Source: Oscillospiraceae bacterium
GTDB taxonomy: Bacteria; Bacillota; Clostridia; Oscillospirales; Oscillospiraceae
DNA: 64,000 nucleotides
Direction of reading: 5' to 3'
Assembly: GCA_017622295.1 (NCBI GenBank)
Contig: JAGARK010000038.1
Coordinates: forward strand, 49,006-113,005
Numbering within the stretch: the first letter of the stretch is position 1; each line of letters opens with the position of its first letter. Positions 1 through 64,000 of the stretch are shown piece after piece. The position numbers and the translations under genes are program-made. The notes below the pieces were generated by a model that saw nothing but the letters and a program-made list of their open reading frames with translations, did no database searches and was not told where the DNA came from.

Positions 1-1
1 T

Positions 2-82
2 CTGCAGGATCTGCTGGATAAGTTCATCAAGAGAGTGGATGAAGCTACTGCAGCAAAGGAAAAGGAACTGATGGCAATCTAA
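2..82 (+). CDS. frr: Ribosome recycling factor, C-terminal end (partial)
   Basis: The last 26 codons of a gene that begins before the window. The peptide ends LLDKFIKRVDEATAAKEKEL-MAI, the usual charged helical C-terminus of ribosome recycling factor, which with EF-G splits the post-termination ribosome. Position directly ahead of uppS-cdsA-dxr is the standard Firmicutes order (pyrH-frr-uppS-cdsA), which supports the call beyond the short sequence. A GC-rich hairpin follows the stop. Confidence 0.85.
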   Translation: MQDLLDKFIKRVDEATAAKEKELMAI

Positions 83-92
83 GCCATTGTCA

Positions 93-115
93 TTGGGGGC
101 GCAATGCGCCCCCAA
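93..115 (+). terminator. Hairpin after frr
   Basis: A 10-bp perfect stem (TTGGGGGCGC / GCGCCCCCAA) with a 3-nt loop lies 10 bases after the frr stop. No T-run follows, so it may be an mRNA-stabilising or leaky terminator rather than a full stop. Confidence 0.5.
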
Positions 116-285
116 AGTATTGTTCAGATTGTCAAGAAGCCCTCTGGCGCGGGAGCGCCCATGGCTCCCTTACGACTCGCTGAGGGAGGCTTGGGTGTGG
201 CTCGATTTGTTATATTTTCGCGCTTGAGATGAGTTTTCTGATACCCTGACTATCGTATTGTTGAGCCTTTGAGTGAGGTTATGTG
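116..285. other. Structured intergenic region before uppS
   Basis: Between frr and uppS. Holds two short inverted repeats, GGCGC-GGGA-GCGCC (146-159) and CTCCCT / AGGGAG (165-170 with 183-188). No ORF and no convincing promoter could be assigned; the only Shine-Dalgarno-like run is GAGG at 275-278 serving uppS. Confidence 0.4.
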
Positions 286-1014
286 ATGACCCAAACAGAT
301 AAAAATATCAAAAAGTACCCTGCGCCGGAGCATATTGCCATCATCATGGATGGCAATGGCCGCTGGGCCAGGCAGCGGGGCCTGCCCCGGACTGCCGGAC
401 ATAAAGCCGGCGGCGAAGCATTTCGCCGCATTGCCAACTACTGCCGGACCCTTGGGGTCAAATACCTGACGGTCTATGCCTTTTCCACCGAGAACTGGAA
501 GCGCAGTCAGGAGGAAGTCTCCGGCATCATGAAGCTTTTGGCACGGTATCTGGATGAAGCCCTGCGGGATATGGAGAAAAATGCTGTTGCCTTCCGCTTT
601 TTCGGCGATCTGACCAGGCTCAGCCCCGAGCTGCAGAAGCTCTGCCGGGAAGCGGAGGAGCGTTCCTCCCGGTACCATGAGGTTCAGGTGAATTTCTGCC
701 TGAATTACGGCGGCCGGGATGAGCTTGTCCATGCCGCAAAGGCCTTTGCACAGGAAGTGGCCGAGGGCAAGCGCCAGCCGGAAGAACTGACGGAGCAGTT
801 GCTGTCTTCCTATCTGTACTCTGCCGGTGTCCCGGACCCGGAGCTGATCATCCGGCCCTCCGGTGAGAAGCGGATCAGCAATTTCCTGCTGTGGCAGTGT
901 GCCTATTCGGAATTTGTGTATATGAATGTACTGTGGCCTGATTTTGGTCCTGAAGATCTGGATGAGGCCATTGCAGAATATCATCGGCGCAACCGCCGAT
1001 TCGGAGGAGTATAA
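286..1014 (+). CDS. uppS: Isoprenyl transferase (undecaprenyl diphosphate synthase)
   Basis: Cis-prenyltransferase that condenses IPP onto FPP to make the C55 carrier lipid for peptidoglycan and other wall polymers. The N-terminal active-site block IIMDGNGRWARQRG (residues about 19-32, catalytic Asp22) and the C-terminal IIRPSGEKRISNFLLWQ block are both present, and 242 aa is normal for the family. ATG at 286 is preferred over GTG at 283 because GAGG at 275-278 is then 7 nt upstream. First gene of a tight run with cdsA (6 bp gap), dxr, rseP, ispG. Confidence 0.95.
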   Translation: MTQTDKNIKKYPAPEHIAIIMDGNGRWARQRGLPRTAGHKAGGEAFRRIANYCRTLGVKYLTVYAFSTENWKRSQEEVSGIMKLLARYLDEALRDMEKNAVAFRFFGDLTRLSPELQKLCREAEERSSRYHEVQVNFCLNYGGRDELVHAAKAFAQEVAEGKRQPEELTEQLLSSYLYSAGVPDPELIIRPSGEKRISNFLLWQCAYSEFVYMNVLWPDFGPEDLDEAIAEYHRRNRRFGGV

Positions 1015-1020
1015 AGAGAG

Positions 1021-1842
1021 ATGAAAACAAGAGTGATTACAGCGGCGGTACTGATTCCTGTGCTGCTGGTGATCCTGCTGGCTGCGCCGAAGATCGTCGC
1101 AGCCCTGATTTGGGGCGTGATGATGTCCATCGGTGCCTATGAGCTGCTGTACCGGACGGAGCTGGTTCGGGAGACAAAGCTGGTGATCTATGCCGCAGTC
1201 ATGGCGTTTTGCGTGACCATGTGGAGCTATTTTGAAGCCATTCACGCCTGGGGACTGATCGGCCTGATGGCCTATACCATGCTGCTCTTCGGCGAGATGA
1301 TGCGCTCCCATGTGAAAATGACCTTTGACAAGATCTGCCTGTGTCTGGTGGGGGGCTTCCTGGTGCCCTTCCTGCTGAGCAGCCTGATCCGCATCCATGT
1401 GATGAAGCTGGGCAAGTATCTGGTACTGATTCCTTTCATTGTGGCCTTTGCCTCGGACGCCGGCGCCTATTTCGCGGGCCGCTATTTCGGCGCCCATAAG
1501 CTGGCTCCCGTTATCAGCCCCCACAAGACCATCGAAGGCGCCATCGGCGGTGTGATCTGCGCCATCGTAGCCATGGTGATTTACACCGTGATTCTGGACC
1601 TGCCCTTTAAGAATTTCGACTTTAGCGTCAATTATCTGTATGCTGTGATCTATGGCCTGGGCGGCAGTCTGGTGGGCGTGATGGGCGATCTGTGCTTCTC
1701 CGTCATCAAGCGCCAGACCGGCATCAAGGATTACGGCAATCTGATTCCCGGTCACGGCGGCATTCTGGACCGTTTCGACTCCATGATGCTGGTGGGCCCC
1801 CTGATGGAAGCACTGATCCTTCTGATTCCTGTGGCGGTGTAA
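1021..1842 (+). CDS. cdsA: Phosphatidate cytidylyltransferase
   Basis: Makes CDP-diacylglycerol from phosphatidate and CTP, the branch point to phosphatidylglycerol and cardiolipin. The protein (273 aa) is a polytopic membrane protein with many hydrophobic helices, and carries the family signature SDAGAYFAGRYFGAHKLAPVISPHKTIEG-type block around residues 148-175 and the end block KDYGNLIPGHGGILDRFDS near residues 236-255. Shares an operon with uppS and dxr; starts at ATG 1021 directly after an AGAGAG sequence. Confidence 0.96.
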   Translation: MKTRVITAAVLIPVLLVILLAAPKIVAALIWGVMMSIGAYELLYRTELVRETKLVIYAAVMAFCVTMWSYFEAIHAWGLIGLMAYTMLLFGEMMRSHVKMTFDKICLCLVGGFLVPFLLSSLIRIHVMKLGKYLVLIPFIVAFASDAGAYFAGRYFGAHKLAPVISPHKTIEGAIGGVICAIVAMVIYTVILDLPFKNFDFSVNYLYAVIYGLGGSLVGVMGDLCFSVIKRQTGIKDYGNLIPGHGGILDRFDSMMLVGPLMEALILLIPVAV

Positions 1843-1846
1843 GAAT

Positions 1847-3007
1847 ATGGTTAAAACTGTAAGTATTTTAGGCTCTACCGGCTCCATCGGCCGGCAGAGC
1901 CTGGACATTATCAGCCGCCTTCCTGATGTGAAGGTGGCGGCGCTGACTGCCGGTTCGGATGCAGAACGGATGGCAAGGCAGTGCCGCAAATTCAGCCCCC
2001 GGCTGGCGGTCATGGCTACCGAGGAGGGCGCCCGGCAGCTGAAAGAGCTGATTTCCGATCTGGAAATTAAGGTTTCCTTCGGTGAGGCGGGGCTCATTGA
2101 GGCGGCCACCATGGCCGACGTGGACTGCGTCATTACCGCCGTGGTGGGCATGGTGGGTCTGAAACCCACCCTGGCAGCCATCCGGGCCGGAAAGCGCATT
2201 GGCCTTGCCAACAAGGAGACCCTGGTCTGCGCCGGTGAGCTGGTCATGGCTGAGGCCAAGAAATACGGCGCGGAGATCATTCCCGTGGATTCGGAGCATT
2301 CCGCCATTTTCCAGTGCCTTATGGGCTCTAGTGATCGCCGGGAGATCAAGCGGATCATCCTGACCTGCTCCGGCGGTCCCTTCTTCGGCATGGAGCGCGA
2401 GCAGCTGAAGTCTGTTACGAAAGAGGATGTGCTGCGGCACCCCACTTGGAAGATGGGCCCCAAGATCACCGTGGACTGTGCTACGCTGATGAACAAGGGC
2501 CTGGAGGTCATCGAGGCCATGCGGCTTTATGATCTGCCTCTGGAGCAGGTGGATGTGGTAATCCACCGCCAGAGCATTGTCCACAGTCTGGTGGAATTCG
2601 TGGACGGCGCGGTGATGGCCCAGCTGGGCTCTCCCGATATGCGCCTGCCCATTCAGCTGGCCCTGACGTACCCCGAGCGCACAATTTGCCCCGTGGAGCC
2701 TCTGGATCTGACGGCCTGCGGACAGCTGAGCTTTTTCAAACCCGATACCGAAACCTTCCCCTGTCTGGCTCTGGCCCGGGACTGCGCCGGTCAGGGCGGC
2801 ACGGCCTGCCCAGCCATGAACGGCGCCAATGAGGAGGCTGTGGCTATGTATCTGCGGGGAGAGATCGGATTCTATGACATTTACCGGCTGGTTCGTCAGG
2901 CAGTGGAGGAAGTGCCCTTCATCCCCAGCCCCACGCTGGAGGAAATTCTGGAGGCCGACCGGCTGGCCAGAATCAGTGTGAAAAACAGCGCCAATACCCA
3001 TTTTTAA
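1847..3007 (+). CDS. dxr: 1-deoxy-D-xylulose-5-phosphate reductoisomerase
   Basis: Second step of the MEP isoprenoid pathway, converting DXP to 2-C-methyl-D-erythritol 4-phosphate with NADPH. The dinucleotide-binding start SILGSTGSIGRQSLD (residues 6-20), the NKETLV block, the metal-binding PVDSEHSAIFQ segment and the MNKGLEVIEA motif are visible. 386 aa is normal. Four bases separate it from cdsA; the operon later supplies ispG of the same pathway. Confidence 0.97.
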   Translation: MVKTVSILGSTGSIGRQSLDIISRLPDVKVAALTAGSDAERMARQCRKFSPRLAVMATEEGARQLKELISDLEIKVSFGEAGLIEAATMADVDCVITAVVGMVGLKPTLAAIRAGKRIGLANKETLVCAGELVMAEAKKYGAEIIPVDSEHSAIFQCLMGSSDRREIKRIILTCSGGPFFGMEREQLKSVTKEDVLRHPTWKMGPKITVDCATLMNKGLEVIEAMRLYDLPLEQVDVVIHRQSIVHSLVEFVDGAVMAQLGSPDMRLPIQLALTYPERTICPVEPLDLTACGQLSFFKPDTETFPCLALARDCAGQGGTACPAMNGANEEAVAMYLRGEIGFYDIYRLVRQAVEEVPFIPSPTLEEILEADRLARISVKNSANTHF

Positions 3008-3019
3008 GGAGTCCTGAGT

Positions 3020-4081
3020 TTGAGTATTCTTTTTGCAATTCTGCTGTTCAGTTTTCTGATTTTTATCCATGAGCTGGGCCATTTCGCGGCGGCGAAGCTC
3101 TCCGGCGTTCAGGTCAATGAATTTTCCATGTTCATGGGCCCCGCCATCTGGAAAAAACAGAAGGGGGAGACCCTCTACGCCATCCGCTGCATTCCCATGG
3201 GCGGCTACTGCGCCATGGAGGGCGAGGATGAGGACACGGATAATCCCCGGTCCTTCCAGAAAGCGGCCTGGTGGAAGCGCCTGATCATTCTGGTTTCCGG
3301 CGCTGCCATGAATTTTGTGGCGGGTGTGCTGCTGATCGCCATTGTCTATGCCCCTGCGGAGCAGTTTGTGGTTCCGGTGGTTGATTACTTCGAACCGGGC
3401 TGCACCCTGCGCGGTGAAGCGGGTCTGCTGGAGGGCGACCGGATTCTGGAGGTGGACGGCGAAAAGATCTACGTGTCCGGCGATTTTTCCACCATTTTGT
3501 CCATGAATCCCGGGGATGTCCACGATGTGGTGGTCCTGCGTGACGGCGAAAAGGTGGAACTGAATGATTTCGTCATGGCCAAGGCAGAGTATCCCAACGA
3601 GGACGGCACCACCAGCCTGCGCTACGGCTTCAGCTTCAGCATTGAGGATGCAACCTTTGCCAACAAGCTGGGCTATGTCTGGAATACTTCCATGAATACG
3701 GTGCGGTTGGTTCGGCTGAGTCTTCAGATGATGTTCAGTGGGCAGGTGGGCCTTTCCGACGTGGGCGGCCCGGTGATGATCGTCGATCAGATGAGCCAGG
3801 TGGCACAATCTTCCCCCACGGCCTTTGACGCGCTGATGAACATGCTCTATTTCGGCGGCTTCATCGCCATTAATCTGGCTGTGATGAATCTGCTTCCGAT
3901 CCCCGCCCTGGATGGCGGCCGTGTGGCAGGTCTGCTGATCACCACCGCGGTGGAAGCGGTTACCAAAAAGAAGATCGATCCCAAATATGAAGGCTATCTT
4001 CACGGCGCAGGCATGATCGTGCTGCTTGCACTGATGGGGCTGATTATGTTTAAAGATATTTTTGCGATTGTCAAGAGGTAA
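3020..4081 (+). CDS. rseP: RIP metalloprotease, site-2 protease family
   Basis: Intramembrane zinc protease that cleaves membrane-bound anti-sigma factors and signal peptide remnants. Residues 17-21 are the HELGH zinc motif inside the first transmembrane helix; the third metal ligand lies in the LDGGR motif (Asp298) near the C-terminus. A PDZ-like region occupies the middle. Start is TTG at 3020, chosen because AAGGAG (3006-3011) is 8 nt upstream and it gives the family's normal N-terminus. The stop overlaps the ispG start by one base. Confidence 0.95.
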   Translation: MSILFAILLFSFLIFIHELGHFAAAKLSGVQVNEFSMFMGPAIWKKQKGETLYAIRCIPMGGYCAMEGEDEDTDNPRSFQKAAWWKRLIILVSGAAMNFVAGVLLIAIVYAPAEQFVVPVVDYFEPGCTLRGEAGLLEGDRILEVDGEKIYVSGDFSTILSMNPGDVHDVVVLRDGEKVELNDFVMAKAEYPNEDGTTSLRYGFSFSIEDATFANKLGYVWNTSMNTVRLVRLSLQMMFSGQVGLSDVGGPVMIVDQMSQVAQSSPTAFDALMNMLYFGGFIAINLAVMNLLPIPALDGGRVAGLLITTAVEAVTKKKIDPKYEGYLHGAGMIVLLALMGLIMFKDIFAIVKR

Positions 4082-5124
4082 TGACGATGACAAGACAGAT
4101 TCATGTTGGCGGTGTGACCATCGGCGGCGGCGCCCCTGTGGTCATCCAGTCCATGCTCAATACCAAGACCACCGATGTGTCGGGTTCTCTGGCCCAGATC
4201 GAGGCTCTGAAGGAAGCGGGCTGCCAGATCGCGCGGCTGGCGGTGCCCAATATGGAGGGTGCCCGGGGCTTTGCCGAGATCTGTAGGGAGAGCCCTCTGC
4301 CCCTGGTGGCGGATATCCATTTTGACTATAAGCTGGCCATCGCTGCTGCTGAGGGCGGCGCCTCCAAGATCCGGATCAACCCCGGCAACATCGGCGGCGA
4401 AGACCGGGTCCAGGCGGTGGTGGAGGTCTGCAAGGAAAAGAAGATCCCCATCCGCATCGGCGTCAACGGCGGCAGCCTGGATAAGCGCCTGCTGGAAAAA
4501 TACGGCCATCCCACCGCCGAAGCCCTGGTGGAGAGCGCCTTCGAGCATCTGGAGCTTCTGGAAAAGTACGGCTTCTATGACACCTGCGTGTCTATGAAGT
4601 CCTCCACCGTGCCCACCATGATCGCTGCCTGCCGGCTGTTTCGGAGCAGGTGCGACTACCCGCTGCACATCGGCGTCACCGAGACCGGTCCTGTGAAGCA
4701 GGGGCTGATCAAGTCCGCCATGGGCATCGGCGCGCTGCTGTTGGACGGCATCGGCGACACCATCCGGGTGTCCCTGACCGACGATCCTGTGGAGGAGATC
4801 TATGCCGCCAAGGACATTCTGAAGGCCGCGGGTCTTCGGAAGGAGGGCGTCAACATCGTGTCCTGTCCCACCTGCGGACGGACCCGGATTGATCTGATTG
4901 GCCTGACGAATCAGGTGGACGAGGCTCTGAAAAATTGCCAGAAGCCCATCACCGTGGCGGTCATGGGCTGTGTGGTCAACGGCCCCGGTGAGGCAAGAGA
5001 GGCCGACATCGGCATCGCCGGCGGCGACGGTTGGGGCATGATTTTCGAAAAGGGTGAGCAGGTGGAAAAGCTCCCTTACGACGAGCTTCTGCCCGCGCTG
5101 CTGAAGCGTATCGAAGCAATGTAA
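4081..5124 (+). CDS. ispG: 4-hydroxy-3-methylbut-2-en-1-yl diphosphate synthase
   Basis: [4Fe-4S] enzyme converting MEcPP to HMBPP, the penultimate MEP step. Cluster ligands Cys262, Cys265 (SCPTCGRTRIDL) and Cys297 (MGCVVNGPGEA), plus Glu304, are all present. 347 aa matches the shorter bacterial form. Start ATG overlaps the rseP stop (TAATG); a second ATG two codons later is possible. Last gene before the hairpin separating this group from polC. Confidence 0.96.
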   Translation: MTMTRQIHVGGVTIGGGAPVVIQSMLNTKTTDVSGSLAQIEALKEAGCQIARLAVPNMEGARGFAEICRESPLPLVADIHFDYKLAIAAAEGGASKIRINPGNIGGEDRVQAVVEVCKEKKIPIRIGVNGGSLDKRLLEKYGHPTAEALVESAFEHLELLEKYGFYDTCVSMKSSTVPTMIAACRLFRSRCDYPLHIGVTETGPVKQGLIKSAMGIGALLLDGIGDTIRVSLTDDPVEEIYAAKDILKAAGLRKEGVNIVSCPTCGRTRIDLIGLTNQVDEALKNCQKPITVAVMGCVVNGPGEAREADIGIAGGDGWGMIFEKGEQVEKLPYDELLPALLKRIEAM

Positions 5125-5131
5125 CATATGG

Positions 5132-5156
5132 AACGGGGCGGGTTTCCGCCCCGTTT
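5132..5156 (+). terminator. Hairpin between ispG and polC
   Basis: Ten-bp stem AACGGGGCGG / CCGCCCCGTT with a GTTT loop, followed by TTGTAC. It sits 7 bases after the ispG stop and 28 bases before polC. The short T-run suggests partial termination, so polC may still be co-transcribed. Confidence 0.65.
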
Positions 5157-5183
5157 GTACCCCGCATATTACGAGGTAACGCA

Positions 5184-8100
5184 ATGAGCGAAAAAGTATA
5201 CTTATCTGATATGTTCCCGGACTATGAGCCGCCTGAGGCGCTGAATGGCGCACTTTCTCAGGCGGCCATTGTTGCTGCGGATATTGACCCTGCTGCCAGG
5301 ATGGTCCATGTGGCCATCCACAGCGAAACCTATATTCCCCGGCGGCTGCTGGACCGGTGCGTGAAGGATATCTCCACCCTCTATGGCCTGGCGGGCTTTG
5401 AGATCACCGCCACTCATCCTGCTGACCAGTTACAAAGAATTGAGCCGGAGGAGCTGCGGGATCTGTTCGTGGCCCATAACTCCATGGCCCGGGGCACCCT
5501 GGCGGGGGCAAAATGGCTCTGGAACGATAACGAACTGACCATCAAGCTGCTGGCCAATGGTAAGAAGGAGCTGGAGGAGCACCTTCCCAAGGTGCAAAGC
5601 GCCCTGCGGGAGCAGTTTGCAGCTCCGGTGACCATCCGCATTGAGGCGGGGGAGGCACTGGAGGGTCAGGCGCTCTTTGACGCCATGGAGTCCATCCGCA
5701 GCACAATGATCGAAACCATGCCCGCAGTCGTCCAGCCGAAGAAGGAGGAAAAGGCTGCCCAGAGCAGCGACACCTTCTACGGCAAGCCCTTCCGGGGCAA
5801 TGTGGTGCCCATGAAGGAGCTGAATCTGGACATGGGCAGCGTCATTGTCGAGGGCCGGGTCTTCAGCGTGGAGCACAAGGAACTGAAAAAGCGAAACGCC
5901 TGGGTCATCAGCTTTGACATGACTGACAACACCAACTCCGTTCGCATCAACCGCTTCATGGAGGCCAATGAGGCCAAGCCCATTCTGGAAAACGTCAAGG
6001 TGGGCTCCGTGCTGAAGGTCCAGGGCAAGCTGGAGCTGAACCGCTACGACAACGAGATGGTCCTCAAACCCTTCTCCATGATGCCCGGTTCCATGCCAAA
6101 GCGGCAGGACACCGCCCCCGGCATGAAGCGGGTGGAGCTGCATCTGCATACCACCATGTCCAACATGGACGCCTTGACGGATACCGCCGCGGCGGTCAAG
6201 CAGGCGGCAGCCTGGGGCCATCGCGCCATCGCCATCACCGACCACGGTGTGGCCCAGTCCTTCCCCGACGCCATGAAGGCCGCCTCCAAGGCCAAAGTGG
6301 CGGGCACCAACGAGAACATCAAGATCCTCTACGGCTGCGAGGGCTACTACGTCAACGACGTGGACGACCGGATCGTGGTCCACGGGGACCAGGATATGAC
6401 CTTCGATCAGGAGTTTGTGGCCTTCGATCTGGAAACCACGGGCCTTTCCTCCCGGACGGACCGGATCATCGAGATCGGCGCTGTCATTTTCAAGGGCGGC
6501 AAGGAGATCGACCGGTTCCAGACCTTTGTGGATCCGGAGCAGAAGCTGGAAAAGAAGATCGTGGATCTGACGGGCATCACCGACGAGATGCTCATCGGCG
6601 CCCCAAAAATCGAGGAGATCCTGCCCAAATTCCTGGAATTTGTGGGCGGCCGGGTGCTGGTGGCCCACAATTCCGATTTTGACACCGGCTTTATCCGGGC
6701 GGAGTGTCAGAGACAGGGACTGCCCTATAATTATACGGCGGCGGATACGCTGATCCTGTCTCAGAATCTGCTGCCCCAGCTGAACAAATTCAAGCTGAAC
6801 ATCGTATCCGACGCCTTGAGTCTTCCGGACTTCAACCATCACCGGGCTGCGGATGACGCTGTTACCTGCGGCCTGATCATGGACCGGCTGATGCACAAGC
6901 TGGAAGAGGAGCATGACATCCATCATTTGCAGGCCATTAACCCTGCCATGACCAAGCTGCGGTCCAAGGGCCGTGTCACCGACCGCCATGCCCGGCATAT
7001 CATCCTCTTTGCCAAGAATCAGATCGGTCTGCGCAATCTCTATAACCTGATCTCCAATGCCAATCTGAAGTATTTTAAGCGTGTCCCCCGGATTCCTAAA
7101 TCCGAGCTGCTGGCGCTGCGGGAGGGCCTGATCATCGGCTCCGCATGCGAAGCCGGTGAGCTGTTCCAGGCCATTCTGGATCACAAGAGCGAGGATGAGC
7201 TGAAGCGTCTGGCTTCCTTCTACGATTTTCTGGAGATCCAGCCCCTGGCCAACAACATGTTCATGCTGGCAAAGGGTATGGCCAAGGACGTGGAGGAGTT
7301 GCGAAACTACAATCGCACCATCATCCGGCTGGGTGAGGAGCTGGGAAAGCCCGTTGTGGCCACTGGCGACGTCCATTTCCTGAACCCTGAGGACGAGGTG
7401 TTTCGCCATATTCTGCTGGCAACCAAGGGCTTTGACGACGCGGATAAGGAGAATCCCCTGTATTTCCGCACCACCGACGATATGCTGCGGGAATTCTCGT
7501 ACCTCGGCGAAGAGAAGGCCTACGAGGTGGTTGTGGAGAATCCCAACCGGATCGCCGACATGGTGGAGACCCTCCGGCCGGTGCCCCACAATCTGTTCGC
7601 CCCCAAGATCGAAAACTCCGTGGAGGATCTAAAAAGTCTGGTTTACGGCAAGTTCCACCGGCTTTACGGCGATAATCCTCCGGAATTGTTCGTTAAGCGC
7701 GTGGAGACGGAGCTCCATGACATCATCTCCTGCCACTACGATGTCATTTACATGTCCGCCCAGAAGCTGGTGCAGAATAGTCTGGAAAACGGCTATCTGG
7801 TTGGCTCCCGAGGCTCCGTCGGCTCCTCCATCGTGGCCTTCATGTCCGGCATCACGGAGGTTAACTCCTTCCCGCCCCACTACCGGTGCCCCAACCCGGA
7901 GTGCAAGCACACCATTCTGGATGTGCCCAAGGAATTCAACTGCGGCGCGGACCTGCCTGACGCGGTGTGTCCCAAGTGCGGTGCCCAGCTGGAGAAGGAC
8001 GGGTTCAACATCCCCTTTGAAACCTTCCTGGGCTTCGGCGGCGACAAGGTTCCCGATATCGACCTGAACTTCTCCGGTGAGTATCAGGCCAAGGCCCACG

Positions 8101-9479
8101 CCTACTGCATTGAGCTCTTCGGAAAGTCCCATGTGTTCCGTGCGGGCACCGTGGGTACCGTGGCGGAGAAGACCGCCTTCGGTTACGTCAAGAAGTACCT
8201 CCAGGAGCGGGGCAAGACTGCCTCCAAGGCCGAGGAACAGCGGCTGGCCTCCGGCTGTGTCGGCGTCCGCCGTACCACCGGCCAGCATCCCGGCGGCCTG
8301 GTGGTCATCCCACAGGAAAATGAGATCTGGGACTTCTGCCCGGTGCAGCATCCGGCGGACGATCCCCACTCCGACCAGATCACCACCCATTTTGAATACC
8401 ACTCTATGGAGGAGAACCTGCTGAAGCTGGATATGCTGGGTCATGATGATCCCACTATGATCCGTATGATGGAGGACATGACGGGCATCAATGCCCAGAC
8501 AATCCCCCTGGACGACAAGGACACCATGTCCATCTTTACATCTTCCAAGGTGCTGGGCTATGAGGACGACAAGATCCTGGGCCCCACCGGCGCGGTGGCG
8601 GTGCCGGAGTTCAACACCCGCTTTACCCGCGGCGTTCTGCTGGACACCATGCCCACCAAGTTCGACTTCCTGGTGCGAATTTCCGGCTATACCCACGGCA
8701 CCGATGTGTGGCTGGGCAATGCCCGGGATCTGATCACCTCCAAGACCGCCACGGTGGATGGCACCATCGGCTGTCGAGATGACATCATGATCTACCTGAT
8801 CTCCTGCGGTATGCCGGAGAAGCGTTCCTTCAAGATCATGGAGTCCGTCCGAAAGGGCAGGGGACTGCCCGACGGCGCGGAGGAGGAGATGATCGCGGCG
8901 GGTGTTCCCGACTGGTACATCGGCTCCTGCAAGAAGATCAAGTATCTCTTCCCCAAGGCCCACGCGGTGGCCTACGTTATGATGGCCTTCCGCATTGCCT
9001 GGTTCAAGGTCCATCATCCTCTGGCCTTCTATGCGGCCTATTTCTACCGCCGCAGTCAGAAGGGCGGCTTTGACGCCGTGCTGATGACCGGCGGCATGGA
9101 GGCGGTCATCGCCAACATCGACGCCATCGACAGCAACGAGGACGCTACCGCCAAGGACGAGGATCTGCTGACCACGCTGGAGGTTGTGTACGAGTTTTAC
9201 CTCCGGGGCTTCGATTTTGCCCCCATCAGCCTCTATGACAGCCACGCCACCAAATTTCTCATCAAGGACGGCAAGATCCTGCCTCCCTTTGTGGCCATTT
9301 CGGGTCTGGGCGAAAGCGCCGCCTGGGATCTGATGGAGGGCAGGAAAGGAAAGAACTTCCTGTCCGTGGAGGAAGTGGCGGCGGCCTGTCCCAAGGTCTC
9401 CAAGACCCATATCCAGATGCTCAAGGAAGCCGGCGCCTTCGGCGACCTGCCCGATACCAGTCAGGTCAGTTTCTTCTAA
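5184..9479 (+). CDS. polC: DNA polymerase III, PolC-type alpha subunit
   Basis: The replicative polymerase of low-GC Gram-positives. Domain order is typical: N-terminal region, OB-fold (about residues 215-300), PHP domain beginning VELHLHTTMSNMDAL near residue 318, an inserted DEDDh 3'-5' exonuclease starting FVAFDLETTGLSS near residue 411, then the palm/fingers with a four-Cys zinc motif (CPNPEC ... CPKC, about residues 903-935). 1431 aa is full length. ATG 5184 has GAGGT 6 nt upstream. Its presence is strong evidence for a Firmicutes host. Confidence 0.97.
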   Translation: MSEKVYLSDMFPDYEPPEALNGALSQAAIVAADIDPAARMVHVAIHSETYIPRRLLDRCVKDISTLYGLAGFEITATHPADQLQRIEPEELRDLFVAHNSMARGTLAGAKWLWNDNELTIKLLANGKKELEEHLPKVQSALREQFAAPVTIRIEAGEALEGQALFDAMESIRSTMIETMPAVVQPKKEEKAAQSSDTFYGKPFRGNVVPMKELNLDMGSVIVEGRVFSVEHKELKKRNAWVISFDMTDNTNSVRINRFMEANEAKPILENVKVGSVLKVQGKLELNRYDNEMVLKPFSMMPGSMPKRQDTAPGMKRVELHLHTTMSNMDALTDTAAAVKQAAAWGHRAIAITDHGVAQSFPDAMKAASKAKVAGTNENIKILYGCEGYYVNDVDDRIVVHGDQDMTFDQEFVAFDLETTGLSSRTDRIIEIGAVIFKGGKEIDRFQTFVDPEQKLEKKIVDLTGITDEMLIGAPKIEEILPKFLEFVGGRVLVAHNSDFDTGFIRAECQRQGLPYNYTAADTLILSQNLLPQLNKFKLNIVSDALSLPDFNHHRAADDAVTCGLIMDRLMHKLEEEHDIHHLQAINPAMTKLRSKGRVTDRHARHIILFAKNQIGLRNLYNLISNANLKYFKRVPRIPKSELLALREGLIIGSACEAGELFQAILDHKSEDELKRLASFYDFLEIQPLANNMFMLAKGMAKDVEELRNYNRTIIRLGEELGKPVVATGDVHFLNPEDEVFRHILLATKGFDDADKENPLYFRTTDDMLREFSYLGEEKAYEVVVENPNRIADMVETLRPVPHNLFAPKIENSVEDLKSLVYGKFHRLYGDNPPELFVKRVETELHDIISCHYDVIYMSAQKLVQNSLENGYLVGSRGSVGSSIVAFMSGITEVNSFPPHYRCPNPECKHTILDVPKEFNCGADLPDAVCPKCGAQLEKDGFNIPFETFLGFGGDKVPDIDLNFSGEYQAKAHAYCIELFGKSHVFRAGTVGTVAEKTAFGYVKKYLQERGKTASKAEEQRLASGCVGVRRTTGQHPGGLVVIPQENEIWDFCPVQHPADDPHSDQITTHFEYHSMEENLLKLDMLGHDDPTMIRMMEDMTGINAQTIPLDDKDTMSIFTSSKVLGYEDDKILGPTGAVAVPEFNTRFTRGVLLDTMPTKFDFLVRISGYTHGTDVWLGNARDLITSKTATVDGTIGCRDDIMIYLISCGMPEKRSFKIMESVRKGRGLPDGAEEEMIAAGVPDWYIGSCKKIKYLFPKAHAVAYVMMAFRIAWFKVHHPLAFYAAYFYRRSQKGGFDAVLMTGGMEAVIANIDAIDSNEDATAKDEDLLTTLEVVYEFYLRGFDFAPISLYDSHATKFLIKDGKILPPFVAISGLGESAAWDLMEGRKGKNFLSVEEVAAACPKVSKTHIQMLKEAGAFGDLPDTSQVSFF

Positions 9480-9486
9480 TCAGTGA

Positions 9487-9520
9487 AAAGAGCGGACACA
9501 AATGTGTCCGCTCTTTGTTA
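9487..9520 (+). terminator. Terminator after polC
   Basis: Perfect 14-bp stem AAAGAGCGGACACA / TGTGTCCGCTCTTT with a 2-base centre, 7 bases after the polC stop. The flanking A- and T-runs would let it work in both directions, facing the remnant on the minus strand. Confidence 0.85.
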
Positions 9521-9947
9521 TGCTTCCGGTGGTGTCAAGGGGATACCCAGCATTTCATATCCTTTAGTGACCCAAGGATAAGCCTCCCCATGTTTGTTTA
9601 GGTAATTCGTTATACATCCGCCCATCCAACCTGCATCGGTAGAATCGGGTTCCGCGTCCATGGCTGCTTTGTATCTCAAATATTCGGCACTACCCACATT
9701 CTTTAATCCCTGTTCTTTGGAAAACTCTCCACCAACGACGATATGGTGTATAATGCCCAATTTGTCTGTGTAGGTATAGGTGAAGGGGATATCGTAGGAA
9801 ATCAGATTTGTGATGTCGATCTTCTCTTCGTTGGCGGTAAATATAGAGTTTTCCTGCTTCCGCATCAACGGATAGCCACTGGTTGTCCGGGGTGTTGCCT
9901 GTAACGGTGCCGTAACCAATCTTCCAGTTATGAGTTCCGGATATCAT
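9518..9947 (-). pseudogene. Frameshifted C-terminal remnant of an unknown exported or anti-sigma-type protein
   Basis: Two minus-strand frames read as one protein interrupted by a frameshift near 9835-9850. The upstream frame gives GTHNWKIGYGTVTG...DAEAGKLYIY and the downstream frame continues with TANEEKIDITNLISYDIPFTYTYTD and ends GIPLTPPEA. A single-base indel would restore one frame. There is no Shine-Dalgarno at the internal start. The segment is AT-rich compared with polC and alsT. The family is not recognised; because it abuts a sigma-factor fragment, an anti-sigma or sigma-associated protein is a reasonable guess only. Confidence 0.6.
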
Positions 9948-10069
9948 TATGTTTCCGTCATTGTAGGAATATTGCCATCTTCAGCCTCTTCCTGGCTGCG
10001 GGTGTAGCTGACGGCCAGACGGTATACATCGTCCCGGTATTTATAAAACAGCAGCGCAACATCCGGCAT
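9947..10069 (-). pseudogene. Truncated ECF-type RNA polymerase sigma factor (N-terminal fragment)
   Basis: Forty codons start at ATG 10069 behind a strong Shine-Dalgarno (GGGAGGTGA, 5 nt before the start). The peptide MPDVALLFYKYRDDVYRLAV, followed by SYTRSQEEAED, is the classic sigma region 2 start of ECF/sigma-70-like factors. Homology then stops: the remaining residues are out of character and a TAA follows. Regions 2.3-4 are missing, so it cannot be functional. It runs directly into the next remnant, so a deletion probably joined the two genes. Confidence 0.75.
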
Positions 10070-10256
10070 CAGGTCACCTCCCAGCGCTTTCATTTGAGGC
10101 CTCACTAATATGACGCATCATATCACAAAATTGTCTCAAGAAAAAAGATTTCAGGATTATTGGGGATTAAGATACGTTTGCTCTGCAATTTGGACAAAAA
10201 TATGATGATGATTACATCTGCGATATATGAGTTTATACAAAGTGTCCGTGATATAC

Positions 10257-10285
10257 TTGCAATTGTGCGCACATCGTGGTATTAT
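10257..10285 (+). promoter_or_regulatory. Sigma-A promoter of the AlsT symporter gene
   Basis: TTGCAA (10257-10262), 17-bp spacer, TATTAT (10280-10285), 32 bases before the start codon. The rest of the 10070-10317 gap is AT-rich and shows no gene. Confidence 0.65.
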
Positions 10286-10317
10286 GTGACCTATAATTTA
10301 GAAGGAGAGGTAAAAAA

Positions 10318-11748
10318 ATGACATTCAGCGAATTCGTTAACTACTTGAAGGACATTGCCTGGGGTCCCTGGATGCTGATCCTGCTGGTGGGTACCGGTGT
10401 TTACCTTAGTATCCGGGTGGGCTTTATTCAGTTCACCAAGTTCGGCTATGTGATGAAGAACACCCTGGGCAAGCTGCTCCAGAAGCAAAGTGCGGGTAAG
10501 GGTGAGATTACCCCCATGCAGGCGGTGTCCACCGCTCTGGCCGCCACCGTCGGTACCGGCAATATCGCCGGCGTTACCGGCGCCATCGCTGTGGGCGGTC
10601 CCGGCGCGGTGTTCTGGATGTGGGTTTCCGCCCTCTTCGGCATGGTCACCAAGTACGCCGAGGTGGTGCTGTCCATCCGCTACCGCGAGCGCAATGCCAA
10701 GGGCGAATGGGTCGGTGGCCCCATGTACTACATCAAGAATGGCCTCGGCAAGAGCTGGAGCTGGCTGGGTGTTCTGTTCTGTATTCTTGGCGCTCTGGCA
10801 GCTTTCGGCATCGGCAATATGACCCAGGTGAACACCATTGCCGGCGCCATTAACTCCGCCATTGACGCCTGCGGCGGCAACACCGCAGCCTGGAGCGTCA
10901 ATCTCTTCGGTCAGACCGTTCCCGTTTCCAGCTTCATCATCGGCTCAATCATCGCTACCATCGTGGGGCTGATCCTCTTCGGCGGCGTCAAGCGCATCGG
11001 CAGCGTGGCGGAAAAGCTGGTTCCTTTCATGGCAGTCGTATACATCATCTGCAGCCTGTGCGTCATTGTGACCAACGCATCCAGTCTGGGTAATGTCTTC
11101 GCCATGATCTTCAAGGGGGCTTTCAGCGCAGAGGCAGCCCTCGGCGGCGCTTTCGGTATCACCATCATGACCACCATCCAGAAGGGCGTCGGCCGCGGCG
11201 TCTTCTCCAACGAGGCAGGCCTTGGTTCTGCCCCCATTGCCCATGCGACATCCTCTGAGTCTGACCCCGTTAAGCAGGGCGTCTACGGCATCTTCGAGGT
11301 TTTCATGGACACCATCATCATCTGCACCCTGACGGCACTGACCCTGCTGTGCGGCGTGGAGAGTGGTGTGGACATCGTCTGGGGCCAGAGTGCCGGCGCG
11401 GAGCTGATCAGCGCCTCCTTCGGCACCATCTTCGGCCAGCAGATCGGTTCTTTGATCGTGGCTGTGTGTCTGTCCCTGTTTGCCCTGACTACCATCCTCA
11501 GCTGGTCTCTCTACGGCACCCGCTGCAGCGAGTATCTGGTGGGCACCAAGTGGACCCTGGTTTTCCAGGTGGCCTTCGTCATCGTACTGGTCTTTGGCGC
11601 CGCTCTGGAGCTGGAAATCGCCTGGAACATTGCCGAAACCCTCAACGGCTTCATGGCGATTCCCAACCTGATCGCCCTGCTGGGACTGTCCGGTGTGGTC
11701 ATCAAACTGACGAAGGAGCATTTCAACAAAGAGAAGCTTGGCGCATAA
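10318..11748 (+). CDS. Sodium:alanine/glycine symporter family (AGCS) protein
   Basis: Polytopic inner-membrane amino acid carrier of the AlsT/AgcS family, importing small neutral amino acids (alanine, glycine or glutamine) with Na+ or H+. The family hallmarks ATVGTGNIAGV (about residues 75-85), GGPMYYIKNGLG, and FSNEAGLGSAPIAHA are clear; length 476 aa is typical. AAGGAGAGG lies 7 nt before ATG. Monocistronic: own promoter, own terminator. The exact amino acid cannot be told from sequence. Confidence 0.93.
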   Translation: MTFSEFVNYLKDIAWGPWMLILLVGTGVYLSIRVGFIQFTKFGYVMKNTLGKLLQKQSAGKGEITPMQAVSTALAATVGTGNIAGVTGAIAVGGPGAVFWMWVSALFGMVTKYAEVVLSIRYRERNAKGEWVGGPMYYIKNGLGKSWSWLGVLFCILGALAAFGIGNMTQVNTIAGAINSAIDACGGNTAAWSVNLFGQTVPVSSFIIGSIIATIVGLILFGGVKRIGSVAEKLVPFMAVVYIICSLCVIVTNASSLGNVFAMIFKGAFSAEAALGGAFGITIMTTIQKGVGRGVFSNEAGLGSAPIAHATSSESDPVKQGVYGIFEVFMDTIIICTLTALTLLCGVESGVDIVWGQSAGAELISASFGTIFGQQIGSLIVAVCLSLFALTTILSWSLYGTRCSEYLVGTKWTLVFQVAFVIVLVFGAALELEIAWNIAETLNGFMAIPNLIALLGLSGVVIKLTKEHFNKEKLGA

Positions 11749-11755
11749 AAATTTA

Positions 11756-11785
11756 CCGGGATGGCTTGCCATCCCGGTTTTGTTT
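11756..11785 (+). terminator. Terminator after the AlsT gene
   Basis: CCGGGATGGC / GCCATCCCGG stem with a 2-base loop, then TTTTGTTT, 7 bases after the stop codon. Confidence 0.85.
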
Positions 11786-11873
11786 GATGTTCGCAGCGAG
11801 TTTATTATGAATGTAGGTGTGACCCTTGCGGTTGCCCTTACGAATAATCCTTTCGGCTGAAGCATACCATGGC

Positions 11874-11902
11874 TTGCCATGAGGATTTTGATGTGGTAGA
11901 AT
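11874..11902 (+). promoter_or_regulatory. Promoter of the uridine phosphorylase gene
   Basis: TTGCCA (11874-11879), 17-bp spacer, TAGAAT (11897-11902). The start codon is 22 bases downstream. The 85 bases before this promoter hold only short inverted repeats. Confidence 0.6.
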
Positions 11903-11923
11903 GAAAGAAAAAGGGTGATTTTT

Positions 11924-12688
11924 ATGCAGGAAACTGAAAAGCAATTCCACATCCACTGTAGCGAGGGCGACGTGGGCCGCTATGTGATCCTTCCCGGTGA
12001 TCCGGGGCGGTGTGAGGCTATCGCGCAGCATTTTAATGATCCCGTCCACATCGGTATGAACCGGGAGTACAACATCTGGACCGGCTATCTGCTGGGAGAG
12101 AAGGTCAGCGTCTGTTCTACCGGCATCGGCGGCCCCTCCGCGGCCATTGCCATGGAGGAGCTGTGCAACATCGGTGCGGATACCTTCGTCCGGGTGGGTA
12201 CCTGCGGCGGCATTGATCTGGACATCATGCCCGACGATATTGTGGTTGCTACCGGTGCAGTGCGCTATGAGCACACCTCCATGGAGTATGCCCCCATCGA
12301 ATTCCCGGCGGTGCCGGATTTCTCAGTCACCTGCGCTCTGATGGCGGCAGGCGAGGAGTTGGGTTACCGGATCCACACCGGCGTTGTCCAGTGCAAGGAC
12401 TCCTTCTATGGCCAGCACAGCCCGGAGAAGTCCCCGGTGTCCTGGGAGCTTCTTCAGAAGTGGGAGAGCTGGAAGCGGCTGGGAGTCAAGGCCAGCGAAA
12501 TGGAGTCGGCCGCCCTTTTCGTGGTGGCCGCCGCCCGGGGCGTCCGCTGCGGCAGCTGCTTCCATGTGATCTGGAATCAGGAGCGGGAGAAGGCAGGCCT
12601 CTTTATGCCCATGAGCGAGGACACCTCCGGAGCTATCAAGGTCGGTATCGAGGCGGTCAAGAAGCTGATTGAACAGGATAAGAAGTAA
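11924..12688 (+). CDS. udp: Nucleoside phosphorylase, probably uridine phosphorylase
   Basis: Phosphorolysis of uridine to uracil and ribose 1-phosphate in pyrimidine salvage. Residues [10 protein letters not shown] form the phosphate-binding start, STGIGGPSA and RVGTCGGID follow, and the C-terminal EMESAALF motif binds ribose, all as in the PNP_UDP_1 family. 254 aa is normal. ATG 11924 is used because AAAGGG lies about 8 nt upstream; a GTG three codons earlier has no suitable site. Uridine rather than purine specificity is inferred from overall resemblance. Confidence 0.88.
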
Positions 12689-12693
12689 AGCGA

Positions 12694-12721
12694 AGCCGCC
12701 GTTCGAAAGAACGGCGGCTGA
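12694..12721. terminator. Bidirectional terminator
   Basis: AGCCGCCGTTC / GAACGGCGGCT, 11-bp perfect stem with a GAAA tetraloop, between two convergent genes. Confidence 0.75.
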
Positions 12722-12723
12722 AT

Positions 12724-12912
12724 TTATGTGCGATCCTTTTTAAATGCATAATAAACGATGATGCCGAGGCCTGCAATACCGCAGAGCAGTCCAATGCTGT
12801 TGACGGACATGATATCCCCCAGAATCGGGATTTTGACCATGCCGTTCAGATCGGCAAGGACCAGCAGGATCCCAAATAAAATGAAACCCAGCCCCAGTAA
12901 CTGCTTCTTCAT
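12724..12912 (-). CDS. Small membrane protein, unknown function
   Basis: A 62-residue protein, MKKQLLGLGFILFGILLVLA at its start, with two hydrophobic stretches (about residues 4-22 and 37-56) separated by a short polar loop and ending in a basic tail KKDRT. It looks like a two-helix membrane hairpin. It follows the 105-aa gene with a 5-base gap, and GGAGTAA at the end of that gene serves as its ribosome site, so the two are co-translated. No family recognised. Confidence 0.7.
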   Translation of the reverse strand: MKKQLLGLGFILFGILLVLADLNGMVKIPILGDIMSVNSIGLLCGIAGLGIIVYYAFKKDRT

Positions 12913-12917
12913 GATCG

Positions 12918-13235
12918 TTACTCCATATACCCCACGAAGCCAAGGCTCTGGTAGTCCAGATATACATGCTTGTCCGGCGTTTTGCCCATGGTGACCCGGC
13001 GGCAGTGGACCTCCCAGACGGGGTTGTCCTTCCATTGGGATTTTTTGATCTCAAAGACATGGTTCCAGCTGCGGCCTTCCATATACTGCTCATCCCGCAC
13101 AAAGCGGATCAGCTCCAGCCGGCGGAAGTTGAAGGTGGGAAAGGCATTCTTGATGCAGGCTTCAAACAGCACCTCGGCATCCCGGACGGAGCCGAATTCA
13201 AAGGTGCTGCGGATCATGGCGCTGTAATTCTCCAT
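12918..13235 (-). CDS. Hypothetical protein, 105 aa
   Basis: Soluble, aromatic-rich protein beginning MENYSAMIRSTFEFGSVRDA and ending DYQSLGFVGYME. Its start has a textbook site, AGGAGG seven bases before ATG 13235, which rules out the longer upstream frame. It has no signal peptide and no motif that I recognise. It is the first gene of a two-gene operon with the small membrane protein downstream. Confidence 0.75.
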   Translation of the reverse strand: MENYSAMIRSTFEFGSVRDAEVLFEACIKNAFPTFNFRRLELIRFVRDEQYMEGRSWNHVFEIKKSQWKDNPVWEVHCRRVTMGKTPDKHVYLDYQSLGFVGYME

Positions 13236-13281
13236 AGCAATACCTCCTGATACTGGTTTTATTATAGTGCATGAAACGGCC

Positions 13282-13394
13282 AGCGGCTTTGCCGCGAAAA
13301 ACGACGTCAATACATTTCTTGCCGCCGTCGGCGGCGTGTGATGTTAATCCTACGCTAAAATGGTTTTAAACCATTTTATCAAGAAATAGTATTA
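13282..13394. repeat. Hairpin-rich intergenic repeat, left copy
   Basis: Contains GCGGC-TTT-GCCGC (13283-13295), the string CGTCAATACATTT (13305-13317), a GCCGCC / GGCGGC hairpin at 13321-13335, and AAAATGG-TTTTAAA-CCATTTT (13357-13377). The CGTCAATAC element recurs inverted at 13893-13907 on the far side of the thioesterase gene. Confidence 0.45.
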
Positions 13395-13781
13395 TCAGAG
13401 TTTTCCGTAGGTCTTTTCAAGGAATTTCTGGGAATTGATGATGGCGCGCTTGTGGGTGCCCTTGCCGATTTCGCCTGCCTCATCGAAGGCTCTGAGCTCA
13501 AAGGTGATGATCTTACCCTCCACAGCGGTGACCTCTGCCTCCGCCCGGACTTCCAGGCCCACGGGGGTGGCGGACAGATGCTGAATGTTCAGCTCGATGC
13601 CGACGGTGGTCTGGCTATCAGGCAGCGCATCGGCGATTGCTTCACAGGCCGCTCCTTCCATCAAAGCCACCATACAGGGGGTGGCGTACACCAGCAGGGA
13701 ACCGGAGCCCACCTCTGCGGCGGTATCCTCCCGCTCCACCAAAGTAGCGGTTTCGCCCTTCATACCAACAGTAATTTCCAT
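13395..13781 (-). CDS. Thioesterase, hotdog fold, FlK-like
   Basis: Small acyl-CoA or acyl-ACP thioesterase (128 aa). The order of putative catalytic residues matches the fluoroacetyl-CoA thioesterase FlK group: Thr in YATPCMVALMEGAA, Glu seven to nine residues later in the same helix, and His in NIQHLSATPVG. The physiological substrate is unknown; a house-cleaning role on unusual CoA esters is plausible. ATG 13781 is chosen because AAAGGA is about 10 nt upstream; a GTG three codons before has too little spacing. Stands alone between structured repeats. Confidence 0.8.
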   Translation of the reverse strand: MEITVGMKGETATLVEREDTAAEVGSGSLLVYATPCMVALMEGAACEAIADALPDSQTTVGIELNIQHLSATPVGLEVRAEAEVTAVEGKIITFELRAFDEAGEIGKGTHKRAIINSQKFLEKTYGKL

Positions 13782-13805
13782 GGTGATCACATCCTTTCAT
13801 ACTAA

Positions 13806-13907
13806 CCTGTAATAGAAAATAAGCATTTTCTATTACAGGAACATCGCCTTACGGCGCTGTTTCATATGAACGCCTTGCCCTTTGGGCAATTAAAATACGT
13901 ATTGACG
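13806..13907. repeat. Hairpin-rich intergenic repeat, right copy
   Basis: Starts with a 15-bp perfect inverted repeat, CCTGTAATAGAAAAT / ATTTTCTATTACAGG (13806-13839, 4-nt loop), then CGCC-TTAC-GGCG, TTCATATGAA, TTGCCC-TTT-GGGCAA, and ends AAATACGTATTGACG (13893-13907), the inverse of the left copy's CGTCAATAC element. Confidence 0.5.
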
Positions 13908-13992
13908 CATTTAAAATGGAGTTCAGTATCTATTTTCAATATATCTTAAATTCCGGGGGCTGTCAATGCGAAATTATGGGACAAAATAATTG

Positions 13993-14021
13993 TTGCATAT
14001 CAATAATAATGGATTTATAAT
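13993..14021 (+). promoter_or_regulatory. Promoter of pncB
   Basis: TTGCAT (13993-13998), 17-bp spacer, TATAAT (14016-14021), inside a very AT-rich stretch 33 bases before the start codon. Confidence 0.8.
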
Positions 14022-14053
14022 ATAACCATTAAAAAACAATGAGGTGTTTTACT

Positions 14054-15508
14054 ATGGTAGTAAACGAAAAACTCAACTTGACGATGCTCTGCGATTTCTA
14101 TGAGCTGACCATGAGCCAGGGCTACTTTTCCAATGGCTACAAAGACCGCATCACTTATTTTGACGTATTTTTCCGTCAGTGTCCCGATGGCGGCGGCTTT
14201 GCCATCGCCGCGGGCCTGGAGCAGGTGATCCAGTATATCCAGGATCTGCATTTTGATCCTGAGGATATCGAGTATTTGCGGGGCCGCAAGATCTTCAGTG
14301 AGGAATTCCTGGAGTATCTGGCGAATTTCCGCTTCACCGGCGATATCTGGGCCGTTCCCGAGGGTACCCCCATTTTCCCCAAGGAACCCATCATGACTGT
14401 CCGGGCTCCCGCCATCGAAGCTCAGCTGATCGAGACCTATATCCTGCTGTGCATCAACCACCAGAGTCTGATCGCCACCAAGGCCAACCGGGTCGTCCGC
14501 GCTGCCCAGGGCCGCACCGTTCTGGAATTTGGCTCCCGCCGTGCGCAGGGCGCCGATGCCGCCATTCTGGGTGCCCGGGCTGCTTACATCGGCGGCTGCA
14601 ACGGCACTGCCTGCACCATTTCCGATCAGCTCTTCGGCGTCTACGCCGGTGGTACCATGGCTCACGCCTGGGTGCAGATGTTCGACACCGAGTATGAGGC
14701 CTTCAAGGCCTATGCCCAGATGTATCCCAACAACTGCACGCTGCTGGTGGACACCTACAACACCCTGAAATCCGGTGTGCCCAATGCCATCCGGGTCTTC
14801 AATGAGGTCCTCAAGCCCATGGGCATCACCAAGTGCGGCATCCGTCTGGACTCCGGCGATATGACCTACCTGACCCGCAAGGCCCGCCAGATGCTCGATG
14901 ATGCCGGATGGACTGGCTGCCAGATCAGCGTCTCCAATTCTCTTGATGAGTATATCATCCAGGATATCCTGCGCCAGGGCGCCAAGATCGACATGTTCGG
15001 TGTCGGTGAGCGTCTGATCACCGCCAAGAGCGAGCCCGTGTTCGGCGGCGTGTACAAGCTGGTGGCCGTGGAGCAGGAAGACGGTACTGTGGTTCCCAAG
15101 ATCAAGATCTCCGAAAACGTCGGAAAGATCACCAACCCCCACTATAAGAAGCTCTACCGTTTCATCGGCAACGACACCGGTAAGGCCATCGCCGACTACC
15201 TCTGCGTCTATGACGAGGTGGTGGACGACTCCAAGGATCTGGAGATTTTCGATCCCGATGCCACCTGGAAGCGGAAGAATGTCTACAATTTCACGGCCAA
15301 GGAGCTGCTGGTTCCCATTTTCAGGGATGGAAAGCTGGTCTATGATTGCCCGACCCTCTCCGAAATCCGGACCTACTGCCTGGAGCAGGTGGATACCCTC
15401 TGGGACGAGATCAAGCGTTTCGACAATCCCCAGACCTACTTCGTGGACCTGTCCCAGAAGCTGTGGGACATCAAGTATGATCTGTTGAAGAACAATAGCG
15501 CAAGATGA
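14054..15508 (+). CDS. pncB: Nicotinate phosphoribosyltransferase
   Basis: Joins nicotinate to PRPP, giving nicotinate mononucleotide for NAD salvage. N-terminal LTMLCDFYELTMSQGYF, the EFGSRRAQGADAA block and GIRLDSGDMTYLTRKAR with the VGERLITA segment are diagnostic; 484 aa is normal. ATG 14054 is used because GAGGTG sits 7 nt upstream, whereas the ATG at 14039 has none. The stop overlaps the start of the next gene (ATGA), so both are translationally coupled. Confidence 0.95.
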   Translation: MVVNEKLNLTMLCDFYELTMSQGYFSNGYKDRITYFDVFFRQCPDGGGFAIAAGLEQVIQYIQDLHFDPEDIEYLRGRKIFSEEFLEYLANFRFTGDIWAVPEGTPIFPKEPIMTVRAPAIEAQLIETYILLCINHQSLIATKANRVVRAAQGRTVLEFGSRRAQGADAAILGARAAYIGGCNGTACTISDQLFGVYAGGTMAHAWVQMFDTEYEAFKAYAQMYPNNCTLLVDTYNTLKSGVPNAIRVFNEVLKPMGITKCGIRLDSGDMTYLTRKARQMLDDAGWTGCQISVSNSLDEYIIQDILRQGAKIDMFGVGERLITAKSEPVFGGVYKLVAVEQEDGTVVPKIKISENVGKITNPHYKKLYRFIGNDTGKAIADYLCVYDEVVDDSKDLEIFDPDATWKRKNVYNFTAKELLVPIFRDGKLVYDCPTLSEIRTYCLEQVDTLWDEIKRFDNPQTYFVDLSQKLWDIKYDLLKNNSAR

Positions 15509-16002
15509 GAAACAATCAGGCAAAGATCATCGCTCTGGGCGGTATGATGGCGGCGCTGGCAGTCACCATCATGTGTCTGGGCGCTCTGATCCCGCTGGCC
15601 ACCTTTCTGTGCCCGGTGCTGTGCATCCTGCTGGAGCAGTTTGTGCTGAAAAACTGCGGCAGCCGCATCGGTTGGGCCTGGTATGGCGCGGTGGCGATTC
15701 TGAGCCTGCTTCTGGGGCCGGATAAGGAAGCGGCAGCGGTATTCGCCTTTCTGGGCTACTATCCCATGCTCAAGCCGAAGCTGGATGCCATGAAGCTGGG
15801 GATCCTTTTGAAACTGGTGCTGTTCAATGCATCGGTGCTGGTGATGTACTGGCTGCTCATCTATCTGTTCGGCATGGCGCAAATCGCGCAGGAGTACACT
15901 GAGATGGGCGTGGTCATGACTGCTGTGACCCTGGTTCTCGGCAATGTGACGTTTTTTATGCTGGATCATGTGCTGGCAAAAAAGCTGCGTCGAAGATATT
16001 AA
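15505..16002 (+). CDS. Membrane protein, ECF-transporter S-component-like; candidate niacin carrier
   Basis: 165 aa, five to six hydrophobic segments, starting MRNNQAKIIALGGMMAALAV and ending with a basic KKLRRRY tail. Size and hydropathy resemble the substrate-binding S components of ECF vitamin transporters, and the region SLLLGPDKEAAAVFAFLGYYP recalls a Firmicutes family of such small membrane proteins. The 4-nt overlap with pncB makes nicotinate or nicotinamide the obvious substrate guess. No A/T components are nearby, as expected for group II ECF systems. Family call is tentative. Confidence 0.5.
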   Translation: MRNNQAKIIALGGMMAALAVTIMCLGALIPLATFLCPVLCILLEQFVLKNCGSRIGWAWYGAVAILSLLLGPDKEAAAVFAFLGYYPMLKPKLDAMKLGILLKLVLFNASVLVMYWLLIYLFGMAQIAQEYTEMGVVMTAVTLVLGNVTFFMLDHVLAKKLRRRY

Positions 16003-16006
16003 AAAT

Positions 16007-16035
16007 ACGGGCCGGGATTTCCCGGCCCGTTTTTC
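16007..16035 (+). terminator. Terminator of the pncB operon
   Basis: ACGGGCCGGG / CCCGGCCCGT stem with an ATTT loop followed by TTTTT, 4 bases after the stop. Confidence 0.88.
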
Positions 16036-16044
16036 GGAGGAAGT

Positions 16045-16290
16045 ATGGAAAAAATCTGGTATCTTTATATGTTGGAGTGCGCCGACGGAACCCTCTATAC
16101 CGGCATCACCGACGATGTGCCCCGGCGCTTCAGGGCCCACAGCGAGGGCAAAGGCGCCAAGTACACCCGGGGTCGGGGTCCGCTGAAGCTGGTCCATACC
16201 GAAACCTGTGGCACCCATTCCGATGCCCTGAAGCGGGAGCTGGAAATCAAAAAGCTCTCCCGGGCGAAAAAACTGGAACTGATGAAATGA
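16045..16290 (+). CDS. GIY-YIG nuclease family protein (UPF0213/YhbQ-like)
   Basis: 81-aa single-domain GIY-YIG protein: WYLYMLECADGTLYTGITDD carries the split YMLEC...LYTGIT motif, followed by Arg-rich RRFRAHSEGKGAKYTRGRGP and LKRELEIKKL. These small cytoplasmic proteins are suspected structure-specific DNA nucleases; the exact role is unsettled. GGAGGAAGT precedes ATG. It uses either read-through from the pncB operon or an unseen promoter, since the hairpin lies only 10 bases upstream. Confidence 0.9.
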   Translation: MEKIWYLYMLECADGTLYTGITDDVPRRFRAHSEGKGAKYTRGRGPLKLVHTETCGTHSDALKRELEIKKLSRAKKLELMK

Positions 16291-16291
16291 G

Positions 16292-16321
16292 AAATCCCAC
16301 CGGATATCCGGTGGGATTTTT
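16292..16321. terminator. Bidirectional terminator
   Basis: A 28-base perfect palindrome, AAATCCCACCGGAT / ATCCGGTGGGATTT, between the convergent GIY-YIG and methionine gamma-lyase-like genes, with T-runs on both sides. Confidence 0.88.
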
Positions 16322-16324
16322 GTA

Positions 16325-17608
16325 TCAGAGGGTAATCAGGCCTGCGTCAACCATTTTCTGCAGGCTCATAAGGATTCCGAGCTTGGCGTGGCTCCAGGTC
16401 AGGCCGCCCTGGAAGTAGACGGCATAGGGTTCCCGGATGGGGCCGTCGGCGGAGAGCTCCATGGTGGAGCCCTGAACGAAGGCGCCGGCGGCCATGATGA
16501 CCTGGCTGTCGTAGCCGGGCATGTCGCCGGGGATGGGATCGGCGTAGGAATCCACGGGGGCCGCAGCCTGAATGCCCTTGCAGAAGGAGATCATGCCCTT
16601 CTCGCTGCCCAGCTCCACGGCCTGAATGATGTCGTGGCGGCTTTCGGTGGCGTTGGGAACGCACTTGAAGCCCAGAGGCTCATAGAGATTAGCGGCGAAG
16701 ATGGCGCCCTTCAGAGCGCTGGCAGTGACGGTGGGGGAGAGGAAGAAGCCCTGATAGAGGCTGGTCATCAGGCCAAAATTGGCACCCACCTCCTGACCCA
16801 GGCCGGGGGCGGAGAGCCGGTAGGCACAGCGGTCCACGCAGGTTCTGGTGCCGGCGATGTAGCCGCCGGAGGAGGCCAGACCGCCGCCGGGATTCTTGAT
16901 CAGGCTGCCCACGATCATATCGGCGCCCAGGTCGCTGGGCTCGATGGTTTCAACAAACTCACCGTAGCAGTTGTCCACCATGACGATGACGTCGGGCTTG
17001 ATGGATTTGCAGAAGGCGATGAGCTCACCAATCTGGGTTACGGAAAAGGTGGGGCGGGTGGCGTAGCCCTTGGAGCGCTGGATGGTAATCATCTTGGTCT
17101 TGGGATTAATGGCCTTGCGGATGCCCTCGTAGTCGAAGGTGCCATCGGGAAGCAGATCCACCTGATTGTAGGAAACACCGTATTCTGCCAGGGAGCAGGG
17201 GCTGGGGCGGATGCCGATGACCTCCTGCAACGTGTCGTAGGGCAGGCCCACGGGGCTCAGCAGCTCGTCGCCGGGCAGCAGATTGGCGCTGAGGGCGATG
17301 GTCAGGGCGTGGGTGCCACAGGTGATGTGGGGGCGGACCAGAGCGGCTTCCGTGTGGAAGACGTCGGCGTAGACCTGCTCCAGCTTGTCGCGGCCCTCGT
17401 CATTGTAGCCGTAGCCGGTGGATGCGGCAAAGCAGGTGGCGCTGACCCGGTTCTTCTGGAAGGCGTGAAGGACTTTTGCCTGATTGTATTCGGCCACCTG
17501 GTCAATGGCGGCGAAGCGGTCTTTGATTTTCTCCAGGGTCTTCTCGCCGTGCTCATAGACGGCGGGGGAAATGCCCATGGTCTGATAAAGTTCCAGTAAC
17601 TGTTCCAT
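16325..17608 (-). CDS. Methionine gamma-lyase family protein (YnbB/aluminium resistance type)
   Basis: PLP-dependent fold-type I enzyme related to cystathionine/methionine gamma-lyases, in the group often labelled aluminium resistance protein. HITCGTHALTIALSANLLPGD and the lysine-bearing GSLIKNPGGGLASSGGYIAG segment (Schiff-base Lys) are clear, with MVDNCYGEFVE holding the PLP-ring Asp. 427 aa is typical. ATG 17608 is preferred to 17614 because GAGG then lies 9 nt upstream. In many Firmicutes it follows miaA/hfq; here it stands alone. Substrate is not established. Confidence 0.88.
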   Translation of the reverse strand: MEQLLELYQTMGISPAVYEHGEKTLEKIKDRFAAIDQVAEYNQAKVLHAFQKNRVSATCFAASTGYGYNDEGRDKLEQVYADVFHTEAALVRPHITCGTHALTIALSANLLPGDELLSPVGLPYDTLQEVIGIRPSPCSLAEYGVSYNQVDLLPDGTFDYEGIRKAINPKTKMITIQRSKGYATRPTFSVTQIGELIAFCKSIKPDVIVMVDNCYGEFVETIEPSDLGADMIVGSLIKNPGGGLASSGGYIAGTRTCVDRCAYRLSAPGLGQEVGANFGLMTSLYQGFFLSPTVTASALKGAIFAANLYEPLGFKCVPNATESRHDIIQAVELGSEKGMISFCKGIQAAAPVDSYADPIPGDMPGYDSQVIMAAGAFVQGSTMELSADGPIREPYAVYFQGGLTWSHAKLGILMSLQKMVDAGLITL

Positions 17609-17641
17609 ATACATAATCCTCTTTTTACATTTTACCGCAAA

Positions 17642-17681
17642 ATTATAACGAAAACCGCCCCGATTGTCAATATCGGGGCGG
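17642..17681 (-). promoter_or_regulatory. Promoter of the gamma-lyase gene, overlapping the upstream terminator
   Basis: On the minus strand: TTGACA (17665-17670), exactly 17 bp, TATAAT (17642-17647), a consensus sigma-A promoter. The -35 lies in the loop of the terminator hairpin that ends the yugP-like operon. Confidence 0.9.
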
Positions 17682-17682
17682 T
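17652..17682 (-). terminator. Terminator of the yugP-like operon
   Basis: ACCGCCCCGAT / ATCGGGGCGGT, 11 bp, followed on the minus strand by TTTTCGTT. Confidence 0.85.
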
Positions 17683-17704
17683 AATTTGTATGGCGTTCGA
17701 GGGC

Positions 17705-18421
17705 TTAATCTCTTCTGCGTCTGCCGCCGAAGAGGACGATCAGCCGCAGCAGCTGGGCCAGAGCTACGGCGGTGGCGGCCACATAGGTCATGGCCGCAGC
17801 GGAGAGGGTCTTTCTGGCGCCCTGCTGCTCCTGGGGCGTCAGCAGACCGGATTGGTCAATGGCTTCCATGGCCCGGCGGCTGGCGTTAAACTCCACAGGC
17901 AGGGTCACCAGCTGGAACACCAGGCTCAGACCAAAGGCGGCGATGCCGAGGTACACCAGAGTGTAGGACAGGCTGCCCAGCGCGGACAGCAGGATGCCGA
18001 TGAGGATCAGAGGCATGGCCAGCTTGGAACCGAAATTGGTGATGGGGATGATGGCGGAGCGGAGCTTGATGGGGGCGTAATTCACAGCGTACTGCACCGC
18101 GTGTCCCGCCTCATGGCAGGCGACACCAATGGCGGCCACGGAGGTGGAGTCGTGCACGGAATCCGACAGGCGGATCACATTGGTCCTTGGATCAAAATGA
18201 TCCGTCAGACTGCCGTTGATCCGTTCGATGCGGACACCGCTGACGCCGTTGGCGGCCAGCACCCGCTGGGCTGCCTGGGCGCCGGTGATGCGGCGGCTGG
18301 AGAACTGCTTGGAATATTTGTTGAAGGTCGAATTGACCCGGCTGCTGGCCCACATGGAAAGAATGATGCACGGCAGCACCAGGACCAGATACGTCCAGTC
18401 AAAACCGTAATAATAGGGCAT
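17705..18421 (-). CDS. Zinc metallopeptidase, YugP-like (Zn_peptidase_2)
   Basis: Membrane-bound peptidase of about 238 aa. An N-terminal helix (MPYYYGFDWTYLVLVLPCII), a cytoplasmic domain with the zinc motif CHEAGHAVQYA (about residues 103-113), then two further hydrophobic segments and a third ligand region PVEFNASRRAME. AAAGGAGG precedes ATG. Lies 12 bases downstream of the TIGR04255 gene and probably shares its transcript. The substrate of this family is unknown. Confidence 0.9.
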   Translation of the reverse strand: MPYYYGFDWTYLVLVLPCIILSMWASSRVNSTFNKYSKQFSSRRITGAQAAQRVLAANGVSGVRIERINGSLTDHFDPRTNVIRLSDSVHDSTSVAAIGVACHEAGHAVQYAVNYAPIKLRSAIIPITNFGSKLAMPLILIGILLSALGSLSYTLVYLGIAAFGLSLVFQLVTLPVEFNASRRAMEAIDQSGLLTPQEQQGARKTLSAAAMTYVAATAVALAQLLRLIVLFGGRRRRD

Positions 18422-18433
18422 AATTTACCTCCT

Positions 18434-19219
18434 TTAAATGTTGCGGGGCTCCATGGCGTCATGGGTTACGTCGGTGATTGCGCCCCGGAAGATGGAATCG
18501 GCCTGGGCATGGAGGGTCTGCAGTGCGCCGATGCAGTGCTTGACCTCCACCTGGCCGTTCATATACAGATCCTGGTCAAATACAAATTTGACCTCGTTGT
18601 CCGGCTGACCCTGGCGCTTGACCAGGCCGGGACCTGCGTGGAGCTTTACCCGGCAGCCGCCCCGCAGGGCCATTTCTGTATCCACGCTGCAGCGGGTGGC
18701 GTTGGTTTCAATGACATCCTCCTCAGCCAGGGGGCCCAGGTAGCAGGGAGAGAACATCTGATTGTATGGGGTTCCCTCCAGCCCCAGCTCCTTGCGGGAG
18801 AAGAAATTCAGATACCGCAGGCCCACCCGCTCAAAAAAGGCGGGATGGTAGGTCTGAATGAAAGAGACCAGAGGCTTATCCAGCTTCGCGGCAAAGTCCT
18901 CCCAGCTGGTGTAGCGGGAGCAGGACAATGAGACAAACCGGCTGGTCAGATTCACCCGCCAGTTGCCGTCGGCGGAGAAAAACTGATAGTTGTTGACAGG
19001 GTCCTGTTTCTGCAGGCTGATATTGCCGGGGGTACCGGCGAGCTTCGGCGCAGGGGTTTCCTTCCGGGAGGAGAACCGGGGGAATTCATCCCGGATGGCT
19101 TCCTGAAATGCTACCGGCAGATTGGCCTGGATGGTCAGAATTTCTGGAAACCGGAACTGGCAGATCACTTCCGCCAGCTGATTGTTGCGGTAAATACAGC
19201 GTTCTTCGTGAGAAAACAT
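18434..19219 (-). CDS. TIGR04255-family protein, unknown function
   Basis: 261 aa, soluble. The pattern Y..NQLAEVICQFRFPEIL at the N-terminus, the centre VSLSCSRYTSWEDFAAKL and RVGLRYLNFF resembles the widespread TIGR04255 family, whose role is unknown (some members sit in defence neighbourhoods, but nothing here suggests that). The second Met (19219) has GGGG 7 nt upstream and is preferred to 19225. First gene of a two-gene operon with the YugP-like peptidase. Confidence 0.75.
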   Translation of the reverse strand: MFSHEERCIYRNNQLAEVICQFRFPEILTIQANLPVAFQEAIRDEFPRFSSRKETPAPKLAGTPGNISLQKQDPVNNYQFFSADGNWRVNLTSRFVSLSCSRYTSWEDFAAKLDKPLVSFIQTYHPAFFERVGLRYLNFFSRKELGLEGTPYNQMFSPCYLGPLAEEDVIETNATRCSVDTEMALRGGCRVKLHAGPGLVKRQGQPDNEVKFVFDQDLYMNGQVEVKHCIGALQTLHAQADSIFRGAITDVTHDAMEPRNI

Positions 19220-19249
19220 ATTCATTCCCCATTCATGATATTTTGTACC

Positions 19250-19278
19250 ATTATACTCGGTTTACTCCCCGTTGACAA
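19250..19278 (-). promoter_or_regulatory. Promoter of the TIGR04255-yugP operon
   Basis: Minus strand TTGTCA (19273-19278), 17-bp spacer, TATAAT (19250-19255). Confidence 0.8.
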
Positions 19279-19317
19279 GAGGAGCAGCCGGGATGCAATG
19301 TTTCAAAATTGTAAATA

Positions 19318-19345
19318 TTGATATTCTCCGCTTTTCTGCTATAAT
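19318..19345 (+). promoter_or_regulatory. Promoter of nrdG-dut
   Basis: TTGATA (19318-19323), 16-bp spacer, TATAAT (19340-19345), divergent from the minus-strand promoter 40 bases away. Confidence 0.8.
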
Positions 19346-19384
19346 AGAGGGCGATGACTATGAATCGAAAGAAAGGTTTCTCCA

Positions 19385-19939
19385 ATGAATTACGCAACCA
19401 TCAAAAACTGCGACATTGCCAACGGTCCCGGTGTACGGGTCAGCCTGTTTGTGTCCGGCTGCACCCACCGCTGCCCTGGCTGCTTCAATGAGGTGGCTTG
19501 GGATTTTGACTATGGCCAGCCCTTCACGGAGGAGACCATGGACTCCATCGTGGCAATGCTGCGGCCCAATCATATCAAGGGCCTGACCCTGCTGGGGGGC
19601 GAACCCTTCGAGCCCCGGAATCAGGGTCCCATTTTGCAGCTGCTGCGCCGCGTAAAAAGGGAACTTCCCGATAAGAGCATCTGGGCCTTTTCCGGTTATC
19701 TCTTTGACCGGGACATCCTGGAACGGCGGCTGGGCCCCTGGGAAATTACGGAAGAAATACTGAGCTATCTGGATGTATTGGTGGACGGGCCCTTTGTGGA
19801 AAGCAGGAAAAATCTGTCCCTCCGATTCCGGGGCTCCGAAAATCAGAGGCTGATCGATGTGCCTGCATCCCTGAAAAACGGGGAGATCATCCTCTGGAAC
19901 GACTGGCAGGCAGAAGGAAAGGGGTTAAAAAATGAGTAA
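19385..19939 (+). CDS. nrdG: Anaerobic ribonucleotide reductase activating protein
   Basis: Radical-SAM activase that places the glycyl radical on NrdD so that deoxynucleotides can be made without oxygen. Cluster cysteines are Cys26, Cys30 and Cys33 (SGCTHRCPGCFN, CX3CX2C), with GLTLLGGEPFEP supplying the SAM-binding GGEP block. 184 aa is slightly long but normal. No nrdD lies in the window. Its stop overlaps the dut start by 8 bases, coupling dNTP synthesis to dUTP removal. Confidence 0.92.
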   Translation: MNYATIKNCDIANGPGVRVSLFVSGCTHRCPGCFNEVAWDFDYGQPFTEETMDSIVAMLRPNHIKGLTLLGGEPFEPRNQGPILQLLRRVKRELPDKSIWAFSGYLFDRDILERRLGPWEITEEILSYLDVLVDGPFVESRKNLSLRFRGSENQRLIDVPASLKNGEIILWNDWQAEGKGLKNE

Positions 19940-20369
19940 GATTACCGTTAAAAAACTGCGTGACAACGCGCTGATTCCCACCTATGGCACGGCGGAGGCA
20001 GCCGGCGCCGATCTGTACGCCTGCCTGGAAGCAGCAGTGACCATTGAACCGGGTCAGACCGCTTTCATTCCCACGGGCCTGGCCATGGAGATCCCCGTGG
20101 GTTATGCTGGTCTGGTCCATGCCCGCAGCGGCCTTGCCTGCAAGCGGGATCTGGCTCCTGCCAACAAAGTAGGCGTCATTGACAGCGATTACCGGGGCGA
20201 GGTAACCGTGGCGCTGCACAACCACGGCGTCGAAGACAGGACCGTCACCGGCGGGGAGCGGATCGCGCAGCTGCTGATTGTTCCGGTGCTGCAGCCTGCT
20301 TTTGAGGAAGTTCAGGAGCTTTCTGATACCGACCGGGGCCAGGGCGGCTTCGGCTCCACCGGCCGCTGA
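19932..20369 (+). CDS. dut: dUTP diphosphatase
   Basis: Trimeric dUTPase: hydrolyses dUTP to dUMP, keeping uracil out of DNA. All five motifs are seen: AGADLYA, HARSGLA, GVIDSDYRGEV, GERIAQLLI and the C-terminal arm DRGQGGFGSTG. 145 aa is standard. The AAGGAAAGGGG run inside nrdG's end serves as the ribosome site. Confidence 0.96.
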   Translation: MSKITVKKLRDNALIPTYGTAEAAGADLYACLEAAVTIEPGQTAFIPTGLAMEIPVGYAGLVHARSGLACKRDLAPANKVGVIDSDYRGEVTVALHNHGVEDRTVTGGERIAQLLIVPVLQPAFEEVQELSDTDRGQGGFGSTGR

Positions 20370-20390
20370 GAACTGTGAGAACTGTTTTTG

Positions 20391-20428
20391 GTAAAAATGT
20401 GTAAAGTGTCGGTAAAAATTTCGTAAAA
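20391..20428 (+). promoter_or_regulatory. Four GTAAA direct repeats at helical spacing; possible Pho box
   Basis: GTAAA begins at 20391, 20401, 20412 and 20423, i.e. spacings of 10, 11 and 11 bp, just upstream of the promoter of a phosphate transporter gene. Tandem 11-bp repeats are how PhoB/PhoP-type response regulators bind; regulator identity is inferred. Confidence 0.45.
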
Positions 20429-20434
20429 TTCTAC

Positions 20435-20463
20435 TGTACTTTTCCGACGAAATTCTTTATAAT
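20435..20463 (+). promoter_or_regulatory. Promoter of the Na/Pi cotransporter gene
   Basis: Consensus TATAAT (20458-20463) with only a weak -35 (TGTACT, 20435-20440) at 17 bp, the pattern expected for an activator-dependent promoter. Confidence 0.6.
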
Positions 20464-20512
20464 AAAAGAGAGCCTGCGGGTCAGGCCTACATTTAAACAG
20501 GAGTTTTTATCT

Positions 20513-22324
20513 ATGGAGATTTTAACTGCCATTATCCAGCTGCTGGGCGGTCTTGCCATGTTCCTTTACGGCATTGAGGTCATGGGCGACGGCCTGAAGA
20601 ACAGTTCCGGCGAAGCGCTGAAACGCGTCCTGGAAAAAGTCACCGGAAACGTGGTCATGGGCGTCATCACCGGCGCGCTGGTTACCGCTGTTATCCAGAG
20701 TTCCACTGCAACTATTGTTCTGACTGTCGCACTGATTGGCGCTGGCGTGCTGAATCTGAAGCAGGCTGTGTCCATCGTCATGGGTGCAAACATCGGTACC
20801 ACCGTTACCGCGCAGATCATCCGCCTGGGCTCCATCGAATCTGACGGCAGCTGGCTGCTGTGGCTCTTCGATACCGATACCCTGGCTCCCATTGCCCTGG
20901 TCATCGGCATCGTTCTGCTGATGTTTATCAAGAGCAAGGGCTCCAAGCCCATCGGTGACATCTGCATCGGTTTTGGCGTGCTGTTCATTGGCCTGAATCT
21001 GATGACCGACGGCGTCAAGCCCCTGATCGGCACCGGCGCATTCACCACATTCATGGGCTTCCTGGCCAATCCTCTGTTCGGCATCCTTTTCGGTCTGGTT
21101 CTGACGGTCATCGTTCAGAGCTCTTCCGCAACGGTTGGTATGCTGCAGACAGTTGCCTCCGTCCCTGGTTCCGGCATGACCTTTGCCATGGCTTATCCCG
21201 TGATTATGGGCATCAACCTGGGTACCTGCGTGACCACTGCCATGGTCTGCTCCATCGGTTCTTCCAAGGATGCCAAGCGTACCGGCGTTGTACACATTGC
21301 ATTTAACACCATCGGTACGGTGCTGTTCATGCTGGTCATGACGGTTCTGCAAAAGAATGCGGTGTTTGGTGCAGAATACTGGGTCCGCGCTGTGGACAGC
21401 GGCATCATCGCAAACTTCCAGACCGTGTTCAACCTGATTACCGCCGTCATTCTGATTCCCTTCTCCGGCTGGCTGGTGAAATTGTCCATGGCTATTGTCA
21501 AGGATGTCAAGACCGAAGAAGAGCTGCGCCATCCCGAGCTGCACACCCTGGATGAGAAGCTGTTCATTGCCCCCACCATGGCACTGAGCGAGGCTACCAA
21601 GGCCGTGGCTGCCATGGGCGCCATTGCCCGGGACAATTTCGAAAGAGGTTTCCAGCAGCTGTTCAACTACGATGAAAGCAAAGCTGCCATCATCGATGCT
21701 GACGAGGAGTGCCTGGACCAGTTTGCAGATCAGTCCGACCGCTTCCTGATCGGCCTGAGCAAGGCTGTTGAGAACGAGGCAGAAGACCGCCAGCTGGATA
21801 TGCTGATGCAGACCATTCCCTGCTTCGAGCGTATCGGCGACTATGCCACCAATCTGGTGGAGTTTGGCCAGAAGCTGAAGGCAGAGGGTGTTGAGTTCTC
21901 TGACATGGCGAAAAAGGAATTGCAGATCCTGGGCAGCGCGGTCAATGAGATTCTGTCCATTACCGTTAAGGCCTTTACGGACAACGACGATGAAGCCGCC
22001 AAGGCCATCGAGCCTCTGGAAGAGACCATCGATGATATGGTTATGCTGCTGAAGGACCGCCATACCAAGCGTCTGAAGAACGGTGCCTGCAGCGTCAGCT
22101 CCGGTCTGGTATTCATGGAGTGCCTGACCTACTTCGAGCGTGCTTCCGACCAGTGTTCCTCCATCGCGGTCATGATGCTGGCCCGTCACAACGAGGAGAT
22201 TCTGCTCAATCACTATGATTACCTGCGTGAGGTTCACTCCGGCAGTGATGAAGGCTACAATGCCGCAAGAAAGAGCCGCCGCGAGCAGTATATCAAGCCT
22301 CTGAAAGAGATTCACAACAACTGA
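20513..22324 (+). CDS. Na+/phosphate cotransporter with C-terminal PhoU-like domain
   Basis: NptA/PNaS-family carrier. Two inverted Na/Pi repeats each bear the signature (AVIQSSTATIVL near residue 60 and VIVQSSSATVGML near residue 203); about nine hydrophobic segments fill residues 1-330. Residues about 360-590 form a helical PhoU-like cytoplasmic domain (repeated ERGFQQL, ECLDQF, ERIGDYATNLVE, YFERASDQCSSIA). 603 aa is normal for bacterial fused forms. ATG 20513 is preceded by CAGGAG. Regulated by phosphate if the upstream repeats are a real Pho box. Confidence 0.93.
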   Translation: MEILTAIIQLLGGLAMFLYGIEVMGDGLKNSSGEALKRVLEKVTGNVVMGVITGALVTAVIQSSTATIVLTVALIGAGVLNLKQAVSIVMGANIGTTVTAQIIRLGSIESDGSWLLWLFDTDTLAPIALVIGIVLLMFIKSKGSKPIGDICIGFGVLFIGLNLMTDGVKPLIGTGAFTTFMGFLANPLFGILFGLVLTVIVQSSSATVGMLQTVASVPGSGMTFAMAYPVIMGINLGTCVTTAMVCSIGSSKDAKRTGVVHIAFNTIGTVLFMLVMTVLQKNAVFGAEYWVRAVDSGIIANFQTVFNLITAVILIPFSGWLVKLSMAIVKDVKTEEELRHPELHTLDEKLFIAPTMALSEATKAVAAMGAIARDNFERGFQQLFNYDESKAAIIDADEECLDQFADQSDRFLIGLSKAVENEAEDRQLDMLMQTIPCFERIGDYATNLVEFGQKLKAEGVEFSDMAKKELQILGSAVNEILSITVKAFTDNDDEAAKAIEPLEETIDDMVMLLKDRHTKRLKNGACSVSSGLVFMECLTYFERASDQCSSIAVMMLARHNEEILLNHYDYLREVHSGSDEGYNAARKSRREQYIKPLKEIHNN

Positions 22325-22331
22325 TTGAATG

Positions 22332-22367
22332 AAAAAATCGCCTGCCGAAACGGCAGGCGATTTTTTG
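22332..22367. terminator. Bidirectional terminator
   Basis: AAAAAATCGCCTGCCG / CGGCAGGCGATTTTTT with an AAA loop, between the convergent Na/Pi transporter and glnN genes. Confidence 0.92.
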
Positions 22368-22368
22368 T

Positions 22369-24453
22369 TTAGTAGAACAGAAGATCTGCATATGTGGGGA
22401 AGGGCCAGACGTCCTTGGCGGTTAGCTTTTCCAGTTCATCCGCATGGAAGCGCAGCTTATCCATATCCGGCAGGATGGTGTCGTGGTAGTACATGGCGGC
22501 ATCCTCAGTGGAACGGGGGATGTGCTCCAGATCGGCCTTCAGCCGCTCGCAGGAATCGTAGAGCCAGTCGGAATGGGTGGAGAGCTTGGCGATGAGGCTG
22601 TTTTCCGCCTTGCAGGCGGCGCCGATGGACTTTTTGGCAATGAGACCGTCGGTGAGGCTGCGGGTGTAGCGCAGCACCGCCGGGAGGATCTGGCACAGGG
22701 CCATATCCAGCATGGTTCTGGCTTCGATGGCCAGCAGCTTGTTGTAGGAGTCCAGATGGATAGCATACCGGGCCCGGAATTCGTTCTCCGTAAAAATGCC
22801 ATGGCGGGTCACCAGCTCCACATTCTTTTCGGAAATGTAGGTGGGAAGACTGGTTGCGGTGGAGTTGAGGTTGCTCAGACCCCGGCGGGCAGCTTCCTCC
22901 TCCCACTGCCGGGAGTAACCGTTTCCGCTGAAAATGATCCGCCGGTGGTCGCTGAGGGCCTGACAGACCAGGGTCTGGAGGGCGGAATCGAAGTCCTCCG
23001 CGTTTTCCAGCACATCGGCAAATTTGCGCAGCTCCTCGGCCATGATGGTGTTCAGGGCGATGTTTGGGCCGGCCACGGACTGGGAGGAGCCGGGCATGCG
23101 GAACTCAAACTTGTTGCCGGTGAAGGCCAGGGGACTGGTGCGGTTGCGGTCGGTGGTGTCCTTGGGGATGGCTGGCATGGCGTCCACGCCGATGCGCATC
23201 ATACTCTTGGCGGGGTCGGTGTAGTTGGTGCCCCGGATGATGGAATCCACCACTGCGTTCAGCTCATCACCCAGATAAATGGATACAATGGCCGGAGGCG
23301 CTTCGCTGGAGCCCAGACGGTGGTCGTTGCCTGCGGAGGCCACGGTGCAGCGCAGGAAATCCTGATATTCATCCACACCCTGAATGAAGGCTGCCAGAAA
23401 TACCAGGAACCGGGCGTTCTGCCGGGGGGTTTTGCCGGGGCTGAAGAGATTGTCGCCGCCGTCGGTGGCCAGGGACCAGTTGTTGTGCTTGCCGGAGCCG
23501 TTGATACCGGCGAAGGGCTTCTCGTGAAGCAGACAGACCAGATCGTGCTTGGCAGCACATTTTTTCATGATCTCCATGGCCAGCTGGTTGCAGTCACAGG
23601 CATGGACGGCGCCGGAATAGATGGGAGCCATTTCATGCTGACAGGGAGCAGCCTCATTGTGCTTGGTCTTGGACAGGACGCCAAGTTTCCACAGCTGCTC
23701 ATCCAGATCCTTCATATAGGCAGCCACCCGTGTCCGGATGGCGCCGAAGTAGTGGTCATCCAGCTCCTGACCCTTGGGGGCGGGGGCGCCGAAGAGAGTC
23801 CGGCCCGTCAGCCGCAGATCCTCCCGCTGGGCATACAGCGCCTTGGGCAGCAGGAAGTACTCCTGCTCCGCACCGACGCAGGCGATGACCCGCTTGGTTT
23901 CATTGTCACCAAAGAGCCGCAGAATTCGCAACGCTTCCCGGGAGACCTCCTCACAGGAGCGCAGCAGCGGTGTTTTCTTATCCAGCGCGTCACCGGTGTA
24001 GGAGAAGAAGCAGGTGGGGATATAGAGGCTTCCGTCCTTGATGAAGGCGAAGGAGGTGGGGTCCCAGGCGGTGTAGCCCCGGGCTTCGAAGGTGGCCCGG
24101 AGGCCGCCGGAGGGGAAGGAGGAGGCGTCGGGCTCACCGCGGACCAATTCCTTGCCGGAGAACTCCATCAGCACACGGCCGTCACCAGTGGGGGTAATGA
24201 AGGAATCATGCTTTTCGGCAGTAATGCCGGTCATGGGCTGGAACCAATGGGTATAATGGGTAGCGCCCTTTTCGGTAGCCCAGTTTTTCATGGCCTCGGC
24301 GATCTGATTTGCTGCCTCCAGAGAAAGGGGGGAGCCTGTTTCGACGCACTGCTTCCATGCGTCATAGGCAGCGGCGGGAAGGCGCTGCCGCATGGCGGCT
24401 TCCGTGAAGACATCGCTGCCAAATATTTCAGGTACATGGATGACCTGAGTCAT
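22369..24453 (-). CDS. glnN: Glutamine synthetase, type III
   Basis: ATP-dependent glutamate-ammonia ligase of the large dodecameric GSIII class found in Bacteroides, cyanobacteria and some Clostridia. 694 aa is the expected GSIII length (type I is about 450). Visible blocks: the GSIII N-terminal PSGGLRATFEARGYTAWDPTS, ACVGAEQEYFL with metal ligands, NGSGKHNNWSLATDGG, and LTRHGIF-type C-terminal helices. AAAGGATG precedes ATG. Stands alone; the upstream gap has a TGCAAT inverted repeat next to the -10, a candidate operator. Confidence 0.96.
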   Translation of the reverse strand: MTQVIHVPEIFGSDVFTEAAMRQRLPAAAYDAWKQCVETGSPLSLEAANQIAEAMKNWATEKGATHYTHWFQPMTGITAEKHDSFITPTGDGRVLMEFSGKELVRGEPDASSFPSGGLRATFEARGYTAWDPTSFAFIKDGSLYIPTCFFSYTGDALDKKTPLLRSCEEVSREALRILRLFGDNETKRVIACVGAEQEYFLLPKALYAQREDLRLTGRTLFGAPAPKGQELDDHYFGAIRTRVAAYMKDLDEQLWKLGVLSKTKHNEAAPCQHEMAPIYSGAVHACDCNQLAMEIMKKCAAKHDLVCLLHEKPFAGINGSGKHNNWSLATDGGDNLFSPGKTPRQNARFLVFLAAFIQGVDEYQDFLRCTVASAGNDHRLGSSEAPPAIVSIYLGDELNAVVDSIIRGTNYTDPAKSMMRIGVDAMPAIPKDTTDRNRTSPLAFTGNKFEFRMPGSSQSVAGPNIALNTIMAEELRKFADVLENAEDFDSALQTLVCQALSDHRRIIFSGNGYSRQWEEEAARRGLSNLNSTATSLPTYISEKNVELVTRHGIFTENEFRARYAIHLDSYNKLLAIEARTMLDMALCQILPAVLRYTRSLTDGLIAKKSIGAACKAENSLIAKLSTHSDWLYDSCERLKADLEHIPRSTEDAAMYYHDTILPDMDKLRFHADELEKLTAKDVWPFPTYADLLFY

Positions 24454-24803
24454 GGTAACACATCCTTTCCATTGGATGAAAATGAAAGAGCTGCAATAAA
24501 AAATTGCATTTTAGTATATTTTGTGCAATTACAGGATTTTCGGACGGATGATTTCATGGTTTTTCAAATCTTCCGGTGATTTTTAGTATATATATCTAAA
24601 ATTGTATGCGATTGATCGGGAGAATGCAAGGAGTGAAAATGTATAAAATTGGGTCGTGAAAGACATTTGTTTTGTTCATACATACAAAAATATAAGTTAG
24701 GTAACCTGAAAATGAATTTTTTATTTTTAGATATTGCATTTTTGGCTGCCAAAGCGTATAATAAGCCCAGAATTTGCAACAGTTACCAGGGAGGATGATG
24801 TTT
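24454..24803. other. AT-rich divergent regulatory region between glnN and the aminotransferase gene
   Basis: 350 bases without a clear gene. Minus strand, towards glnN: TATACT (24513-24518) and TGCAAT-N5-ATTGCA (24492-24508) with a third TGCAAT at about 24523. Plus strand: the aminotransferase promoter at 24734. A six-codon frame MYKIGS (24639-24659) has an AAGGAG site 5 nt upstream but no other support. AGGT-A-ACCT at about 24698-24706 is a short palindrome. Confidence 0.5.
24734..24762 (+). promoter_or_regulatory. Promoter of the aminotransferase gene
   Basis: TTGCAT (24734-24739), 17-bp spacer, TATAAT (24757-24762). Confidence 0.8.
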
Positions 24804-26105
24804 ATGGCTACCTATTCTTGCAGAAGCAGAGAAGAGCTTCGCATGGAGTTTAAGAGAATGATGGCTCGTTACGACGAGCTCAGACACGAAAATCTGAAGC
24901 TGGATATGTCCCGCGGCAAGCCCAGCAAGCTGCAGCTGGATCTGGTCAGCGATATGCTGAGCATTCTGACGGATCCTGCTGAATGCATCATTGACGGCAA
25001 CGACGCCCGTAACTACGGTGATCTGGCAGGTCTGAAGTGCGCCAGAGAGTACTGGGCCGATGTTCTGGGCTGTAAGCCCAGCCAGACCTTTGTCGGCGGC
25101 AATGCGAGCCTGAGCATGATGTATGACCTGATCTGCCGGGCCTACACCCATGGTCTGGTGGACAGTGAGCGTCCCTGGTGCAAGGAAAGCCGCATCAAGT
25201 TCCTGTGCCCCAGCCCCGGATATGACCGCCATTTCCGCATCACCGAAAATTTCGGCTTCGAGCTGATCACTGTGCCCATGCACCCCGACGGCCCCGATAT
25301 GGACGTTGTGGAGCAGCTGGTCCAGGATCCCATGGTCAAGGGCATCTGGTGTGTGCCCAAGTATTCCAATCCCCAGGGATATTCCTATTCCGAGGAGGTG
25401 GTGGACCGCTTCGCCAATCTGAAGCCCGCCGCCCCTGACTTTGCCATCATGTGGGACAACGCTTACTGCGTCCATGAGTTTGACGGTGTGTTTGAGCCCT
25501 TCCGGGATATCATTTCCCTCTGCGCCGAAGCAGGACGGCCCAATATGGTTTATGAATTTGCTTCTACCTCCAAGATCACCTTCCCCGGCGATGGCATGTC
25601 CGTTATGGCATGCTCCGAGGAGAACATCGCCTATCACTCCAAGCTCATCGGCGTTCAGACCATTTCTTACGACAAGATCAATCAGCTGCGCCATGTCAAA
25701 TACCTGAAGAACAAGGAACATACCCTGGAGCTGATGAAGAAGCATGCCGAAATCATGGCGCCCAAGTTCGAGATGGTACTGAAGATCCTGCGCAAGCAGG
25801 TGACTAACAAGGGTATTGCCCACTGGCATCACCCCAAGGGCGGCTACTTTGTCTGCGTCGCCGCCATGCCCGGTACTGCCAGACGGACGCTGGAGCTGTG
25901 CAAGAAGTGCGGTGTTGTCATGACCGACGCCGGCGCCACCTATCCCTACGGTGTCGATCCCCACGACTCCATGATCCGCATCGCTCCCAGCCTGCCTCCC
26001 ATCGAGGAACTGGAGAAGGCCATGTATGTTTTCTGCACCTGCCTGAAGATCGCAGCTCTGGAAAAGTATCTGGGCTTCACCCTGGAACAGGTTTCCGAGC
26101 AGTAA
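24804..26105 (+). CDS. PLP-dependent class I/II aminotransferase (MocR-type, PF12897-like)
   Basis: Cytoplasmic aminotransferase of 433 aa. LDMSRGKPSKLQLDL opens the fold; NYGDLAGLKCAREYWADVLG, PKYSNPQGYSYS (PLP-contacting NPxG), MWDNAYCVHEF (PLP-ring Asp) and ASTSKITFPGDG (Schiff-base Lys) follow. This branch is usually annotated as aspartate aminotransferase or alanine-glyoxylate type; the amino donor cannot be fixed. ATG 24804 has GGGAGG 9 nt upstream; ATGs at 24795 and 24798 are too close to it. Neighbour of glnN, suggesting nitrogen or amino acid metabolism. Confidence 0.88.
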   Translation: MATYSCRSREELRMEFKRMMARYDELRHENLKLDMSRGKPSKLQLDLVSDMLSILTDPAECIIDGNDARNYGDLAGLKCAREYWADVLGCKPSQTFVGGNASLSMMYDLICRAYTHGLVDSERPWCKESRIKFLCPSPGYDRHFRITENFGFELITVPMHPDGPDMDVVEQLVQDPMVKGIWCVPKYSNPQGYSYSEEVVDRFANLKPAAPDFAIMWDNAYCVHEFDGVFEPFRDIISLCAEAGRPNMVYEFASTSKITFPGDGMSVMACSEENIAYHSKLIGVQTISYDKINQLRHVKYLKNKEHTLELMKKHAEIMAPKFEMVLKILRKQVTNKGIAHWHHPKGGYFVCVAAMPGTARRTLELCKKCGVVMTDAGATYPYGVDPHDSMIRIAPSLPPIEELEKAMYVFCTCLKIAALEKYLGFTLEQVSEQ

Positions 26106-26118
26106 TGGAATATCATCA

Positions 26119-26151
26119 GGGACACCTTCCGTGGGAGGGTGTCCCTTTTTT
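26119..26151 (+). terminator. Terminator after the aminotransferase gene
   Basis: GGGACACC / GGTGTCCC stem followed by TTTTTT. Confidence 0.88.
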
Positions 26152-26152
26152 C

Positions 26153-26189
26153 TTGCATTTTGATCCTGGACGTGATATGCTTATATAAA
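26153..26189 (+). promoter_or_regulatory. Promoter of the leader peptide-MFS transcript
   Basis: Candidate -10 TATAAA (26184-26189) with -35 TTGATC (26160-26165) at 18 bp. TTGCAT at 26153 is a better -35 hexamer but too far away. Confidence 0.45.
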
Positions 26190-26225
26190 TTAAGAGATCA
26201 TTTTTTGCCGAAAGGAGTGTGCCTG

Positions 26226-26273
26226 ATGCGCTGGGTCATGGGCTTTGCGTTTCTTTCCAAAGGAAACCCCTAG
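26226..26273 (+). CDS. Leader peptide ahead of the MFS transporter gene
   Basis: Fifteen codons, MRWVMGFAFLSKGNP, ending TAG. AAAGGAG lies 8 nt before ATG, as strong as for any real gene here. It is followed by two terminator-like hairpins before the transporter, and its ribosome site lies in an 11-base stretch (26203-26213) perfectly complementary to 26320-26330. This is the layout of translation-controlled attenuators of ribosome-targeting-antibiotic resistance genes. The function is inferred; the peptide matches no leader I can name. Confidence 0.6.
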   Translation: MRWVMGFAFLSKGNP

Positions 26274-26377
26274 AACCGTCCAGGGGGGCAGTGCGCCCTT
26301 TTTTCAGGAACACATATTATTTCGGCAAAAGGTGAGCGGGCAATTTGCGCCGCGTGCCTTTGGCATGCGGTTTTTTT
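26267..26377 (+). promoter_or_regulatory. Attenuator with two tandem terminators upstream of the MFS gene
   Basis: First hairpin GGGC-AGTGC-GCCC with TTTTTT (about 26284-26302). Between them TTTCGGCAAAA (26320-26330) can pair with the leader ribosome-binding region. Second: CCGCGTGCC-TTT-GGCATGCGG (26350-26370) with seven Ts, a strong intrinsic terminator 39 bases before the start codon. Confidence 0.7.
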
Positions 26378-26415
26378 GCCCCCTTTTTGCCGCCATAGAA
26401 AAGGACGGTTAAATT

Positions 26416-27603
26416 ATGAATCTTAAAATTCAACTGCGAAGGCTCAATGCTTTCGGTTTTGCGGCATGCCTGCGCATCCCCGATGCGATCTGGGTGGTGC
26501 TGCTGGCGGCCAGAGGCTTCAGTTTGTGGCAAATCGGCCTGGCAGAGGGTATTTTTCACATTGTTAGCCTGATCTGTGAGATCCCTTCGGGAATGGCTGC
26601 GGATCTGATGGGACGGCGGAGGAGTATGGCTGCTGCGGGAATCTGCGGTCTGGTCAGCGCCCTTTTGATGGCCTTCGCGGAAGGCTTTGCCGGTGTTTGT
26701 GTGTCCATGGCTTTTTCGGCATTGGCCTGCACCTTTGTTTCCGGCAGTGACGAGGCGCTGCTGTATGACAGTCTGCTGCAGGCGGGCAGGGAACAGGAGC
26801 ATCTGCGCGTCAACGCCCGATATGCCAGGGTGCAGAATCTGGGCAGTATGCTCAGCAATGCGGCAAGTCTTCTGGCTGGTGTTCTCAGCTACGTCAGGAT
26901 CTATCTGGTGGATGGCGCGGTGTGTCTTGCAAGGACACTGCTGGCCCTGAGTCTGACGGAGCCCACCGTCACGGAGAATCAGGCTCAGCGTCAGGCTCAT
27001 CCCTTCCGGGATCTTGGGAAACGGTTTTGCGAGCATGTTTCCCAGGTGGCGGCGTTTCTGCGGGGCAGTCCCCGGGCGGCTGTACTGATGCTGGCTGACG
27101 GTTTGCTGTGTCTTCCCAGCTATCTGACGCTGATGTTTTTGCAGCAGCGGCTCAGTGAACAGGGGTTTCAGGCCATGTGGCTGGGACTGCCGGTGATGTG
27201 CATCAGCTTTTCACGGATGGTGGGAACCGCTCTGGGCGAGCGTCTGCAGCCCCGGGGTATTCGGGGATTATACATCGTCTGTGCGCTGATCGTGGGATCT
27301 GGTACCATTATAGCCGGTGCGGCAGCCGTTGTCCCAGCGGTGTTGGGCGCCATGGCTGCGGCGGGAGCGATGGATGCTTGGATGCTGCATCTTCAGAAAT
27401 ACTTAAACAAACTCTTCCCCAGTGACCGCCGAGCCACGCTGGTCAGTGTCAATATGATGGCCTACAGCCTGCTGATGATCGCTGCCAGTCCGCTGGTAGG
27501 CTGGCTGGGGGATGTTTACGGCAGTGCCGGAGTGGGTCTGTGCGCACTGGGCGCGGTGGTGGCGCTGTCCGGCGCAGCCGGTTTGCTCCGGGGGCGGCGG
27601 TAA
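26416..27603 (+). CDS. MFS transporter, probable drug efflux
   Basis: 395 aa, twelve predicted hydrophobic helices of the major facilitator superfamily. The loop 2-3 motif appears as GMAADLMGRRRSMAAAG (about residues 55-71), and the central cytoplasmic loop carries the usual charged linker. The DEALLYDSL segment resembles tetracycline/macrolide-type efflux MFS proteins. The upstream leader peptide and attenuator point to induction by something that stalls ribosomes, hence antibiotic export is the best guess. Substrate unproven. Confidence 0.8.
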   Translation: MNLKIQLRRLNAFGFAACLRIPDAIWVVLLAARGFSLWQIGLAEGIFHIVSLICEIPSGMAADLMGRRRSMAAAGICGLVSALLMAFAEGFAGVCVSMAFSALACTFVSGSDEALLYDSLLQAGREQEHLRVNARYARVQNLGSMLSNAASLLAGVLSYVRIYLVDGAVCLARTLLALSLTEPTVTENQAQRQAHPFRDLGKRFCEHVSQVAAFLRGSPRAAVLMLADGLLCLPSYLTLMFLQQRLSEQGFQAMWLGLPVMCISFSRMVGTALGERLQPRGIRGLYIVCALIVGSGTIIAGAAAVVPAVLGAMAAAGAMDAWMLHLQKYLNKLFPSDRRATLVSVNMMAYSLLMIAASPLVGWLGDVYGSAGVGLCALGAVVALSGAAGLLRGRR

Positions 27604-27631
27604 AAAATGATAACGTTTATCGGCTTTTTTC

Positions 27632-27660
27632 TTTACTTTCGTGGGAAAATGCGGTAAACT
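27632..27660 (+). promoter_or_regulatory. Promoter of the LUD-domain gene
   Basis: TTTACT (27632-27637), 17-bp spacer, TAAACT (27655-27660). A TGATAA / TTATCG imperfect hairpin with a T-run (27608-27630) just upstream probably ends the MFS transcript. Confidence 0.6.
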
Positions 27661-27686
27661 GAAAGAAAAAAACGGAGGTACATATC

Positions 27687-28325
27687 ATGGCTGATCCCAA
27701 GGAACTTTACTATGAAAAGCGGGCCAAAATCATGATCCGCAATTTGGAAAACCGCCATTTCGAGGCCTGCTACTGCGCCACGAAGGAAGAGGCGCTGGCC
27801 AAGGCTCTGGAGCTCATCGGCGAGGGTTCCTCCGTGGGCTGGGGCGGAACTCTGACCTGTACCCAGCTGGGGCTGATGGACGCCCTCCACGCCGTCAATT
27901 ACAACTGCCTGGACCGGGATCTGTGCAAGACAGTGGAAGAGAAGGAAAAGCTGCAGCGAGATATATTCTTTGCCGACTGGTTTATCACCGGTGCCAACGG
28001 CCTGAGCCTGGACGGCCAGATGGTGAATATCGACGGCACCGGCAACCGTGTGGCGCCCATTGTCTACGGCCCCCGGAACATTCTGGTTGTGGCCGGCATG
28101 AATAAGGTGGAGGACACTTTGGAAGCGGCCATCAACCGGGCCAGAACCATCGCCGCCCCCATGAACAAGCAGCGTTTCCCCAATCAGACTCCCTGCGAGA
28201 TCACCGGTACCTGCGCCGACTGCAAGAGCGAGGGCTGCATCTGCAATCAGATCCTGGTGACCCGCCACTGCCGTCCCGCCGGACGGATCAAATTTATCCT
28301 CATCGGCGAGGATCTGGGTATGTAA
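27687..28325 (+). CDS. LUD-domain protein (lactate utilization C-like)
   Basis: 212 aa LUD (DUF162) protein. SVGWGGTLTCTQLGLMDAL and the acidic/Gly-rich DWFITGANGLSLDGQMVNIDGTGNRVAPIVYGP block are the family core. The C-terminus carries four Cys in CADCKSEGCIC, possibly a metal or Fe-S site. In Bacillus LutC works with LutA/LutB in lactate oxidation; neither is nearby, so lactate should not be assumed. Own promoter and terminator. Confidence 0.88.
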   Translation: MADPKELYYEKRAKIMIRNLENRHFEACYCATKEEALAKALELIGEGSSVGWGGTLTCTQLGLMDALHAVNYNCLDRDLCKTVEEKEKLQRDIFFADWFITGANGLSLDGQMVNIDGTGNRVAPIVYGPRNILVVAGMNKVEDTLEAAINRARTIAAPMNKQRFPNQTPCEITGTCADCKSEGCICNQILVTRHCRPAGRIKFILIGEDLGM

Positions 28326-28332
28326 ATGAACC

Positions 28333-28364
28333 AAAGCAAGCCCGCAATGCGGGCTTGCTTTTTT
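28333..28364 (+). terminator. Terminator after the LUD gene
   Basis: AAAGCAAGCCCGC / GCGGGCTTGCTTT, 13-bp stem, 3-nt loop, T-run. Confidence 0.92.
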
Positions 28365-28382
28365 ATGCCCCGGTGGTATAAT
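28355..28382 (+). promoter_or_regulatory. Promoter of the gtrA-like gene, overlapping the terminator
   Basis: TTGCTT (28355-28360) in the 3' arm of the preceding terminator, 16-bp spacer, TATAAT (28377-28382). Confidence 0.7.
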
Positions 28383-28411
28383 AGTACAAGTTTCTTCTTG
28401 GAGGCCTGTGT

Positions 28412-28825
28412 GTGAAAAAGATCCGTGCTTTGATCGAAAAATACTATGATATCATCTCCTATCTGTTCTTCGGCGTGCTGACCACGGGGGTAAACTATCT
28501 GCTTTATCTGCCCTGCTACAATCTGTGGGGCTTCAGCGGCTCTGTCAGCAATGTGATCGCCTGGGTTTTTGCCGTGGCCTTTGCGTATCTGACCAACAAG
28601 CCCTTTGTCTTCAAAAGCCACGACTGGTCTGCGGGGACGGTGATTCCGGAGCTGACCCGCTTTGTGGGCTGCCGCATGGGCTCCGGCGCGCTGGAGACGG
28701 CGATCATCTGGCTCACGGTGGACATTCTCGCCTGGAATGGCAATGTGATGAAGCTTGCCACCAGCGTCATCGTGATCGTAGTGAACTATCTTGCCAGCAA
28801 GCTGCTGGTCTTCCGCCGCAAGTGA
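28412..28825 (+). CDS. GtrA family membrane protein
   Basis: 137 aa with four hydrophobic segments. YDIISYLFFGVLTTGVNYLLYLPCYN, NVIAWVFAVAFAYLTNKPFVFKS and the C-terminal NYLASKLLVFRRK are the standard GtrA blocks. GtrA proteins are thought to flip undecaprenyl-linked sugars across the membrane or assist surface-glycan decoration. Start is GTG 28412 with GGAGG about 6 nt upstream. Single gene. Confidence 0.92.
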   Translation: MKKIRALIEKYYDIISYLFFGVLTTGVNYLLYLPCYNLWGFSGSVSNVIAWVFAVAFAYLTNKPFVFKSHDWSAGTVIPELTRFVGCRMGSGALETAIIWLTVDILAWNGNVMKLATSVIVIVVNYLASKLLVFRRK

Positions 28826-28828
28826 ATC

Positions 28829-28856
28829 AAAAAAGAGCCGGATGGCTCTTTTTTTA
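28829..28856 (+). terminator. Terminator after the gtrA-like gene
   Basis: GAGCC-GGAT-GGCTC stem flanked by A6 and T7. Confidence 0.85.
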
Positions 28857-28888
28857 ATATGTCGCAAACATATAATTTACAAATTATT

Positions 28889-28917
28889 TCGACAATCCGC
28901 AAAAGTTATGATACAAT
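28889..28917 (+). promoter_or_regulatory. Promoter of the ABC exporter operon
   Basis: TCGACA (28889-28894), 17-bp spacer, TACAAT (28912-28917). Confidence 0.6.
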
Positions 28918-28947
28918 AAAAACGATATTATTTTGGGGTGATATGCC

Positions 28948-29649
28948 ATGGCATTTGTGGAATTTCAGAATGTGGGAAAAACCTACCATATGGGTGAGGT
29001 GGAGATCAACGCCCTCCACGACGCCTCCTTTGAAATTGAAAAGGGTGAGCTGGTGGTCATCGTCGGCCCCTCCGGTGCAGGTAAGACTACCCTTCTGAAC
29101 ATTCTCGGCGGCATGGACACACTTTCCGTTGGCAGTGTGATGCTGGACGGCCGGGAGATCTCCGGCCTGAACCGCAAGCAGCTGACCCAGTATCGGCGGG
29201 AGGATGTGGGCTTTGTTTTCCAGTTTTACAACCTCATCGGCAATCTGACGGCCCTTGAAAATGTGGAGCTTGCCAATCAGATTTGCAAGAATCCCTTGGA
29301 CGCCCGGCAGATCCTGCGGGATGTTGGTCTGGAGGCCAGACAGAAGAATTTCCCCAGCCAGCTGTCCGGCGGCGAGCAGCAGCGCGTTGCCATCGCCCGG
29401 GCCCTGGCCAAGAACCCCAAGCTGCTGCTGTGCGATGAGCCCACCGGCGCGCTGGATTACCAGACCGGCAAGGCCATTTTGCAGCTTCTGCAGGATACCG
29501 GCAGAAAAACCGGTATGACCGTGGTAATTATCACCCACAACGGCGCCCTGACCGCCATGGCGGACCGGGTGATCCGGGTTCGAAGCGGCACGGTGGTATC
29601 CGTGACGCTCAATGAACATCCGCAGGACATTCAGGAGATCGAGTGGTAA
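28948..29649 (+). CDS. ABC transporter ATP-binding protein, MacB/LolD-like
   Basis: 233-aa ATPase: Walker [14 protein letters not shown] (about residues 38-50), Q-loop [12 protein letters not shown], signature [16 protein letters not shown], Walker [13 protein letters not shown] and H-loop VVIITHN. This is the MacB/LolD/BceA class that drives mechanotransmission-type permeases. The stop overlaps the permease start (TAATG), so the two form a stoichiometric pair. Confidence 0.95.
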
Positions 29650-32600
29650 TGAAAAAGAATGCGATGCGCAAAAATCTGCGCCAATCCATCCTGAAATCTC
29701 TGGGACGGTATGTGGCCATCGTGGCCATCATCGCCCTGGGCGCCAGCATGTTCGTGGGTCTGCTGATGACCAAGTCGGACATGGTGGCAACGGGCCAGGA
29801 GTACATGGATGAACAGAATATGTTTGATCTGCGGCTCATGACCGGTTATGGATGGAGCCTGGATCAGGTGGAAGCGGTGTCGCAGTTGGAGGGCATCGTG
29901 GATGCCGAGGGAATCATATATTCCGATGTTGTCGCAACGGTCAATGACGCCGACGAGGAGAAGGTCTATCGCTTCACCGCCATCCCCCAGACTCTGAACC
30001 GGCTGGTCCTCCGGGGCGGCCGGATGCCGGAAACAAGCAGCGAGTGCCTCATTGATGGCTTCCGTTTGACCGACGAAATCCTCGGCACTACCATCCATGT
30101 CTCCGCCACCAATTCCGAGGATACCCTGGGGGCTATGGTATGGGATACCTACACCGTCGTCGGCTATGTGTCCACTCCGCTGAACATGGACATGAACAGG
30201 GGCTCCACCAGCGTCGGCAGCGGCAGTCTGGACAATATTCTCTACATTCCCGCCGATGGCTTTGATGTGGACTACTACACCGAGATCAATGTGACCATCG
30301 AAGGGGATTATGAGGTCTATACCAAGGAATACAACGACGCCATGGACGCCATGGCGGAGCGGCTGGAACCGCTGCTGGAGCCTCTGGCACATGACCGTCT
30401 GGTTCAGGTCCGCAGGACGGCCCAGCAGGCCTATAACGAGGGTATGCTGGAATACTATGATGGTCTGAAGGAATTCCAAAATGCCAAAGAGGAGGCCCTT
30501 CAGGAGCTGGAGGATGCCCATCAGCAGCTGAAAGACGGCGAGCAGGAGATCGCAGACAACGAGCAGATGCTCCTTGACGGCGAGGAGCAGATCGCTGACG
30601 CCTGGACTGCGCTGAAAGAGGGCGAAAAAACCCTGCAGGAGTCCAGGGGCACCCTGGCATCTGCCAAGGCATCAGCCTATAAGCAGATCTCCGATTCTAC
30701 CACATCCCTTCTGAGTCAGATGGACTCCATGACCACGGGTCTGACAACGCTGCAAAGCGAATTGACGGCTCTGCAGGCTGAGATCCTGACCCTCAATACC
30801 ACCATTACCCGTCTGGAAACGGAATTGACGCTGATCGATTCCCAGATTTCCATGACCAATACCATGATCGGTATCATGGACTCCAGCATCGATACTTCCC
30901 GGCAGGCCATCGAGCTGGCAAGGCAGAACGGCGCCGATGAGCAGACCCTGGCGGGTATGGAATCGGAGCTTCAGGAGCTTCAGGAAAAACGTGGGGAATA
31001 CGCTGAAAAGCTTGCCGAGCAGCAGGCCCAGCGCTCCGAGCTGGAAGCCCAGCTGCAGCCCTACTATGAAAAGCAGGCCCAGCTTCAGGCCCAACAGGAG
31101 GCCCTAAATAGTCAGATCGGCCAGATCGAGGAGTCTATCAGCGGCTTGACTGAAGGACTGGTCTCGCTGGTGGCCATGCAGTCTGTGATGGATGCGGAAT
31201 TTGCCGCTGCCGAAGCCCAGCTGGAGGCCGGCGAGGCCCAAATGGAGGCGGGCAAGCTGGAGCTTGAGCTGCGCCAGCAGGAGCTGGCCGACGGCAAGGT
31301 GCAGCTGGAGGAAGCCAAACAGGAGCTGAACGAGGCCTGGGAGGAATACTTCAAGGGTAAAGCAGAGGCCGAAAAAGAGCTGGCCGATGCGGAGGCGGAG
31401 CTGGATGACGCCAAGCAGCAGCTGGCTGACGCATCCGGCATCATCCAGGATATGATCGAAAATGACGTCTTCATTCTGGACAGGACCAGCAATCTGGGCT
31501 ACAACTCTCTCGACAGCGCCTCTGACATCGTACAGGGCGTGTCCCGGGTGTTCCCGGCCTTCTTCCTGCTGATCGCGGCGTTGGTGTGCATTACCACCAT
31601 GACCCGCATGGTCGATGAGGAGCGGACCCAGATCGGTACCCTGAAAGCTCTGGGCTACAGCAACTGGGATATTATCAGCAAATACCTGTTCTACGCCGGC
31701 AGCGGCGCCGTGGTGGGCTGCGGTCTGGGCGTATTGGTTGGCAGCGTGGCTTTCCCCACGATTTTGTGGGAGGCCTACAAGATCATGCTCTACATGACGC
31801 CGAGGATTACCCTGAGATTCAACTGGATCCTCTGCGGCATCGTGGTGGCGTCCTACACTGCAGTGATGCTGCTGGTGACCTGGTACTGCTGCCGCCGGGC
31901 TCTGGAAGAGGAGCCAGCGGAGCTGATCCGGCCCAAATCCCCCGATGCGGGCAAGAAGATATTCATGGAGTATCTGCCCTTCTGGAACGGCATCAGCTTC
32001 CTGAACAAGGTCACCATCCGCAATATCTTCCGCTATCGGCAGCGGCTTGCCATGATGATGGTGGGCATCGGCGGCTGCACCGCCCTGCTGCTGACTGGCT
32101 TCGGCCTCCGGGATTCCATCGTCAACATCGTTGGCTATCAGTTCGAAGAGGTCACCACCTACGATCTGCAGGTCTATTTTGCCGACGGCCAGACCGAGCA
32201 GGAACAGTCCGCATTCCTGGAAAAGTTGGAGGGTGAAGTATCCAATACGCTTTTTTATCATCAGCAGAGTGTGGAGGTGTCCTTCGACGATCAGGTCCGG
32301 GAGATCTATATGATGGCGTCGGGTGACCGGATTCAGGAATTCGTGGATTTCCACAGGGGCGATGAGCCTCTGGGCATGCCCGGCACCAATGAGGTGCTTC
32401 TGACTGTGGGCGTGGCGGAGGCCATGGGCATCGACGAGGGCGATGAAATCATTCTTCGCAATGCCGATATGGAAGAGCTGTCCGTGACGGTATCTGGCAT
32501 CTATGACAACAATGTCTATAACTATGCCATCGTGACGCCTGAAACGATTCTGGACCAGTGGGGGCATGCTCCCGCCAGCCAGATGGCCATGCTCCAGGTG

Positions 32601-33119
32601 GATGAGGCGGAAAAGGACATTTATGAGGTCAGCGCCCTGATCGCGGGGCTGAGCGATGTGATGAATGTCTCCATCAGCCGGGATCTTGCCAGCATGGTCA
32701 GCTCCATGATGGATGCGCTGGATCTGGTGGTCTGGGTCGTGGTGTTCTGTGCGGGACTGCTGGCGGTCATCGTGCTCTACAATCTGACCAACATCAACAT
32801 CAACGAGCGGATCCGGGAAATCGCCACCATCAAGGTTCTGGGCTTCAATGCCACCGAAACGGCGGCTTACGTCTTCAAGGAGAATCTTGCATTGTCTATC
32901 ATGGGCAGCGTGCTGGGACTTCCTCTGGGATATCTGCTGCTGAAATTCGTCATGAGCCAGATCAAGATCGATTTCTGCTGGTTCCAGGCGAGAGTGACGG
33001 TGAGCTCCTGTGTGCTGGCGCTGGTATTGACGATCCTGTCGTCCATTGTGGTGGATGTGATCTTCTATCACAAGCTGGATCGGATCAACATGGCGGAGGC
33101 GCTCAAATCCGTGGAATAA
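29649..33119 (+). CDS. FtsX-family ABC permease with large coiled-coil extracellular domain
   Basis: 1156-aa partner of the preceding ATPase. One N-terminal helix (about residues 20-38), an extracellular MacB_PCD-like segment, then about 340 residues (roughly 262-605) of Glu/Gln/Ala/Leu-rich heptads (ELEDAHQQLKDGEQEIADNE and similar; MEAGKLELELRQQELADGK), then two FtsX membrane blocks (about 635-750 and 1030-1150) separated by a second periplasm-type domain. ATG 29649 overlaps the ATPase stop. The long coiled coil resembles the giant lactobacillal/clostridial permeases of this class; the substrate is unknown. Confidence 0.92.
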   Translation: MKKNAMRKNLRQSILKSLGRYVAIVAIIALGASMFVGLLMTKSDMVATGQEYMDEQNMFDLRLMTGYGWSLDQVEAVSQLEGIVDAEGIIYSDVVATVNDADEEKVYRFTAIPQTLNRLVLRGGRMPETSSECLIDGFRLTDEILGTTIHVSATNSEDTLGAMVWDTYTVVGYVSTPLNMDMNRGSTSVGSGSLDNILYIPADGFDVDYYTEINVTIEGDYEVYTKEYNDAMDAMAERLEPLLEPLAHDRLVQVRRTAQQAYNEGMLEYYDGLKEFQNAKEEALQELEDAHQQLKDGEQEIADNEQMLLDGEEQIADAWTALKEGEKTLQESRGTLASAKASAYKQISDSTTSLLSQMDSMTTGLTTLQSELTALQAEILTLNTTITRLETELTLIDSQISMTNTMIGIMDSSIDTSRQAIELARQNGADEQTLAGMESELQELQEKRGEYAEKLAEQQAQRSELEAQLQPYYEKQAQLQAQQEALNSQIGQIEESISGLTEGLVSLVAMQSVMDAEFAAAEAQLEAGEAQMEAGKLELELRQQELADGKVQLEEAKQELNEAWEEYFKGKAEAEKELADAEAELDDAKQQLADASGIIQDMIENDVFILDRTSNLGYNSLDSASDIVQGVSRVFPAFFLLIAALVCITTMTRMVDEERTQIGTLKALGYSNWDIISKYLFYAGSGAVVGCGLGVLVGSVAFPTILWEAYKIMLYMTPRITLRFNWILCGIVVASYTAVMLLVTWYCCRRALEEEPAELIRPKSPDAGKKIFMEYLPFWNGISFLNKVTIRNIFRYRQRLAMMMVGIGGCTALLLTGFGLRDSIVNIVGYQFEEVTTYDLQVYFADGQTEQEQSAFLEKLEGEVSNTLFYHQQSVEVSFDDQVREIYMMASGDRIQEFVDFHRGDEPLGMPGTNEVLLTVGVAEAMGIDEGDEIILRNADMEELSVTVSGIYDNNVYNYAIVTPETILDQWGHAPASQMAMLQVDEAEKDIYEVSALIAGLSDVMNVSISRDLASMVSSMMDALDLVVWVVVFCAGLLAVIVLYNLTNININERIREIATIKVLGFNATETAAYVFKENLALSIMGSVLGLPLGYLLLKFVMSQIKIDFCWFQARVTVSSCVLALVLTILSSIVVDVIFYHKLDRINMAEALKSVE

Positions 33120-33123
33120 TGAA

Positions 33124-33158
33124 AAACGGCTGTCGCAGGTTTTCTGCGACAGCCGTTT
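33124..33158. terminator. Bidirectional terminator
   Basis: AAACGGCTGTCGCAG / CTGCGACAGCCGTTT, 15 bp, between the convergent ABC permease and aroQ genes; ends the aro superoperon. Confidence 0.9.
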
Positions 33159-33160
33159 CC

Positions 33161-33592
33161 TTATGCATAATGCTCTTTCAGATACAGAATTGCTTCCCGG
33201 TAGCCTTCGAAGCCGCGGCCCTTAATGGTGTGGACACAGGCCATGCCTGCGTAAGAAATCTGCCGGAAGGGCTCTCTTGCGTCCACATCGGAGATGTGAA
33301 CCTCCACCGCCGGGATGGATACCGCCTTCAGCGCATCCAGGATGGCGACGGATGTGTGGGTGTAGGCGGCGGGGTTGATGACGATGCCGTCAAATTTGCC
33401 ATAAGCCTCCTGAATTTTATCCACAAGACAGCCCTCGTGATTGGACTGATACTGTTCGATTTCCAGATTTTCCTCCCGGGCGGTTTTCTCGATCAGCGCC
33501 AGAAGATCGGCAAAGGTGTTCTTGCCGTAGATTCCCGGCTCCCGGATTCCCAGCATATTCAGATTGGGGCCGTTCAAAACCAGAATTTTCAT
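33161..33592 (-). CDS. aroQ: 3-dehydroquinate dehydratase, type II
   Basis: Third shikimate step: dehydrates 3-dehydroquinate to 3-dehydroshikimate. Type II signatures: LNGPNLNMLGIREPGIYG with catalytic Arg and Tyr in the flexible lid, QSNHEG, NPAAYTHTS, and VEVHISD with catalytic His. 143 aa, typical dodecameric form. The start overlaps the aroE/K stop by 4 bases (ATGA). Last gene of the minus-strand aro operon. Confidence 0.97.
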   Translation of the reverse strand: MKILVLNGPNLNMLGIREPGIYGKNTFADLLALIEKTAREENLEIEQYQSNHEGCLVDKIQEAYGKFDGIVINPAAYTHTSVAILDALKAVSIPAVEVHISDVDAREPFRQISYAGMACVHTIKGRGFEGYREAILYLKEHYA

Positions 33593-34803
33593 GTCAGTAC
33601 CTCCAGAATTTGGGAGATGGTGGAATCCGGATCGCCGTCATTGTCGATTGTCTGATCGGCGAAGGCTTCATACAGGGGTTTTCGGATCCGGTACATGTCG
33701 GTGAGCTTGTTCGTCTGGGACAAGGGGCGGCCGTCAGTGGGCAGTTTATCCAGATCCCGCTTCAGCCAGAAGATGGTACCGTTCTGGTGGAGCAGCGGAT
33801 AGTTCCGCTGCTGGGTGACGCAGCCGCCGCCGGTGGCGATGACGAGCCCGGATTGCTGGCCCAGCTCCTGAAGAGTCTCCGTTTCCAGAGCCCGGAAGCC
33901 CTCCTCGCCGTCGGTGGCGAAGATTTCAGGAATGGAGCGGCCTGCTTTTTCGACAAGATACGCATCGGCGTCCACGAATTTCTTTCCAGTTTTTTCTGCC
34001 AGCAGCTTACCGATGGTGGATTTGCCGCAGCCGGGCATGCCGATGAGGATAATGTTCTCCATCTGATGGCGCAGAAGGCTGTGGATCTTCGTGATTTTTT
34101 CGTCAGCAATGGTGGTGTCTGCGAACCATTCGGCGGATTCCTTGGCCTGAGCCACCAGCATCAGCAGGCCGTTCATGGCCGCGATGCCCCGTCCCTCGGC
34201 GTCCAGCAGGATTTGGGTACGGGCGGGATTGTAGACCACATCCAGCACGCCCTCCAGCTTCGGGAACAGGTCTAGGTCCACAGGGCTGACGCCCACCTTC
34301 GGATACATGCCCACGGGGGTAGTGTTGACGATAAGGGCGGCGTCAGCGTGAAGGTGGAGATTGCCGTAATTGTTGGCTCCGCTGCGGGAGATTACATAGA
34401 CTTCCGCTCCCAGCTCTTCCAGCACGGCCACCGCCGTGTTGGAGGCGCCACCGCTGCCCAGCACCAGGGCTTTCTTTCCTGTGACCTCCAGACCACTGGA
34501 ACACACCATGGTCCGGAAGCCAAAATAGTCCGTATTATGTCCAATAAGCTTACCATCCTGGCGGACGATGGTGTTCACCGCCCCGAGGCGCTTTGCTCTG
34601 GGGGTCAGCTCATCCAGGTAGGGAATGACATCCTTTTTATAGGGGACGGTCACATTCAGGCCCGTAAAATCGCCGTTTCGCAGGAAGTTTTCCAGCTCCT
34701 CCGGCTCTTTCTCGAAGAGAACATAGTCATAATCCGCCAGCTGGGCGTGGATCTGGGGGGAATAGCTGTGGCCCAGCTTCCGCCCAAGAAGTCCGCACTT
34801 CAT
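33589..34803 (-). CDS. aroE-aroK: Bifunctional shikimate dehydrogenase / shikimate kinase fusion
   Basis: Single 404-aa polypeptide with two consecutive pathway enzymes. Residues 1 to about 260 are AroE: KLGHSYSPQIH (shikimate-binding), NVTVPYKK (catalytic Lys), GHNTDYFGF (catalytic Asp), VLGSGGASNTAV (NADP site). Residues about 265-404 are AroK: IILIGMPGCGKSTIGKLLAE (Walker A), VDADAYLV, ATGGGCVT. The linker is short and has no internal ribosome site that I see. The start overlaps the pheA stop by one base. Such fusion makes steps 4 and 5 equimolar. Confidence 0.94.
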   Translation of the reverse strand: MKCGLLGRKLGHSYSPQIHAQLADYDYVLFEKEPEELENFLRNGDFTGLNVTVPYKKDVIPYLDELTPRAKRLGAVNTIVRQDGKLIGHNTDYFGFRTMVCSSGLEVTGKKALVLGSGGASNTAVAVLEELGAEVYVISRSGANNYGNLHLHADAALIVNTTPVGMYPKVGVSPVDLDLFPKLEGVLDVVYNPARTQILLDAEGRGIAAMNGLLMLVAQAKESAEWFADTTIADEKITKIHSLLRHQMENIILIGMPGCGKSTIGKLLAEKTGKKFVDADAYLVEKAGRSIPEIFATDGEEGFRALETETLQELGQQSGLVIATGGGCVTQQRNYPLLHQNGTIFWLKRDLDKLPTDGRPLSQTNKLTDMYRIRKPLYEAFADQTIDNDGDPDSTISQILEVLT

Positions 34804-35945
34804 CACAGCACCTCGCGGTAGCTGCCCAGATACTTGAATTCCTCGCACAGGTCATCCAGCTCGCACATCAGCTGGACGAATTCCTCGGAGTAGATGGAGG
34901 TCTCCAGATCAAAGTAGAACATGAACTCGAAATCCCGGTCGGGGATGGGGCGGGACTCCAGCTTGGTGACGTTGATGCCCAGCACGTAGAGACGGGCCAG
35001 GAATTTGTACAGGGAACCGGGCCGGTGGGGCAGGACCATCATGATGCTGGTCCGGTCGGAGCCGGGGTAGATTTCCAGATTCTTGCTGATGCAGATGAAG
35101 CGGGTGTGGTTGTTGCCTTTGTCCTGAATGGAGGCGGCCAGGCACTCCAGATTGTACAGCTCCATGCAGTTGCGGCTGGACAGGGCGGCAACATCGCTGC
35201 GGTCAGACTTGGAGACCATTTCGGCAGCCACGGCGGTGTTGGCTACGGGGACAATGTTCACGCCGGTGAGCTTCTGCAAAAATTCGCTGCACTGATTGAT
35301 GGCCTGCTCGTGGGAGTAGATCTCCTTGATATCCGAGAGCTTGGTGCCGGGCTTGGCCAGCAGATTGTGGTCCACCTTCAGGCGGAAGGTCCGGACGATG
35401 GAGAAATTGTGCTTGATCATCAGATCATATACCTTCTTGACGGAGCCTGCGGTAGAGTTTTCCAGAGGCAGGATGCCGTACTGGCATAGACCCTTCTCAA
35501 TGGCGCCGAAGACGCCCTCAAAGTTCTTGAAGTACATGATGAAGGGGTTCTTGAAGATCTTCTCACAGGCGATTTGGGAGTAGGCGCCCTCCACGCCCTG
35601 ACAGGCCACCATGGGGGCCTGGGGGAAGAGCTTGGGGGTGTTCTCAATGGCCTCAGTGATCTCAGCGTACAGGGGGCTGATGGTGTCGTTCTTCTTGCTC
35701 TGATAGCTGCGGCTCAGCTCAAAGAGCATGGAGTACAGAACCCGGGTATAATTGGCCATTTCGGGGCCAGCCTTTTCGGCAACGTCCACCAGCTTCTCCC
35801 GCTCCCGGGCGGGGACGAAGATGGGCATACTTTTTTCCTTCTTGTAGTCGGCGATCTGGGCGGCCACTTCCATACGCTGGCCGAAGAGCTTCACCAGCTC
35901 GTCGTCGATTTTGTCGATTTCATTGCGCAGGTTTTTCAGTTCCAT
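34803..35945 (-). CDS. pheA: Bifunctional chorismate mutase / prephenate dehydratase (P-protein)
   Basis: Chorismate to prephenate to phenylpyruvate, the Phe branch. Residues 1 to about 85 are an AroQ-type mutase (LRNEIDKIDDELVKLFGQRMEVA); residues about 108-285 are the dehydratase (CQGVEGAYSQIACEKIF, GILPLENSTAGSV, DVAALSSRNC); the C-terminus is an ACT domain (RTSIMMVLPHRPGSLYKFLA and the LESRPIPDRDFEFMFYFD block) for feedback by phenylalanine. 380 aa. AGGAGG precedes ATG; 3 bases after aroC. Confidence 0.97.
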   Translation of the reverse strand: MELKNLRNEIDKIDDELVKLFGQRMEVAAQIADYKKEKSMPIFVPAREREKLVDVAEKAGPEMANYTRVLYSMLFELSRSYQSKKNDTISPLYAEITEAIENTPKLFPQAPMVACQGVEGAYSQIACEKIFKNPFIMYFKNFEGVFGAIEKGLCQYGILPLENSTAGSVKKVYDLMIKHNFSIVRTFRLKVDHNLLAKPGTKLSDIKEIYSHEQAINQCSEFLQKLTGVNIVPVANTAVAAEMVSKSDRSDVAALSSRNCMELYNLECLAASIQDKGNNHTRFICISKNLEIYPGSDRTSIMMVLPHRPGSLYKFLARLYVLGINVTKLESRPIPDRDFEFMFYFDLETSIYSEEFVQLMCELDDLCEEFKYLGSYREVL

Positions 35946-35948
35946 GGT

Positions 35949-37037
35949 TTACTTCCTCCTGTCGGTTTGGGTATTGCCAAGAATCAAATCATAGATTGCA
36001 ATGGCCGCGGCGGCTTCGATGACCGGGACGGCTCTGGGGACGATACAGGGGTCGTGACGGCCCTTGATTTCCAAGGTGGTGGTTTCCATCTTACTGAGGG
36101 AAACGCTCTGCTGGGGGCGGGAGATGGAGGGGGTGGGCTTGATGGTTACTTCGAAAATAACGGGCATACCGTTGGTGATACCACCGAGGATGCCGCCGCA
36201 GTGGTTGGTCTGAGTACTTATTTTTCCGTTTTCGATAACATAATTATCGTTTACATCGCTACCGCAAACTGCGCCGATTGGTCCGATATCTCCGAATTCA
36301 ATTGCCTTGACAGCAGGAATGCCAAAAACAATCTGAGAAATTCGGTTTTCTACACCGCCGAACATGGGTTCACCCAAACCGGCAGGAAGCCCAGTGACTG
36401 CACATCGAATAATCCCGCCGACACTGTCATGGTTCTCTCTGGCATAAGCAATAACAGATTTCATTTCTTTCGCGCAGTAGTTGTTGAATACAGGAAATTC
36501 AGGATTCAGACGCTCTAATTCAGGATTAACGTAATCCATAAAATCATCATTTACGGATCCAATGCAAGCAATTTGGGCACCGATCCGAATCCCCATCTCC
36601 TCCAGCCACTGCTTGCACAATCCTCCAGCGATGCACAGGGGGGCAGTCAAGCGGCCAGAGAAATGTCCGCCGCCGGCAGCGTCCTGGAAGCCGCCGTATT
36701 TGATCTGGGCGGTGTAGTCCGCGTGGCCGGGCCGGGGACAGTCCTTCAGATTGGCATAGTCCCCGGAGCGGGTGTTCTTGTTGTGGATCACCGCGGCGAT
36801 GGGTGCGCCGCAGGTATAGCCGTCCACCAGACCCGCCAGAAATTCGGGCCGGTCCTCTTCCTTCCGGGGGGTGGACCAGTCGTTCTGGCCAGGAGCCCGG
36901 CGGTTCAGGAATTCCTGAAGCCTGTCGAGATCAACAGGGAGTCCCGCAGGGATGCCGTCCAGGGTCATACCGATGGCGGGGCCGTGGGACTGGCCGAAGA
37001 TGGATAATTTCAAATTTTCACCGTAGGTGCTGCTCAT
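35949..37037 (-). CDS. aroC: Chorismate synthase, mosaic composition
   Basis: FMN-dependent conversion of EPSP to chorismate. FGQSHGPAIGMTLDGIPAGLP, RPGHADYTAQIKYGG and the GGGHFSGRLTA block near the N-terminus, and GRHDPCIVPRAVPVIEAAAAI near the C-terminus are diagnostic; 362 aa is normal and the frame is intact. About 36205-36600 is AT-rich (45% GC by hand count over 36241-36600) with A/T-ending codons, while the flanks are near two thirds GC. Its start lies 20 bases inside aroA. Confidence 0.96.
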   Translation of the reverse strand: MSSTYGENLKLSIFGQSHGPAIGMTLDGIPAGLPVDLDRLQEFLNRRAPGQNDWSTPRKEEDRPEFLAGLVDGYTCGAPIAAVIHNKNTRSGDYANLKDCPRPGHADYTAQIKYGGFQDAAGGGHFSGRLTAPLCIAGGLCKQWLEEMGIRIGAQIACIGSVNDDFMDYVNPELERLNPEFPVFNNYCAKEMKSVIAYARENHDSVGGIIRCAVTGLPAGLGEPMFGGVENRISQIVFGIPAVKAIEFGDIGPIGAVCGSDVNDNYVIENGKISTQTNHCGGILGGITNGMPVIFEVTIKPTPSISRPQQSVSLSKMETTTLEIKGRHDPCIVPRAVPVIEAAAAIAIYDLILGNTQTDRRK

Positions 37038-38184
37038 AATTGCCTCCTAAACGGGTGTATTCTTCCCAGAATTTGGGATAGGATTTGTTGACGGCCTCCG
37101 CGCCCAGGATGGTGACGGGTTCAGAGCAGACCGTGGCGGCGATGGCGGCTGCCATGGCGATGCGGTGGTCGTTTTGTGCATCCACTGTGCCGCCTGTGAA
37201 GCCGGTGCCCCAGACGGTCAGGGTATCCTCGGAGGCTTCGGCATGGCCTCCCAGAGCCTCGATCATGGAGATGGTTGAGGCCACCCGGTCGGATTCCTTG
37301 ATCCGCAGCCGATGGATATTCTGAAAAGCCGCCCCGGATTTGGCTCCGGCAGTGACGGCCAAAATCGGTACCAGGTCAGGAATATCCGCGGCGTCCACAG
37401 TAGCGAACTGCTTGAGAGCTGGCAGGATCTGTGCTGCTGCCCGGTCGCCCTGGGGTGAGGAGGGATTCAGATTGGATACGTCGATTTCATTGCCGAGGGA
37501 TTTTGCCGCCAGGAAGAAGGCGCCGTTGCTCCAGTCACCCTCCACAGTAATGCAGCCGGGGGAGCGGAAGGCGGGGGCATGAAACAGCTCCATGGCCTTT
37601 TTCGTCATGTCAATATAGGGCCGGGATTCGATCTTTCCGGTAACCTCCAGATGACTGTCGCCGGGGATCAGCGCAAGAGCGAAGAGGAGGCCAGTGATGA
37701 ACTGGCTGGAAACGCCGCCGTCGATGGAATATGCGCCTGGTTTCAGCTTACCAGTGCAGCGGATGGTGTCCGCTGTGGGACGGCTCAGGCGGCAGCCCTT
37801 ACGCTCCAGCTCCTCCCAAAGAGGGGATAGGGGACGCTGGGGAAGTCTGCCTGCCATCTGGAATGTGGCGTCCACGCCCAGAGCGCCCACGATGGGGAGC
37901 ATGAAGCGCAGTGTCGAGCCGCTTTCACAGACATTCAGAACGGCGCTTTCGGGAGTCTGCACGATGGGTTCAGTCAGATAGCCTTCAGCGGTTCTGGTGA
38001 TCTTTGCGCCCAGAGCCTTCAGGCAGTCGGCGGTGGCTTCAATGTCCCGGTTGGTATCGGGGCAGATAAGCTCCGTGGGACGGTCCGCAAAGGCGGCGCA
38101 GATCAGCAGCCGGTGGGCCTGGGACTTGGAGGGAATGGCGGTCACATGGCCGCTGAGCTTTCTCGGTTGTATTGTAATGTCCAT
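37018..38184 (-). CDS. aroA: 3-phosphoshikimate 1-carboxyvinyltransferase (EPSP synthase)
   Basis: Transfers enolpyruvate from PEP to shikimate 3-phosphate. KSQAHRLLICAAFA (Lys/Ser PEP site), CESGSTLRFMLPIVGALG, IDGGVSSQFITGLLFAL, IKESDRVASTI and NDHRIAMAAAIA are visible. At 388 aa it is shorter than the 427-aa enterobacterial enzyme but contains all motifs. Its last codons (LGGNY) encode the AGGAGG ribosome site of aroC, which starts 20 bases before the aroA stop. Confidence 0.96.
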   Translation of the reverse strand: MDITIQPRKLSGHVTAIPSKSQAHRLLICAAFADRPTELICPDTNRDIEATADCLKALGAKITRTAEGYLTEPIVQTPESAVLNVCESGSTLRFMLPIVGALGVDATFQMAGRLPQRPLSPLWEELERKGCRLSRPTADTIRCTGKLKPGAYSIDGGVSSQFITGLLFALALIPGDSHLEVTGKIESRPYIDMTKKAMELFHAPAFRSPGCITVEGDWSNGAFFLAAKSLGNEIDVSNLNPSSPQGDRAAAQILPALKQFATVDAADIPDLVPILAVTAGAKSGAAFQNIHRLRIKESDRVASTISMIEALGGHAEASEDTLTVWGTGFTGGTVDAQNDHRIAMAAAIAATVCSEPVTILGAEAVNKSYPKFWEEYTRLGGNYEQHLR

Positions 38185-38185
38185 A

Positions 38186-39238
38186 TCAAAGACCTGCCTT
38201 GATAAAGGATTGAATTTCTTCTACGGGAGTGGGGGCGATGCGGCAGAAGCCGATGCGCTCCGGGATAATGAGGTTTACGGTACCGCCGCTGCGCTTTTTG
38301 TCGGAAAGGGCGGAGGTGTAGAGGCTTTCGGCGGTATAGCCGCAGCGAAGGGGGAGGCCGAATTTATCCAAAACTTCCAGAATGGAGGCTTCGGTTTCCT
38401 CAGAGCAGATGCCCAGAGTGGCAGCGGCTCTTGTGACGATGGCGGTGCCCATGGCAACGGCGCTGCCGTGGGAGATTTCAAAATGGGACTGGGCTTCTAT
38501 GCCGTGGCCCACAGTGTGGCCCAGATTCAGCCGCATTCGCGCACCGGTGTCGAATTCATCCTCTGCCACCACATCCCGCTTCAATTCGACACAGCGGGTG
38601 ATGACAGCCTCCCGGTCAAAATCCAGCCCTTTTTCCGCCAGATGGGCAAAGAGGTCAGGATCATAGAGAATACCGTACTTGATGACCTCGGCGCAGCCGT
38701 CCCGGAAGATGCTGTCCGGGAGGGTATTCAGTGTGTCAATGTCACACAGCACCAGGCTGGGCTGGTAGAAAGCGCCACAGAGGTTCTTGCCTGCGTACAA
38801 GTCGATGGCGGTCTTGCCGCCCACGGAGGAGTCCACTGCTGCCAGAAGGGTCGTGGGCACCTGAATAAAGGGGATGCCCCGCAGATAGGTGGCGGCGGCA
38901 AAGCCCGCAAGATCTCCCACCACACCGCCGCCCAGTGCCACGATCAGATCCGTCCGGGTCAGGCGGTTTTCTGCCAGAAAATTCAGAAGCTTCAGGTAGG
39001 TTTCGCCGGATTTGCTCTCTTCTCCCGCAGGGAAGACAAAGCTGACGACCTCAAAGCCAGCATCTGCCAGACTCTTCGCGGTAGCTCCGCCGTAGAGGGG
39101 GAAGACATTGGTCTCGCTGACGATGGCGGCTTTTTTTGCTTTGGTCAGGCGCCGGGCTTCGGTGCCCAGCCGGGGCAGCAGACCGGCGCCGATGAGCACA
39201 TCATAGCTGCGGGAAGCTGTTACATGGACGGTATTCAT
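38186..39238 (-). CDS. aroB: 3-dehydroquinate synthase
   Basis: NAD- and metal-dependent cyclisation of DAHP to 3-dehydroquinate. FPAGEESKSGETYLKLLNFL, LGGGVVGDLAGFAAATYLRG, VPTTLLAAVDSSVGGKTAID and LNLGHTVGHGIEAQ (metal His) are present. 350 aa from ATG 39238, which overlaps the tyrA stop by four bases; longer upstream frames have no family resemblance. Confidence 0.96.
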   Translation of the reverse strand: MNTVHVTASRSYDVLIGAGLLPRLGTEARRLTKAKKAAIVSETNVFPLYGGATAKSLADAGFEVVSFVFPAGEESKSGETYLKLLNFLAENRLTRTDLIVALGGGVVGDLAGFAAATYLRGIPFIQVPTTLLAAVDSSVGGKTAIDLYAGKNLCGAFYQPSLVLCDIDTLNTLPDSIFRDGCAEVIKYGILYDPDLFAHLAEKGLDFDREAVITRCVELKRDVVAEDEFDTGARMRLNLGHTVGHGIEAQSHFEISHGSAVAMGTAIVTRAAATLGICSEETEASILEVLDKFGLPLRCGYTAESLYTSALSDKKRSGGTVNLIIPERIGFCRIAPTPVEEIQSFIKAGL

Positions 39239-40065
39239 CCGTCTACCTCCTCCTTGCGGCGTTTGCCCTCTTCCAGAAGGGCGGTGAGTGTTTCCATGTC
39301 CTGCCGGGCGATGGCATCCCGGTAGGCGGTGAGGCTGCCTAAATAAAAATCCAGTTCCTCCAGAACGAAGTCCCGGTTCTCCATAAAGAGCTCCGCCCAC
39401 ATGGGTGCGTTCAGCCATGCAACACGGGTCAGATCCTTGTAGCTGCCGGCGGAGAAGCCCTTGTGATTTCCGGCAGTGGGGGACTTGATGAAGGCGTTGC
39501 TGAGGATATGGGGCATCTGGGAGGTGAATGCGATCATTTTGTCGTGGGCCTCCGCCGTGGTGACGGAGAAGCTGCCAAATTCACAGGGGGCCAGGGCATT
39601 CTTACACCGGTCCAGAAGGTCCATATCGTCAAAGCGGGGGGGCACCAGCACCATGGGCTGACCCTGGAAGAGGGTGGCCCGGCTGTACTTGAAGCCGGAG
39701 AACTGGGAGCCTGCCATGGGGTGGCCGCCCACGAAGGTGAAGCCATATTTTTCCGCCAGAGGGAAGCAGCGGCTGCAGATCTCCCGCTTGATGCCGCAGC
39801 AGTCAATAACCAGTGCATCTTTGCAGATCAGGTGGGCATTGCGCTCCATCCAGGCGGCGGAGCCCTCAGGATAGATGGACAGCAGGATCAGATCGCACTG
39901 AGGGATCGTCTCTTCGGTAAGCTTGCCGTGGACGGCGCCTGCCAGCATGGCAAAGGACAGCATGTCCTCATTGCGCTGGATGGCGTAGACTGTGTGTCCG
40001 GCAATGGCGTAGGCCCGGGCCAGGGAGCCGCCGATGAGACCGAGGCCCAGAATACCCACGGTCAT
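39235..40065 (-). CDS. tyrA: Prephenate (or arogenate) dehydrogenase
   Basis: NAD(P)-dependent oxidative decarboxylation of prephenate to 4-hydroxyphenylpyruvate (or of arogenate to tyrosine). N-terminal Rossmann motif GILGLGLIGGSLARAYA (residues 4-20), GGHPMAGSQFSGF with the catalytic His region, and AHDKMIAFTSQMPHILSNAF. 276 aa, without a C-terminal ACT domain, so feedback control may be weak. Cofactor and substrate preference cannot be told. Overlaps aroF and aroB by four bases each. Confidence 0.93.
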   Translation of the reverse strand: MTVGILGLGLIGGSLARAYAIAGHTVYAIQRNEDMLSFAMLAGAVHGKLTEETIPQCDLILLSIYPEGSAAWMERNAHLICKDALVIDCCGIKREICSRCFPLAEKYGFTFVGGHPMAGSQFSGFKYSRATLFQGQPMVLVPPRFDDMDLLDRCKNALAPCEFGSFSVTTAEAHDKMIAFTSQMPHILSNAFIKSPTAGNHKGFSAGSYKDLTRVAWLNAPMWAELFMENRDFVLEELDFYLGSLTAYRDAIARQDMETLTALLEEGKRRKEEVDG

Positions 40066-41063
40066 AAGATGGCCTCCCGGACCCGCATGACTTTGCGGGC
40101 CACCTCGTCAAACTGGGCGGGGGTCAGGGACTGGGCGCCGTCGCACAGGGCGCAGGCGGGATTGTTGTGAACCTCGATCATGATGCCGTCGGCACCGGCG
40201 GCGGTGGCGGCCACGGCCATGGAGGGGATCATCTTGATCTTGCCGGTGGCGTGGCTGGGGTCGATGACCACGGGCAGATGGCTCAGCTCATGCAGCGCCG
40301 GAACGGCGGACAGGTCCAGGGTATTGCGGGTGTAGGTTTCGAAGGTGCGGATACCCCGCTCGCAGAGGATGACATTCTCGTTGCCCTCGCTCATGATATA
40401 TTCGGCGCTCATCAGCAGCTCCTGGAAGGTGTTTGCCAGTCCCCGCTTCAGGAGGATGGGGGTCTTGCACTTGCCGGTCTCCTTCAGCAGGTCGAAATTC
40501 TGCATGTTTCTGGCGCCAATCTGGATGATGTCCACATCGGTGAAGAGATCCAGGTCGTTGATGTTCATCAGTTCAGTGCAGATGGGAAGGCCGGTGGCCT
40601 CCTTGGCCTTCAGCAGCAGCTTCAGGCCCTCGCCCTTCAGACCCTGGAAGGCGTAGGGGGAAGTGCGGGGCTTGAAGGCACCTCCCCGGAGGATGGTGGC
40701 GCCGGAGGCCTTGACGGCCTGAGCAACGCCCACGATCTGCTCTTCGGACTCAACGGAGCAGGGGCCGGCGATCATGGCAAAATAGCCGCCGCCGATGCGG
40801 ACATCACCCACCTCCACGATGGTGTCCTTGGGGTGGAATTTACGGTTTGCCTGCTTGAAGGGTTCGGAAACACGCTTGACGGTTTCGACGATCTCCAGAC
40901 TCTTCAGCAGCTCCATGTCCACCCGGCTGGTGTCTCCGATGAGGCCGAGAATGGTGATCTCGGAGCCCTCGGACACATGGACGTCCAGATTCATTCGCTT
41001 CAGCCAGTCAATCAGATGCTGGGTCTGGTCGGGGGTTGTACCATGCTTCAATACTGCGATCAT
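40062..41063 (-). CDS. aroF: 3-deoxy-7-phosphoheptulonate (DAHP) synthase, type I-beta
   Basis: Entry enzyme of the shikimate pathway: PEP plus erythrose 4-phosphate. The catalytic barrel starts at about residue 85 (IAGPCSVESEEQIV, RGGAFKPRTSPYAFQG, QIGARNMQNFDLL, DPSHATGK). Residues 1 to about 70 form a ferredoxin-like regulatory domain of the Thermotoga type, which in known enzymes is the site of tyrosine inhibition. 333 aa. AAAGGAGAG precedes ATG. First structural gene after the leader peptide and attenuator. Confidence 0.97.
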   Translation of the reverse strand: MIAVLKHGTTPDQTQHLIDWLKRMNLDVHVSEGSEITILGLIGDTSRVDMELLKSLEIVETVKRVSEPFKQANRKFHPKDTIVEVGDVRIGGGYFAMIAGPCSVESEEQIVGVAQAVKASGATILRGGAFKPRTSPYAFQGLKGEGLKLLLKAKEATGLPICTELMNINDLDLFTDVDIIQIGARNMQNFDLLKETGKCKTPILLKRGLANTFQELLMSAEYIMSEGNENVILCERGIRTFETYTRNTLDLSAVPALHELSHLPVVIDPSHATGKIKMIPSMAVAATAAGADGIMIEVHNNPACALCDGAQSLTPAQFDEVARKVMRVREAIL

Positions 41064-41081
41064 ACTTATCTCTCCTTTAAC

Positions 41082-41122
41082 AAAAAAAGGGGCGCTGCAC
41101 CGAGGCGATCTCGTTGCAGCGC
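41082..41122 (-). terminator. Attenuator terminator of the aro operon
   Basis: Minus strand GCGCTGCA / TGCAGCGC with an inner CGAG / CTCG, followed by CCCC and seven Ts, 19 bases before the aroF start codon. A GCTGCAGT stretch just upstream (about 41150-41157) could pair with the terminator's 5' arm (GCTGCAAC) as antiterminator. Confidence 0.85.
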
Positions 41123-41172
41123 TTGAAAAATCATCTTAAGCTCCTGTCATTTTACTGCAGCACAAATCGCTA

Positions 41173-41235
41173 TTACTTTTTACCGGTAAAAAAGTAATAG
41201 TAGCCAAAGTAAAACTTAACGGAAGAATTGACCAT
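41173..41235 (-). CDS. Phe/Tyr-rich leader peptide of the aro operon
   Basis: Twenty codons starting at ATG 41235, behind GAGGAGG with an 8-nt gap. The peptide is MVNSSVK followed by FYFGYYYFF and TGKK: eight Phe/Tyr codons in nine positions and no Trp. The Tyr/Phe codons lie in the 5' arm of a strong hairpin, CTATTACTTTTT / AAAAAGTAATAG. Starvation for charged Phe or Tyr tRNA would stall the ribosome there and favour an antiterminator over the terminator at 41082-41122. Position and content match textbook attenuation; direct proof is lacking. Confidence 0.85.
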   Translation of the reverse strand: MVNSSVKFYFGYYYFFTGKK

Positions 41236-41266
41236 GATGGTGCCTCCTCGTACAGTAGCTGTGGAC

Positions 41267-41295
41267 ATTGTACCACGATGTGTGGAAAAATGCAA
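41267..41295 (-). promoter_or_regulatory. Promoter of the aro superoperon
   Basis: Minus strand TTGCAT (41290-41295), 17-bp spacer, TACAAT (41267-41272), 32 bases before the leader peptide. Confidence 0.8.
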
Positions 41296-41311
41296 GGGGG
41301 AAAGGGGATAA

Positions 41312-42085
41312 TCAGAGAATTTTTGTAAGTTCCTTTACAATGCTTACCAAATTCTCCTGAGTCTGGTTGGGGTCTTCAAAAAGGCTGCGCCAAAGAGCGT
41401 CCAGATTTTCCTCAAAATTTCCGGGGAGGATGGGGCATCCTTCCAGGCAGAGTCTTGCAAGCCGCTTTTCGCCGGGATGGGTCCTTTCGTTCAGGGCAAA
41501 GAGAATGTCAAAGTAAGCCTCCATAAAAGCGGCAGTCCGGTGGCAGATGCTGATTTTGTCGCCCCGTTCCAGCGCCTTTTTGATCTGGCCGTCATAGGCC
41601 GGCAGGGTGCCGGTGATCAGCTTCATGTTTCGCCGGATGATATTTTCCTTCAGCTGTTTGGGATAAGGTACAGCAAAGCGTTTTTGGGCAGCAGCCAGCC
41701 GGCCCTCCCGGTCGTAGAGGATCTTGCAGCTCAGAAGGTTGTGCCACATGCAGGTGGTATAGCCGTTGGATGCCTGATAGCGCTCCACCACATTGGCAAC
41801 GCCTGCGGTAAAGTCCTCCAGATTTCGGTAGAGAATATCGATGTCAATGCCGCTGTTGAGGGTGCAGTTGTCTTCCAGCTCCCAAAAATGGTTGCCAAGC
41901 TCCATGTGGGAGCAGAATTTACTGAGAATCGCCCGGCGGATATCCTCGGAAACCGGGCCATCACAGTAGAGATAGACGTCATAATCGGATTTTTCATCGA
42001 AATGGCTGCCTGCCCGGGAGCCGCCCAAAGCGATGGCCTCCACCTGAGGCAGTGCGGAAAGCTCCGCGAAAAGCTGATTAACCAT
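41312..42085 (-). CDS. Nucleotidyltransferase-domain protein (DUF4037-like)
   Basis: 257 aa. The Pol-beta-type nucleotidyltransferase core ALGGSRAGSHFDEKSDYDVYLY (GSRA...SDYD, about residues 18-39) is followed by a third acidic site IDIDILY and a helical C-terminal half. Related proteins include aminoglycoside adenylyltransferase-like enzymes, but the substrate cannot be predicted. AGGAGG precedes ATG 42085. Convergent with nothing; lies just upstream of the aro promoter in the same direction. Confidence 0.8.
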   Translation of the reverse strand: MVNQLFAELSALPQVEAIALGGSRAGSHFDEKSDYDVYLYCDGPVSEDIRRAILSKFCSHMELGNHFWELEDNCTLNSGIDIDILYRNLEDFTAGVANVVERYQASNGYTTCMWHNLLSCKILYDREGRLAAAQKRFAVPYPKQLKENIIRRNMKLITGTLPAYDGQIKKALERGDKISICHRTAAFMEAYFDILFALNERTHPGEKRLARLCLEGCPILPGNFEENLDALWRSLFEDPNQTQENLVSIVKELTKIL

Positions 42086-42117
42086 GGGATTGCCTCCTGT
42101 TGTCAGTTTATGGAAAT

Positions 42118-42146
42118 AAAGTATCACAAACCGGTGACGATTTCAA
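42118..42146 (-). promoter_or_regulatory. Promoter of the nucleotidyltransferase gene
   Basis: Minus strand TTGAAA (42141-42146), 17-bp spacer, TACTTT (42118-42123). Confidence 0.45.
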
Positions 42147-42293
42147 GAGCCATTGAGACAGGGGAGAATGAATACAAAATGTAAAATCAGGCTGCGGGTG
42201 GGTTTCGGGAGGCAGGTCCCTGCAATCGGTGTGGTTGTGACCGTTTTATTGGACTCTCTGGCTGCTATGATAGCCAAAAGAGGAGGGATCGTT

Positions 42294-44435
42294 ATGGATT
42301 ATCTGAAGGAACTGAATGAGGCACAGTACGAAGCCGCCACCACTACGGAAGGCTTTCTTAGGGTCGTGGCGGGAGCGGGCTCCGGCAAAACCAGGACTCT
42401 GGCTGCCCGGTACATGTATCTGGTGGAGATGCTGGGCATTTCCACTGCCAATATCCTCTGCGTCACCTTTACCAACAAGGCCGCTGCAGAGATGAAAAAG
42501 CGCATCCGAAAGCAGCTGCCGGATCAGGACCTGGGCCGCATCACCACCTTCCACGGCTTCTGTGTGGGCCTTCTGAAGGAGGACTGCCATGTGGTGCAGT
42601 ATCCCACCACCTTCATCGTTCTCGACGAGGAGGACAAGGAGGCCATGCTTCGCACCGTCTTTGAAGATCTGGGCATCACAAGCCGGGATATGACCATCAA
42701 GGAGGCGGTGGACTATATCGGGTGGCGCAAGGGGGGACGGGGCTACGTCAAAACGCTTATCGATCCGGACATGAACCATCTGATCGATCTGGTGGGTTCT
42801 GCCACCACCCTCAAGGATAAGGTCATGTACCGCTATTTCTACGAGCAGCGCAAGTGCTACGGCCTGGATTTTGACGATCTGGTGTACTTTGCGCTGTATA
42901 TTCTGGAACATGACAAAGCAACTCGTGAAAAGTGGCAGCAGCGGTTGGAATACATCATGGTGGACGAGTTTCAGGACATCGACAAGGATCAGTATGCCCT
43001 GGCTGATATCCTCTCGGGGTATCACAAAAACCTCTTTGTGGTGGGTGACCCGGACCAGACCATCTATACCTGGCGGGGAGCGGATGTGAAATTCATCCTG
43101 GAATTCGACAGCCGCCACGAAAACGTCAAAACCATTTACCTAAATACAAATTACCGCTCTGTTCCTCAGATCCTGGCGGCCTCTAATGCCCTCATCGACA
43201 AGAATCGGGAGCGGCTGAAAAAGCAGCTGACCCCCATCCGTTCCGACGCCCGCAAGCCCCTGTACTTCCACGCGAAAACAAGCCAGCTGGAGGCAGACTG
43301 GGTCACCGCCCAGATGCGGGCGATGCACGAGGGCGGGATGGCTTATTCAGCCATGGGCGTGCTGTATCGGGCCCACTATGTGTCCCGCGCCCTGGAAGAA
43401 TCTCTGATCCGAAACAAGATTCCCTATGTCCTCTATTCCGGCGTGGAGTTCTACAAGCGTAAGGAAATCAAGGATATTCTGTGCTATCTGCGGATGATCT
43501 ATTCCGGCGATGACGTCAGCTTCCTGCGGACCGTCAACGAACCCCGCCGGGGCGTGGGACGGACCCGAATCCGGGCTCTGAAGGAATACGCGGAGCTGAA
43601 CCGCTGTAATCTGTATGAGGCGCTCCTTTCAAATCTGGAGACGGAGCTGTTCCGCAGAAGCCGGGCCAGGGATTATGTGCGGCTGATAGAAAAATACCGG
43701 GCCATTTTCGATGGGATGGATCTGACGGATCTGCTGTCCGGGGTCCTCAGCGAAAGTGGTTATGAGCAGATGCTCCGGTCCTCCGGCGAGGAGGACCGGC
43801 TGGATAACCTGGCAGAACTGAAGCAGGCCATCTACGATTTTGAGCGCAAGGCAGGGGAGGAGGTCAGTCTGGGCAATTATCTCGATCATGCCGCTCTCTT
43901 TACCAACATGGATCAGACAGAGCGGGCCCAGGCGGTGAAGCTGATGACTGTCCATGCGGCCAAGGGTCTGGAATTTCCGGTGGTGTTCCTGTGCGGCCTG
44001 AGTGAGGGCATCTTCCCCGGCAAGCGGGCCAATACCCGGGAAAAGCTGGAAGAAGAACGACGGCTGGCCTACGTTGCCTTCACCCGGGCCAGGGACCGAC
44101 TGTTTCTCAGTGATGCGGCGGGCACCAACTATGACGGCTCCTTCCGCTATCCCAGCCGCTTTCTGTTCAATGCAGAGAAGGAGAATCTGGATTATGTGAC
44201 GCCCCTGGACCCGGATCTGGTGGAGGACGCCATGGATCACATCCGCAAGACGGAGGCCCTGTCCTGTCCCGCGCCGAAAAGCAATGACGCTGTGGGCAAG
44301 CGGGTACGACATCCGGTCTTCGGCGAGGGAACCATCATCGGCATCCCCCGGGGGCAGGAGGGTTATATCGTCCAGTTTGACAATATGGTGACGCCCAGAA
44401 CCTTTGGAGCGGCAGTGAAATTGGAGTTTTTATAA
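42294..44435 (+). CDS. pcrA: UvrD/PcrA-type DNA helicase
   Basis: SF1A 3'-5' helicase for repair and clearing of protein-DNA roadblocks. Motifs in order: Q-motif LNEAQYEAA, Walker A VVAGAGSGKTRTLAARY (about residues 24-40), CVTFTNKAAAEM, DEFQDID, VGDPDQTIYTWRGA, VMTVHAAKGLEFPVVF-type motif V (LMTVHAAKGLEF), and EERRLAYVAFTRARDRL. The C-terminus has the PcrA tail HPVFGEGTIIGI. 713 aa, normal. ATG 42294 sits 7 nt after AGGAGGG, which excludes the longer frame upstream. Confidence 0.92.
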   Translation: MDYLKELNEAQYEAATTTEGFLRVVAGAGSGKTRTLAARYMYLVEMLGISTANILCVTFTNKAAAEMKKRIRKQLPDQDLGRITTFHGFCVGLLKEDCHVVQYPTTFIVLDEEDKEAMLRTVFEDLGITSRDMTIKEAVDYIGWRKGGRGYVKTLIDPDMNHLIDLVGSATTLKDKVMYRYFYEQRKCYGLDFDDLVYFALYILEHDKATREKWQQRLEYIMVDEFQDIDKDQYALADILSGYHKNLFVVGDPDQTIYTWRGADVKFILEFDSRHENVKTIYLNTNYRSVPQILAASNALIDKNRERLKKQLTPIRSDARKPLYFHAKTSQLEADWVTAQMRAMHEGGMAYSAMGVLYRAHYVSRALEESLIRNKIPYVLYSGVEFYKRKEIKDILCYLRMIYSGDDVSFLRTVNEPRRGVGRTRIRALKEYAELNRCNLYEALLSNLETELFRRSRARDYVRLIEKYRAIFDGMDLTDLLSGVLSESGYEQMLRSSGEEDRLDNLAELKQAIYDFERKAGEEVSLGNYLDHAALFTNMDQTERAQAVKLMTVHAAKGLEFPVVFLCGLSEGIFPGKRANTREKLEEERRLAYVAFTRARDRLFLSDAAGTNYDGSFRYPSRFLFNAEKENLDYVTPLDPDLVEDAMDHIRKTEALSCPAPKSNDAVGKRVRHPVFGEGTIIGIPRGQEGYIVQFDNMVTPRTFGAAVKLEFL

Positions 44436-44490
44436 AATGCAACTGAATCTGCTGTCATCGGTGGCATGAAGGTCTTTTGCAGATAGACAG

Positions 44491-44519
44491 TTGATTTTCC
44501 CGGCGGGAAATGGTAAGAT
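44491..44519 (+). promoter_or_regulatory. Promoter of the DUF2500 gene
   Basis: TTGATT (44491-44496), 17-bp spacer, TAAGAT (44514-44519). Confidence 0.55.
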
Positions 44520-44551
44520 GATGCCAGATTCTTATGCGGGAGGTGGCTTGT

Positions 44552-44920
44552 ATGGGCTTTGCTTTTGGCTTTGGACTATTTGAGATCATGTTTTTCTTTA
44601 TGTTTGGACTGGTTGCCGCGATCTTTCTGACCGTGCTGATCAAAGGTATCAGCCAGTGGAATAAAAATAACCATTCCCCCCGGCTGACCGTTCCGGTAAC
44701 GGTGGTTGCCAAGCGGACCAATGTCAGCCGCCATCATCACGGCGGCGAGCACCATCATACCTCCACATCCACCAGCTACTATGTGACCTTCCAGGTGGAG
44801 AGCGGTGATCGGATGGAGCTTCACATGAGCGGCTCCCAGTACGGCCTGATCGTGGAGGGGGATAAGGGACTCCTGACCTTCCAGGGGACCCGGTTTCTGG
44901 ATTTCCAGAGACAGTTTTGA
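44552..44920 (+). CDS. DUF2500-like membrane protein
   Basis: 122 aa: one N-terminal transmembrane helix (about residues 8-33), then a cytoplasmic or extracellular beta-rich domain starting PVTVVAKRTNVS, a His-rich loop (HHHGGEHHH), and YYVTFQVESGDRMELHMSG. The pattern fits DUF2500, a family of unknown function. GGGAGGTGG lies 5 nt before ATG 44552, so the earlier ATG is rejected. The His cluster might bind metal, but nothing else supports that. Confidence 0.75.
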   Translation: MGFAFGFGLFEIMFFFMFGLVAAIFLTVLIKGISQWNKNNHSPRLTVPVTVVAKRTNVSRHHHGGEHHHTSTSTSYYVTFQVESGDRMELHMSGSQYGLIVEGDKGLLTFQGTRFLDFQRQF

Positions 44921-44940
44921 TTGAAAGTTGGCGATTATTG

Positions 44941-45951
44941 ATGAACAAGATCTATATTCCCGAGGGCTATAAGCCCGTTCTGGATGAATACGATACGCAG
45001 CGGGCCATTGCCTATATCAAGGAGACCTTTCAGGAGGAATTCTCCAAGGCCCTGAATCTGAAGCGCGTGTCCGCGCCTCTGTTCGTTACCGAGGACTCTG
45101 GTCTGAACGACAATCTGAACGGCTATGAGCGGCCTGTGGATTTTGACATTCCCGCCGTGGGCAAGGACGCCCAGGTGGTCCATTCCCTGGCAAAGTGGAA
45201 GCGTCTGGCCCTGAAGCGGTATAATTTCGGCATCGGCGGCGGACTGTACACCGATATGAACGCCATCCGCCGGGATGAGGAGCTGGACAATATTCACTCC
45301 ATCTACGTCGACCAGTGGGACTGGGAGAAGATCATCACCCGGGAGAACCGGAATTCTGAATATCTGAAGCTCATCGTCCGGGCCATCGTTCGGGCCATCT
45401 GCGATACCAATGACCGGCTTCACGTCCGTTTCCCCCAGTTGCGTACGGAACTGGACCGGGAGGTCTCCTTCATCACCTCCCAGGCGCTGGAAGACATGTA
45501 TCCCCATCTGAAGACCGGCTCCGAGCGGGAAAAGGCCTATGTCAAGGATCACCACACCGCCTGCATCATGCAGATCGGCGACAAGCTCCGCTCCGGCAAA
45601 CCCCATGACGGCCGCGCTCCGGACTATGACGATTGGCAGCTGAACTGCGACATTTTCTTCTGGGACGAAGTGCTGGGAAGAGCTTTGGAGATCTCATCCA
45701 TGGGTATCCGCGTGGATGCGGCGGCATTGGATCGTCAGTTGACCATCTCCGGCTGCGATGACAGAAGAAATCTGCCTTTCCACAAAATGCTGCTGAATGA
45801 CGAGCTGCCCCTGACCATAGGCGGCGGTATCGGCCAGAGTCGTCTGTGTATGCTGATGATGGGCTGTGCCCACATCGGCGAGGTTCAGGCCAGCGTCTGG
45901 GACCAGCAGACCGTGGACGAGTGCGAAAAGGCAGGCATTCGCCTTTTGTAA
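44941..45951 (+). CDS. asnA: Aspartate-ammonia ligase (asparagine synthetase A)
   Basis: ATP- and ammonia-dependent asparagine synthetase of the class II aaRS-like fold. RVSAPLFVTEDSGLNDNLNGYERPVDFD, HSLAKWKRLAL, YTDMNAIRRDE, YVDQWDWEK and the C-terminal GGGIGQSRLCMLMM are diagnostic. 336 aa, normal. The ATG lies 20 bases after the DUF2500 stop with only a weak ribosome site, so coupling to that gene is possible. Confidence 0.96.
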   Translation: MNKIYIPEGYKPVLDEYDTQRAIAYIKETFQEEFSKALNLKRVSAPLFVTEDSGLNDNLNGYERPVDFDIPAVGKDAQVVHSLAKWKRLALKRYNFGIGGGLYTDMNAIRRDEELDNIHSIYVDQWDWEKIITRENRNSEYLKLIVRAIVRAICDTNDRLHVRFPQLRTELDREVSFITSQALEDMYPHLKTGSEREKAYVKDHHTACIMQIGDKLRSGKPHDGRAPDYDDWQLNCDIFFWDEVLGRALEISSMGIRVDAAALDRQLTISGCDDRRNLPFHKMLLNDELPLTIGGGIGQSRLCMLMMGCAHIGEVQASVWDQQTVDECEKAGIRLL

Positions 45952-45961
45952 TTGAAAACAG

Positions 45962-45989
45962 AAGAGCTCCGGATTTCCGGAGCTCTTTG
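45962..45989 (+). terminator. Terminator after asnA
   Basis: AGAGCTCCGG-ATTT-CCGGAGCTCT stem with TTTGTG. Confidence 0.8.
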
Positions 45990-46068
45990 TGTTCCCATTA
46001 AATGGAAATGTATTTTTATATTATTAAATGTTAATTTTATAAAAAACGACAGAATGTGCATGAAAATA

Positions 46069-46098
46069 TTGAAACTTTATCGGATCCTTTTGTATAAT
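46069..46098 (+). promoter_or_regulatory. Promoter of the PaaK-like gene
   Basis: TTGAAA (46069-46074), 18-bp spacer, TATAAT (46093-46098), in an AT-rich gap. Confidence 0.7.
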
Positions 46099-46127
46099 GA
46101 CTGTAAATTAAAGGGAGGTATCCGGTG

Positions 46128-47054
46128 ATGAATGCTGCGGTTTATGAGAAGATCCACAGGTTGGAAACCACACCCGAGGCGATGGAGCGCACGGTGGCCT
46201 ACATTGCCGGCAATCTGCGGGACCTGGTCTATGCCAATGAGCATGTGCTGATCTGCTATCCCAAACTGGGGGAAGCCAGCTTCGGCGCCATCATGGAGCG
46301 GGCGGTTGCGGCGTGCAGCTGTATCCCCGTGTTCTGGGGCCCCGACTATCGCTGGAAGACGCTGCTGCGGCAGGCCTTTTCTCTGCACACTCAGACCATC
46401 ATCGGTCCACCGCTGGTGGTGCTGGGGCTGATGAAGATGGCCAAGGCCACGGCGACCCCGCTCTACATCCACAATGTCCTGCTGGGAGGTTACCCTTACG
46501 CCAGCTGGATGGTGGAGGGTATCAAAAAGGGCCTGGACTGCCGCATTTGGGGCTGCTACTGCGTGGGCCCCGACTCGGTGGTGGCTGGCTTTACCTGCAA
46601 TCGGGAGGCCGGCATGCATCTGCGGGACGATTTGTTTGAAGTGAGCATCGTCGGTGACGACGGCAAACTGCTGCCCGATCCCCAGCGGGGACGGCTGTAT
46701 CTGAAATACAGGAAAGATCCGTCCCTGGTCTATGACACGGAGGAGTCTGCGAAAATGCTCCATCAGCCCTGCTCCTGCGGCTGCGACGCTCCCCGGATTC
46801 TGGAGACGCTGTATGTGGGCGAGGATGATCCCACCAAGAAGATTCTGGAGGAACGGTTCCTGGCCTGGTCCAGCATCCTCGACTACCGGGTGGAAAAAAC
46901 TGAGTCCGGCCTGGCCCTGGAGCTGGTGGTATTTCCCGGAGAATCCCTGCCGGTGATCCCCAACTGCGCAAAGCTCACCATCCGCCCGTGGAAGCCGGAT
47001 GAAGACATGCCATTTTGTATGACTTATCTTCAGAAACCGGCGGAAAAAGGTTGA
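46128..47054 (+). CDS. Shortened PaaK-like adenylate-forming enzyme homologue
   Basis: 308 aa. The middle and C-terminal parts echo phenylacetate-CoA ligase-type proteins: a TIIGPPLVVLGLMKMA segment, NVLLGGYPYASWMVEGIKKGLDCRIWGCY at the place of the GE/YGTTE motif, GMHLRDDLFEVSIV, and the pC.CGcd.pRI-type CSCGCDAPRILETLYVGEDD. It lacks about 100 residues of the usual N-terminus and the canonical YGxTE reads WGCYC, so adenylation activity is doubtful. ATG 46128 follows AAGGGAGGTA. It may be a regulator, a divergent ligase or degenerate. Confidence 0.5.
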   Translation: MNAAVYEKIHRLETTPEAMERTVAYIAGNLRDLVYANEHVLICYPKLGEASFGAIMERAVAACSCIPVFWGPDYRWKTLLRQAFSLHTQTIIGPPLVVLGLMKMAKATATPLYIHNVLLGGYPYASWMVEGIKKGLDCRIWGCYCVGPDSVVAGFTCNREAGMHLRDDLFEVSIVGDDGKLLPDPQRGRLYLKYRKDPSLVYDTEESAKMLHQPCSCGCDAPRILETLYVGEDDPTKKILEERFLAWSSILDYRVEKTESGLALELVVFPGESLPVIPNCAKLTIRPWKPDEDMPFCMTYLQKPAEKG

Positions 47055-47079
47055 CAATTCCGTGTATTTCGAGTAGAAT
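47051..47079 (+). promoter_or_regulatory. Promoter of the T-box-alaS transcript
   Basis: Consensus TTGACA (47051-47056, overlapping the stop codon of the preceding gene), 17-bp spacer, TAGAAT (47074-47079). Confidence 0.85.
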
Positions 47080-47085
47080 ACAGAG

Positions 47086-47310
47086 GATATGCAAAAGCAA
47101 TGCGGAAACAAATCAGAGCAGAAGTCCCATAGCGAGAGGGAGACGGTGAAAGCCCTCGGCGGAAGCTCTGTGAGCCACTTCCAAGCAGCCCGGGATGACC
47201 GGGACGGGTGCTCCCGTTACAGAGTATCTAAGATGCCCCGCAAGGGGTAATTAGGGTGGTACCGCGTATTTTCACGCCCCTATCGCATAGATAGGGGCGT
47301 TTTATTTTTG
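47086..47310 (+). ncRNA. T-box riboswitch controlling alaS
   Basis: The invariant T-box AGGGTGGTACCGCG is at 47253-47266, 13 bases before an intrinsic terminator (ACGCCCCTAT / ATAGGGGCGT, 47274-47300, then TTTTATTTTT). Stem I material lies at about 47115-47180. A GCT alanine triplet at 47165-47167 is a possible specifier by position. Uncharged tRNA-Ala would pair with specifier and T-box, block the terminator and turn on alaS. Confidence 0.93.
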
Positions 47311-47338
47311 TATGTAATTATTTTTGGAGGTAATTCCT

Positions 47339-49981
47339 ATGAATCCCAAGCCTTACGGCGTAAATGAGCTCCGGGAAATGTTCCTGAGCTACTTCGAAAG
47401 CAAGGGCCATCTGCGTCTGCCCAGCTTCTCTCTGATTCCCCAGAATGACGCATCCCTGCTGCTGATCAACTCCGGCATGGCCCCCATGAAGCCCTACTTC
47501 AAGGGTGAGGTGGAGCCCCCCCGCCGCCGTGTCTGCACCTGCCAGAAGTGCATCCGTACCGGTGACATCGAGAACATCGGCAAGACCGCCCGCCACGGCA
47601 CCTACTTTGAAATGCTGGGCAACTTCTCCTTCGGCGACTATTTCAAGCACGAGGCGATTGCATGGTGCTGGGAGTTCCTGACCGAGGTCGTTGGCCTGGA
47701 CAAGAATCGCCTGTATCCTTCCATCTACGAGAACGACGATGAGGCATTCGAGATCTGGAACAAGGAGATCGGCATCAGCGCTGAGAACATCTTCCGCTTC
47801 GGCAAGAAGGACAACTTCTGGGAGCACGGCTCCGGTCCCTGCGGCCCCTGCTCCGAGGTCTACTACGACCGCGGCGAGAAGTACGGCTGCGGCGAGCCCG
47901 GCTGCACCGTCGGCTGCGAGTGCGACCGCTACATGGAAGTCTGGAACAACGTCTTCTCCCAGTTTGACAACGACGGCCAGGGCAACTACACTGAGCTGGT
48001 TCAGAAGAACATCGACACCGGCATGGGCCTGGAGCGTCTGGCTGTCGTCTGCCAGGACGTGAACTCCCTGTTCGATGTTGACACCGTCATGAACATCACC
48101 AACCACGTCACCGCCATCACTGGCGCATCCTATGGCCAGAGCTATAAGACCGACGTGTCCCTGCGCGTCATCACCGACCACATCCGCGCTTCCACCTTCA
48201 TGATTGCTGACGGCGTTCTGCCCTCCAACGAGGGCCGCGGCTACGTCCTGCGCCGCCTGCTGCGCCGGGCTGCCCGTCACGGCAAGCTGCTGGGCGTCAA
48301 CAAGCCCTTCCTGTTTGAGGTCGTCGGCACCGTCATCAAGGAGAACGAGACCCATTACGCATACCTGCGCGAGCGCGCTGAGTATATCACCCGCATCGTC
48401 AAGATCGAGGAAGAGAACTTCGCCAAGACCATCGACACCGGCATGGCTATCTTCAACACCAAGATGGCGGAGCACAAGGCCGAGGGCAAGACCGTCTTCT
48501 CCGGCGCCGATGCATTCCTGCTGGCCGCTACCTACGGCTTCCCCATCGACCTGACCATCGAAATGGTTGAGGACGAGGGTATGACCGTCGATCTGGACGA
48601 GTACAACCGCCAGAGAGAAGAGGACAAGGTCCGCGCCCGTGAAGCCCGCAAGGCTCTGGGCGACCTGGGCTGGGCCGGCGTTGACCTGGGCAAGGAGATT
48701 CCCGAGACCCAGTTCAAGGGCTATGACAGCCTGACCTGCGAGGGTAAGATCGTTGCAATCGTTGCCGACGATGAGACCCAGCAGACCATCGGTGAGGGCG
48801 CCGAGGCCATTCTGGTTCTGGACGCCACCACCATGTACGCTGAGATGGGCGGCCAGGTTGCCGACCACGGCGTCATCGAGACCGCAAACGGCAAGTTCGC
48901 CGTCAACAACGTCCAGAAGAACAAGGGCGGCAAGTACCTGCACTATGGTAAGGTCGTCTCCGGCGTTCTGAACGTGGGCGACACCGCCACCACCGCTGTG
49001 GACGCTGACCGCCGCAAGGCCATCATGCGCGCCCACTCCGCAACCCACCTGCTGCAGAAGGCTCTGCAGAGCGTCCTGGGCGACCATGTCCATCAGGCAG
49101 GCTCCTTTGTCGAGCCCGACCACCTGCGCTTCGACTTCACCCATTACTCCGCCATGACCGCCGAGGAGCTGGAGCAGGTCAACGCTCTGGTTCAGAACGC
49201 CATCCTGGAGGGCTACGTCATCGAGACCAAGGAGATGTCCATCGACGAGGCCAAGTCCATCGGAGCTATGGCCCTGTTCAGCGAGAAGTATGGCGATACC
49301 GTCCGCGTGGTCAACATGGGCGGCTACTCCATCGAGCTGTGCGGCGGTACCCATCTGGACAACACCGCCAAGGTCGGTCCCTTCCGCGTGACCAGCGAGG
49401 CTTCCGTTGCCTCCGGTGTCCGCCGTATCGAGGCCATCACCGGCCTGGGCTATGTGGCCGATGCCAACAAGACCCGTGAGCTGGTTGCCAATGTGTGCAA
49501 CACCATTAAGGTGAAGAACGCTGCTGATCTGGAAGACAAGCTGGCTGCTCAGCTGGAAGAGATCAAGGCTCTGAAAAAGGAAATCGAGCAGTTCAAGGCC
49601 AAGGAAGCCTCCGGCGCTGTTGACCAGATGCTCTCCGGTGCTGCTTCTGTTGGCGCTGTCAAGGTCCTGACCGTCAAGGTTCCCGGTGCTGACGCCGGCA
49701 AGCTGCGTCAGATGGGTGACGTGCTGCGGGACAAGGACGAATCCGTTGTGGCCGTTCTGGCCTCCGTCAACGGCGACAAGCTGACCTTCCTGGCTGTCTG
49801 CGGCAAGGCTGCCGTCAAGGCAGGCGTCAAGGCAGGCGAGATCGTCAAGCATGTGTGCACCGTCTGCGGCGGCAGCGGCGGCGGCAAGCCCGACTCCGCT
49901 ATGGGCGGTGGCAAGGACGCATCCAAGATGGATGAGGCTCTGAATTCCGTCGTTGATTTTGTTAGCTCCAAGCTCGGTTAA
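47339..49981 (+). CDS. alaS: Alanyl-tRNA synthetase
   Basis: Class II synthetase, 880 aa, full length. Catalytic core at the N-terminus (FLSYFESKGHLRLPSFSLIP, FEMLGNFSFGDYFK, GSGPCGPCSEVYYDRG), editing domain with RAHSATHLLQKAL and CGGTHLDNTA (zinc ligands), and the C-Ala domain ending VDFVSSKLG. GGAGGTAATTCCT precedes ATG 47339. Control is by the T-box leader. Confidence 0.98.
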   Translation: MNPKPYGVNELREMFLSYFESKGHLRLPSFSLIPQNDASLLLINSGMAPMKPYFKGEVEPPRRRVCTCQKCIRTGDIENIGKTARHGTYFEMLGNFSFGDYFKHEAIAWCWEFLTEVVGLDKNRLYPSIYENDDEAFEIWNKEIGISAENIFRFGKKDNFWEHGSGPCGPCSEVYYDRGEKYGCGEPGCTVGCECDRYMEVWNNVFSQFDNDGQGNYTELVQKNIDTGMGLERLAVVCQDVNSLFDVDTVMNITNHVTAITGASYGQSYKTDVSLRVITDHIRASTFMIADGVLPSNEGRGYVLRRLLRRAARHGKLLGVNKPFLFEVVGTVIKENETHYAYLRERAEYITRIVKIEEENFAKTIDTGMAIFNTKMAEHKAEGKTVFSGADAFLLAATYGFPIDLTIEMVEDEGMTVDLDEYNRQREEDKVRAREARKALGDLGWAGVDLGKEIPETQFKGYDSLTCEGKIVAIVADDETQQTIGEGAEAILVLDATTMYAEMGGQVADHGVIETANGKFAVNNVQKNKGGKYLHYGKVVSGVLNVGDTATTAVDADRRKAIMRAHSATHLLQKALQSVLGDHVHQAGSFVEPDHLRFDFTHYSAMTAEELEQVNALVQNAILEGYVIETKEMSIDEAKSIGAMALFSEKYGDTVRVVNMGGYSIELCGGTHLDNTAKVGPFRVTSEASVASGVRRIEAITGLGYVADANKTRELVANVCNTIKVKNAADLEDKLAAQLEEIKALKKEIEQFKAKEASGAVDQMLSGAASVGAVKVLTVKVPGADAGKLRQMGDVLRDKDESVVAVLASVNGDKLTFLAVCGKAAVKAGVKAGEIVKHVCTVCGGSGGGKPDSAMGGGKDASKMDEALNSVVDFVSSKLG

Positions 49982-49993
49982 TTGATACTTTAT

Positions 49994-50017
49994 GGGCGCC
50001 GCGTTTTGCGGCGCCCA
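49994..50017 (+). terminator. Hairpin after alaS
   Basis: GGGCGCCGC-GTTTT-GCGGCGCCC, followed by AATTCTT; a weak T-run, so some read-through into comEC is possible. Confidence 0.7.
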
Positions 50018-50046
50018 ATTCTTAACAGGAAAGGCGGTGTGCTCCC

Positions 50047-52290
50047 ATGCGAAAGCTTATGTGGTTTACAATCGGATTCGGTATTGCCTGTGGTCTTTGC
50101 GCCTGGCTGTGGCAGATCCGTGACCTCCTTTTGATCGCCGGGGGACTGGCAATGGTATCCTTGGGCTTGCTGGCTTTTCTGCGGCGCATCGGATGGATCC
50201 GCCGGTTTGCGGTGCTGCTTTTGGGCATTGCTCTGGGCTTTGGATGGTTTGAGGTCTGGAACCGGACGTTTTTGGAGGAAGCTGCCACATTGGATGGGGA
50301 AACGGCTGAGATTATCGCCCGGTGCGATGATTATGGTTATGCCACCGGCTACGGCACCGCCGTGGATGCGACGGTATATCTGGAAGACTGCACCTGCCGT
50401 GCCCGGCTGTATTTCAGTAGCGATGCGGGAGTAGAACCAGGAGATTATCTCAAAGGTTCCTTTCTTTTCCGGATTACAACGCCCGGCGGCATAAAGGACT
50501 CTACCCACCATCAGGGCAAGGGAATCTTTCTGCTGGGCTATCAGACGAGCGATGTGCAGTTGGCAAAACCAGAGCAGCTGCCCTGGCAGCTGTATCCGGC
50601 CCTGCTGCGCCAGCAGATCACGGCGCTGCTGGATGAGCTGCTTCCACCCGATACGGAAGCCTTTGCAAAGGCCTTGTTGATCGGAAACCGGGAAGGTATC
50701 GATTACGAGACCAATACCGCCTTCAAAGTGACAGGAATCATGCACATCATTGCCGTGTCGGGTCTGCATGTGTCGATCCTGTTCAGTCTGATTTATACAT
50801 TGGGCCTTCGCAGACGCTGGATCGTTGCGCTGATTGGCATTCCGGCGCTGGTGCTGTTTGCTGCGGTGGCGGGCTTCAGTCCTTCGGTGGTCCGAGCCTG
50901 CATCATGCAGATTCTGATGATCCTTGCCATGCTCTTTGACAGGGAGTACGACGGCCCCACAGAGCTTTCCTTCGCCGCCCTTGTGATGCTGGCGTGCAAT
51001 CCGCTGGTGATTACATCCGTCAGCTTTCAGCTGTCTGTCGGCTGCATGGCGGGCATTTTCCTGTTCCACGGAATGATTTACACCTGGATGACCGAAAAGC
51101 TGGGTTGTGAGAAAAAACGCAGTTTTGTAAGACTCAAGCGTTGGTTCGCAGGCTCCGTATCCGTAACCTTAAGCGCCATGAGCCTGACCACACCGCTGGT
51201 TGCTTATCACTTCGATGCGGTGAGTCTTGTGGGTATACTGACGAATCTGCTGACCCTCTGGGCGGTGAATATCATCTTCTATGGCCTGATCGCAATGTGT
51301 ATCGTTGGTTCCTTTTCCGCTTTTGCAGGTGGAATCCTGGCTGTGGGCGTATCGGGGTTCATACGGTATGTGCTCCTGACGGCGAAGCTGCTGGCAAAAT
51401 TCCCCCTGGCCGCGGTGTATACCAGAAGCGTCTATATCTTCATCTGGCTGGTCTTTGTGTATGTGCTGCTGGCTGTATTCCTGTTCAGTCGGAAACGCCG
51501 GCCCGGTACGCTGCTGTGCTGCGGTGTGATTGGTCTGTGTCTTGCATTGGCAGCGTCCTGGATCGAGCCCATGACCGACGGCTGCCGGATGACGGTTCTG
51601 GATGTGGGCCAGGGGCAGAGCATCATACTCCAGAGTGAGGGAAAAGCCTATCTTGTGGATTGCGGCGGCAGTTATGACGAGGACGCTGCCGACCTGGCGG
51701 CGGAGACCCTTATGAGTCAGGGTGTCTTTCGGCTGGATGGCATCATCCTGACCCATTTCGACCGGGACCATTCCGGAGGTCTTCCCCATCTTCTGACCCG
51801 GATGAAGGCAGATGCCCTGTTCATGCCCGATGCGCTGGATGAAAACGGGGTAGGGGAGAAGCTGGAAGAATTGACTGGGGGCACGGTTGTTTACGTCCGG
51901 GAGGATCTGAGGCTGACCTATGGCGAAACGGAATTGACTGTTTTCGGTCCGGCGGTCACCAATTCGGACAATGAAAGCAGCCTGGCGGTCTTGTTCCAGG
52001 CTGAAAACTGTGATATACTGATAACCGGTGACCGCAGCGGCTTCGGAGAACGGATGCTGCTGCGGCAGATGGAACTGCCCCGGCTGGAAATCCTGGTGGC
52101 GGGCCATCACGGCGCCAAGAGTTCCACTTGTACGGAACTGCTGGACGCTACCCGGCCGGCCATCGCGGCAATTTCTGTGGGAACCAATCCCTACGGCCAT
52201 CCGGCTGACGAGCTTTTGAACAGGCTGGAGGAATACGGCATTTTGGTATACCGGACGGACTTAAACGGAAATCTGATTTTCAGAAGGTGA
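50047..52290 (+). CDS. comEC: ComEC/Rec2 family DNA uptake channel protein
   Basis: 747 aa. Short N-terminal membrane region, a DUF4131-like soluble domain, the ComEC channel core (KALLIGNREGIDYETNTAFK, GIMHIIAVSGLHVSILFSL, GFSPSVVRACIMQ) and a C-terminal metallo-beta-lactamase-like domain (VLDVGQGQSIILQSEGKAYL, LTHFDRDHSGGLPHLL, GHHGAKSSTC). Passes single-stranded DNA into the cell in competent bacteria; whether this host is competent is unknown. Immediately precedes holA, the usual Firmicutes order. Confidence 0.95.
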   Translation: MRKLMWFTIGFGIACGLCAWLWQIRDLLLIAGGLAMVSLGLLAFLRRIGWIRRFAVLLLGIALGFGWFEVWNRTFLEEAATLDGETAEIIARCDDYGYATGYGTAVDATVYLEDCTCRARLYFSSDAGVEPGDYLKGSFLFRITTPGGIKDSTHHQGKGIFLLGYQTSDVQLAKPEQLPWQLYPALLRQQITALLDELLPPDTEAFAKALLIGNREGIDYETNTAFKVTGIMHIIAVSGLHVSILFSLIYTLGLRRRWIVALIGIPALVLFAAVAGFSPSVVRACIMQILMILAMLFDREYDGPTELSFAALVMLACNPLVITSVSFQLSVGCMAGIFLFHGMIYTWMTEKLGCEKKRSFVRLKRWFAGSVSVTLSAMSLTTPLVAYHFDAVSLVGILTNLLTLWAVNIIFYGLIAMCIVGSFSAFAGGILAVGVSGFIRYVLLTAKLLAKFPLAAVYTRSVYIFIWLVFVYVLLAVFLFSRKRRPGTLLCCGVIGLCLALAASWIEPMTDGCRMTVLDVGQGQSIILQSEGKAYLVDCGGSYDEDAADLAAETLMSQGVFRLDGIILTHFDRDHSGGLPHLLTRMKADALFMPDALDENGVGEKLEELTGGTVVYVREDLRLTYGETELTVFGPAVTNSDNESSLAVLFQAENCDILITGDRSGFGERMLLRQMELPRLEILVAGHHGAKSSTCTELLDATRPAIAAISVGTNPYGHPADELLNRLEEYGILVYRTDLNGNLIFRR

Positions 52291-52294
52291 CACC

Positions 52295-53341
52295 ATGGCA
52301 AAGAAGCCTATACAAAACGACGGCTTTCAGGAGCTGAAAGCGTCCATTAAGAATAAAGACCTGGGGAGGCTCTACATTTTCCATGGTGAGGAAGTCTTCC
52401 TGATGGACCATTACTTCCGGCAGATGAAAAAGATCCTTCTGGACGATCTGACGGAATCCTTCAATTTCCACAAGCTGAATTCCGAGACCTTCGGATTGCA
52501 GGAGTTCGGCGACAGCGTGGAAAACATGCCCATGATGGCGGAGCACACGCTGGTTCATGTGGACGAGGTTGACCTGTTCAAACTGCCGGAGGCGGAGCGG
52601 AATAAAATGGCCGAGTTCCTTTCGGATATCCCGCAGTGGTGCACCGTGGTGTTTACCTACGAAACGGTGGCCTGGAAGCCCGACAAGCGGCTGAAAAAGC
52701 TCTGGGAGGCCATCGACAAGAATGGAACCATCGTGGAATTCGCCAAGCAGGGTCAGCGGGAGCTGATCGCCTGGGTATCCCGGCATTTTATGGCCCGGGG
52801 CAAGCGGATCAGCAATGATCTTTGTGCCTATCTCATCGACATCACCGGCGGCACCATGACTGCCCTGAGCGGCGAGATCGAGAAGATCGCCGCCTATTCC
52901 GGCGCAGATGAGGTGAAAAAGAGCGACATTGACGCCGTCACCGAGCCGGTGATGGATGCGGTGGTATTCCAGATGACGGATCTGATGAGCGAGGGCAAAT
53001 ACGGTCCGGCGCTCCAGAAGCTTCAGACTCTGCTGAAAATGCAGCAGGAGCCGCTGGCAATCTTAGGCGCCGTGGGCGGCCATTTCCGGCGTATCAGTAC
53101 CGCGAGAACTCTTCTGGACAACGGCAAGGGCTCCGGGGAGCTGATGAAGCTGTGCGGCATCCCGGACTATCCCGCCCGGAAGACCATGGATGCTGCCCGC
53201 CGGTTCCGGCCTGAATTCTGCCGCAAAGCCTCGGAGCTGGTGCTGGAGACGGACTACAAAATGAAAACCTCATTTGACGAGCCTCAGCGGCTGCTGGAGC
53301 TACTGATTCTGGAGCTGGCACAGGAGGCACGCCGTGGTTAA
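52295..53341 (+). CDS. holA: DNA polymerase III, delta subunit
   Basis: Clamp-loader subunit that opens the beta clamp. 348 aa with LGRLYIFHGEEVFLMDHYFRQMKKIL at the start, DEVDLFKLPEAER, LIAWVSRHFMARGKRIS and LRQ-type helical C-terminus (DYKMKTSFDEPQRLLELLILEL). Four bases after comEC. Its stop overlaps the RNase M5 start by 8 bases, tying three replication/RNA genes into one transcript. Confidence 0.92.
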   Translation: MAKKPIQNDGFQELKASIKNKDLGRLYIFHGEEVFLMDHYFRQMKKILLDDLTESFNFHKLNSETFGLQEFGDSVENMPMMAEHTLVHVDEVDLFKLPEAERNKMAEFLSDIPQWCTVVFTYETVAWKPDKRLKKLWEAIDKNGTIVEFAKQGQRELIAWVSRHFMARGKRISNDLCAYLIDITGGTMTALSGEIEKIAAYSGADEVKKSDIDAVTEPVMDAVVFQMTDLMSEGKYGPALQKLQTLLKMQQEPLAILGAVGGHFRRISTARTLLDNGKGSGELMKLCGIPDYPARKTMDAARRFRPEFCRKASELVLETDYKMKTSFDEPQRLLELLILELAQEARRG

Positions 53342-55787
53342 GATCAGGGAAGCCATCGTCGTGGAAGGACGATATGATAAAAATACACTCAGCCAGATCG
53401 TGGACGCCCCCATTCTGGAGACCTCGGGATTTGGCATCTTCAAGAATAAAGAGCAGATGGCGCTGCTGCGCAGCGTGGCGGAAAAGCGGGGACTGATCGT
53501 ATTCACTGACGCCGACGGCGCGGGCTTTGTGATCCGCAATCACATCAAGTCGGCCATCCCAAATCGGTACCTCAAGCATGCCTACACCCCCGACATCCTG
53601 GGCAAGGAGCTCCGCAAGCGTGAGCCCGGTAAGGAGGGCAAGCTGGGCGTGGAGGGTATGAAGCGGGATGTGATCCTGGAAGCGCTGCGCCGGGCCGGTG
53701 CCACCTTCGAGGGGGAAGCAAGCCCGGAAACAGCAAAAGTGATCACTAAGGCGGATCTGATGGATCTGGGCCTTTACGGCCCCGGCAGCAATGACCGCCG
53801 GGCGGCGCTGATCCGGCATCTGCGTTTCCCGGAGAAGATCAGCACCAATGGCTTCCTGCAGGCAGTGAATCTGCTGTATTCTCTGGAAGAACTGAACGAG
53901 ATCATTGCGGCATTGGAGAAAAAAATGGTTGATATACAGGTAAAAAACTTAACAAAATTCTTCGTCATCGGCGAGAATCTGCTGGAAGGCCTGAGCTTTG
54001 AAATTCAGGAAGGGGAGCGGGTTGCAATCCTCGGCCGCAACGGCTGCGGCAAGACCACCCTCTTCAAGATCCTCACCGGCGAGATGGATTTTGATGACGG
54101 CGAAGTCTACGTCAATCCGAATAAAAAGCTGGGTCTCATTTCTCAGATTCCCAAATTCCCCGAGGGTTTTACTGTCGAAGATGTGCTGCGCTCTGCATAC
54201 ACCGCCGTTCTTGCAGCCAAACGGAAGATGGAAATTCTGGAAGCGGCCATGTCCGGCGGTGCCAGCGATGAGCAGCTGCGCGAATACGACGATCTGACCA
54301 ACCGCTTCTTATCCGGCGGCGGCTACGACATGGATGTGGAGGTGGACAAGATCTGCAACGGTCTGGGTATCACCGCCGATCAGCGCATTCAGGAATTTGA
54401 CTCCCTCTCCGGCGGTGAGCGCACCAGAGTGAACCTGGCAAGACTGCTGCTGGAAAAGACCGAGATTCTGCTGCTGGACGAGCCGACGAACCATCTGGAT
54501 CTTTCCAGCGTGGAGTGGCTGGAGGGCTATATCAAGTCCTTCAAGGGCACCGTGCTGACCATCTCCCATGACCGATACTTCCTGGACCGGGTGGCCCAGC
54601 GGGTCATCGAGATCGTGGACGGTCACGCGGAGTTCTACTCCGGCAACTACTCGTTCTACATGGATGAAAAGCAGGCCCGGTTTGACCTGCAGCTGAAGCA
54701 GTACCAGCAGGAGCAGGCCAAGCTCAAGCAGCTGGGTTATACCGTCGAGCGCATGAAGGGCTGGGGTATCAACAACCGGACTCTGTACCGCCGGGCCATG
54801 TCCATCCAGCACCGGATGGAGCGCATCAAAAAGACCGAGCGGCCCAAGACCGAGAAGACCATGAAGGCCACCTTCGGCGAAAGGGACTTTTCCGGTGATG
54901 TGGTGTTCAATCTGAAGAATATGGCCAAGGCCTTCGGGGACCGGACGCTGTTTTCCGATGTCAATCTGAAGGTGGAGGGCGGCGAACGCATCGCCATCCT
55001 GGGCGACAACGGCACCGGCAAATCCACCTTCATCAAGTGCTTGCTGGGGGAGGAGGACTGCGCCGGCAAAATTCAGTTCGGCCCCACGGTGAAATGGGGA
55101 TACCTGCCCCAGATCATCCACTTTGACCACCCGGAACGTACCCTCTACGACACGATGCTCTACGAGAAGAACTGCACTCCTCAGGTGGCCCGTGACCGTC
55201 TGGGACAGTTCCTGTTCTCCGGTGAGGATGTGTTCAAGACCGTGGGAACCCTCTCCGGCGGCGAGCAGAGCCGTCTGCGGCTGTGCATGCTGATGGATGA
55301 GAAGATCAATCTGCTGATTCTCGACGAGCCGACCAACCATCTGGACATCGCCTCCCGGGAATGGGTGGAGGCCGCCATCGAGGAATTCGAGGGTGTGCTG
55401 CTGTTTGTTTCCCATGACCGTTATTTCATCGAGAAATTTGCAGAGCGGATCTGGCTGCTGGAAGACGGGCAGATCCGGGACTTCAAGTGCGGCTATCAGA
55501 AGTACCGCTCCATATTGGAGCATGAGGCCATGGCGAAGCCCGTGGTCACCGCGGCCCCCAAGCCCAAGAAGGAAAAACCCAAGGGCGGCACCAAGGAGCA
55601 GGACAAGCTGATAAGGCGTCTGGAGCGGGAAATCGAGAAGCAGGAAAAGCTGCTTGCCGAATTCGACCCGAAGATCGAAGCGGCCTCCGCCGACTACCAG
55701 GAGCTGACGAGGCTGCTGGAGGAGAAGGAAGAGGCGGAAATGGTGCTGCTGGAGCTGATGGAAGCCTGGGAAGCAGCCCAAGAGTAA
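53334..55787 (+). CDS. rnmV: RNase M5-like TOPRIM domain read through in frame into an ABC-F ATPase
   Basis: One uninterrupted 817-aa frame. Residues 1 to about 197 match RNase M5 (5S rRNA maturase): TOPRIM start IREAIVVEGRYDKNTLSQIVDAPI, LIVFTDADGAGFVIRNHI and DUF4093-like C-terminus ending LNEIIAALEKK, the expected end of that protein. Instead of a stop, Met198 begins a complete ABC-F protein. GTG 53334 has AGGAGG 6 nt upstream. Either a true fusion, or two products from one frame because GGAG lies 6 nt before the internal ATG. Confidence 0.8.
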   Translation: MVKIREAIVVEGRYDKNTLSQIVDAPILETSGFGIFKNKEQMALLRSVAEKRGLIVFTDADGAGFVIRNHIKSAIPNRYLKHAYTPDILGKELRKREPGKEGKLGVEGMKRDVILEALRRAGATFEGEASPETAKVITKADLMDLGLYGPGSNDRRAALIRHLRFPEKISTNGFLQAVNLLYSLEELNEIIAALEKKMVDIQVKNLTKFFVIGENLLEGLSFEIQEGERVAILGRNGCGKTTLFKILTGEMDFDDGEVYVNPNKKLGLISQIPKFPEGFTVEDVLRSAYTAVLAAKRKMEILEAAMSGGASDEQLREYDDLTNRFLSGGGYDMDVEVDKICNGLGITADQRIQEFDSLSGGERTRVNLARLLLEKTEILLLDEPTNHLDLSSVEWLEGYIKSFKGTVLTISHDRYFLDRVAQRVIEIVDGHAEFYSGNYSFYMDEKQARFDLQLKQYQQEQAKLKQLGYTVERMKGWGINNRTLYRRAMSIQHRMERIKKTERPKTEKTMKATFGERDFSGDVVFNLKNMAKAFGDRTLFSDVNLKVEGGERIAILGDNGTGKSTFIKCLLGEEDCAGKIQFGPTVKWGYLPQIIHFDHPERTLYDTMLYEKNCTPQVARDRLGQFLFSGEDVFKTVGTLSGGEQSRLRLCMLMDEKINLLILDEPTNHLDIASREWVEAAIEEFEGVLLFVSHDRYFIEKFAERIWLLEDGQIRDFKCGYQKYRSILEHEAMAKPVVTAAPKPKKEKPKGGTKEQDKLIRRLEREIEKQEKLLAEFDPKIEAASADYQELTRLLEEKEEAEMVLLELMEAWEAAQE
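53925..55787 (+). CDS. ABC-F family ATPase (internal start of the fused frame)
   Basis: 620-aa soluble twin-ATPase of the ABC-F class (Uup/YfmR/YheS type), which acts on the ribosome. First NBD: ILGRNGCGKTTLFKIL, SLSGGERTRVNLARLL, LLDEPTNHLDLSSVEWLE. Second: ILGDNGTGKSTFIKCL, LSGGEQSRLRLCML, LILDEPTNHLDIASREWVE. The interdomain linker has the ABC-F helical pattern, and the end is a charged coiled coil (LIRRLEREIEKQEKLLAEFD). ATG 53925 has GGAG 6 nt upstream, so independent translation is likely. Resistance function is possible but a housekeeping Uup-like role is more probable. Confidence 0.85.
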   Translation: MVDIQVKNLTKFFVIGENLLEGLSFEIQEGERVAILGRNGCGKTTLFKILTGEMDFDDGEVYVNPNKKLGLISQIPKFPEGFTVEDVLRSAYTAVLAAKRKMEILEAAMSGGASDEQLREYDDLTNRFLSGGGYDMDVEVDKICNGLGITADQRIQEFDSLSGGERTRVNLARLLLEKTEILLLDEPTNHLDLSSVEWLEGYIKSFKGTVLTISHDRYFLDRVAQRVIEIVDGHAEFYSGNYSFYMDEKQARFDLQLKQYQQEQAKLKQLGYTVERMKGWGINNRTLYRRAMSIQHRMERIKKTERPKTEKTMKATFGERDFSGDVVFNLKNMAKAFGDRTLFSDVNLKVEGGERIAILGDNGTGKSTFIKCLLGEEDCAGKIQFGPTVKWGYLPQIIHFDHPERTLYDTMLYEKNCTPQVARDRLGQFLFSGEDVFKTVGTLSGGEQSRLRLCMLMDEKINLLILDEPTNHLDIASREWVEAAIEEFEGVLLFVSHDRYFIEKFAERIWLLEDGQIRDFKCGYQKYRSILEHEAMAKPVVTAAPKPKKEKPKGGTKEQDKLIRRLEREIEKQEKLLAEFDPKIEAASADYQELTRLLEEKEEAEMVLLELMEAWEAAQE

Positions 55788-55808
55788 AAGCGCGGAATGT
55801 TTTTCAGG

Positions 55809-55837
55809 TTGACACTTCCCGGCAACAGGCCTATAAT
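55809..55837 (+). promoter_or_regulatory. Promoter of the Mrp/NBP35 gene
   Basis: Consensus TTGACA (55809-55814), 17-bp spacer, TATAAT (55832-55837). Confidence 0.92.
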
Positions 55838-55871
55838 ATTGGAAGATAAAATAAAAGGAGCGAATGTTAAA

Positions 55872-56693
55872 ATGAGTTCTTGTTCTGGTAACTGCAGCAG
55901 CTGCAGCTCTGATTGCGGCGAGCGCAAGGCAGAGAGCCTGCTGGCAGCTCTGAATCCCAAGTCCAGCGTTAAGAAGGTTATCGCCGTTGTCTCCGGCAAG
56001 GGCGGTGTAGGCAAGTCCACCGTGACTTCCATGCTGGCCGTAGCCATGGCCCGGGAGGGCAAGCGCGTGGCCGTTCTGGATGCCGATATCACCGGCCCCT
56101 CCGCACCCACCGCTTTCGGCGTCCATGAGTGCCAGGGTGCTACCGAAGATGGCCTGTATCCCGCCCTGACCCGCAGCGGCATCCAGGTCATGTCCATCAA
56201 TCTGCTGCTGGATAATCCCGCTGATCCCGTTGTCTGGCGCGGCCCCGTCATCGCCGGTGCCGTCAAGCAGTTCTGGACCGACGTCATCTGGGAAGATGTG
56301 GACTACATGTTTGTCGACATGCCTCCCGGAACCGGCGATGTGCCTCTGACTGTTTTCCAGAGCCTGCCCATTGATGGTGTGGTCATCGTTACCACCCCCC
56401 AGGATCTGGTCAGCATGATCGTCTCCAAGGCCGTCAAGATGGCTGAGATGATGCATATTCCCGTGCTGGGCTTCGTGGAGAACTACTCCTACCTGAAGTG
56501 CCCCGACTGCGGCAAGAAGATCGAAGTCTTCGGCAAGTCCCACCTGGACGAGATCGCCGCCAAGTTTGGTCTGCCCGTGCTGGCTCGGCTGCCCATCGAT
56601 CCTTCCGTTGCTCAGGCCTATGACAATGGACTGATGGAGACTGTTTATACCAACGATGTGGACGGCGTCATCGATGCGGTTCTGAAGATCTGA
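55872..56693 (+). CDS. apbC: Mrp/NBP35-family iron-sulfur cluster carrier ATPase
   Basis: 273-aa P-loop protein that binds and delivers [4Fe-4S] clusters. Deviant Walker A VVSGKGGVGKSTVTSMLA (about residues 40-57), DADITGPSAPTAFG, and the CPDC pair near residue 215 that binds the bridging cluster. The N-terminus has four more Cys (4, 8, 11 and 15), reminiscent of the NBP35 ferredoxin-like extension. ATG 55872 is about 11 nt from AAGGAG. Confidence 0.93.
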   Translation: MSSCSGNCSSCSSDCGERKAESLLAALNPKSSVKKVIAVVSGKGGVGKSTVTSMLAVAMAREGKRVAVLDADITGPSAPTAFGVHECQGATEDGLYPALTRSGIQVMSINLLLDNPADPVVWRGPVIAGAVKQFWTDVIWEDVDYMFVDMPPGTGDVPLTVFQSLPIDGVVIVTTPQDLVSMIVSKAVKMAEMMHIPVLGFVENYSYLKCPDCGKKIEVFGKSHLDEIAAKFGLPVLARLPIDPSVAQAYDNGLMETVYTNDVDGVIDAVLKI

Positions 56694-56702
56694 TAATGAT
56701 TT

Positions 56703-56732
56703 AATCCGGCCCTTCGGGGCCGGATTTATATT
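56703..56732 (+). terminator. Terminator after the Mrp gene
   Basis: AATCCGGCCC-TTCG-GGGCCGGATT, a 10-bp stem with a stable UUCG tetraloop, then TATATTTG. Confidence 0.85.
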
Positions 56733-56746
56733 TGTCGCATTCTGTC

Positions 56747-56775
56747 TTGATTTCCCGCAGGAATGACGATATAAT
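56747..56775 (+). promoter_or_regulatory. Promoter of the MBOAT-SGNH operon
   Basis: TTGATT (56747-56752), 17-bp spacer, TATAAT (56770-56775). Confidence 0.75.
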
Positions 56776-56815
56776 TTCCATGATTACCAACTCACGGAAA
56801 GATGGAAAGACACGG

Positions 56816-58147
56816 ATGCAATTTAACAGTATTCAATTCATTTTTATATTTTTGCCGCTGTTTCTGGCGGCATATCTTGTATTTCCGCCAAAGATTCGAA
56901 ATGTTGTTCTGATTCTGGGAAGCCTGGTGTTCTATGGCTTTGCCAGCGCGGGAAATTACTGGTGGGTGGCTGTGCTGATCGCGTGCACGGTGATGACCTA
57001 TTTTGCCGGACTATCCCTGGAAAAGCGCCATGACAAGGACCTTCTGACGCTGTATCTTGCCCTGATGGCGGCGCTGCTGGTTTTCTTCAAGCTGTTTGCC
57101 GGCGGCCGGTATCTGCCCTCTGGCATGAGCTTTTACCTGTTCCAGATGGCAGCCTACCTGATCGATACCTACCGGCTGAAGTACACTCCGGAACGCAGCC
57201 TGCTGCGCTTCGGCGCGCAGATGACCTTTTTCCCCAAGCTGCTGTCGGGCCCTCTGATGGATCCGAGGCAGCTTCAGCTCCAGTGCAAGTACTGTGAGCC
57301 CTGCTATGAGGATTTTCATAAAGGCCTTCAGGAGCTGATTCTGGGTCTGGGGCTGAAGGTGCTGCTTGCAAACCGGGTGGGAGGCCTGTGGAGCCTGGCC
57401 TCCACCGGCGGCTATGAGACCATTTCCACTCCCGCTGCCTGGATGGCCCTGATCGCCTACACCATGCAGCTGTACTTCGATTTTTATGGCTACAGTCTGA
57501 TGGCCATGGGCATTGGCCGGATGCTGGGCTTTGACCTGCCCCGGAATTTTGACGATCCCTACGCGTCCAAGACGGTTTCTGAATTCTACCGCCGCTGGCA
57601 TGTATCCCTGGGCCTGTGGTTCCGGGAGTATGTCTATTTTCCCCTGGGCGGCAGCCACCGGAGCAGCCTGCGGACCATTCTGAATCTGGCTGCAGTGTGG
57701 CTCTTTACGGGGCTTTGGCACGGCGTGGGCGGCAATTATCTGCTGTGGGCAGGCTTTCTGTGCGCCCTGATCATCTGCGAGCATGTCTTCTATGGCAAAT
57801 ACCTGAAAAAGAGCCGGGTGCTGGGCCATGTGTACACGGTCTTTGTGATCCTGCTCAGCTGGGTGCCCTTCGCGGTGGGGGATTCGGCACAGATGCTGAT
57901 TTTCCTGGGCCGTCTCTTTGGCATTGGCGGTCAGGTCCTGAATCCGCAGGATTATGTGATGTGGGGCATGGATTATGCGGGCCTTCTGGCGGCAGGTGTT
58001 TTGCTGGCAACACCCTGGCCCCGTAAGCTCTGGGAGCGTGTGCGCCGCAGCACGGCGGCGGATGCAGCGCTGCTGGCGGTCTTCTGGCTGGTGGTATACT
58101 ATATCGCTACCGCGGCTCAGGATCCCTTTCTGTATTTTCAGTATTGA
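56816..58147 (+). CDS. MBOAT-family O-acyltransferase (AlgI/DltB-like)
   Basis: 443-aa polytopic membrane acyltransferase. N-terminus MQFNSIQFIFIFLPLFLAAY matches the AlgI/DltB/PatA group; KLLSGPLMDPRQL, DFYGYSLMAMGIGRMLGFDLPRNFDDPY and SEFYRRWHVSLGLWFREYVYFPLGG are the MBOAT core, and TGLWHG carries the invariant His (His302). Moves acyl groups, usually acetyl, across the membrane onto surface polymers. The next gene encodes a likely partner. Target polymer unknown. ATG 56816 is chosen on N-terminal similarity. Confidence 0.92.
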   Translation: MQFNSIQFIFIFLPLFLAAYLVFPPKIRNVVLILGSLVFYGFASAGNYWWVAVLIACTVMTYFAGLSLEKRHDKDLLTLYLALMAALLVFFKLFAGGRYLPSGMSFYLFQMAAYLIDTYRLKYTPERSLLRFGAQMTFFPKLLSGPLMDPRQLQLQCKYCEPCYEDFHKGLQELILGLGLKVLLANRVGGLWSLASTGGYETISTPAAWMALIAYTMQLYFDFYGYSLMAMGIGRMLGFDLPRNFDDPYASKTVSEFYRRWHVSLGLWFREYVYFPLGGSHRSSLRTILNLAAVWLFTGLWHGVGGNYLLWAGFLCALIICEHVFYGKYLKKSRVLGHVYTVFVILLSWVPFAVGDSAQMLIFLGRLFGIGGQVLNPQDYVMWGMDYAGLLAAGVLLATPWPRKLWERVRRSTAADAALLAVFWLVVYYIATAAQDPFLYFQY

Positions 58148-58156
58148 GGTGGAAGC

Positions 58157-59041
58157 ATGAAAAAAATAACGCTGACACTTGTTTGCATGATTGTGCTCTC
58201 ATCGGTGCTGATGGCCTGCCTGGGCGCGTATCTGAAGTATGAAGTGTTGGAGCCTGCAGGCCTGTTCCAGGGGGAATCCATCATGGAGGTGCCCTTCCTT
58301 CTGCTGTCAGATTCCGGCGCTCAGTATACCCTGGAGTATCTGCAGGAGAAATCCGAAGAGACCGAGCCGCCCGAAACAGAGCCTCCCACGGAACCGCCAA
58401 CCGAACCTCCGACGCAGCCCCCCACCGAGCCTCCTACAGAGCCGCCGGTGCTGGAGGTGGACGAGAGCTGGTTTGACGATGTGCTGTTCATCGGCGATTC
58501 CAGAACCGTGGGCCTGCGGGATTACGCCCGGATCGGCAATGCCCAGTATTTCTGCTCGGTGGGTATGAAGATCTTCGACACCCGGGAGACCTGGGCTATG
58601 GACAAGACCTTCCCATACACCACGCTGGAGGACCTGCTTTCTGAGAGGACCTATGGCAAGATCTACATAAGCCTTGGTCTCAACGATGTGGGCTATAACC
58701 ACGATACCTTTGCCGAAGCCTATCAGGAGCTGGTGGATGTGATCCGGGAGCTCCAGCCGGATGCGGTGATCATTCTGCAGGGCATGATGGCTGTAACGGA
58801 GTGGAAAAATGAAATGGTCTGGTATTTTGGCATGGACAACATCAATGCCCTCAATGAGCGGATCGAGGCCATGGCCGATGGGGACATGGTGCGCTACATC
58901 GATGTCAATGAATGGATCACCGATGAAGACGGATTCCTTCCCATGGAGCTCAGCGGCGACGGCTGCCACCTGTATGTGGACGGCTACCGGGCCTGGGCCC
59001 AGTGGATATTTGACACCGCCGGAGATTTGAGAATCCCATAA
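58157..59041 (+). CDS. Membrane-anchored SGNH/GDSL hydrolase or acyltransferase
   Basis: 294 aa: one N-terminal transmembrane anchor (residues 6-25), a Pro/Thr/Glu spacer with TEPP-type repeats (about 69-97), then an SGNH domain with Ser115 in FIGDSRTVG, Asn in SLGLNDVG, and Asp268/His271 in GDGCHLYVDGY. It lies 9 bases after the MBOAT gene; MBOAT plus SGNH pairs (AlgI-AlgJ/X, PatA-PatB, DltB-DltD) O-acetylate extracellular polymers. The same role is inferred here. Confidence 0.88.
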   Translation: MKKITLTLVCMIVLSSVLMACLGAYLKYEVLEPAGLFQGESIMEVPFLLLSDSGAQYTLEYLQEKSEETEPPETEPPTEPPTEPPTQPPTEPPTEPPVLEVDESWFDDVLFIGDSRTVGLRDYARIGNAQYFCSVGMKIFDTRETWAMDKTFPYTTLEDLLSERTYGKIYISLGLNDVGYNHDTFAEAYQELVDVIRELQPDAVIILQGMMAVTEWKNEMVWYFGMDNINALNERIEAMADGDMVRYIDVNEWITDEDGFLPMELSGDGCHLYVDGYRAWAQWIFDTAGDLRIP

Positions 59042-59045
59042 CATG

Positions 59046-59080
59046 AAGCGGATGCACCGTAGGATGCATCCGCTTTCTTG
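59046..59080 (+). terminator. Terminator after the SGNH gene
   Basis: AAGCGGATGCA / TGCATCCGCTT, 11 bp, then TTTCTTG. Confidence 0.75.
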
Positions 59081-59111
59081 CGGTAATTTTCGATATTTTT
59101 CGCGATAAAAC

Positions 59112-59140
59112 TTTACAAAATACCGACGATTTGTTATACT
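59112..59140 (+). promoter_or_regulatory. Promoter of the phosphodiester glycosidase operon
   Basis: TTTACA (59112-59117), 17-bp spacer, TATACT (59135-59140). Confidence 0.7.
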
Positions 59141-59176
59141 AAGATGTAATTTGAATTTGTAATGGAGGAAATGCTA

Positions 59177-60403
59177 GTGGAACACGAAGAGTTTAACTTC
59201 GACGACATTATGGCAGAATTGCAGGCGCAGCTCTATGAAGATACGGCATCCCGCTCCGAACCTCTGGCTGAAAAGCCTCAGCAGCCCCGTCAGGCACCCC
59301 GGCAGGTTTCCGAACCGGTTGTTCAGAAGCCGTCCAGAGCCCGCAGAGTGGGCCGCTTCTTTGCAAGATGGTTCATTTTCCTGGCGCTGACCGTGCTGCT
59401 GCTGGCGGTGACGCTGTACGGTGCGATGTACGTCGTCTGCAAGGGTCCCTCTGAAAGCGCAAGAGACATGTTTGTCATGTCCGTGCGGGAGACCAGCGCC
59501 GTGGGCTTCCTGGCGGAGCTGTTCTTCACCGAAGAGGAGATCGCAGCTATCGAAAACAAGTCCGATGTGGAAGAATACATCGAAACCGATACCTCCCTGA
59601 TCAACATTGCAAAGCCTGAGGAAAAGGCTGAGGAGGATCAGGAGGCTGAACAGCAGCAGGGTCCCGTGGCCGATGAATGGGGCTTTGTGGACGAGGACGG
59701 CGACGGAATCATCATTGACGAGGTCAAGGGTGAGGGCTATTCCGGCTATATGATGATCATTCAGGATCCCTCCCGGGTGATCATGGGCAGCGTGCCCAAG
59801 GCTTACGGCGGAAGAGGCTACACCGTAGAGGCAATGGTTGCCGAGTTTGACGCGGTGGCCGGTATCAACGCCGGCGGCTTTGAGGACCCCGATGGCAAGG
59901 GCAATGGCAGCATTCCCAACTCCATGGTCGTCTATGACGGCAAGGTATACTACGAAGGCAAGGGTACCGCTAATGGCTTCGTGGGTATTGACAGCAACAA
60001 CATCCTGCATGTAGCCAAGACCATCAGCTCTGCTGACGTGGCCGCAAAGGACATCCGCTACGGCGTCAGCTTCGGTCCCGTGCTGGTTTCCAACGGTGAG
60101 GCCTGCGATGTGGGCTCCAGCGGCGTTAATCCCCGCACCGCCATTGGTCAGCGCTCCGACGGCGCGATCCTGATGCTGGTCATCGACGGCCGTCAGGTCA
60201 TCAGCCTGGGTGCCACCTATCAGGATCTGGTGGACATTTTCCTGGAGTACGGTGCGGTCAACGCCTGTAACCTGGACGGCGGTTCTTCCAGCCTGATGTG
60301 GTTTGAAGACGATTATGTCAATAACTGTGCCTCCGTCATCGGCATCCGCCCGGTGCCCACCACATTCCTGGTGCTGAAGGAAGGAGTTGAGGGCAATGAG
60401 TAA
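59177..60403 (+). CDS. Membrane-anchored phosphodiester glycosidase (NAGPA domain)
   Basis: 408 aa. Cytoplasmic N-terminus of about 60 residues, one transmembrane helix (about 68-92), an acidic spacer, then an extracellular NAGPA domain: AGINAGGFEDPDG, VSFGPVLVSNGE, NPRTAIGQRSDGAILMLVIDG, and NACNLDGGSSSLMW. The family hydrolyses GlcNAc-1-phosphodiester-type bonds (mammalian uncovering enzyme, bacterial YngK/teichoic acid-related proteins). Start: GTG 59177 is 8 nt after GGAGG; ATG 59162 and 59171 are badly spaced. Overlaps the next gene by 8 bases. Confidence 0.88.
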   Translation: MEHEEFNFDDIMAELQAQLYEDTASRSEPLAEKPQQPRQAPRQVSEPVVQKPSRARRVGRFFARWFIFLALTVLLLAVTLYGAMYVVCKGPSESARDMFVMSVRETSAVGFLAELFFTEEEIAAIENKSDVEEYIETDTSLINIAKPEEKAEEDQEAEQQQGPVADEWGFVDEDGDGIIIDEVKGEGYSGYMMIIQDPSRVIMGSVPKAYGGRGYTVEAMVAEFDAVAGINAGGFEDPDGKGNGSIPNSMVVYDGKVYYEGKGTANGFVGIDSNNILHVAKTISSADVAAKDIRYGVSFGPVLVSNGEACDVGSSGVNPRTAIGQRSDGAILMLVIDGRQVISLGATYQDLVDIFLEYGAVNACNLDGGSSSLMWFEDDYVNNCASVIGIRPVPTTFLVLKEGVEGNE

Positions 60404-61505
60404 GCACAACAAAGTGAAAAAGCCCCGCTGGGGATTGTTCTTCTTCTTTATGTTCCTGTATGCCGCCCTGTTCCTGACTGCCGCGGCCTATGGCCTGAAG
60501 TATCTGTGGAACTTCCTGGATGGCTATGAGGCCTCCCGCCCCAAGATCGCCATCAATGCCTACATGGATAACCTGACCGAAGAGCATATCTGCGATATGG
60601 CAATGTCCGTTACCGAGAAGATCGACAAGAATCTGCAGACCGATGAGGAATGCCGCCAGATCATTCTAGATTCCATCAGCGGCGGCGTCAGCTATGCCAA
60701 GAAGTCTGCCGAATGCACCGATAAGCGTCAGGTCTTCGTGCTGCGCAGCGGTGAGACCGTCATTGGTGAGTTCGCCATTGAGGCAGGTCCTGCCGATGAG
60801 TTTGGCTTTACCCCCTGGACCCCTGTCAGCGAGTCCTTTGATTTTTCCTTCCTGGTTTGGGACGGCAGTGTCAGCATGACCGTGCCCAGTGATTACATTG
60901 TCAGCGTCAATGGCGTGGAGCTGGGAAGCGAGTACATCACCGAGGAGAACATCCGCTATGAGGAAGTGGAAGACTACTATGACGAGTATGAGCTTCCCAC
61001 CAAGGTCACCTATGAGGCCGGCACCTTCCTGGGCGGCGAGCTGGAAATGACCGTCACCGATCCCGAGGGAAATCCTGTGGTGTTTGACGAGAATACCGAC
61101 TGGTCCCAGTTCTATCTGAACTGTACCGAGGAGGAGACCAAGGCGCTGGATTCCTTCACCGCTGATTATGTGGAGCGCTATGTGGACTTCACCGGCTCTA
61201 ACAAGAATACCCGCTACGGATATTACAACAAGCTGATCGAGCTGGTAGTGCCCGACAGCGACCTGGCATCCCGCCTGCAGGCGGCCATCGACGGTCTGCA
61301 GTTCGGCCAGAGCCAGGGCGATGAAGTGGTGTCCCAGACCACCCATCTGCAGCTGAGAATCGACGAGGGCAGATATATGTGCGATGTGACCTATGAGGTG
61401 GATACCACCGGTAAGGAAGGCGTCGTCCGTACCACCACCAACGCCAAGCTGATCATCGTTGAAACCGAGACCGGCATGAAGCTGGAATCCATGAATGTCT
61501 ATTAA
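60396..61505 (+). CDS. Hypothetical membrane-anchored extracellular protein
   Basis: 369 aa, starting MSKHNKVKKPRWGLFFFFMF with a basic cytoplasmic tip and one helix (about residues 12-36). The rest is an acidic, Tyr/Thr/Val-rich exterior region; the last 110 residues (DSFTADYVERYVDFTGSNKN onward) have the look of an NTF2-like or conjugative-VirB8-type alpha+beta domain, but this is a guess. Overlap of 8 bases with the phosphodiester glycosidase gene implies joint action at the cell surface. Not recognised. Confidence 0.75.
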   Translation: MSKHNKVKKPRWGLFFFFMFLYAALFLTAAAYGLKYLWNFLDGYEASRPKIAINAYMDNLTEEHICDMAMSVTEKIDKNLQTDEECRQIILDSISGGVSYAKKSAECTDKRQVFVLRSGETVIGEFAIEAGPADEFGFTPWTPVSESFDFSFLVWDGSVSMTVPSDYIVSVNGVELGSEYITEENIRYEEVEDYYDEYELPTKVTYEAGTFLGGELEMTVTDPEGNPVVFDENTDWSQFYLNCTEEETKALDSFTADYVERYVDFTGSNKNTRYGYYNKLIELVVPDSDLASRLQAAIDGLQFGQSQGDEVVSQTTHLQLRIDEGRYMCDVTYEVDTTGKEGVVRTTTNAKLIIVETETGMKLESMNVY

Positions 61506-61513
61506 AACAGAGA

Positions 61514-61545
61514 ATCCCCTTCGCTGAAAAGCGAAGGGGATCTTT
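61514..61545. terminator. Bidirectional terminator
   Basis: ATCCCCTTCGCT-GAAA-AGCGAAGGGGAT between convergent genes, short T-runs. Confidence 0.8.
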
Positions 61546-61548
61546 GCA

Positions 61549-62367
61549 TTACAGAAGATGACCGATCACATACCACAGAACCAGAAGAACGGCAGCCAGA
61601 GGCGCATATCCGGTCAGTGCCTCTGCGGAGATCGCAATGACACTGAATCCCAGATAATCCAGAAGATATATCACTGCACACAGCAGCACTGTGGTCACAA
61701 CGGCACGACCCAGCATTTTGCCGATTTTGGAGGCAAAGAAGAACGCGTAGATAGCACCCAGGATGGGATTGACAACCGTCAGTACCAGGCCCAGGAGTGC
61801 CTTCAGAAGACTCAGAAGGACCATCACGACAAGAATACCAACCAGGATCATCGGGGCGTAAGCGACCAGCACGCCGGGGAGATACTGACTCAGAAGTCCG
61901 CTCACGATCAGCTGAGCCGCCATCGCCAGAGCAACCGTCAGAAACCGGAACAGATACCAGCCGATGATACCCTTGCCTTTGGGTAGCCAGCTGTCCAGCA
62001 GATTTACAAGGAAAGCCAGAATGATCATATTCAGCACTTCCGTGCAGATAGCAGTATACTCAGAGCCGGAAAAGGAAAAGAGCAGCAGGTACTCCCCGTT
62101 GAGGGAGACAAAGGGCAGGGGAGAGAGGAACTTACTCAGATTGCCGGGCTCAAAGGTGTAAATCATGATGGTAACGGCATAGACGAACAGGATGCCAACG
62201 GCGGAAGAAACGCAATGGTTCAGCCCAGAGCGCTTGCCGAGCAAAAACTTGCCAACCAAACCAAGGGTCAGAAATCCGGCAGCCAGGATCAGCGCAAACT
62301 GAAGCGCATCCATCAGATCCAGATCCCCAGGCAGCAGGGAAGTCAGGTCATTTGTCATAAATTGCAT
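61549..62367 (-). CDS. Polytopic membrane protein, unknown function
   Basis: 272 aa with about seven hydrophobic helices, few charged residues, and a conserved-looking KRSGLNHCVSSAVGILFVYAV stretch after the first helix. GAGG is 8 nt before ATG 62367, which excludes the GTG three codons upstream. It resembles colicin V-production/CvpA-like membrane proteins only in hydropathy. It lies downstream of rplL but behind that operon's terminator. Confidence 0.65.
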   Translation of the reverse strand: MQFMTNDLTSLLPGDLDLMDALQFALILAAGFLTLGLVGKFLLGKRSGLNHCVSSAVGILFVYAVTIMIYTFEPGNLSKFLSPLPFVSLNGEYLLLFSFSGSEYTAICTEVLNMIILAFLVNLLDSWLPKGKGIIGWYLFRFLTVALAMAAQLIVSGLLSQYLPGVLVAYAPMILVGILVVMVLLSLLKALLGLVLTVVNPILGAIYAFFFASKIGKMLGRAVVTTVLLCAVIYLLDYLGFSVIAISAEALTGYAPLAAVLLVLWYVIGHLL

Positions 62368-62384
62368 AAGTATCACCTCAGGGG

Positions 62385-62420
62385 AAAAAAGGAAACAGCC
62401 GCCGGAGACCGGCGGCTGTT
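62385..62420 (-). terminator. Terminator of the rplJ-rplL operon
   Basis: AACAGCCGCCGG / CCGGCGGCTGTT, 12-bp stem; on the minus strand followed by TCCTTTTTT. Confidence 0.9.
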
Positions 62421-62448
62421 GTATGTTTGAAGAATGAGTAAGATTAAA

Positions 62449-62820
62449 TTACTTAATCTCAGCCTCAGCGCCAGCTTCCTTCAGCTCAGCGACCAGCTTC
62501 TCAGCGTCTTCCTTGGAGATAGCTTCCTTCAGGGTCTTGGGGCAGTTGTCAACCAGATCCTTAGCGTCCTTCAGGCCCAGGCCGGTAGCAGCGCGGACAA
62601 CCTTGATGACGCCCAGCTTGGAAGCGCCAGCGGACTTCAGGATGACGTCGAACTCGGTCTTCTCCTCGACCTCAGCAGCGGCAGCAGCGGGAGCAGCAAC
62701 AGCAGCAGCAGCGGCGGAAACGCCGAAAACTTCTTCCAGAGTGTGAACCAGTTCGGACAGCTCCAGAACGGTCAGTTCCTTAACCTGCTCAACCAGAGCA
62801 GTGATCTTTTCAGATGCCAT
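62449..62820 (-). CDS. rplL: 50S ribosomal protein L7/L12
   Basis: Stalk protein that recruits translation GTPases. 123 aa: N-terminal dimerisation helices ([20 protein letters not shown]), an Ala-rich hinge (about residues 35-50), and the globular C-terminal domain ([40 protein letters not shown]). AGGAGGAAATTATC precedes ATG. Follows rplJ by 51 bases. Confidence 0.98.
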
Positions 62821-62871
62821 GATAATTTCCTCCTAAAATTTAAGTGAGTAGATGTTGGTTAGTTTACGAAA

Positions 62872-63399
62872 TTAAGCTTCTGCTTCTGCAGCAGGAGCGG
62901 AGCCGTCCTTCTGCATCCGGATCTGATCCAGGACGAAGGCCAGGCTGGAGATAGGTGCCAGGAAGGTACCCAGGACAGAAGCAACCAGAGCGTTCTTGCT
63001 GGGCAGCTCACCGAAGCCGTTCAGCTGATCAGCGGACAGCACGGAGCCCTCAACAATACCACCCTTGATGTTCAGGGTCTTCAGTTTGTTCTTCTTGGCG
63101 AACTCGCAGACGATACGAGCGGGAGCGATGGGATCGCCGGTGGTGTAGGCCATAGCGGTAGTACCGTTCAGAACCTCGGAGAAATCGTAACCTGCATTCT
63201 TAGCAGCGAAATTGGTCAGAGTGTTCTTAACAACGGAGTACTCAACACCGGCCTCACGGAACTGCTTACGCAGCTCGGTGTCCTGAGCGACAGTGATGCC
63301 CTTGTAGTCAACGAAAACCACGGAAGTAGACTCCTGGATCTTGCCGGTCAGGGACTCAACAACTGCCTTCTTGCTCTCAAGAACCTTAGCGTTGGGCAT
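62872..63399 (-). CDS. rplJ: 50S ribosomal protein L10
   Basis: Stalk base that binds 23S rRNA and L7/L12 dimers. 175 aa from ATG 63399, with GGAGGTGAAAATT upstream; a longer frame that runs into the leader is rejected. SKKAVVESLTGKIQESTSVVFVDYKGITV and LRKQFREAGVEYSVVKNTL are typical. Expression is probably autoregulated through the leader RNA. Confidence 0.98.
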   Translation of the reverse strand: MPNAKVLESKKAVVESLTGKIQESTSVVFVDYKGITVAQDTELRKQFREAGVEYSVVKNTLTNFAAKNAGYDFSEVLNGTTAMAYTTGDPIAPARIVCEFAKKNKLKTLNIKGGIVEGSVLSADQLNGFGELPSKNALVASVLGTFLAPISSLAFVLDQIRMQKDGSAPAAEAEA

Positions 63400-63414
63400 A
63401 ATTTTCACCTCCGA

Positions 63415-63527
63415 AAAATAAAAAAGTGTCTTCCTGCCAGAAGACAGAAAGACACGCAAACAATCAAAAACAATTGGCGCACCTCGGCAGGACTTACTCC
63501 TTGCGGAACCTGCTGTCTTTGGCAACT
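63415..63527 (-). ncRNA. Ribosomal protein L10 leader RNA
   Basis: Between the promoter and rplJ. Minus-strand GTTGCCAAAGACAGCAGGTT ... CCTGCCGAGGTGCGCCAA matches the Firmicutes L10-leader pattern (L10/L12-binding kink-turn region), followed by GTGTCTT / AAGACAC and TTTTTTATTTTT, an attenuator terminator (63420-63455). Free L10-L12 would bind and stop transcription. Confidence 0.85.
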
Positions 63528-63532
63528 TTGAT

Positions 63533-63561
63533 ATCATATCATAAAGATATTCATTTGTCAA
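63533..63561 (-). promoter_or_regulatory. Promoter of rplJ-rplL
   Basis: Minus strand TTGACA (63556-63561), 17-bp spacer, TATGAT (63533-63538). Confidence 0.88.
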
Positions 63562-63603
63562 GAAGTCTTTCAAAAAATTTAAAAAACTTGGTGCGTCAGA
63601 ACC

Positions 63604-63629
63604 CATCCGGAAGCTTGCGCTTCCGGATA
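63604..63629 (-). terminator. Hairpin after rplA
   Basis: ATCCGGAAGC-TTGC-GCTTCCGGAT perfect 10-bp stem, 16 bases after the rplA stop on the minus strand, without a T-run; probably partial termination. Confidence 0.6.
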
Positions 63630-63643
63630 GGGGAATACATCAA

Positions 63644-64000
63644 TTAGATGTACTTAACAGTGGAGACCTTGACGCCGGGGCCCATGGTGGAAGCGACGGT
63701 GCAGGAACGGATATACTGACCCTTAGCAGCTGCGGGCTTAGCCTTCACAACAGCGCGGACCAGGGTGTCCATGTTCTCAGCCAGCTTCTCGGTGCCGAAG
63801 GAGACCTTGCCAATGGGGCAGTGGATGATGTTGGTCTTGTCCAGACGGTACTCGACCTTACCAGCCTTGATTTCCTTAACAGCAGCGCCAACGTTGGGAG
63901 TGACGGTGCCAGCCTTGGGGGAGGGCATCAGACCCTTGGGGCCCAGAACCTTACCCAGACGGCCAACGATACCCATCATGTCGGGAGAAGCGACGACCAC
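63644..64000 (-). CDS. rplA: 50S ribosomal protein L1 (partial, C-terminal half)
   Basis: The last 118 codons; the gene continues past the window end. [30 protein letters not shown] is the hallmark of L1, followed by the [17 protein letters not shown] block and [21 protein letters not shown]1 binds 23S rRNA at the mobile stalk on the E-site side. Placed upstream of rplJ-rplL, as in the usual rplK-rplA-rplJ-rplL order. Confidence 0.98.

Follow-up and report, generated by a model that had tools for sequence, protein, structure and literature searches.

On the minus strand of the window (the whole 64,000-nucleotide stretch of Oscillospiraceae DNA that was analysed) lie eight contiguous genes of the shikimate and Phe/Tyr pathway, preceded by a putative regulatory leader (Table 1). 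All junctions in the operon overlap or leave a gap of at most 3 nt, with starts placed at 39238 for aroB and 34803 for aroE, and downstream of aroQ the operon closes with a strong terminator. Because the eight genes are contiguous, one leader precedes the entire route from DAHP to prephenate, phenylpyruvate and hydroxyphenylpyruvate. That one leader stands before eight genes had been proposed from the sequence alone, and the arrangement recurs behind the leader in other families. The tyrA start lies less than 2.4 kb from aroF on the same strand at 83 of the 89 leader-bearing loci of sufficient length. Seven leader loci, all from outside the genus, extend 8.5 kb or more downstream: four of them show the complete eight-gene order, and the remaining three have seven (L120), six (L122) and two (L118) of the genes.

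All the leader features named in the sequence-only reading were located on the minus strand by reading the sequence: a promoter, a 20-codon peptide with a strong ribosome site and the run FYFGYYYFF, a hairpin whose 5' arm is built from the Tyr/Phe codons, and, upstream of aroF, a terminator with seven T. A consensus scan does not list the promoter, whose -35 element matches at 3/6 positions and so falls under the scan threshold; TTGCA...TATAAT-like sites recur, by eye, in the leaders of relatives. The hairpin, in full CTATTACTTTTTTACCGGTAAAAAGTAATAG, precedes region 2. It had been proposed that GCTGCAGT (41161-41154, inside region 2) pairs with the 5' arm of the terminator; it can, but the helix is longer, joining GCGATTTGTGCTGCAGT to GCTGCAACGAGATCGC and including the terminator loop, which together with region 3 doubles as the 3' strand of the antiterminator. 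The leader fold has a z score of -3.18, and equal stability was reached in 1/200 shuffles.

Table 1. Positions of the leader features and operon genes in the window, with the T-boxes found before aroF at other loci
Feature	Position	Strand	Details
Whole leader	41295-41082	-	upstream of aroF
Promoter	41267..41295	-	TTGCAT (41295-41290), 17-nt spacer, TG-N-TACAAT (41272-41267)
Shine-Dalgarno sequence of leader ORF	41243..41249	-	GAGGAGG; sequence reading
Leader ORF	41173..41235	-	MVNSSVKFYFGYYYFFTGKK; ATG start, 20 codons + TAA
Phe/Tyr run (control codons)	41188..41214	-	FYFGYYYFF, codons 8-16
Leader hairpin	41170..41200	-	5' arm CTATTACTTTTTT (Phe/Tyr codons), 3' arm AAAAAGTAATAG (contains stop codon); fold
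Region 2, antiterminator 5' strand	41154..41170	-	GCGATTTGTGCTGCAGT; 5' part would lie under a ribosome at the stop codon
Terminator	41092..41122	-	region 3 GCGCTGCAACGAG (41122-41110), loop ATCGC, region 4 CTCGGTGCAGCGC (41104-41092)
U-tract, predicted end of short transcript	41082..41088	-	TTTTTTT, after CCC
aroF, DAHP synthase type I + ferredoxin-like regulatory domain	40062..41063	-	Pfam PF00793, PF18152
tyrA, prephenate dehydrogenase	39235..40065	-	Pfam; ATGA overlap with aroF
aroB, dehydroquinate synthase	38186..39238	-	Pfam
aroA, EPSP synthase	37018..38184	-	Pfam
aroC, chorismate synthase	35949..37037	-	Pfam
pheA, chorismate mutase-prephenate dehydratase	34803..35945	-	Pfam CM_2 + PDT
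aroE-aroK fusion, shikimate dehydrogenase + shikimate kinase	33589..34803	-	Pfam
aroQ, type II dehydroquinase	33161..33592	-	Pfam
Operon-end terminator	33122..33156	-	ACGGCTGTCGCAG-AAAAC-CTGCGACAGCCGT + T-run; coordinates hand-counted
T-box replacing the peptide, L128	380-644		specifier UUC (Phe)
T-box replacing the peptide, L130	9270-9520		specifier UUC (Phe)
T-box replacing the peptide, L100	442-699

Conservation and coding signal of the leader ORF

An aroF gene was found in 49 of 60 relatives (34 of the 37 within the genus). With a further 80 aroF loci from the genome collection, the best 80 of at least 592, and 20 more stretches, the relatives gave a set of 130 loci, 123 of them distinct. 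A short ORF with at least six Phe/Tyr in ten residues lies at 96 of these 123 loci (the best 80 of at least 592 included), and 27 lack such a run. Downstream of the leader ORF a terminator-like hairpin was called in all 96 leaders by a custom finder used without shuffle control. A Shine-Dalgarno sequence was dropped as a requirement for this count; when it was required, 86 of the 121 aroF loci with 300 nt upstream scored (again including the best 80 of at least 592), as against 10/6050 dinucleotide shuffles, 0/121 reverse strands and 2/619 regions upstream of other ORFs, the two positives scoring 7 and 9.

Do relatives keep the aromatic-rich peptide, as the sequence-only reading demanded? Within the genus they do: the leader is present in 31 of the 34 aroF genomes and absent from G010 and G034, G035 (a partial aroF match) being left out. 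Of the 15 aroF genomes from other families of the order, nine have the leader when any aroF copy is read; the others have a weaker aromatic ORF (G037, G045, G058), a T-box (G038, G048) or neither (G041).

Some individual loci deserve mention. In G034 (L113, 560-700) a promoter-like site and the aroF terminator are kept and the Phe/Tyr run is gone, so that the locus looks like an attenuator without its sensor. Contigs labelled Treponema, Lentisphaerae, Thermoguttaceae and Kiritimatiellae also bear leaders. Six loci labelled Spirochaetota, Lentisphaerota, Planctomycetota and Kiritimatiellota (L042, L043, L053, L054, L069, L106) have a Clostridia-like aroF, with a Phe/Tyr run of at least six in five of them and a weaker one in L053; mis-binning or transfer may account for these.

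The ORF bears the marks of a translated sequence. When the 37 genus leaders are aligned, gap runs are multiples of three in 24/25 cases in the ORF columns vs 12/69 after the ORF, and within the genus a Shine-Dalgarno sequence recurs upstream of it. Over the 96 leaders, Phe and Tyr make up 35.4% of residues in the ORF frame vs 10.9% and 13.2% in the other frames, a bias that supports but does not prove translation because the frames were chosen for Phe/Tyr. Both amino acids occur in 96/96 runs; codon counts are 426 for TTT/TTC and 386 for TAT/TAC, vs 27 for TTA/TTG. These observations bear on an alternative in which the RNA acts by itself: aroF expression would be lowered in part by a constitutive terminator together with a U-rich 5' arm, and the ORF would stay untranslated. 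The U-rich arm does pair with an A-rich arm, a constraint that would in itself favour codons of the TTT/TAT type, and at equilibrium the terminator always forms (see below); but the triplet gaps, the frame-specific aromatic content and the recurrent Shine-Dalgarno sequence make this alternative very improbable.

The peptide might also arrest the ribosome through its own sequence, in the manner of TnaC or the Erm leaders, and so sense a free ligand instead of tRNA charging. Its C-terminal half is strongly conserved in the genus (YYYFFxxKK), as such a peptide would require; that conservation is, however, explained by the arms of the leader hairpin, in which 98.2% of cells are paired in the 37 genus leaders, while Phe and Tyr exchange for one another between relatives and the length and ends of the peptide vary. 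We consider arrest by the peptide itself very unlikely.

Alternative pairings and the position of the ribosome

Region 2 reads GTGCTGC, with slight variation, in 37/37 genus leaders, and the 5' arm of the terminator is mostly GCYGCAC. In many relatives the Ala-Ala codons just upstream of the Phe/Tyr run also read GCYGCAC, so that region 2 has two possible partners, region 1 within the ORF and region 3 of the terminator, with one mismatch in each pairing. The window leader is without the Ala-Ala codons, and its early Phe/Tyr codons pair in the fold with GCTGCAGTAAAA instead; in the 37 genus leaders only 70.8% of cells in the Ala-Ala region 1 helix are paired.

Compensatory changes had been suggested as a test of the hairpins, and both the antiterminator and the terminator show them. 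In the 37 genus leaders the antiterminator has 88.7% of cells paired and 6/13 pairs changed on both sides (13 cells), and the terminator 89.0% and 9/12 pairs (49 cells); the leader hairpin with its base helix has 88.3% and 4/19 pairs (4 cells). For each of the three structures a covariation score as high was seen in 0/500 shuffles and slid versions score lower, kinship being ignored. One of five measures, further pair types, is no better than in shuffles (antiterminator 94/500, terminator 115/500). For the hairpin with base helix the evidence is weak, because a version slid by +3 has more double changes (12 cells vs 4) and the margin is small.

Regions 2 and 3 were also swapped among the 59 loci outside the genus. 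Own pairs average -14.8 kcal/mol vs -11.2 kcal/mol for permuted ones, and 0/5000 permutations were as low, in a test that ignores relatedness and base composition. This supports predicted region 2/3 pairs that match within species and not between distant species. The leader is a real and conserved feature and, judged by covariation, a functional one. The comparisons show that its ORF, the Phe/Tyr run, the predicted antiterminator (2:3) and the predicted terminator (3:4) are conserved and co-vary in front of one contiguous operon.

The effect of a ribosome was modelled by folding nascent chains before the synthesis of region 4. Across the 96 leaders, ribosome-free chains form a median of 3.9 antiterminator pairs; the median is 11.5 when a ribosome occupies the first control codon, 11.7 when it occupies the middle one and 2.1 when it has reached the stop codon. 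At least four pairs form in 47/96 leaders with no ribosome, in 87/96 at the first stall and in 30/96 at the stop. The difference between stall and stop is stable across three footprint sizes. Stalled leaders exceed stopped ones by more than 2 bp in 80 of the 96 real cases vs 45.8% of 480 spacer shuffles, and spacer shuffling brings the stalled value down to 6.0.

In the window leader, folded at the same stage, the antiterminator has 13-14 bp when the A site is at codons 8-19 and about none once it reaches codon 20 or the stop. Because a halt anywhere at codons 8-19 gives the same structure, folding as such does not distinguish the Phe/Tyr codons. Without a ribosome the 2:3 pairing amounts to 13.8 bp; that it forms in this state, here and in 47/96 leaders, suggests a protective 1:2 pairing weaker than in classical leaders. 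Once the transcript is complete, the terminator (3:4) wins at equilibrium in every ribosome state, and the switch must therefore be kinetic. Folding with and without a ribosome on codons 8-16, a check proposed with the sequence-only reading, thus bears out a switch before region 4 but not one at equilibrium. The folds suggest that a transcript becomes committed to termination when a ribosome is near the stop codon, and that the choice is made while region 4 is being transcribed. A point against such a switch comes from extracts of PMC7858274, which indicate that RNA polymerases of Bacillota may outrun ribosomes.

We are highly confident that the leader is a ribosome-mediated transcription attenuator of the Phe/Tyr operon, and its codon run very probably serves as a switch for Phe/Tyr starvation; both statements derive from sequence comparison and folding, and the interpretation offered in the sequence-only reading is largely right. 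With Phe-tRNA and Tyr-tRNA both charged, the ribosome would reach UAA and its footprint would cover the 5' part of region 2. After its release 1:2 could pair, region 3 would be free for region 4, and polymerase would stop at 41082-41088. Were either tRNA uncharged, the ribosome would halt in the nine-codon run (codons 8-16) and leave region 2 free to capture region 3 ahead of region 4 synthesis, so that all eight genes would be transcribed. The choice would be kinetic, not one of equilibrium. Trp would not be sensed, consistent with the missing anthranilate branch of the lineage.

T-boxes, distribution and the tryptophan branch

Control of aroF by a T-box riboswitch or a TRAP-type protein, with the aromatic ORF incidental, is the least credible explanation: T-boxes are common in the group (matches at E <= 0.001 in 30/30 relatives, and eight in the window's own genome) and one lies directly upstream of aroF in two relatives (G038, G048) and at locus L100, but the T-box model (RF00230) has no match on the window leader, TRAP (PF02081) occurs in 0/60 genomes with the B. 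subtilis control positive, and of the 18 leaderless loci searched (out of 27) three have a T-box before aroF, none of them with the peptide. Of T-box and TRAP control, named in the sequence-only reading as more usual for aromatic genes in Firmicutes, T-boxes are indeed in use in the own genome. The searches for T-box, TRAP and Rfam leader families at the window leader thus gave no support to any of these. No Rfam family reaches gathering level there, a threshold of E <= 5 yields two unrelated sub-threshold matches only, and the amino acid leader families of Rfam 15 have no covariance model match. Elsewhere in the window, at 63412-63540 on the minus strand, lies a ribosomal protein L10 leader (RF00557, 59.6 bits).

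The aroF T-boxes of G038 and G048 have UUC (Phe) at the specifier position; the same way of reading agrees with AUG for metG and AUC for ileS. In the own genome, the five of eight T-boxes that were examined precede metG, ileS, ilvA and genes for a MetN-like ATPase and a TrpX-like ABC transporter; the MetN-like and TrpX-like genes are under the NCBIfam cut-off and the ilvA T-box is slightly under Rfam's. The T-box before the TrpX-like gene (L216 2301-2536, G000:C44) has UUC, and may be a second sensor of Phe.

A covariance model of the 37 leaders, 31 of which come from genomes within the search set, gave one strong match each in 81/101 genus genomes (E <= 5.1e-17, the next being 7.5e-5) and no strong match in 20/101. 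With one strong match per genome in those 81, there is no support for control of additional genus genes by this element. In 394 genomes of the order, searched with strict filters whether aroF-bearing or not, 69 have a match at E <= 1e-3. The best 30 loci, at least seven of which are leaders already in the locus set, include 29 that lie before aroF with an aromatic leader. The exception (L204, G181:C97, about 1500-1700) has a leader, MKNANCIAKYWYFYFTQVAR, with a YWYFYF run and a terminator before a TrpB-like enzyme. One weak match, L221, proved to be an AT-rich hairpin with no leader.

In a quick tree built from 123 AroF proteins, most branches include leader-bearing loci, and a single small cluster of four contains the three T-box loci (T-boxes having been searched for at 18 of the 27 leaderless loci). 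The label 'leader' must change 17 times or more along this tree, so no single origin is claimed. It is a tentative suggestion, possible more than probable, that translation-coupled attenuation by a Phe/Tyr peptide is the old default control of the whole aromatic pathway across Oscillospirales, and that certain lineages have replaced it with a Phe T-box.

As claimed, the leader has no Trp codon. A trpE gene is absent from 37/37 genus genomes, many of them partial (the own genome is 75.6% complete); it is present in 4/23 others and was detected in all 14 control genomes. Similarly, trpA is above cut-off in 2/25 genus genomes, with weaker matches in two more. The scarcity of trpE and trpA suggests that the lineage probably cannot make Trp from chorismate, and the absence of trpE fits the absence of Trp codons from the predicted leader peptide. 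The leader's amino acids correspond to the chorismate products that remain to the lineage.

That said, the comparison of trpE with codon content does not support a rule that Trp codons appear wherever trpE is present. Trp occurs in or near the run in 4/96 leaders (L033, L051, L104, L106); trpE is present in the L104 genome and absent from those of L033, L051 and a weaker Trp-bearing leader, L044. Three genomes with trpE differ in this respect: the weak leader of G058 contains two Trp codons, the leaders of G042 and G044 none.

Relation to known attenuators

Textbook accounts of leader-peptide attenuation draw on enterobacteria, and the sensors mainly ascribed to Firmicutes are T-boxes and TRAP. 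Here a putative leader-peptide element stands before an eight-gene Phe/Tyr operon, alongside T-boxes in one genome. If peptide attenuation is indeed the old default control suggested above, transcription and translation would be coupled at the leader in these Clostridia, unlike the uncoupled state described for Bacillus subtilis, and one genome would sense Phe-tRNA twice, through a UUC T-box for uptake (the TrpX-like gene) and through the peptide for synthesis. The leader offers a test of whether ribosomes pace RNA polymerase in little-studied Clostridia, and supplies a candidate RNA family and a rule for spotting a 20-codon gene.

The element resembles the enterobacterial attenuators of the pheL/trpL/hisL type, which combine a leader ORF containing control codons, alternative pairings and an intrinsic terminator before a biosynthetic operon. 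No sequence relation to them was found (no Rfam match), and unlike them it has Phe and Tyr codons in one leader and precedes the whole shikimate and Phe/Tyr pathway, not one branch. It shares with T-boxes (RF00230) the presumed sensing of tRNA charging before a terminator; a T-box needs no leader ORF or translation.

The mechanism class is already known, and leader peptides in Firmicutes are not unprecedented. The enterobacterial type of mechanism is described in extracts of PMC9413887 and PMC5864092. According to the same extracts, His leaders precede his operons in Eubacteriales, Erysipelotrichales and the B. cereus group (PMC9413887), and an ilv-leu leader, Rli60, occurs in Listeria (PMC5864092); an extract of PMC2965389 adds His leader peptides before hisZ/hisS in bacilli. 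These Firmicutes leaders belong to the same mechanism class and the same phylum as the one described here; the amino acids, operons and sequences are other ones. No element of this kind is reported for Phe or Tyr in Actinobacteria in the extract of PMC1262725. A 2010 survey by Lopatovskaya and colleagues, cited in an extract of PMC4833913, may contain related predictions.

In the open-access PMC literature we found no report of a Phe/Tyr leader before aroF in Clostridia. Within the literature searched, the putative family appears to be new, as do its dual Phe/Tyr run, its position ahead of the complete pathway and its distribution in Oscillospirales. The closest description is that of the uORFC-13-1 motif (extract of PMC8632094), 24 sequences upstream of aroF in Acholeplasma and unassigned environmental DNA with at least one Phe codon, for which attenuation was proposed. 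Both have a uORF with one or more Phe codons, a Shine-Dalgarno sequence and a terminator before aroF; unlike that motif, as far as its description goes, the leader reported here belongs to Oscillospirales, has six to nine Phe/Tyr in ten residues and has a covarying antiterminator.
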